Source: a virus
Direction: 5' to 3' (one strand)
Virus record (IMG/VR): IMGVR_UViG_3300022413_000039
Span: 1 to 23,831 of that record
DNA: 23,831 bases
In this document: positions 1-23,831 of the stretch, piece by piece
Layout of the letters: the number at the start of each line of letters is the position of its first letter
Numbering within the stretch: the first letter of the stretch is position 1
Position numbers and translations under genes: made by a program
Notes under the pieces: generated by a model
What the model was told of the DNA's origin: nothing
Databases searched by the model: none
Seen by the model: only the letters and a program-made list of their open reading frames with translations

Positions 1-529
1 AGTACCATGTGTCCACATCCGGGGCGCTATTCGAGAGGATCGTCGCGTTAGTCCGGTTGAACCTGCACCGGAACACGTCGCTTCCCGAGGAAAAGCCGTG
101 CATAAAATTGTGGCCGTTCGCAGCGCTCGACGAAGCGCTGCTTATGAACCGATAATCCGACGTTGCTGACGTCCACGCCGTCCGTGCATAGATCCACGTC
201 ATCAGGGTGCAGTATCGGGTGTGCGGCATCCCCCAAGTGCCGAGGTCTAGACAGGTATCGTTACTATTGGAGTCAAAAACCAAGCCCTTGTCCGACATGA
301 CAATGTCGGCGTTGGCCAGCGGCGCCAGAATTTTTGAAGTCCCGCTGTTGCCTTGCCGGCCAAGAATCGGGATGTAGCGGTCAGGAGAGCTGGCGATCTG
401 CCCGAAGGGGCCGCCGTGCATCGAGGCATCGACCCACAGCTCTAACTTATCCCAAAGACTGGGATAGAGCGCGTCGTGCGGGCCAGTGGCCCAGCGGAAT
501 TGACCGCCTGGACCCGCAAAGACAGACAT
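1..529 (-). CDS. LamG/concanavalin-like appendage protein, 3' end missing
   Basis: The frame is open from an ATG to the window edge without a stop and gives 176 residues, so the C-terminus lies outside. Seen: a region around residues 100-130 reads GLVFDSNSN, then a TLMTWIYAR strand, then YRFISSASS. This pattern of 'full-length hit strand, W-strand, then a strand about nicks and edges' is typical of LamG/concanavalin-like jelly rolls, which often bind glycans on phage tail tips. The start follows the stop of the upstream gene directly (TAAATG), with only a weak purine stretch as ribosome site. Its neighbours are other appendage-type genes, so a receptor-binding or fibre-decoration role is inferred. 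The fold assignment is by pattern only. Confidence 0.75.
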   Translation of the reverse strand, partial: MSVFAGPGGQFRWATGPHDALYPSLWDKLELWVDASMHGGPFGQIASSPDRYIPILGRQGNSGTSKILAPLANADIVMSDKGLVFDSNSNDTCLDLGTWGMPHTRYCTLMTWIYARTAWTSATSDYRFISSASSSAANGHNFMHGFSSGSDVFRCRFNRTNATILSNSAPDVDTWY

Positions 530-1078
530 TTACTGAATCTCGTCGATGATCGGGACGATGGCTACGTAGTGCTCGTCAGTGTCAGAGTGGAGGGACTGCG
601 CCGATTTATTCACGACCACCGGCATTCCGTACCGCTCCGGAGGCCGAAACCAGCCGATCATCTGGCGTTGGAAACTCCCGTTGCCGTCAGCAGTAGCGTA
701 CAGGGAGCCGAGGTACAGAAGCCCTGCTTTGTGCTCGTCAAGTTCGGCCTCGGCTGCGCTGAAATAGGCGGCATCGGCACCTGTGCACCCGCCGGTGTTG
801 CCTGTGCCCGCTGTCGCTGACGGAGACGCAGACCAAAACACTTCCACTTGCGCGCCAACAGCCGGACCAGTCCCAAATTCGACGCCTAGATACACGGCGT
901 ACTGAGCGGCTCTGGTGGCGCCCAGATCGTCTTTGACCCCTTGTCTGGCGTTATTGTCCGCAAGACTGGCGAGTGTGAGGTCATTCCCGGACGTCTTTGT
1001 AAATCCGGTGCCCGAGCTGAGTGTCCCTCCGGCCCACACGAGCGCCGTACCGGTCTTTTGTAAGACTTCATTGGCCAC
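530..1078 (-). CDS. Appendage-type structural protein of unknown function (182 aa)
   Basis: The start is GTG, chosen because a strong Shine-Dalgarno (GAGGTGAT) lies just upstream and overlaps the stop of the preceding gene; no in-frame ATG is better placed. The protein is rich in Ala, Gly, Thr and Ser with alternating strands and has no signal peptide or membrane segment. Visible blocks are a LASLADNNARQG segment, an EVFWSAS strand, and a C-terminal half with PPERYGMPVVV followed by a VAIVPIIDEIQ end. I recall similar proteins in fibre regions of environmental phages, without a known function. Position between a helical 101-residue protein and a LamG-like protein suggests a virion appendage. 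A capsid or tail decoration role is equally possible. Confidence 0.75.
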   Translation of the reverse strand: MANEVLQKTGTALVWAGGTLSSGTGFTKTSGNDLTLASLADNNARQGVKDDLGATRAAQYAVYLGVEFGTGPAVGAQVEVFWSASPSATAGTGNTGGCTGADAAYFSAAEAELDEHKAGLLYLGSLYATADGNGSFQRQMIGWFRPPERYGMPVVVNKSAQSLHSDTDEHYVAIVPIIDEIQ

Positions 1079-1086
1079 GGATCACC

Positions 1087-1392
1087 TCACGGAGTCGGTG
1101 CTTCCATCAAATCGATAGCCGCATCTACATCAGCCTGAATCGTCGTGTCGTTCGCGCCTTCGATCTGTGCCTTCGTGTTGCTGCTCCTGTTGCCGATGAC
1201 TTGATGGAACAGGCGTGCACGTAGCGCGCTTGGCTCGTCCAGAATCGACTCGGCAAGCGCGAGCCGAGCCGCCGAGGGCGCGGGCGTCTCCGTAAGAATT
1301 GACTCGGCGTAGACCACCGATGCGGCGACGATCTTGTTCCCCAACTCCGAATTGGTGGCCACGATGTCAAAAAGTTCTGCGAGAGTTGCCAT
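1087..1392 (-). CDS. Small helical phage protein, unknown function (101 aa)
   Basis: The 101 residues are almost wholly helical in character: Ala, Glu and Leu rich, few Gly or Pro until the final APTP. The pattern MATLAELFDIV, then AASVVYAESIL, then RLALAESILDEP, then ending in ...DVDAAIDLM, matches a type of small protein that I recall in phage fibre regions, where an RLxxAxxIL segment and a terminal Asp/Ile-rich helix recur. No catalytic motif is visible. The ATG start lies 5 bases after the stop of the duplicated-domain gene and the downstream gene begins 8 bases after its stop, so it belongs to the same operon. An assembly factor or connector for the neighbouring appendage proteins is a guess. 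Confidence 0.7.
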   Translation of the reverse strand: MATLAELFDIVATNSELGNKIVAASVVYAESILTETPAPSAARLALAESILDEPSALRARLFHQVIGNRSSNTKAQIEGANDTTIQADVDAAIDLMEAPTP

Positions 1393-1397
1393 TGCTA

Positions 1398-2207
1398 TCA
1401 GCTCGCGCTGTTGCGTACCCGAAGCAGACCGTCGGTGGTCCCGGCAGCGAGGACGATGTTGTAGTTGTTTCCGTCGGGCGTGTCGGGCGTGGTGAGCACC
1501 GTCTGACAGATGAGCTGGTCAGCGTCCGTAAAGGAGTGCGTCACCATCTGCGAGGGCGCGGCGCCAGCCAGACTAGGATAGACCGGATCAACTGCATCCC
1601 ACACAGCGCCGTTGTTGGTGTCGTCGAGGTTGACGACGGGCGTGTCGATCACCTGTTCCGCATAAGAGCCATCGGTAAGTTCGTTGGTCAGGTCGACATA
1701 GGTGTCGTGCTCTGGGGTCGCCACATAGGTCGCTGTGTGCAGCGTGTGGTTGATGGTGTCGGTCAGGAGGTCGACATCGTTCAGCATGATCGCCTGGATG
1801 CCCGAGTTGTAGACGATCCCCGCGCCCGCGACGTTGCGGATGTACCCGATTCCAGTCGCCTGGAGCTGGCACACGTAGTTGTTGCCGTCCGGGGCCGTGC
1901 CCGGCAGCGTGTTCGCGCAGAGCAGGATGTTCGTCGCGTCGCTACCGACGTTAACGAACCAGACGAGAAAGGCAGGCGTTCCGGCCACCGCGCCCAGCGA
2001 TGGGAACGTCGGATCGTCGGCGTCCCAAGTCGCCCCGTCGTTGGTGTCGTCCAGGGTGACGACGCGCCCACTTGGTGCGGTGAGCCGCGCGTAGTTCCCG
2101 CCCGATAGCTCGTTCGATCCGGGAGTCAGGTCCGCGACGAAGTCGTGCTCGTCGTTGAACGTGTACCCCGAGGTCAGGAGCAGGCAGTCGATGTTGGCCG
2201 CCACCAA
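1398..2207 (-). CDS. Tandem-domain appendage protein with uncertain N-terminus
   Basis: The 269-residue reading uses a TTG start, because the frame has no ATG. The protein is two copies of one domain of about 135-145 residues. Each copy carries EHD, a DLT block, LDDTN, WDA-DP, PSL, an LIC strand and PDGNNY in the same order. Copy 2 begins VYNSGIQ, and the DNA upstream of the TTG reads WYNSGLQKIL in the same frame, so the true domain 1 begins 16 codons earlier. An in-frame TGA sits directly before that Trp codon and the only nearby ATG (first base 2256) is one base out of frame. Either translation starts at a poor TTG/GTG and lacks the first strand, or a single-base change has broken the start. 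Role: probably a virion surface or fibre-associated protein, from its neighbours. Enzymatic motifs are absent. Confidence 0.65.
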   Translation of the reverse strand: MVAANIDCLLLTSGYTFNDEHDFVADLTPGSNELSGGNYARLTAPSGRVVTLDDTNDGATWDADDPTFPSLGAVAGTPAFLVWFVNVGSDATNILLCANTLPGTAPDGNNYVCQLQATGIGYIRNVAGAGIVYNSGIQAIMLNDVDLLTDTINHTLHTATYVATPEHDTYVDLTNELTDGSYAEQVIDTPVVNLDDTNNGAVWDAVDPVYPSLAGAAPSQMVTHSFTDADQLICQTVLTTPDTPDGNNYNIVLAAGTTDGLLRVRNSAS

Positions 2208-2255
2208 GCCGGTGACCGTGCCGTTGAGAATTTTCTGGAGTCCGGAATTGTACCA
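1401..2255 (-). repeat. Tandem duplication of a ~140-residue coding unit
   Basis: Two consecutive copies, about 1815-2255 and 1401-1814, encode the same domain order (YNSG start, EHD, DLT, LDDTN, WDA, LIC, PDGNNY). The copies have diverged at protein level to roughly half identity by eye, so the duplication is old or is kept for structure rather than recent. The second half of each copy ends in a G-rich strand before the next unit. Confidence 0.7.
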
Positions 2256-2271
2256 TCAGGCTGCGATTTTC

Positions 2272-2721
2272 TCAGACCTTAGAGCTGTTTACAGCCCGGC
2301 TTCGTCTACGACCGTTGGCGATATCGCTGACGTGTTGGTGCGAGATCCCAAGCTCCCGTCCAAGCGCCCTACAGCCTTCTCCGGCTAGTCGACGGCGCCG
2401 GATCTCATCCACTACGCGGTCTGAGATCTGGGTCTTGGAGACATGACGGCCCTTTTCCATCATGTCGCGAGTGTTGTCTTGGGCTGTGCCAAGGAAGAGG
2501 TGCTTTGGGTTGACGCAAGAAGGCTCATCGCAGCTATGGCATACGAACATCCCGGCAGGTATCGGGCCAAACTCAAGCTCCCAAGCAAGCCTGTGTGCGG
2601 CCTTCTGTCGACCCTCTACGGTAAGACGCCCGTACCCTTTCGGCAGCCGCGCTCCCGTCCAGATCCAACAACCACCCTGGCCGGACCTTTCGGTCCTGCG
2701 GTTGAGGCGCTCCCAGCTCAA
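2272..2721 (-). CDS. Free-standing HNH homing-type endonuclease with C-terminal HTH
   Basis: Residues 18-92 match the HNH_3 pattern: CWIWTGA, a GYGRL strand, [22 protein letters not shown], then a Cys-Val-Asn-Pro-Lys-His-Leu block and a [10 protein letters not shown] tail. His43, His62 and His74 are candidates for the catalytic and metal-binding residues. Residues 100-137 look like a helix-turn-helix ([15 protein letters not shown]), which would give sequence-specific DNA binding. The start is TTG overlapping the previous stop (TGATTG), supported by an AGGGG ribosome site; no better start is present. It interrupts a run of virion genes and has no virion role. Such enzymes spread by cutting genomes that lack them. 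No intron folding space exists around it, so it is intergenic. Its DNA lacks the GAGCTC words common further right. Confidence 0.88.
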
Positions 2722-2988
2722 TCAGGTCCCCTTCGTCGTTGGGAGAACGGAGATCTTCTGCTTCACTTCCCACTCCCGCAGCTGGTCGAAGCGAAGACGC
2801 ATACGGTCCCAGACCGCCTTGGGAATCACCGCAGAGGCACCCAAGGCGCCCTTGTTTGCCGGCTCGAGCTCGATGTACTCGCCGCCAGCGGCAGCGATGT
2901 CCACGTCGGCGTACTGATCGGCGCCCTTCTCGGCGACCGGATACCGCATCGTGAAGTTCGTCGGGTTCCTGATGATTACCTCGGGCAC
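2722..2988 (-). CDS. Unknown 88-aa phage protein
   Basis: I do not recognise a family. The start is GTG, chosen because TAGGAGAA, which overlaps the upstream lipoprotein stop, gives an ideally spaced ribosome site; a longer frame reading back into the lipoprotein gene is a shadow. The protein begins with strand-like PEVIIRNPTNFTMRYPV, continues through an acidic, Ala-rich middle, and ends with a basic helix (VWDRMRLRFDQLREW) and a polar tail. The layout (beta strands then one amphipathic helix) would suit a small structural or adaptor protein. It is placed between the lipoprotein and the HNH gene, inside the fibre/appendage region. Confidence 0.7.
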   Translation of the reverse strand: MPEVIIRNPTNFTMRYPVAEKGADQYADVDIAAAGGEYIELEPANKGALGASAVIPKAVWDRMRLRFDQLREWEVKQKISVLPTTKGT

Positions 2989-2999
2989 GGTCTCTTCTC

Positions 3000-3335
3000 C
3001 TAGAGCTCGACGCCTGCTCGAGCGCAGGCCTCCATCGTTTCGGCGTCTGGCGACCAAGGCTCGCAGAAGGCCTCGAACGCGCTCATGTGCGCCCCGAGCG
3101 TCCGACACTCAGAGGCGGTAATCGTCTCCCAGGCCGGATCGTCGGCGGGCACTGCGGTCGTTACCATCGGCGCGTAGTCCTCGAAGCCGGCCGCAACATC
3201 CGCGCAGGTCTCTCCAAAGACGGGCTCGAGCTCGTAGATGGCGCGCTGGTCGTTCAAGTTACCCTGGACGTCAGACAGGGTGCTACACGCGCTCAGAGCC
3301 GCCAGGGCGAGTCCGATGGTCAATAGTCGCGTCAC
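3000..3335 (-). CDS. Small lipoprotein (candidate outer spanin or exclusion lipoprotein)
   Basis: The first 17 residues form a lipoprotein signal: MTRLL, a hydrophobic stretch, then the lipobox LSAC with Cys17 as the lipidation site. The mature part of about 95 residues is acidic with four further Cys residues, and has no membrane segment. Start is GTG in a GTGA overlap with the small membrane protein gene, so the two are translationally coupled. A membrane protein followed by a lipoprotein resembles a phage lysis cassette (holin or inner spanin plus outer spanin), but the protein is longer and less Pro-rich than usual Rz1-type spanins and no endolysin is visible nearby. A superinfection-exclusion lipoprotein is the alternative. 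The lipobox implies a bacterial envelope target and hints at a diderm host. Confidence 0.8.
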   Translation of the reverse strand: MTRLLTIGLALAALSACSTLSDVQGNLNDQRAIYELEPVFGETCADVAAGFEDYAPMVTTAVPADDPAWETITASECRTLGAHMSAFEAFCEPWSPDAETMEACARAGVEL

Positions 3336-3583
3336 TGGGTCGCCTCCTCGCCAGGGGCTTTATCCTCGTCTGAGGGGACGGTAGCCGCGATCCGAGCTCG
3401 GTTTCTCCACTCGCTCATCCCGCGGACACCGAAGACTGTCGAGAGTCCGCCGAGAGTGGCCAGTATTGGTAGTGGATCCCACTCGAAGTAGCTGCTGAAT
3501 CCCCAGATCAAGGTGCAAAGGACGGCCAAGAGCATGGTCAGCGTATAGGTTCGGTTGCCCATCGGGGGCTGAATAAGGCTCAT
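3332..3583 (-). CDS. Small two-helix membrane protein (holin-like candidate)
   Basis: 83 residues with two hydrophobic segments, about residues 13-33 (TLTMLLAVLCTLIWGF core) and 36-54 (PLPILATLGGLSTVFGV), followed by a basic stretch (EWRNRAR) and an acidic, polar tail. This size and layout fits small class-II-like holins, but many phage membrane proteins look the same. It is coupled by GTGA overlap to the downstream lipoprotein and follows the fibre genes, a common place for lysis functions in tailed phages. No holin signature motif is visible, so the role is inferred from topology and position only. Confidence 0.75.
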   Translation of the reverse strand: MSLIQPPMGNRTYTLTMLLAVLCTLIWGFSSYFEWDPLPILATLGGLSTVFGVRGMSEWRNRARIAATVPSDEDKAPGEEATQ

Positions 3584-3592
3584 TGGTCGCTC

Positions 3593-4396
3593 CTAGGGAA
3601 AGATTATAGCCAGATCCTCGTCGATCTCACTCTCCGTGATTTGCCTGTCCAAGACGGCCATGAAGTGAATCCGCGCATCGGCGCTGTGCTGCGAGGTCTG
3701 GAACCCGAACAAGCTGAGCTGCTCACCCGCCGAGCTCACGCCGGCCACCATCGACTTGGATCCTGTCTGCTTTGCTCCGGCCGAGCCCACCCTCCACCAG
3801 GCGGTGATCGTGGTCGTCGACACGTTGTAGCTGAGCGTCACGTAGATGGGCGTCGACGTATTGTTGTCGTCGAAGTCCGTCATCGCGATACCCGTGGTGC
3901 CTGGCGTCATGCTCGCGCGTGCCACGTCGCACGGGTACTGGTTTGTCGAGTTGAATAGGACCGAGATCATGTTTCCGGCAGCGGTGCCGAACTGCTGGTC
4001 GTCTCCGATAAAGTACCGGTCATTCCCGGGAATGGCCCCGGTCTCGAAATGCTCGAACACCCAGGTGTAGCAGCGGTCGGCGTCGAACCCCATGTCGGTG
4101 ATACCGGCGAGGTTGAACTGAGCTCTGGCGTTGAGCGCGTCGTTGGAGTCGATCGCGCCGAGACATCCGGGAATATCCGAGGCTACTCGGGCGATGGCAC
4201 CGCCCTCGGGCGTCAGGTCAGGTATCGGATTGGAGCCCAGGTCCGACCACTGATCCTCGCTCCGGAACGGCCAGATATGCACCGCCCCACGCCGCTGATA
4301 CGTCTTCATCAGCGAGAGCTCCTGGATGTCGTCGCACGGGAGGTATCCGGCGTCCTTCCGGAACGAGCTCAGGTCCTGGCAGGGGTAGTAGCTCAA
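3593..4396 (-). CDS. Lectin-like (LamG/ConA-type) tail appendage protein
   Basis: 267 residues starting at TTG, supported by GGAG 4 bases upstream; the start is 1 base after the stop of the previous gene. The C-terminal three quarters read as a jelly-roll: a YTWVFEHFE strand, RYFIGD, later PIYVTLSYNVSTTTITAWWR, and a terminal FMAVLDRQITESEID block. A closing '...ydr.Lt..Ei' motif is characteristic of LamG-like domains. N-terminal residues 1-35 contain two Cys (Pro-Cys pairs) and may be the attachment part. It sits directly after two fibre genes, so it probably decorates the tail tip and binds surface glycans. There is no hydrolase motif that I can see. It shares its fold type, but no obvious close sequence similarity, with the partial LamG-like gene at the left edge. 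Confidence 0.78.
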   Translation of the reverse strand: MSYYPCQDLSSFRKDAGYLPCDDIQELSLMKTYQRRGAVHIWPFRSEDQWSDLGSNPIPDLTPEGGAIARVASDIPGCLGAIDSNDALNARAQFNLAGITDMGFDADRCYTWVFEHFETGAIPGNDRYFIGDDQQFGTAAGNMISVLFNSTNQYPCDVARASMTPGTTGIAMTDFDDNNTSTPIYVTLSYNVSTTTITAWWRVGSAGAKQTGSKSMVAGVSSAGEQLSLFGFQTSQHSADARIHFMAVLDRQITESEIDEDLAIIFP

Positions 4397-4397
4397 G

Positions 4398-5387
4398 TTA
4401 CTCCACGTCGGCCGGGCCGACTGCCCAGCGCGTCAGTCCATCGGTCGACCGCACCTCGACGCCGAGGTGGGTCAGTCCCGCGCAGTCGATCCGCTCCATC
4501 CACGTCGGGTCGTCCTCGTCGATGACCCACTGCTTTGCAGTCAGAGTGCCCGGATAGGTCCGCCCGGTATTCAGGCCCCAGAGGGCGAAGGTCATGGTCG
4601 TCGCGTCCGCGGCCAGACTCCATCGACCCGTGCCGCTGGCCTGGGTGGCAACGATTGTGACCGCCTTTGCGTGTGTGGCCTGCAGAAGCAGCTTGCTGGC
4701 CGCGCCAGACCCCGCTCGAGAGGCCCGGACGGGGATGGCCCGGAACACGATCGTACCTGTTCCACCGGTGTCGGCGGCGTCGAGGGTGTAGCTCTCGTTG
4801 GTCTTGTTGACGCCGGTGATAACCGCGCCGGCCACGGTGAAAGTGAATAGGTCCTTGATGCGGCTGTCGGCCTCGAGCGCGGTCTTGAGTGCTGCGGCGG
4901 TCGTGTCCGCGTCGGTGGTCCCGGTGACGCCGACCGTCACGCTGTTGATGATGGCGTCGTAGGTCGTCGCGGCGTCGAAGCCTGTGATCTCGAGCTCGAA
5001 GTCACCGAACTCGGTCTCGGGGACACCATGGGCGCCAGGGTCGCCCCCGTTAACATCGGCGACCAGGTTGTCGATCGTGGTCTCGATGTCGGTGTCTCCG
5101 ACCTCGGCGTGCGCGTTCCCGTCGATCGTGACCGTGTAGGTCGTCGCGGCGTCGAAGACGTCGATCGTGCAGCGGCCGGTGCGCCGGTGCGGATTCTCTC
5201 GAAGCATGACCTCGACCGCCGCCTTGACTGCAGTACCGGCGCCGCTTGGGACCGTGAGGCTGACCATACCAGCCGAGCTCGAGAACGGCTTGGTGGCGTA
5301 GCCGAGTGCCGTAGATTCGCTAAATCCGGGCTCTCGGCCCACGCCCATCTCGGCCAGTCTCTTCAGATTTTCGTCTTGGACAGTCAT
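4398..5387 (-). CDS. Tail fibre/appendage protein with repeated beta units
   Basis: 329 residues from an ATG 7 bases after the fibre gene stop. Residues 1-75 form a polar N-terminal part (MTVQDENLKRL) followed by beta strands. Two repeat units, residues 78-115 and 137-175, start with the same FDAATTY and run into a T-rich strand then a helix (IDNLVADVNG; AAALKTALEAD). The units are of the kind seen as added beta domains in phage tail proteins. A third beta region and a Trp-containing end (WVIDEDDPTWMERIDC) follow. The sheath protein here carries a related unit (DLVADING), so the same domain family was used in two virion proteins. Function as fibre or baseplate decoration is inferred from position; no enzymatic motif is visible. 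Confidence 0.75.
   Translation of the reverse strand: MTVQDENLKRLAEMGVGREPGFSESTALGYATKPFSSSAGMVSLTVPSGAGTAVKAAVEVMLRENPHRRTGRCTIDVFDAATTYTVTIDGNAHAEVGDTDIETTIDNLVADVNGGDPGAHGVPETEFGDFELEITGFDAATTYDAIINSVTVGVTGTTDADTTAAALKTALEADSRIKDLFTFTVAGAVITGVNKTNESYTLDAADTGGTGTIVFRAIPVRASRAGSGAASKLLLQATHAKAVTIVATQASGTGRWSLAADATTMTFALWGLNTGRTYPGTLTAKQWVIDEDDPTWMERIDCAGLTHLGVEVRSTDGLTRWAVGPADVE
4959..5157 (-). repeat. 22-base direct repeat inside the fibre gene
   Basis: Identical 22-base words at 4959-4980 and 5136-5157, 177 bases (59 codons) apart and in the same reading frame, encode the FDAATTY starts of the two beta units. The repeated DNA around them is much less alike, so the identity suggests a recent conversion or strong sequence constraint on this strand. 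Confidence 0.8.
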
Positions 5388-5394
5388 CGGTCCC

Positions 5395-6705
5395 CTACAC
5401 GTTCACGAGCTGAGCCAGCAGCGGATTCGGGCTGCGCCAGCCGTCTGTTGACTCTTCTCGAATCACCATCGAGGGCTTCCGCCCGACTGAGTACGCCTGC
5501 ACCTGCTCGTTCGAGCCTGCGCCCTCCTGCAGCCCGACAACGACCTGGAAGCCATCGCAAGCGACCGCGATCGGGAGATGGTCACTGGCATCGTTCGGTA
5601 GCTGTGCAACCAGACTCCCCGTCTTGCAGTCGTAGACTCTGAGCGCGTGCTGCCCACTGTCGGATCCCTTGGCCTCGTAAAGGTACGTACCATCGGTGGC
5701 GAGGCCATCCCCGCCGGCGACGGTGACGCCGGTGTCGCCAGCACTCCAGACCTGCCTGAGTCCCGCGGCGCCGACGCCTCGCAGCTTGCTGTAGGCGCGC
5801 GGACCGCTGCCATCGAACAGGACGAACAGAAGGTCTTCCGAGACAGCGACCGATCGACAGAGGTTCGTCACCTCAACGATTTCCGAAACGCCAAGAGGGA
5901 AGTCTGTAAGGTCGTACTCAAGGGCGGTGAGCGTGCGGTCGTTAGCGTCAGGCGCGTGACCGATATAGATAGCCCTCCGGCCATCGAGCGCAATCGATAG
6001 CGCCTCTTGAGCTGTGGCGCCCACTTGTGCGGAGTCGATGACAGACCCGTCCGTGGGATTGAGGCTCTTGACGGCGAACCCACTACCGTCCTCTACACCC
6101 GCCATAAACACGCGATGCCCGTTCGCCTCGAGCGCATTCACGGTGAATCCGTGGTTGAAGGGCCATCCGCCTGCGAACACATTCCCTGTGGTTCTCCCGA
6201 GCTTCTCCACCTCGTTGCCGTGAGCTGCGTAGACTGCGTCACCGTCAGCGGCTAAGGCGAAGACGGAGTTAGCACCTAGGTCCGTAGTCCAAACCTCGGT
6301 CAGCGCTGCGTTGCGCTGGGTGCAGCGCACGTTGCCGTCGTTGAACCCGAAGTAGAAGAACTCTCCGTCGCATGCACAGGACCGGCACTGGGTAGCACTT
6401 CCAACGCTATCGATGGTCCCGAGCAGACGGAAAGGGTCCAGGGTCGGATCGTAGTTCTCTGCAACGATCCCGAGCTCGCCGGCGGACTTAGCCGCGACGA
6501 ACTCCTGGAGCGTGTCGTAACGATTGAGAATTCCGCCGCCAGCGGCTGTCCCGTCGCCGAGGATCGACTGGAGGATGTAGTTGAGCTCCTCGGCTGATAG
6601 GCGTTGGAATGGCTGGAAGCCAGAATTCTGCTGCCCGAGCCCAGGATCGGCGACGTTCGTTGCTGGGGCTGTCTCCGCCCAGCTTTCCAGCTTTCTCGCT
6701 ACCAC
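5395..6705 (-). CDS. Beta-propeller tail fibre protein
   Basis: 436 residues. Start is GTG with GGAG, which overlaps the upstream stop, 6 bases before it. Residues 1-60 resemble fibre attachment regions (a Trp-Ala-Glu start, then FQPFQRLSAEELNYILQSI). Residues about 90-400 are a chain of some seven units of 40-50 residues with the shape 'A..DG..vy.g......v..l....G', for example LAADGDAVYAAHGNEV and ALDGRRAIYIGHAPD. That is a PQQ/YVTN-like beta-propeller pattern. The C-terminal tail (WRSPNPLLAQLVNV) is outside the propeller. Two Cys pairs appear in the repeats. It follows the DUF2612/tail-I gene, the usual position of the main fibre, so it is probably the receptor-binding or fibre-base protein. 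Propellers are uncommon as the body of contractile-tail fibres. Confidence 0.82.
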   Translation of the reverse strand: MVARKLESWAETAPATNVADPGLGQQNSGFQPFQRLSAEELNYILQSILGDGTAAGGGILNRYDTLQEFVAAKSAGELGIVAENYDPTLDPFRLLGTIDSVGSATQCRSCACDGEFFYFGFNDGNVRCTQRNAALTEVWTTDLGANSVFALAADGDAVYAAHGNEVEKLGRTTGNVFAGGWPFNHGFTVNALEANGHRVFMAGVEDGSGFAVKSLNPTDGSVIDSAQVGATAQEALSIALDGRRAIYIGHAPDANDRTLTALEYDLTDFPLGVSEIVEVTNLCRSVAVSEDLLFVLFDGSGPRAYSKLRGVGAAGLRQVWSAGDTGVTVAGGDGLATDGTYLYEAKGSDSGQHALRVYDCKTGSLVAQLPNDASDHLPIAVACDGFQVVVGLQEGAGSNEQVQAYSVGRKPSMVIREESTDGWRSPNPLLAQLVNV

Positions 6706-6713
6706 GTCAGCTC

Positions 6714-7289
6714 CTACACGTTGTCGACTCGATGTGCGAGCAATCCGTCATTGAAACCGAGACCCTCGCTGTCACCCGAGAACGCAAAGCCGTTGTTCAA
6801 CGACTCGATCGACTTGACCTTGACTCCGCCCAGACCTGCACGCTGCAGCAACCGACGGAGCCGCTCGCGCGTCCCCTCGGTCAGGTTGACCGGTACGATC
6901 GACTCGATCGAGGCCATCATTGGGTACAGCCCGAAGGCTCTTATCTTGTTGCTCTGTGTCAGCCGGGCGGCTATCTCGAGCAGGAATTCCACGGTGCCGA
7001 ACGAACGATTGCTCAACACCTTCGCCGTCATCACACGACGGTAGTCGTTGTCCAGTAGGCTGTTCCGAGACTCACTCAGCAACTTTCCGTAGAAGTCGAG
7101 AGTGTTGCCGTAGGCGATGTCGGTGAATCGGTCCTCGACGAGTTGATGACCTGCGTCCGCTACCTCCTGCGCCTCGGGTGCGACTACCTTAAGTATCGCA
7201 TCCCAATACGTAAGCGGGTCCCCGCCCGACTTAAACTGGCTGGGTAGGCGCCCAACCGCATCGCCGTAAATGTCCTCTGCGTGGGTCAC
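6714..7289 (-). CDS. Baseplate wedge tip protein, DUF2612/tail protein I-like
   Basis: 191 residues from a GTG in a GTGA overlap with the baseplate J gene. The order AYGNTLDFYGKLL, then SRNSLLDNDYRRVMTAKVL, then SNRSFGTVEFL is the recognisable signature of DUF2612-type proteins, which stand in the place of P2 gpI at the outer end of the baseplate wedge. The C-terminal part (RLLQRAGLGGVKVKSIESL, then a FAFSGD strand) fits the same family. It probably links baseplate J to the fibre encoded next. Length is normal for the family. Confidence 0.85.
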   Translation of the reverse strand: MTHAEDIYGDAVGRLPSQFKSGGDPLTYWDAILKVVAPEAQEVADAGHQLVEDRFTDIAYGNTLDFYGKLLSESRNSLLDNDYRRVMTAKVLSNRSFGTVEFLLEIAARLTQSNKIRAFGLYPMMASIESIVPVNLTEGTRERLRRLLQRAGLGGVKVKSIESLNNGFAFSGDSEGLGFNDGLLAHRVDNV

Positions 7290-8443
7290 GAGCTAATCAC
7301 CACAATGTCCGTCGACGGTGTCTGGATCGCCGCCCGCTCAGTCAGCGCGATCGCAAAGTCAGCCTCGACCGGAACGCCCCCGAGAAACGTCTGTTTCGCG
7401 GTGATCGTCACGATCCCGGACACCTCCGCGACGGCACAAATGATGCGGTACAGTAGGACGTCCGCTCCCATGAGCTGCTCGTCCTTGATGTAGTCGTCGA
7501 TCGCCGTTTTAATTTGGGTATCCCCGTCGGTCGGATAGTTTCCGTCGGTCGTGACGGTGATCTCAAACTCCATGTTGACGATCGTCACGGTATCGTACTT
7601 GAACGTATGGCTGTTCCCCCGCGAGTCGATCACCGAGACCGAGCTCGCCCCGACCGTCTCCACGCCGATGCCAATGTTGTCCTTGAAGAAATCTCCGAGC
7701 TCGGTGAGTACGGGACTCCCGTCAATCACGACCTGGATACTATGGGGCGGGAGCGCTCCGACTGTCAGGTCGGTCACGTTCTCGATGACGAGCGCGTCAG
7801 AGACGTTGTCGACGATCTGCTGGACACGCGCCTCGAGGGACCCTCGAGTGGACGCGCCGATGGCCTGGTTACTCTTTTTGACCGAGGCTCGGAGCTGTGC
7901 GTCAGTCTCCGCGTCCCGACCCGGCACGGCGTCCGCGGCCTGGTTGATCGAAGACAGGCCGGCGACCGGCGTCTTGATCGTATCGATCGCTCCGGCGGTG
8001 GCCTGCTTGAAGCCGGCCTCCTGAGCGGTGACCGTCACCGAGTCGCTTCCGGTAAGTGTCCTGTCGGCGTCCTGGACGTACACGTCACCTGACGGGCCGA
8101 CGCTGTACTGGGTGCCCGACGGCACCAGAGTCCCGACGGTCCCTGTGAGAGCGAGGGTCGCCGTCGACTTGGTGGCGGCTAGTCGCTCGATACCGATCAG
8201 CCCGGCCACGTTGTCGAGCGCCACACCAGACGCGTTATCCGGGTTGAGGAAGTCGTGCGCGAGCTGGAGTTGCTGCCAGCACGGGTCGATCATCCCAGCG
8301 AAAAGACGAATTAGCGTCCCGAGAACGCTGGTATCCTCGAGCTGTGCGCCTTCGCCGAGCTCGAGAATGGCCCGAGCTTCCATGTCGTCGAGGATCTCGG
8401 CGAGTCGCTTGATCGTGAATCCGGCTGTAGTCAGACCCGCCAT
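7286..8443 (-). CDS. Baseplate J-like wedge protein
   Basis: 385 residues, ATG start 4 bases after the gp25-like stop. The blocks are classic for baseplate J/gp47-gp6-like proteins: a helical start (AEILDDMEARAILELGEG), ALDNVAGLIGIERLAATKSTATL, a beta part around LVPSGTQYSVGPSGDVYV, then the signature GRDAETDAQLRASVKKSN and GSLEARVQQI, and a C-terminal part ending near FLGGVPVEADFAIALTERA. These proteins form the wedge ring that joins the central hub to fibres and triggers sheath contraction. Its place between gp25-like and tail I-like genes is the usual wedge order. Confidence 0.92.
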   Translation of the reverse strand: MAGLTTAGFTIKRLAEILDDMEARAILELGEGAQLEDTSVLGTLIRLFAGMIDPCWQQLQLAHDFLNPDNASGVALDNVAGLIGIERLAATKSTATLALTGTVGTLVPSGTQYSVGPSGDVYVQDADRTLTGSDSVTVTAQEAGFKQATAGAIDTIKTPVAGLSSINQAADAVPGRDAETDAQLRASVKKSNQAIGASTRGSLEARVQQIVDNVSDALVIENVTDLTVGALPPHSIQVVIDGSPVLTELGDFFKDNIGIGVETVGASSVSVIDSRGNSHTFKYDTVTIVNMEFEITVTTDGNYPTDGDTQIKTAIDDYIKDEQLMGADVLLYRIICAVAEVSGIVTITAKQTFLGGVPVEADFAIALTERAAIQTPSTDIVVISS

Positions 8444-8447
8444 AGAC

Positions 8448-8879
8448 CTATCCGTAGAATCCCCAGCTCTCTTCGAAGAGCAGGACGAGCATCGAGGGCG
8501 TCATCGGGTCGATGCCCAGGGAGACCGGAAACTCGCCCTCGTCCGTAAGCGCCAAGTAGTCGATCGTCAGGTTCCGGTTCGGGCCGTCGAATGCGATCGT
8601 AAAGTCTCTGATACCGGTGGTGCCGGGTATCGTGAGGATATAAGACCGGAACGTGGCCTCGATTAACCGCAGGTCCGGATTTTTGACCAGCACGTCATCG
8701 CGCCATGGGAAACCAGCCTGCCGGTTCATGAACGCCTCGCCCAGATGAAGTCCGAGCGCGGTCAGATGGTGCTGCGCTACCGCCCGCCGACCCTGGACGA
8801 GGGCCAGTTCCTGTCCGTCAAAATCTAGATCCCTCGTCACAGGGTCGATGGAGATGTCAGTGACCGGCACTGTTGGCAC
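8448..8879 (-). CDS. gp25-like baseplate wedge protein
   Basis: 143 residues. The pattern ALVQGRRAVAQHHLTALGLHLGE followed by FMNRQAGFPWRDDVL and a 'TIPGTTGIRDF' segment matches gp25/gpW and DUF2634-type wedge proteins, which in T4 and relatives initiate sheath polymerisation. The frame has a stop just upstream and two GTG codons three apart; the second (first base 8870) has a GGGG ribosome site in front, so the true protein may be three residues shorter. It lies directly before baseplate J, as expected. Confidence 0.82.
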   Translation of the reverse strand: MPTVPVTDISIDPVTRDLDFDGQELALVQGRRAVAQHHLTALGLHLGEAFMNRQAGFPWRDDVLVKNPDLRLIEATFRSYILTIPGTTGIRDFTIAFDGPNRNLTIDYLALTDEGEFPVSLGIDPMTPSMLVLLFEESWGFYG

Positions 8880-8911
8880 CCCAGGCTGGAATTAGAGCCA
8901 TCATAGCGTTC

Positions 8912-9469
8912 TCACCAGCTCGCCAACAACCGCCAGGCGCCGTCGGCGAACATCTGAAGGTTGTTGTCAACAGTGTTGACCACGATCATACCCTCCGCCC
9001 CAGAGGGGTTTCCGGTGGTTCCCTTCGTGCTAATGATCCGCACATACCCCGCGCCGCCCTGGTCGACGATCATGTCTCCGCTCTCCTCTGGAGATAGCTC
9101 ATTGGCGATGGTCTGCCAGGTATCTTCTGCGACAGTCTCTGGCGATCCGTTCGATAAGGTCGGAGCTGACGTTGGGCCTTCGTCGGTCAAAACCGTGCCG
9201 ACCTCGAAGGTAATGGATAACGCCGCTACGGTCTTCACGTAGTAGCTCCCGTTGTTGGAGCTGGAGCCTGTGACGGTGAGGATTGTTCCAGCAACCCATC
9301 CGTCTGTTACGAAGCTGCCAGTGGTACGTGTGATCTGCTGTGCGGAGGCGACGAAGGTAACCGAGACGCCCGTGGTTGAGGCGTCTGGGAAGATGTCCCC
9401 AGACGCCTTGAGGGCGTCTTTGATCGCCGTCCCCAGCGTGTTCTCTTCTCGGAAAACTGAGACTGCCAT
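8912..9469 (-). CDS. Baseplate-associated beta-domain protein (185 aa)
   Basis: The ATG overlaps the spike gene stop by one base (TGATG). Residues about 35-95 form an Ig-like or added beta unit of a type frequent in phage virion proteins: a SFVTDGWVAGTILTVTGSS segment then YYVKTVAALSITFEVGT. The C-terminal third (SGDMIVDQGG, then NTVDNNLQMFADGAWRLLASW) resembles short fibre or needle ends with an 'NNL..ya.G.Wr.L' finish. Position between the spike and the gp25-like wedge says that it belongs to the baseplate, possibly a small fibre or spike accessory. I do not know a characterised homologue. Confidence 0.72.
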   Translation of the reverse strand: MAVSVFREENTLGTAIKDALKASGDIFPDASTTGVSVTFVASAQQITRTTGSFVTDGWVAGTILTVTGSSSNNGSYYVKTVAALSITFEVGTVLTDEGPTSAPTLSNGSPETVAEDTWQTIANELSPEESGDMIVDQGGAGYVRIISTKGTTGNPSGAEGMIVVNTVDNNLQMFADGAWRLLASW

Positions 9470-10116
9470 CAGGCCCCCTTGATCGTCGTGAGATCGACCC
9501 GTAGCGTTCCGAGCGCAGCCACAGTTGTCGGGTTGAGCGGCTGGGGTCCAATCCCGGTATTGACCGTCGTGGTCATGAGCTCGGAGAGCACCGAGTCGAG
9601 AATGGCGAGCAGGTCGACGCTCGTGTTCTCGTTCCCGATCTGAATCTTCCCGGCCGGGGTGACCCGGATGATCATATTCGAATTGGCGAGACCGATGACC
9701 AGGTCGGTCGCGCTCGCGACGGCCAAAGAGTCGTTGAAGGGGCTAAAGCCCGCCCAGACAACAGCGTCGTTCCAGTCGAATGACCTCCGGCTAAGCGGCG
9801 ACGCCTTCTTGCCGAAGTTCATCCAGTTGTCGATGTCGCGCTCGCTGAAGCCGATCCAGCATGGGTCGCCGGCGGCGGGAGGGGCGGATATTGAGAACGG
9901 GCCAAAGCGGGGGAAGTAGACGGGGACCCGGGTGAGCACCGGGAGCTCGGTGCCATCCTCCTCGAGGAACGCTGGCTGAACGTCACAGCTCTGCTCGGAC
10001 GCGGTGTACTTCTCGATAATGCCGGGCATGCCGACACGCATCTGCGAGCTGCCGTACTCAAGCAGCTGCAGCATGACGTCGGGAAACCGACCCGCGTATC
10101 TCTGCTCGTCCGTCAT
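9469..10116 (-). CDS. Membrane-puncturing baseplate spike, Gp138-type OB fold
   Basis: 215 residues from an ATG in a four-base overlap with the hub stop; a longer upstream frame is a shadow of the hub gene. The N-terminal half fits the Gp138 spike family: GMPGIIEKYTASEQSCDVQP, then LPVLTRVPVYFPRFG, then GDPCWIGFSERDIDNWMNFG and a SRRSFDWNDAVVWAGF close. That domain is an OB fold attached to the hub. Residues 140-215 hold repeating strands (VIGLANSNMIIRV, GKIQIGNENTSV), compatible with a short triple-helix needle. No Cys/His iron-binding tip motif is obvious. Confidence 0.88.
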   Translation of the reverse strand: MTDEQRYAGRFPDVMLQLLEYGSSQMRVGMPGIIEKYTASEQSCDVQPAFLEEDGTELPVLTRVPVYFPRFGPFSISAPPAAGDPCWIGFSERDIDNWMNFGKKASPLSRRSFDWNDAVVWAGFSPFNDSLAVASATDLVIGLANSNMIIRVTPAGKIQIGNENTSVDLLAILDSVLSELMTTTVNTGIGPQPLNPTTVAALGTLRVDLTTIKGA

Positions 10117-10973
10117 GTGCCGAGCTCCCTGGCCGAAACCTCTGAGTAGTACTCGTCCTCGAAGCCTGAGTCCCCGATGTGGCGGACGCGCTCGCACACG
10201 TAGACGCCGTCGAATTCTCGACTTCTGAGTCGAACGGAGCGACCGGGACGAAGACCCGGCTCGAGGATGATCCGGAAGTTGATCCCGACCACCCGCTCGC
10301 GCCCCTTCTTCGACTTCAGCATGAGCTTGGGGCTGCCGACCAGATTGGTGTCGCTCGTGACCTCCACCGCGATCTCCGGCGTGGGAGAGCCATCCCTCAG
10401 GATCTGGATCACGCCGTCCTGGATCGAGGCCTCCCCTCCGGCCTGGTCGACGAGCCGCTCGATGTATCTCCAGGCCGGCCCACTCATGGTGATCCCGCTG
10501 AGAAACACCTTCGAGGTATCGACGTTGCTGGGGACGGGCCCGAGCTCGAGCGCCATCGCATCGCCGAGCTCGTTGAGCGCATCTTGGATCGTCGCGCCCG
10601 GCCCAAGCGTGATGTTGACACGGTTCGAGATGAAGGCCCGCTCGCCGTCGCCACCCGCGATCTTGATGATTCTGTCGGGCAGCTTGTGGGTGACCTCAAC
10701 ACGTCGGATGTCCCCGAGGAACAAACCCCCAGTGCGAGCTCGGTGTCCGGCCTCGAGGAGCACCCGATCTCCATAATTGCGTATGAACTTCGCCCGCGAG
10801 GGCGAGACGTTGAATATCTGGATCTGCGCGTCGTTTGGCGTGCCGCGCTTGGTCTGATCGATCGTGAAGGAGATCCGGTGCTCGGTCCACTCGAAGGCCT
10901 GAGCGGAGGTCTCCCCCTCCGGTGCCACGGCGTTGACCGTGACCTTGACCTGTCGATCGACCAGTGCAGGCAC
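10113..10973 (-). CDS. Baseplate hub protein (gp27/gpD-like)
   Basis: 286 residues, starting at GTG with GGAG seven bases upstream; the stop of the plug gene is one base away, and an overlapping ATG lies in a different frame. The central region has hub-like features: FTIDQTKRGTPNDAQIQIFN, a LEAGHR strand and FLGDIRRVEVTHKLPDR, then IQDALNELGDAM and an IQILRDG strand. These match the tail-hub fold (T4 gp27, P2 gpD, Mu gp44 superfamily), to which the spike attaches. Gene order plug-hub-spike supports the call. Residues 200-280 end in a YYSEVSARELG strand typical of the second hub barrel. Confidence 0.85.
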   Translation of the reverse strand: MPALVDRQVKVTVNAVAPEGETSAQAFEWTEHRISFTIDQTKRGTPNDAQIQIFNVSPSRAKFIRNYGDRVLLEAGHRARTGGLFLGDIRRVEVTHKLPDRIIKIAGGDGERAFISNRVNITLGPGATIQDALNELGDAMALELGPVPSNVDTSKVFLSGITMSGPAWRYIERLVDQAGGEASIQDGVIQILRDGSPTPEIAVEVTSDTNLVGSPKLMLKSKKGRERVVGINFRIILEPGLRPGRSVRLRSREFDGVYVCERVRHIGDSGFEDEYYSEVSARELGT

Positions 10974-10974
10974 A

Positions 10975-11325
10975 TCACGTCTCCAGCTCGGCCAACTTGA
11001 GACGCATCAGGCGATGGGTGTCGCCGAGCTCGTCGCGGCCGGGGTCAGTGTAGAAAGCATCGGCTGGAGGTATCACGACGAGGTCGCTGTCCGTCCACAT
11101 CCCGGCTAGGTACTTCAACCGGTCCGCCAACGGGTACCAGCTAACCAACCGCACACCCGAAACCAACCTCTCCCCCACAGAGTCGTCGATATGGAAGTAC
11201 CAGGATCCCGACGCGCGGACGAAGAAGAAGGTTAGCCGAAACTGCTTCCCATCGAGCTCCAGCCGGAATCTCTGAGCGCCACCTTCAGGGTCGAACCTGA
11301 TCTCGTCGAAGGTCTCAATACTCAT
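10975..11325 (-). CDS. Baseplate plug, Pam3 gp18-like
   Basis: 116 residues from an ATG in an ATGA overlap with the Dit-like gene. The sequence FRLELDGKQFRLTFFF, then SGSWYFHIDDSVGERLVSGV, RLVSWYPL and a later DPGRDELGD-THRLMRLKL fits the small family named for the cyanophage Pam3 plug protein gp18. In Pam3 the plug sits inside the baseplate next to the hub. Together with Dit-like, hub and Gp138-like spike it forms a compact baseplate core. The match is by memory of the family pattern. Confidence 0.82.
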   Translation of the reverse strand: MSIETFDEIRFDPEGGAQRFRLELDGKQFRLTFFFVRASGSWYFHIDDSVGERLVSGVRLVSWYPLADRLKYLAGMWTDSDLVVIPPADAFYTDPGRDELGDTHRLMRLKLAELET

Positions 11326-12005
11326 GGGACAGTCGGACGGTTGTTGATCAACGGGTCGTTTATTCGGGACAGCGGGATCGTTCCCTCCGGGGGCGGATCA
11401 TGCCCGGCCAGAGTGCCGGTAAACTCTACTGTTCCCTGATAGAGCGTGCCATCGACCGGAGGAACGCTCCGGAACGCTGTATTGATGCCGTTGTCCGATA
11501 CGTCTTCGGCGCTGTCTGCCACGTCTTCGGCGAACTGAGATTCGCCGGCGACAGTCACCCGGGTCTCACTCGACGACACCAGTCGGATCTGCTTGAGCGC
11601 GATCGACACCCGAAGCTCGTTCGCGCTGATCTGGCTTCCGCGCTGTCGAATAACCTCGGTGATGGCCATGTTCTGAAGCGTTCGCCCTCTCGACACGTAC
11701 GTGACGAGCGCCCGCTCTTCGGAGGTTTCGAGCAGAAGCTCGTAGGCGCTCTGCGCCCGCTCCGGAACCATGTCGTCGGGGGCTACGAACAGCGGGGTGT
11801 TGCTGACGATGCCCTCGACGCGCACCGTTTTCGGCATGGGTTGAATGTGGTCGCTCTTGCGCGAGCCGTCTTCGACGGGGTGCTCGGTGACCTTGTACTT
11901 GTCGACGAAGTCCTCCTTCGTCGTCGCGTCCAGGACGAAGCGCTGACCGTCGAGGCGTACGATGTAGCTACCGTTGCGAGCTCGTCGCCGTAGTACGTTG
12001 GCCAT
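11322..12005 (-). CDS. Dit-like baseplate protein
   Basis: 227 residues. The start overlaps the tape-measure stop by one base (TGATG) with GGAGGAGG in front. Residues 20-160 match the Dit-like N-terminal domain of contractile phages: FVLDATTKEDF, KVTEHPVEDGSRKSDHI, then VEGIVSNTPLF, a YELLLETSEERALVTYV segment and NMAITEVIRQRG, closing with LKQIRLVSSSE. This domain forms a ring between the tube end and the hub. Residues 165-227 are an extension with Asp/Ser-rich loops and Pro-rich end. Gene position straight after the tape measure is the standard one. Confidence 0.87.
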   Translation of the reverse strand: MANVLRRRARNGSYIVRLDGQRFVLDATTKEDFVDKYKVTEHPVEDGSRKSDHIQPMPKTVRVEGIVSNTPLFVAPDDMVPERAQSAYELLLETSEERALVTYVSRGRTLQNMAITEVIRQRGSQISANELRVSIALKQIRLVSSSETRVTVAGESQFAEDVADSAEDVSDNGINTAFRSVPPVDGTLYQGTVEFTGTLAGHDPPPEGTIPLSRINDPLINNRPTVP

Positions 12006-13951
12006 CAGCCTCCTCCGACCAGTCCGCCCACTCCAGAGACGAGGCTCTCGAGCTGGGACAGCATACTGTTGACCACTTCAGAGGCCATGGCGCGCGCGGT
12101 GGCCTGGACGAACTCCTCCTGGCCGATGCCCTCTGCGGTTACCTCCACGCGGATGACGGGCCCGAACTGCTCCGCCATCGCCAGTCCTTCGCCAACTCCG
12201 CGCCGAGCTCGAGAGAAGGCGGAGTTGGTGCGCATGGTCGCGAACTCTTGAACCTGCTGCTGCTGGATGCCCTGCAGCATTGGGACGAACAGGCCCTCCA
12301 CGAGACTTGGCTGGGACTGGAATTCCCGAAGCCGCTGCAGGCGCATCCGTTCGTGGTGGGGAACGAACCGAGTGACATCGACCGGCGGTGCCACTCGATT
12401 GACTGTGTCACCCAATAAGCGGGGCAGTCCGACGATGCCTCCTACCACGCCTCCAATAGCTGTTTCAGCCGCGGTGGACGCTACATCCACTGAAGTCTGA
12501 AGGAAGGTTGTGCCGAGCAGTGAGTCGATCCCCGTCGCGAACAGGTCCGGAATGAAGCGGCCGAGATCAGAGACGAACGAGGCTCCAGCAGCGATGTTGG
12601 CCTCGGTCTCGTTGAAGCCGAACAAATTTCGCATCTCGTTGGAACGCTGTTGGGTCACAGCGAACAGGTCTCGTCCCGCACCGCCCCGTTCTTGACGTAT
12701 CGACTCGGTCAGTATGCCTCCACTCACTGAGGCGTCTATGTTCTGACCGAGAACCCCCCGAACGCCGCCTGTGATGCCCGCTAAGACGTCCTGGATCATG
12801 AGCACTGCCGACGCGACTATCGCGGCCGGAACAGCCCCGGCTCCGGCAGCCCTCCCCGCTGCGCCGGCGCCACCTACCGGTATGATCGAGGTTCCGCCGC
12901 CCCCTCCCGCGCCGATGGCACCACTGATAGCTGCTGCTGCGCCGCCCGCTCCACGCAGTCCTCCCAGCGTCCGCATCGCACCAGCGATACCGATGATCCA
13001 ACGACCGAAGCGAAGTGCCGCGCTCCCCGTACCCACGGCGATGAGCGACACCAGCCCAACCTTCAGAAGGACGATGTTGTCCTTCAGGAACCTGACGAGC
13101 TGGGTCAGCTGCTTCAGCGCTATGCTGAGCGTCCGACCCAGCAGGACGGCCAGGCTCTCCCCCGACTCGTCGACGCCACTGATCTCCTGGAGGAAGTCCC
13201 TGAGCGCCTGGATCAGGCCGCCCTTTTCGCCCATCGCACGGACGAACCGCTTGATAGAGTCGACCGCGAGCGAGCTCAGGCCGGGCAGACGACCCATCTG
13301 CTGCTCAACACCGCCGGCGAAGTCGGTCTCGCCGAGCTGCTGCAAGAAGCCGATGACCGAGTTGATGTCTCGGTTCATCCGGTGGGTCATTCCCCGGACG
13401 GTCACCTCGAGCTCGCCTGTGCTCCGGTTCAGTGCCACCTGGCCGCCGAGGACGTTCTCCAGGGCGCGAGTCAGGCCAGCCGGGATACCGGTCGCCGCAT
13501 CGACTAGGCGCTCGATGTCCGTCCCCATGGCCGCAGCCACGTTGGACAGGCCCATCATCGTCATCTCGGTCGGTTCGAGCCCGACGTTCTTCAAGCGCAG
13601 GTAGGCCCGGGTGACCTGGTCGATGTTGAACGGGACCTTCTGGGCGAAGGTGTCGAGGAATTCGAAGGCGCGTCGAGCTCGGTCGACACTCCCCTCGAGG
13701 GTTACGAGGATTCCCTGAAGCCGCTCGAACTCGGTGAGCTCGCCGGCGACTCGACGAAGGGTGAAGGCTGCGGTGGTGAGTCCGACGAGGCCTCGGCCGA
13801 ACCCAACCAGGTTGGTGTTCAGTCCCCGGGTGGCTCGAGCAGCTCGTTGGGCGGTTTGGCGATAGCGGCTGACCGCCGCCTCGGCGCGGCGGATCTTGTT
13901 CTCCTCGACCCGGAAGCCGAGGACAGTAATGAGCTCGCGAACAATCGGCAT
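12005..13951 (-). CDS. Tail tape-measure protein
   Basis: 648 residues, so a short tail is expected. ATG follows the stop of the chaperone frameshift frame directly (TAGATG). Residues 15-75 are a basic coiled coil (RRAEAAVSRYRQTAQRAAR), residues 75-260 carry the conserved tape-measure region (FERLQGILVTLEGSVDRARR, then QVTRAYLRLKNVGLEP and NRSTGELEVT). Residues 293-325 and about 373-395 are strongly hydrophobic and may cross a membrane during DNA ejection; between them lies a Gly/Ala-rich stretch. It sets tail length and probably forms a channel for DNA. The N-terminus interacts with the chaperone encoded just upstream. Confidence 0.9.
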   Translation of the reverse strand: MPIVRELITVLGFRVEENKIRRAEAAVSRYRQTAQRAARATRGLNTNLVGFGRGLVGLTTAAFTLRRVAGELTEFERLQGILVTLEGSVDRARRAFEFLDTFAQKVPFNIDQVTRAYLRLKNVGLEPTEMTMMGLSNVAAAMGTDIERLVDAATGIPAGLTRALENVLGGQVALNRSTGELEVTVRGMTHRMNRDINSVIGFLQQLGETDFAGGVEQQMGRLPGLSSLAVDSIKRFVRAMGEKGGLIQALRDFLQEISGVDESGESLAVLLGRTLSIALKQLTQLVRFLKDNIVLLKVGLVSLIAVGTGSAALRFGRWIIGIAGAMRTLGGLRGAGGAAAAISGAIGAGGGGGTSIIPVGGAGAAGRAAGAGAVPAAIVASAVLMIQDVLAGITGGVRGVLGQNIDASVSGGILTESIRQERGGAGRDLFAVTQQRSNEMRNLFGFNETEANIAAGASFVSDLGRFIPDLFATGIDSLLGTTFLQTSVDVASTAAETAIGGVVGGIVGLPRLLGDTVNRVAPPVDVTRFVPHHERMRLQRLREFQSQPSLVEGLFVPMLQGIQQQQVQEFATMRTNSAFSRARRGVGEGLAMAEQFGPVIRVEVTAEGIGQEEFVQATARAMASEVVNSMLSQLESLVSGVGGLVGGG

Positions 13952-14619
13952 CTAAGCGCCCTCGAGGGCCTCGGCCTCCAAGTCTAACACGACGAGAGTC
14001 CGAACCACGTCGTCGACGCTCCAACGCGTCTGTATCTCGTTCAGCGAGTCCCTTCCAGCTGACCAGCAGCGATAGATGGGCCACCGGATGTCGTACCGGT
14101 CTGTTGCCCGTTCGGGGCTGCGCTGACCTCGCTCTCGCTCTCGTCCAGCTCCGCCATCATCGTCCGGAACTGCTCTCTTAAGCGCGTCAACGCACCATCG
14201 AAAAAACTGCGGTAATTCACCTCCAGGACCCAGGCGATCACGAGGAACATCTCCCCGTAGTTACCCTGGTAGGCCTCGTTGAAGGTCCACTGCTTTTCGC
14301 TACCGATCGCAGCGTCGCTGAACTTCTTCGCGTCTCGGACGACGAGTTTGAGGATGCGCTTGAGCATCGCCACGCCGCCCGCGGCCCGGATCTTGACGGC
14401 CAGGGCTTCGATCGCGGTGCCGAAGCTCTGACCGCTGAAGGCCGAGAGCGTGTCGGCCAACATGACCGTGGTCCCGAGCTGACCGACGGGCTGACCGATC
14501 GCCTCAAGGACGTCCATGAGCAAGTCGAAGCCTTCCTCGGCCCCGAACTGCTTGAGGGAGTACTTATGCGGCTTTCCCTCTGCGTCCGTGAATGTCTTAT
14601 GCTGGCGGGTTCTCGACAT
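13952..14619 (-). CDS. Tail assembly chaperone -1 frameshift product (gpGT-like)
   Basis: Reading through the slippery site shifts the ribosome to an open -1 frame and gives about 222 residues: 140 from the first frame and 82 from the second. The second frame carries a recognisable tail-chaperone ending, with WPIYRCWSAG, SLNEIQTRWSVDDVV and LVVLDLEAEA, and it stops at the base before the tape-measure ATG. It lacks a start codon of its own with a ribosome site. In lambda and many other tailed phages the longer chaperone, made by -1 slippage, binds the tape measure and tube proteins during tail assembly. The useful homology starts upstream of the first-frame stop, so slippage must happen well before that stop. 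Confidence 0.78.
14041..14619 (-). CDS. Tail assembly chaperone (short, gpG-like form)
   Basis: 192 residues from ATG, with GAGGAG overlapping the tube stop. The body is helical (EEGFDLLMDVLEAIG; KRILKLVVRDAKKF), and contains NYGEMFLVIAWVLEVNYRSFF, the region typical of XkdN/DUF-type tail chaperones. After residue 150 the frame turns into a low-complexity linker rich in Gly, Ser, Thr and Glu and ends at a TGA. This form would be the more abundant one. Its location between tube and tape measure is diagnostic. It is not a virion component in known systems. Confidence 0.85.
   Translation of the reverse strand: MSRTRQHKTFTDAEGKPHKYSLKQFGAEEGFDLLMDVLEAIGQPVGQLGTTVMLADTLSAFSGQSFGTAIEALAVKIRAAGGVAMLKRILKLVVRDAKKFSDAAIGSEKQWTFNEAYQGNYGEMFLVIAWVLEVNYRSFFDGALTRLREQFRTMMAELDESESEVSAAPNGQQTGTTSGGPSIAAGQLEGTR
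14182..14206 (-). promoter_or_regulatory. Programmed -1 frameshift site with short hairpin
   Basis: On the coding strand a run of six T then C reads T TTT TTC in the chaperone frame (positions 14206-14200). Four bases later GTGCG-TTGA-CGCGC can form a 5-bp stem with a 4-base loop (14195-14182), possibly with one more G-U pair. This is the textbook layout of a -1 slippery heptamer plus stimulator. It is the only such heptamer that I found in the overlap of the two frames. Confidence 0.72.
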
Positions 14620-14627
14620 TTAGCTCC

Positions 14628-15080
14628 TCAGGGAGGGAACCCGAAGTCGCTGGGATCGAAGCCGGAAAGCGGGCTTTCGTTGAGCACCGGGATGACAATC
14701 ACCCAGACACGTTCCGCAGCGGCCTTGTTAAAGGCCTTCGTCGGGCTCTGTTCGATGTAACAGTCGCTGCCGAACAGTACCTCGGAACGCTGAAGGTCTT
14801 CTAGGGAGAAGGCGAAGATGTTGGTCCCGAACTCTTTGTCGGCGAAGACCGCAGCCTGTAGAGCTGCGTTCGCGACCGCGGTCTGCATGAGAGTCAGGGT
14901 GGCTCGAGCGAGCTCGTTGTTCGTCCTCGAGCGAGTGACCTCGCCGTCGGCTCCAACCACCGTCTGCCACGCCTGCTCGGCGTACTCGACAGTGATGGCG
15001 TCGTTCTCGCCGAACCCCGTCATCTCGATGCCGTTGATCGAGATCGCGACCTCCGCCAAGTTGTAGGTCTTCAGTGCCAT
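14628..15080 (-). CDS. Tail tube protein, DUF3277-type
   Basis: 150 residues, ATG start with an AGGAG ribosome site inside a ten-base palindrome (AGGAGCTCCT). The opening TYNLAEVAISINGIEMTGFG and the following NDAITVEYAE, then GADGEVTRSRTNNELARATL are the pattern of DUF3277 tube proteins seen next to DUF3383 sheaths. Residues 75-105 carry LMQTAVANAALQAAVFADKE. The protein polymerises into the inner tube around which the sheath contracts. Length is ordinary for the family. Confidence 0.88.
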   Translation of the reverse strand: MALKTYNLAEVAISINGIEMTGFGENDAITVEYAEQAWQTVVGADGEVTRSRTNNELARATLTLMQTAVANAALQAAVFADKEFGTNIFAFSLEDLQRSEVLFGSDCYIEQSPTKAFNKAAAERVWVIVIPVLNESPLSGFDPSDFGFPP

Positions 15081-15095
15081 GCTCAGGAGCTCCTA

Positions 15096-16457
15096 TCAGC
15101 TAGCGAGGGTCGTCGAAACCGCACCAGAGATGACCGTCTTGTGGATCGCGTGAGCGAGCTCGACCTCGAAACTGAGGCGGGCGATCCGGTTCTGCACGTC
15201 GGACGACGGTGCGTCCTTGCGCCGAGTGAAAGTCACCTTTGGTTTCACGTCTGGATTGAAGTGGCCAATGGTCTGGCCCTGGGCCAGACGCTTCCGGATC
15301 ACACCCGCGAGCCGGCTGAGACCACCATCAGTGTACGGCACCTTCTCGTTCCGGTTCGATGCCGAGATGAACACCTGCTGTAGGTCGGCCAGGACCCGGA
15401 AGTAGGTCCAGTCGACGGCCACAATCGAGTCGATGTAATGGCCCGACGCCATCTTGCCTTCCCACATCGCGCCCAGTCCGCCGAGCGTCCCGTAGTAGTT
15501 GGCGTTCTTGCCGTGAGCGAAGCCCTGCGCCGTGTCGGTGATCTTGTTGAGCGTGATTCCGGTGAGGGTGGCATGCGCCCATGTCGTGGACACACTGTCG
15601 GGATTGGCTGCCGCCTTCTTCCCGGTCCATGCCTCGGCCGCCGCGTCGGCGTCGGTCGCGTAGTACATGAGCGCGGTGCGCTGTAACGACTGGGCCTTCA
15701 GCCGAGACGCGACGCTCGGTAGAGCGCCGTCGGCGGTGATGATATCGCCGGCGCTCGACTGCGCGATCTGGATCTTCCGCTGGGCGGCGATCCACTTCGC
15801 TGCGTCCTCGATGACCGCGTCGGTGCGGGCCTCGTGGCAGAGGAAGTAGAACTCGTCGTCCTCGGCAGCCACCAGCGCGAGCTCCGACTCCCAACCCGTG
15901 TTGGGCGTGGTCACGACCTGAGTCAGCTCGTTGTTCGGACTCGCGAGGACGGACGTGAACCCATCGCCGGCAGCGTCCGCCGTGCAGGTGAATGTTCCGT
16001 CGAGGTTGTCAGAGGCCGTGATCGGGATGCTCGAGCCGTTGATGTCGGCGACCAGGTCGGCCGCGACCGCCAGGTTCGTCGAGCTCGAGGCGGTGAATGT
16101 GGCCACCTCGACACCGTCTAGGTCGATAGAGAAGACACCGTCAGTGGGCGTCGCCGCCACCGTGTAGGTGTTCACCTGGGCGACGAAGGCCGAGGTATCG
16201 ATGCGTCCGATCTTGACGGTCGAAAGCGTTGGGTTCTGCGCCAGGATCGCCGTCAGGGCTTTGGCCTCGTACATCGAGGCGGTGATCTGGGCCTCTGCGT
16301 CCGAGGTCAGCGCCGCGACCGTGCTGTAAGCACGAACCCGGTCCGCGAACTGGGCGTTGGTGCCGGCCACCAGAACGGAATTCAGAGGCGGTACGGTAAC
16401 GCTCGGCGCGTCGAGGCTGATGCTCAGCTGTACGGTTTCTGCTACTTGGCCAGCCAT
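15096..16457 (-). CDS. Contractile tail sheath protein, DUF3383-type, with extra beta domain
   Basis: 453 residues with a GAGGAG site before the ATG. Residues 1-92 and 187-453 match DUF3383 sheaths: N-terminal VTVPPLNSVLVAGT, ITASMYEAKALTAIL, then WIAAQRKIQI, LQRTALMYYATDADAAAEAW, a GFAHGKNANYYGTL segment, SGHYIDSIVAVDWTYFRVL and KVPYTDGGLSRLAGVI. Residues about 95-186 are an inserted beta unit (NTYTVAATPTDGVFSIDLDG, then LVADING) of the type also repeated in the 329-residue fibre protein. The insertion would project from the sheath surface. The C-terminus (ELAHAIHKTVISG) is the polymerisation arm. This gene makes the virus a myovirus-type phage. Confidence 0.9.
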   Translation of the reverse strand: MAGQVAETVQLSISLDAPSVTVPPLNSVLVAGTNAQFADRVRAYSTVAALTSDAEAQITASMYEAKALTAILAQNPTLSTVKIGRIDTSAFVAQVNTYTVAATPTDGVFSIDLDGVEVATFTASSSTNLAVAADLVADINGSSIPITASDNLDGTFTCTADAAGDGFTSVLASPNNELTQVVTTPNTGWESELALVAAEDDEFYFLCHEARTDAVIEDAAKWIAAQRKIQIAQSSAGDIITADGALPSVASRLKAQSLQRTALMYYATDADAAAEAWTGKKAAANPDSVSTTWAHATLTGITLNKITDTAQGFAHGKNANYYGTLGGLGAMWEGKMASGHYIDSIVAVDWTYFRVLADLQQVFISASNRNEKVPYTDGGLSRLAGVIRKRLAQGQTIGHFNPDVKPKVTFTRRKDAPSSDVQNRIARLSFEVELAHAIHKTVISGAVSTTLAS

Positions 16458-16469
16458 TGGCTCTCCTCG

Positions 16470-17030
16470 CTACGGCGAACTCGTGTCCACGATGATTGAA
16501 ATAGTAGGTGACGCACCCTTGACCTCGCTCGCGGTCGCGACCGCCTGCTCAATCGTACCAGAAAGAGCGTCCTCTTCGACATCACGGTAACTGAAGGTGA
16601 TCGTACTGATCGCCCGCTCTTCGTACTCGGTGTCCAACAGCGTCGGAATGACCTGTGGATCTTCCACGTCGTTGACAGCGATGCCGAGCTCGGTGGCTAG
16701 GTCCTGGAACGATTGCCTCCACACTGCCTTTCGGCAGCGCTCGAGGAAGTCGTAGGCGCCTGGGCCGAAAACCTGGACGTCTGCTCGAGCAACCCGCTGA
16801 CCGATGTGTCGGACCACTGCGTGGCCGTCGATCTCGAAGGCCTCTCGCTCTTCCTGCCCGGACGCGTTTCCCGGCGAGGTGAGCGTCAGCATCGCGTAAG
16901 GTCGTGGTAGTCGGGCTCGGCGCGTGTCGGGCGTACCGGTACCGAGGACGACGGACCTCTCGGGCAGCCTCGACGCTGCCGCCAGCCACTTGGCTGCGCT
17001 GGTCTGGAGCTCTGCGAACGAGGTCGTCAC
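16470..17030 (-). CDS. Neck/tail terminator protein (gp12-like)
   Basis: 186 residues. GTG start in a GTGA overlap with the closure gene. The family pattern is visible as RLPRPYAMLTLTSPG near residue 42, a GQRVARADVQVFGPGAYDFLERC block, a VWRQSFQDLATELGIAVND stretch, and DTEYEERAISTITFSYRD near residue 145. These agree with the 'neck terminator gp12-like' family that caps tails of contractile phages. Position between head-closure and sheath genes agrees. It fixes tail length and provides the docking face for the head. Confidence 0.83.
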   Translation of the reverse strand: MTTSFAELQTSAAKWLAAASRLPERSVVLGTGTPDTRRARLPRPYAMLTLTSPGNASGQEEREAFEIDGHAVVRHIGQRVARADVQVFGPGAYDFLERCRKAVWRQSFQDLATELGIAVNDVEDPQVIPTLLDTEYEERAISTITFSYRDVEEDALSGTIEQAVATASEVKGASPTISIIVDTSSP

Positions 17031-17365
17031 AGTTGCTTCCTTACCAGGATGGCCTTTCGGTGCGGCTGCGGCGCGCCTGGGCCGTGTGGCTCGATCATGT
17101 GAACTTGGTAGACAATACCCTCAACGTCGACCTCGTCGGGCGGGAGCTCGGACTCCTCGTCGAGCCCCCGGAGGTCTCCCTCTGTGTAGAACTTCCGGAC
17201 GTCTCTAACGCGGAAGCCTTCGGGCAGGAGCTCGAGCGTCTCGCCATCGGCCGGCTGCAGAGAACCGAAGATCGGTTGCTCCATAGGGGTCTGCTCAATC
17301 GGACGGAATTCGTTGTAGCGCACCGGCGCGTACCGTCTTCTCGTGTACTGAAGCACCCCGATCAT
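17027..17365 (-). CDS. Head-closure-like neck protein
   Basis: 112 residues; the ATG in the ATGA overlap with the gp10-like stop has a GAGGGG site and a much longer frame upstream is a shadow. The sequence FGSLQPADGETLELLPEGFR, then VRKFYTEGDLRGLDEESE, and a short G-V-Y-Q-V strand near residue 90 fit a small head-closure family that I recall from neck regions of siphoviruses and myoviruses ('S.QP.sg..L.LLPEG....g..klyT...Lr..de'). It likely plugs or joins the head opening to the tail terminator. No enzymatic residue pattern is visible. Confidence 0.75.
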   Translation of the reverse strand: MIGVLQYTRRRYAPVRYNEFRPIEQTPMEQPIFGSLQPADGETLELLPEGFRVRDVRKFYTEGDLRGLDEESELPPDEVDVEGIVYQVHMIEPHGPGAPQPHRKAILVRKQL

Positions 17366-17862
17366 GATGAAGCCCCTCGCCGAACAGTCGAGGACCGAAC
17401 AATACGGTGACGGATGGAATTGAGTAGGCTCCCGGTATCGACGAGGGGCTGAGCGTGACCCTTCTCCTGGATCGTTCTCTTCTTCAGGGGCGGAGAGAAG
17501 CGGGCAGCGTCGGCGATGGACGTCACGACGTGCTCGCGGTGTGCGATGCCGATCTTGTTGAGAACCGCCCGGACGGGAACCCCGGCCTGGAGCTCGAGGG
17601 CGCCGCGGCGCATCGCCACGAAGATCTGGCTCAGATTGGTATCGAAGGCGTGCCGCATGAACCCGAACTCGGGGATGTTGAGCGAGGGCAACCCGAGCTC
17701 GAGGGCGGTCGCGTATTCGACGACCTGCTTCCCGTCTCGGAGGTTTTTCGGCCCTTCGAATATGCCGACCTTCAGCGTGAGCTTTCCGGCCTGGCGAACT
17801 CCTCGCTTGATCTTCTTCCACCCCCGGTCGATGACCTGCACATCTGATGCGAATCGAGGCAT
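17362..17862 (-). CDS. HK97 gp10-like neck protein
   Basis: 166 residues, starting with an ATG that overlaps the adaptor stop (TGATG) and has AAGGAAGG in front. The blocks DRGWKKIKRGVRQAG, LTLKVGIFEG, IPEFGFMRHAFD and PLVDTGSLLNSIRHRI are the typical order in HK97 gp10-like and related virion morphogenesis proteins. In HK97-type systems it works in head-tail joining. The C-terminus is short and polar. Its place between adaptor and closure genes is usual. Confidence 0.82.
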   Translation of the reverse strand: MPRFASDVQVIDRGWKKIKRGVRQAGKLTLKVGIFEGPKNLRDGKQVVEYATALELGLPSLNIPEFGFMRHAFDTNLSQIFVAMRRGALELQAGVPVRAVLNKIGIAHREHVVTSIADAARFSPPLKKRTIQEKGHAQPLVDTGSLLNSIRHRIVRSSTVRRGASS

Positions 17863-18221
17863 CAGGCCTTCCTTGGGTGAAGTCGATACTGTTGCCAGTA
17901 TCTGAGGACGGACTCGGGAATGTCAGGCGTCTCGCCGGCCTGGAAACGCTGGCTCCAGTCCCCGGTACGGACTGCGGTGGCTCCTGACGGACGACGCTCG
18001 TGCATCGTCTTGATCCACTCCAGTCGGCCCAGCGTGATGGCGCTCGGGATCGCTAGGTTGTTTCCGTCGGAGTCCTGGAACGGGTTGTTGAGGTACTCGT
18101 CGGCTACCTCGGCGGAGGCGGGGATGAGTAGATTCAGAAGCGAGCTCGGGATCGTTGTCCTCGCCCAGAGCACCGCAGCTTCGGGTGTCACTCCAGTGTC
18201 TCTGTCGACGACAGCGCCCAT
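17862..18221 (-). CDS. Head-tail adaptor (gp6-like connector)
   Basis: 119 residues from ATG next to the stop of the 63-residue gene. The sequence is helical: LLNLLIPASAEVADEYLNNPF, then IPSAITLGRLEWIKTMHERR, then GDWSQRF. The pattern of a first helix ending in a Tyr-Leu-Asn-Asn-Pro motif, then a helix with WIKTMHERR, resembles gp6/gp15-type adaptors that bind the portal. The place straight before the gp10-like gene fits. Similarity is moderate and rests on helix pattern plus order. Confidence 0.75.
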   Translation of the reverse strand: MGAVVDRDTGVTPEAAVLWARTTIPSSLLNLLIPASAEVADEYLNNPFQDSDGNNLAIPSAITLGRLEWIKTMHERRPSGATAVRTGDWSQRFQAGETPDIPESVLRYWQQYRLHPRKA

Positions 18222-18413
18222 CTACTCTGGCAGCTCCGCGGCGGCTAGCGCGTCCTTGAGGTTGTCGAACGTCTTGCCCGGCTTCGAGACCGGGTAGACC
18301 TCGACCAGGTTCCCGACGACGTTTTCTCGCTTGGGCTTCGAGAGGAAGGCGTTGATTCCGTCCTTCTCGAGCTGAGCGTCCTTCTCCGCCTGTGTCAGAA
18401 CCCTGTTGGCCAT
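18222..18413 (-). CDS. Unknown 63-aa head-region protein
   Basis: I do not recognise it. 63 residues, basic N-terminus (ANRVLTQAEKDAQLEKDG), then AFLSKPKRENVVGNLVEVYP and a terminal helix (TFDNLKDALAAAELPE). The start follows the previous stop without a spacer (TAAATG), so translation is probably coupled to the zinc-finger gene. Small head proteins of this kind may be cement, scaffold or adaptor partners; the sequence does not decide. No Cys and no membrane segment. Confidence 0.65.
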   Translation of the reverse strand: MANRVLTQAEKDAQLEKDGINAFLSKPKRENVVGNLVEVYPVSKPGKTFDNLKDALAAAELPE

Positions 18414-18674
18414 TTACTCGTCAGTGTGTTTCGACGCGAGGTGGTTATTGAGACCACTCTCGGTTTTGTATTCCTTGTCGCAGTGCGGACACGAGTACAG
18501 GTCAGGGGCCTCGGGGGCGATGGGTGTCGGGGGTGAAATCTTCACGTACATCGCGCGACCCGAGCTAACGTAAGCTCGAGCCTGATTCATCGATAAACTG
18601 ACGACTTCCCCGGGGCGACCATAGCGTCCAGGAATCTGACATCCGTGGATGAGCTTGACCTGTACTCGTGACAT
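18414..18674 (-). CDS. Small head-region protein with a C2H2 zinc finger
   Basis: 86 residues. The start is the ATG that has AGGAGGT eight bases upstream; a much longer upstream frame is a shadow of the capsid gene. Residues 1-45 resemble a small head protein type with a 'VKLIHG...Y..GEVVSLS...A..YVSSG.A.YV' pattern, found between capsid and connector genes. Residues 60-83 are a complete C2H2 finger: Cys62-x2-Cys65-x12-His78-x4-His83 with the usual aromatic (Tyr69) and Leu75 at the hydrophobic core. Zinc fingers of this kind bind DNA or proteins. A role in head completion, in capsid binding or in late regulation is possible. Confidence 0.8.
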   Translation of the reverse strand: MSRVQVKLIHGCQIPGRYGRPGEVVSLSMNQARAYVSSGRAMYVKISPPTPIAPEAPDLYSCPHCDKEYKTESGLNNHLASKHTDE

Positions 18675-18681
18675 GTTGTTG

Positions 18682-18688
18682 ACCTCCT
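18682..18688 (-). promoter_or_regulatory. Shine-Dalgarno that fixes the zinc-finger gene start
   Basis: AGGAGGT on the coding strand lies 7-8 bases before the chosen ATG and is the strongest ribosome site in the head region. It abuts the hairpin just upstream. Confidence 0.8.
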
Positions 18689-18705
18689 GCCCCAACATCA
18701 GGGGC
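18689..18705 (-). other. Small GC stem-loop between capsid stop and next ribosome site
   Basis: GCCCC-TGATGTT-GGGGC can form a perfect 5-bp GC stem with a 7-base loop. It sits 17 bases after the capsid stop and ends right where the Shine-Dalgarno begins. It lacks a U tract, so it is a weak terminator at best. It may protect the capsid message 3' end or adjust ribosome access to the next gene. Confidence 0.5.
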
Positions 18706-18721
18706 GAGCCGTGTAAGCGGA

Positions 18722-20182
18722 CTACAGGAAGGTCACGTCCACGAATGAGGGTGGCCGGTAGATGGTCTGGCAGAGGCGCTCCTCGGCCCGAATCATCACC
18801 ATGTTCCTTCCGAAGAAGTCCTTGTAGTTCTCGCTGATCCTGACCTCGGTCTGCTCGCGGTCGTGGATCGCCGAGCCGAGCCCGAAGGCGCCGACAAGGC
18901 CGGTGAGGGCGTCGATTGCCGTGGTCAGCACGACCGGAGTCCGCCAAACGCGCATCCCAACGCCGCCGCTGTCGGGGACGTTGTTCCAGATGTATCTGTC
19001 CTGGGCGTCCTTCAGGAGCTCGATCGTCTCCCAGTCGTTCGGGTTGAGAACGATTCCGTCCACTGGCAGGTGGGCGTTCTGGCTGATCGTCATCGCCTTG
19101 CGAAGCGCGTCCAGCTTGGTGTCGGGCGCAGCCGCCTGGGTCAGGGTGTTGATGTCCGGGTCGGACAGGATACCGCTTAGCTGAGCGCTCGAGCCGTCCC
19201 CGTAGAGCATCTGTCGCTCCTCGGAGAGGATCATGCCCTCGGTGAGGCGGCCGTTCACGTACGCCTGGAGACCCGGCGCGTCGGACAGAATCTGGCGCGA
19301 ACCGGGGATCATGTGGGCGAGGGTCTTGATCGCCTCGGTCACCAAGGTGAGCTGCAGTTCGGCGCTGGGCTTCAGGCCGAGCTCTGGGGTGAACACGAAC
19401 GTGGTGGCGGCGATGCCGACGCCTGCAGCGTGTGTGTTCGCGATACCGGCCGTGACGGTCAGCTCATTTAACGTTGTGTCGACACCAGAGGCGGCGATTA
19501 CAGCTGTTTCCTCTCCTCCGCCGCCCGGGTCGAGGGTGATGGTCTGTCCATCATAGAATCCCTGGGCATTGTCGACCGTGAGAACAGTCTGCGCCGCGGC
19601 CTCGCCTGCAGGCATTGTAGTAAACAGCTGGTGGAACGCCGTTTCCTTGACGAACTCGATGGAGCCCTGGGAGGTCGGGACGGTCGGAATGATGTTCCGA
19701 AGCCGGGGCGCCTGCAGCGGTGTGCTCATGACACCGGCGATTCGGGTCGGGTCGATCAGCGCACCGGCAGATCCGAGGGCCCCGGTCGCGCTCGAGAAGT
19801 CCTTTCGGAGGTACGGCGCCAGCGTTTTTAGCCGAATGGGCTTGGTGCCGTACTCGTTGTTGGCAATCATCTCCTTGAACTGCGGGCTCTCGGTGATGAT
19901 CTCGCCGATGCTGGGCAGCGGCACGCTTCCGGGCAGGACCGAAGGCGGCTCGTCGAGCTTCACCTCGATATTTCCGAGGTGCTGTTTGAGCTCGAGAATG
20001 GTCGCGCCGAGGTCGTCGATCCGGTCTTCGACCTGCTTGATCTGCTTGGACGTGCTCGACTGGGTACCACCGAGGTCCCGAAGCTCGTCGCGTTGCTTGT
20101 TGATCAGGCCGTTGATGTCCTCGAGGGCCGTCTGAAAGTGCTCGGTCGCTTGCTTCAGCGTTTCGGGAGTCGGTGCGCTCAT
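18722..20182 (-). CDS. Major capsid protein, HK97 fold, with E-loop insertion
   Basis: 486 residues, ATG in an ATGA overlap with the protease stop. Residues 1-75 are a coiled coil (delta domain-like scaffold), normally removed on maturation. From about residue 125 the body aligns with HK97 gp5: SAGALIDP, then GSIEFVKETAF, AIKTLAHMIPGSRQILSDAP, an ERQMLYGDG block, GIVLNPNDWETIELLKD, a WRTPVVLTTAI strand, and RAEERLCQTIYRP at the end. Between VKETAF and AIKTLAH, in the E-loop region, about 70 residues (197-266) form an added beta unit with GFYDGQTITLDPGGGGEETA. HK97 has only about 25 residues there. Capsids would carry this unit on the surface. The capsid cross-link Lys has no clear counterpart. 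Confidence 0.95.
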   Translation of the reverse strand: MSAPTPETLKQATEHFQTALEDINGLINKQRDELRDLGGTQSSTSKQIKQVEDRIDDLGATILELKQHLGNIEVKLDEPPSVLPGSVPLPSIGEIITESPQFKEMIANNEYGTKPIRLKTLAPYLRKDFSSATGALGSAGALIDPTRIAGVMSTPLQAPRLRNIIPTVPTSQGSIEFVKETAFHQLFTTMPAGEAAAQTVLTVDNAQGFYDGQTITLDPGGGGEETAVIAASGVDTTLNELTVTAGIANTHAAGVGIAATTFVFTPELGLKPSAELQLTLVTEAIKTLAHMIPGSRQILSDAPGLQAYVNGRLTEGMILSEERQMLYGDGSSAQLSGILSDPDINTLTQAAAPDTKLDALRKAMTISQNAHLPVDGIVLNPNDWETIELLKDAQDRYIWNNVPDSGGVGMRVWRTPVVLTTAIDALTGLVGAFGLGSAIHDREQTEVRISENYKDFFGRNMVMIRAEERLCQTIYRPPSFVDVTFL

Positions 20183-21219
20183 TCTACGTTTGCTCCTACG
20201 ATCTCAGCCATTCGGCGTGTTTGCTTCGCCGCGTACGTCGCGAAGTGCAGAATCGCGGCCTCTTCCGTCAACGAATCAACCTCGTCCTGCTCCCCTCGCG
20301 TCGGGATGAGGAGGCCGGGGTCTTTGAAACTCATCTTCGTGAAGTAGACGTCGAGATGACACCTCAGAAGATCTTTGGCGGCGCTGGTTAAGTCGAGGTC
20401 CTTAAGGCGGGCTCTGGCGTCCATGCAGGCCGTGGGTACGACCTGGTAGGTGCCCGAGCTCGTCAGGTTTGCAATTTGGAGAACGGGCTTTCCGGACTCC
20501 ACCCAGAGAAAGGCCTGTGGGTGGGAGTCGTCGAGGGGCTCGAGCTCGGCATCGGCGGGGGCGAGCTCGAAGAACTTGCAGTCTACCGGACCGTCCGGGC
20601 ACTTCGGCGACTTGCGGGGAAGCAGCCCAAACCCGCCGAGGCTGTCATACAGCTTCATAGCCATCCCGAACGGCCCGATCTTTCGGAGCTCGTCGGCGAA
20701 CTCCTGGTCTGAGTATCGGCCATGCAGAAGGCTCTTCACTCCCTCGATCGTCGCGAGCTCGTTGGCTGCGAACGTGACGGGTGAGAACTCGTAGAGCCGG
20801 TTGACCTTGTGGATGTCGGAAACCGGCCAACCATTCTGCGTCTCGTCCTCGGACTCCTGGCCCTTGGCCGTGAAACCGATGGACGTACGATCGATGACGC
20901 CATCCCGCATGAGATTGCGGGCGTCATTCCCGCTCGTGCAGTCGGTGAGCTTGGCCTTGAAGAACAGACCGTGGTCGTCCTCGTGGAGGACGACCGGCTT
21001 GCCGATCGGGTCGTCCTGTCTGTGCTGCCACAGGACCTTGATCTGGTTCGAGGGGAAGTGGGCGGCTATGGTCTCGGCGAAGGCGCCCTTGTGGATCCGG
21101 TCATTCTGGTCGTCGACGTTGCCGAACGTCGAGGCGTAGCCCCAGAATTCGCGGGTATCCGCGTCGGATTCTATCTCCGGAGGGGACTCTTTGAGAATGA
21201 GCGCGCTGCGTTCAGTCAT
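20179..21219 (-). CDS. HK97-type prohead protease with C-terminal extension
   Basis: 346 residues. The first 165 are a U35-type serine protease: FWGYASTFGNVDDQNDRI, VLWQHRQDDPIGK with His66, then VIDRTSIGFTAKG with Ser113, and LYEFSPVTFAANE with Glu144; these three are the expected catalytic residues. It removes the scaffold domain of the capsid protein. Residues 166-346 are an extra region: a helix, then a stretch with six Cys (CPDGPVDCKFF), strands, and a C-terminal helix. Typical family members end near residue 200, so this tail is additional. The ATG has no ribosome site in front. A promoter-like pair lies upstream in the gap. Confidence 0.9.
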   Translation of the reverse strand: MTERSALILKESPPEIESDADTREFWGYASTFGNVDDQNDRIHKGAFAETIAAHFPSNQIKVLWQHRQDDPIGKPVVLHEDDHGLFFKAKLTDCTSGNDARNLMRDGVIDRTSIGFTAKGQESEDETQNGWPVSDIHKVNRLYEFSPVTFAANELATIEGVKSLLHGRYSDQEFADELRKIGPFGMAMKLYDSLGGFGLLPRKSPKCPDGPVDCKFFELAPADAELEPLDDSHPQAFLWVESGKPVLQIANLTSSGTYQVVPTACMDARARLKDLDLTSAAKDLLRCHLDVYFTKMSFKDPGLLIPTRGEQDEVDSLTEEAAILHFATYAAKQTRRMAEIVGANVE

Positions 21220-21261
21220 ATGTCTGGATTGTCGAGGGCGGTGGGGGTTCGCCTGCTCACA

Positions 21262-21291
21262 AGCCTAGGGCCTGCATTTGGAGAGTGTCAA
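21262..21291 (-). promoter_or_regulatory. Candidate sigma-70-like promoter for the head genes
   Basis: In the 87-base gap between portal and protease, the coding strand holds TTGACA and, 18 bases further, TAGGCT. The first box is perfect and the second keeps the key T, A and final T. It would start transcripts about 35 bases before the protease ATG. This is the only gap in the operon long enough for a promoter. No inverted repeat with a T run is seen here. Confidence 0.4.
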
Positions 21292-21306
21292 GGACAAGCC
21301 GGTTTT

Positions 21307-22767
21307 CTAGTTTAGTGCTGCGCCGTTCAGGGGACCTTCCTCCTCGAGCTGATCGTCCTCATCCTCTTCTGGTTCGGGCTCTTCCGAGTTGACGGGGACT
21401 CCGGTCGGGCCGACGGCGACGAACCGATTTTGAACGTAGCTGACATCCCAGCCGGGAAATTCGGAGAAGCCGAGACCGAGACGAGCATTCACGTCCTTGA
21501 ATGGGACGCCCATCCGCCAAGCGCGCTCCCCGAGGTCGATCTTCTGTCTGAAGAGTGGTGTGAGGGCCTCGACCCGAGTCAGGTCGTATTGGAGCCGGAT
21601 ATCCTCGCCGAAGTCGGGGGCGAGGTCGAGGTTCCACCGGTCCCGGATGTCGGTCAGCAGCGGGATGACCGTGTCGAGCCAGAAGATCAGTCGTGCGGTC
21701 TCGATGTTGGCCAGCGTCGCCTGGTCGTAAATTCCGACCATGGGCGGCGGGACACCGAAGGCGGCGCAGATCTCCTCGCGGGAGAACTGGCGTCCCTTGA
21801 TGTAGTCCATATCGACCGGGGACAGGGACATCTGCTGCCAGGTGGCGTCGTTGCCGAGCACCCAGGGTATCCAGGCGTTCTCGGCACCTTGGTACTGGTC
21901 CTGGATCATGTCCACGGCCTGGTCGAACTGGGACTGGGACATCGGGAATTTGTAGGTGAACACGCCGGAGGCGACAGCTCTGTTCTCGAGGCTGTGCTTC
22001 GCCCAGTTAGACGACTCCCGGTCGGTGTCGACGGCTCGCCCACCGGGCTCGAGGTTGGCCATCCCCCAGTAGGGGTTCATCGGGTCAGTGAACTTCTGGT
22101 GCACGACGTTGAACGCCCGGATCCGCTTCTTGACGCCGTCGACGTTCCATTCGTAGTCGCGAACGATGCTCCGACCCTTGGTTGGAACGGGCTTGATGAC
22201 GTCTGGGTTGATGATCCAGAGCTGCTGGGCTGGCTGCCTGACGCCCCCGAACGGACGCGGCCTTATCTTGGTCTGTATGCAGTTGCCCGCCAGGTGCAGG
22301 TGCAGGCTCAGCAGCTCCATGTAGTCCTGGCGCGACATTGTGGGATTGGGCTTCCGGATGAGCTCCTTGAGCGGGTGCTTGCCGGTGATGGGGTTGAAAT
22401 CTTCGTCGGGATCACCGGTGCCGACCATCCAGGGGACGGAGGCGACTGCTTTGGCGATCCGGTAGTTGCAGGCGAACACCCAGGTGTTGGCACGGTATCC
22501 GTGGGTCACAGCGTTGCGCGTCGTCCAGTGGGTGAACGTCGGCTCGTTGGCCTGGCTGCGCGGGAGAGTGTCGGCGATGGTGATTGACTTGAGCTTGGAG
22601 GCCACAGACGCGGGTACGTGCTTCGCCCAGTCGTCGAGCGAACCCACGCTGATGGGTCCCGAGGTCGGCGCCTGCCTCACCTCGTGGACGGTCTTGGTTG
22701 TCGGCTTGGCGCGACGGACGGTGACCGCGGCGTCGGTTTGAGCGGTAATCTCCTGCAACCAGTTCAT
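21307..22767 (-). CDS. Portal protein, HK97 family
   Basis: 486 residues if started at the ATG of the ATGA overlap with the terminase stop, which has GGAG six bases upstream; a longer 490-residue start four codons earlier has a poorer site. The typical portal order is visible: WVFACNYRIAKAVASVPW, MSRQDYMELLSLHLHLAGN, an AQQLWIINPDVIKPV block, then the diagnostic ICAAFGVPPPMVGIYDQ with TLANIETARLIFWLDT near residues 333-365. The C-terminus is a long acidic tail (EEPEPEEDEDDQLEEE). The portal makes the dodecameric DNA gate. It is followed by a small noncoding gap, then protease. Confidence 0.93.
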   Translation of the reverse strand: MNWLQEITAQTDAAVTVRRAKPTTKTVHEVRQAPTSGPISVGSLDDWAKHVPASVASKLKSITIADTLPRSQANEPTFTHWTTRNAVTHGYRANTWVFACNYRIAKAVASVPWMVGTGDPDEDFNPITGKHPLKELIRKPNPTMSRQDYMELLSLHLHLAGNCIQTKIRPRPFGGVRQPAQQLWIINPDVIKPVPTKGRSIVRDYEWNVDGVKKRIRAFNVVHQKFTDPMNPYWGMANLEPGGRAVDTDRESSNWAKHSLENRAVASGVFTYKFPMSQSQFDQAVDMIQDQYQGAENAWIPWVLGNDATWQQMSLSPVDMDYIKGRQFSREEICAAFGVPPPMVGIYDQATLANIETARLIFWLDTVIPLLTDIRDRWNLDLAPDFGEDIRLQYDLTRVEALTPLFRQKIDLGERAWRMGVPFKDVNARLGLGFSEFPGWDVSYVQNRFVAVGPTGVPVNSEEPEPEEDEDDQLEEEGPLNGAALN

Positions 22768-23831
22768 GCTCGTCTCCATGTGGCCTTAGTCGTTGTCCCG
22801 GTCGCGGGGGGCGTCTGGACCTTGTTCCGCTGCGGTTTCTTCGCGCGCGCGATCATTAATATGTGCGGCTGGACATTGGCGAAGCACAGTACACAGGAAT
22901 CTGCGTGGTCTGGCGAGGCTATCCGCCGCTGACGACGCATCTTCTGTTTGCTCTCGACCCGGATACGGCGGTCTTCGGCGTACTCGAGGAGCGGCAGCGA
23001 CAGCTGGGAGATGGTGTCGTTGGCCCAGTCGGGTAGGCTGATCATCTCTGAGGCATCATAACTATTGATACCCTGAACGTGCTCGTAGGTCTTTTCGAAG
23101 CGCCGGCGCGCCGCCCACCACATCTCGGCCCTGGTGTTCTTGAACCGGTCGAAGGCCGGGCGGTCTGGATCGTCATCGTAGAACGTGCTCGAGGGCGAGC
23201 TCCCGGAGTCGATGCCGATGAACTGGATCTCGGAGAGCATCCCCATCTCCTCGAGCTCGTCCATCTCGGCCTGGATGGGTCCCGCTACCCCGCCACCTAC
23301 CCCGCCACGGTCGTAGTAGACGACCGAGGCCCCGTCCTCTCGGGCGAGGTCGCGAGCTCGGATGGCGCTCTGGTGAGTGTTTAGCCCGTGCCAGCTCTCG
23401 ATCCTCGTGAGTACCGGACCGATCCGGTGGGTGTAGACCGTCAGGTTCGTTCCCGAGTCTGCGACGTCGAGGCCGGCGACCGACTCCCCGATAGGCTCGA
23501 GGTCGATCTGTACGGCCGCGCGTACCCAGTCCTGTGGAATGACACACGCCTCACCGAGCGCGCTGTAGCTGCGATCGATTTCCTGGGCGACGACGAGAGG
23601 CGAGTACTTTCGGCACATCTCGTCGTACCATTCTTGATTCTTCCGGGGGTCGTCCTCCCACTTGAAGATGAAGACCTCGACGTTCCCGGAGAACCGGTCT
23701 CGGGCGAACTGGTTGCCCATGCCCTTGGGGGTCGATACCTTGACGACGACGTCTGAGTTGTTCGAGACCGCGGCGTCGACGCCTTCGTCTCGCGGGATCG
23801 ACGCGGCCTCATCTATAAAGTAGATACCTGA
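22764..23831 (-). CDS. terL: Terminase large subunit, C-terminal part (5' end outside window)
   Basis: The frame is open to the right edge and gives 355 residues, so the N-terminal part with Walker A is missing. The visible part starts at IYFIDEAA, the Walker B strand with catalytic Asp-Glu, and continues to STPKG, the coupling motif. The nuclease domain follows: VAGLDVAD (Asp about 122 of the partial protein), VVYYDRGG (Asp about 174) and SPDHADSCVLCFAN (Asp about 309/312), the three acidic positions of an RNase H-like fold. It packs DNA into the prohead and cuts it. The tail is basic (AKKPQRNK). It overlaps the portal start by ATGA. Confidence 0.93.
   Translation of the reverse strand, partial: SGIYFIDEAASIPRDEGVDAAVSNNSDVVVKVSTPKGMGNQFARDRFSGNVEVFIFKWEDDPRKNQEWYDEMCRKYSPLVVAQEIDRSYSALGEACVIPQDWVRAAVQIDLEPIGESVAGLDVADSGTNLTVYTHRIGPVLTRIESWHGLNTHQSAIRARDLAREDGASVVYYDRGGVGGGVAGPIQAEMDELEEMGMLSEIQFIGIDSGSSPSSTFYDDDPDRPAFDRFKNTRAEMWWAARRRFEKTYEHVQGINSYDASEMISLPDWANDTISQLSLPLLEYAEDRRIRVESKQKMRRQRRIASPDHADSCVLCFANVQPHILMIARAKKPQRNKVQTPPATGTTTKATWRRA

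Follow-up and report, generated by a model that had tools for sequence, protein, structure and literature searches.

E-loop domains in known capsids

In shells of the HK97 type, the E-loop is established to cross the outer surface of the neighbouring subunit (for example, PMC10276861), and domains inserted into this loop have already been described in T4, crAssphage, Family 2B encapsulins and, probably, the Vibrio cholerae podophage VP1. The I domain of T4 gp23 lies in the E loop and rests on an adjacent subunit within its own capsomer (PMC9958956). In crAss001, the β-barrel of the E-loop joins an auxiliary protein in a three-fold assembly and makes the capsid wall more stable (PMC10172136), and in Family 2B encapsulins, whose shell protein has the HK97 fold, the E-loop carries an inserted cNMP-binding domain (PMC8346489). 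An E-loop insertion is absent from HK97 gp5 and from D3, the capsid of which cross-links (PMC12749128).

Here we describe a further group, HK97-type capsid proteins known here solely from metagenomic contigs, starting from a protein encoded in the window (the whole 23,831-nucleotide stretch of DNA that was analysed). The capsids of this uncultured phage group join an inserted domain and cross-link residues, which are strategies usually treated apart. New to us are the retention of the cross-link triad in proteins that have an E-loop barrel, and the occurrence of two types of insert at one site in related lineages.

An HK97-type capsid gene

The window is a 23.8-kb virus record that carries genes for the head and tail of a phage with a contractile tail, among them those for the portal, prohead protease, major capsid protein, connectors, tail sheath, tape measure and baseplate. 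Its head genes include the following:

18722..20182, minus strand: major capsid protein with the HK97 fold and an N-terminal coiled-coil scaffold (delta-like) region; intact open reading frame of 486 amino acids
19952..20167, minus strand: N-terminal coiled coil of the capsid protein, residues 6–77, modelled as two long helices and similar to the delta (scaffold) domain of HK97
20179..21219, minus strand: prohead protease (Peptidase_S78; PF04586, E = 5e-29), directly upstream of the capsid gene
21307–22779: portal (PF04860), the first gene in the order portal, protease, capsid protein

The capsid gene encodes an HK97-fold major capsid protein (PF05065). The reading frame matches the Pfam family Phage_capsid PF05065 (E = 4e-38; 131.8 bits against a cutoff of 24.2), the major head protein family PHROG 10 (E = 2e-59) and HK97 gp5 (E = 8e-44), with D3 and phiXacJX1 as the other solved capsids that were matched, and the PF04860 portal, PF04586 protease and capsid gene follow one another in the order typical of HK97-type heads. 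We modelled the full protein with AlphaFold2 as a single chain, from an alignment of 70 sequences (mean pLDDT 88.7, pTM 0.74). Among solved structures, the best match to this model is HK97 prohead I (Z 28.1; 2.3 Å over 261 residues), and 261 of the 268 HK97 residues align to the model despite its having about 75 more loop residues. HK97 gp5 and D3 thus resemble the window protein in core fold, delta-like coiled coil, cross-link Lys and Asn, catalytic Glu and a protease directly upstream, and differ from it in the E-loop. By likeness to HK97, the protein would be cut after its N-terminal coiled coil.

A β-barrel inserted in the E-loop

The insert shows up as a single long extra stretch in alignments to 15 capsid proteins of cultured phages, and then to about 150 viral and genomic loci. 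It interrupts the E-loop as follows:

19616..19663, minus strand: first (outgoing) E-loop strand, residues 174–189 (from the model; aligned with HK97 ALEYVREEVF)
19388..19615, minus strand: inserted small β-barrel domain in the E-loop, residues ~190–265 (from the AlphaFold2 model; homologous inserts in 19 loci)
19331..19366, minus strand: second (returning) E-loop strand, residues 273–284 (from the model)

A first-pass annotation of this DNA had proposed a small β-domain in the E-loop, and both the location and the fold are borne out: in the AlphaFold2 model, strands 174–189 and 273–284 flank an all-β small barrel. Its residues 197–266 were correctly mapped to 19385–19594, but the domain boundaries in the model lie at about 190–265 (19388–19615), and the figure of about 25 HK97 residues at the split was too high. 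HK97 has 12 residues between F156 and K169, and the window protein has 86 between the matching F184 and K271, which makes it longer by 74 residues here. The same place in the E-loop of cultured relatives is occupied by about 6 to 30 residues. Moderately lengthened E-loop tips of about 16 to 30 residues, with no folded domain, were seen at L002, L003, L004 and L009 (Brevibacterium phage Cantare and Gordonia phages).

Within the full model, the insert is predicted with a pLDDT of 94–97 and has strands at residues 200–202, 214–217, 225–235, 240–243 and 256–259. Modelled alone, from 20 homologues, it retains the same fold (pLDDT 92.6), and it contains no helix in either the full or the stand-alone model. 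As modelled, the insert is a self-folding domain bracketed by both E-loop strands, which is the placement of an E-loop I-domain. Because homologous inserts are found in 19 independently assembled loci, chance, a frameshift or an assembly error can be excluded as its source. An alignment artefact is likewise ruled out, as the insert aligns across 20 proteins with the flanking E-loop strands intact, and the model and the collinear alignment together rule out a position in the A-domain.

The I domain of T4 gp23*/gp24* is also an E-loop insertion but its fold consists of one helix and six strands (PMC10172136), and the predicted all-β insert of the window is not of this T4 type. In PhicrAss001, the I-domain of the major capsid protein (residues 79–180) is larger, at about 100 residues, and belongs to a different lineage of capsid proteins. 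Family 2B encapsulins are like the window protein in that an entire domain interrupts the E-loop of an HK97-fold shell protein, and differ in the domain that is inserted, in forming a cellular compartment and in the absence of cross-linking.

Cross-link residues

The residues that form and catalyse the HK97 cross-link have the following equivalents in the window:

19370..19372, minus strand: Lys271, equivalent of the HK97 cross-link Lys169 (by alignment, with numbering via 2fs3)
18803..18805, minus strand: Asn460, equivalent of the HK97 cross-link Asn356 (by alignment)
18782..18784, minus strand: Glu467, equivalent of the HK97 catalytic Glu363 (by alignment)

K271, which lies six residues past the barrel, N460 and E467 are all kept in every one of the 20 insert-bearing proteins. 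HK97 K169 is the Lys of an ALKP motif, which reads ALYP in the structure of the K169Y mutant (2fs3); this structure rules out a loss of the cross-link Lys through a K169-to-L268 change, the Lys of the LKP motif being kept as K271.

It had been suggested at first pass that the insert could take the place of covalent cross-links. The residues V163, M339 and L361, which form a pocket around the reaction site of HK97, correspond to M190, E443 and R465 in the window, and the changes from M339 to E443 and from L361 to R465 speak for such a replacement. However, none of the 20 insert-bearing proteins has lost the equivalents of K169, N356 and E363, and D3, which does cross-link (PMC12749128), likewise has an Arg at the position of L361 in our alignment, so that we see no sign of replacement and consider it very unlikely. 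The simplest reading of the sequences is that the domain and the cross-link would both be used.

Barrels of the same type

Compared with solved structures, the isolated insert matches the tail tube of Mystique (Z 11.3), the tail tip of Chi (Z 10.8), the tailspike of LKA1 (Z 10.2), a Klebsiella capsule lyase (Z 10.2) and the baseplate of JBD30 (Z 10.0). A sequence profile of the inserts independently picks out the tail tube of Mystique (E = 0.0016) and the distal tail protein of Chi (E = 0.0018), and the same barrel recurs in many predicted viral proteins. Phages use this type of barrel as an add-on to tail tubes, Dit proteins and tailspikes, and at least one further capsid protein also has it. 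The latter is the major capsid protein of VP1 (PDB code 9in6), residues 64–151 of which resemble the insert (Z 9.5 over 78 residues, 27% identity). From the residue range and the collinear whole-chain alignment, this VP1 barrel is probably an E-loop insertion as well. The rest of the VP1 protein is distant from that of the window (14% identity by Foldseek), and the sequence-profile search gave no match to it. The crAss I-domain is absent among the structural matches listed for the insert.

For the insert, no Pfam family scored above cutoff, PHROG 14242 (major head protein) was matched weakly (E = 6e-4), and a tblastn search of 50,697 phage records gave a structural/tail-fibre protein of Synechococcus phage S-WAM1 as its sole match (E = 3e-3); the other insert queries gave zero matches.

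The occurrence of this barrel type in tailspikes, Dit proteins and tail tips could mean that the insert is mainly a module for surface display or binding, for example of glycans or cell surfaces, and not cement; faster divergence of the insert than of the core (see below) points the same way. Against this, no ligand-binding motif was recognised in the insert, its most conserved positions (G208, F209, G212, Q213, T242 and T265) look like turn or core residues, and the structural matches include tail-tube and capsid proteins in which the barrel is structural. We regard a display function as unlikely.

A further alternative is that the barrel acts like the I-domain of P22, helping the capsid protein to fold and controlling assembly or the size of the capsid, but contributing little once the shell is mature. 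The I-domain of the P22 procapsid coat protein is indeed among the structural matches (Z 8.1; NMR structure Z 7.4, 2.4 Å r.m.s.d. over 73 residues). However, a Z score near 8 is slightly above those of unrelated small barrels such as the N-terminal barrels of F1-ATPase (Z 6.6–7.0), the P22 domain sits in the A-domain and not in the E-loop (PMC10172136), and insert-free relatives assemble the same head type; we find this alternative unlikely as well. Because the P22 I-domain and the F1-ATPase barrels form the background of matches, the insert is best described as a member of a common fold class, in which a shared fold alone does not establish function.

Possible gain, loss and exchange of the insert

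After the removal of near-copies, a homologous insert is present in 20 non-redundant capsid proteins, from the window and 19 metagenomic viral loci, which share the pattern GQ..I.V.N..GF..GQ.I.L....E...I..VD....T.T. HK97, D3 and close relatives are without it. Presence or absence among relatives, which the first-pass annotation had marked out as informative, thus varies: beside the 20 proteins with the insert, close relatives such as L026 and L129 do without it, and at L026, L028, L029, L129 and L181 about 6 to 8 residues occupy the insert point. The domain is accordingly dispensable for this head type. These natural relatives with and without the insert mark a site at which insertion is tolerated in this capsid family, and would allow the contribution of such a domain to the shell to be tested cleanly. 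Searches of IMG/VR with a single capsid protein and the portal as queries found no close relatives, which came to light in alignment-based scans; in whole-protein searches of cultured phages, the matches skip the insert.

A different insert occupies the same point in the capsid proteins of L112, L121, L147 and L179, which belong to a related capsid lineage. That of L179 matches E1_FCCH (PF16190) with E = 2.7e-4, below the curated cutoff; the window insert had no match to this family in the Pfam search. A profile comparison between the barrel insert type and the FCCH-like type gave a probability of 64% over 49 columns, and the two, going by these profiles, may be distantly related.

We built a maximum-likelihood tree of the capsid core, leaving out the insert. 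The window falls in a clade of 12 insert-bearing proteins (support 100/99), nested in a group of 23 (88/92) that includes three insert-free proteins; the FCCH-type capsid proteins fall in another group. On this tree the barrel insert needs three changes, of which well-supported branches alone force one, and it has likely been lost or repeatedly gained. Mean identity is 0.32 for the insert and 0.46 for the core, and the faster divergence of the insert fits the expectation for a peripheral domain. The two sets of identities correlate weakly (r = 0.28).

The insert data reject the full core topology (AU test, P = 0.001 for all 20 proteins and 0.006 for the 12-protein clade). For example, L100 pairs with L104 by insert and with the window by core, and a test focused on the pairing of the window with L100 gave P values that varied with the method of alignment between 0.014 and 0.21, over 79 columns. 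These results are suggestive of module exchange between capsid genes, in an alignment-dependent manner. The earlier idea that the domain moves as a module gains from the incongruent trees and from the other module at the same site in a related lineage, and is weakened by the alignment dependence of the focused test. It is possible, although we hold the idea only tentatively, that small barrels akin to tail-protein modules, falling into two or more sequence types, come and go in capsid genes and pass from one to another, with the chemistry of the cross-link left intact.

A possible role in the shell

We favour, with moderate confidence, a reading in which the barrel serves as cement or decoration built into the capsid protein and exposed on the outer surface, by analogy with the I domains of T4 (PMC9958956) and crAss001 (PMC10172136). 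Because the E-loop passes across the outer side of the neighbouring subunit, we infer that each barrel sits on the outside of the capsid. At the tip of the loop it would be close to the local three-fold region and to the site of cross-linking, where it could add non-covalent contacts within or between capsomers. Such reinforcement would supplement HK97-style cross-links and not substitute for them.

At two insert-bearing loci, a gene for a 158-amino-acid protein directly follows the capsid gene; counted from the capsid stop, it lies at about +98..572 in L021 and about +94..568 in L107. It possibly encodes a separate decoration protein; the L021 copy had no match in a Pfam search. The presence of this gene beside insert-bearing capsid genes indicates that the insert is no simple stand-in for other accessory proteins.

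Other small genes

In the window, the small gene after the capsid gene (18414–18650, minus strand) encodes a C-terminal C2H2 zinc finger (PF12171/PF00096, above cutoff). In the relatives L101, L104, L028, L124, L026 and L181, the same slot holds a gene with a C-terminal C2H2 finger, above cutoff in L028 and weak in others, or a Rho_N domain (L026 and L181); the L104 copy also has a weak match to DUF7210. This pattern suggests a protein of the head module whose nucleic-acid-binding tail is interchangeable. Amid the tail genes, a gene at 2272–2721 (minus strand) encodes an HNH endonuclease (PF13392, E = 1e-15), the tail of which weakly matches a helix-turn-helix; it is possibly a homing endonuclease.
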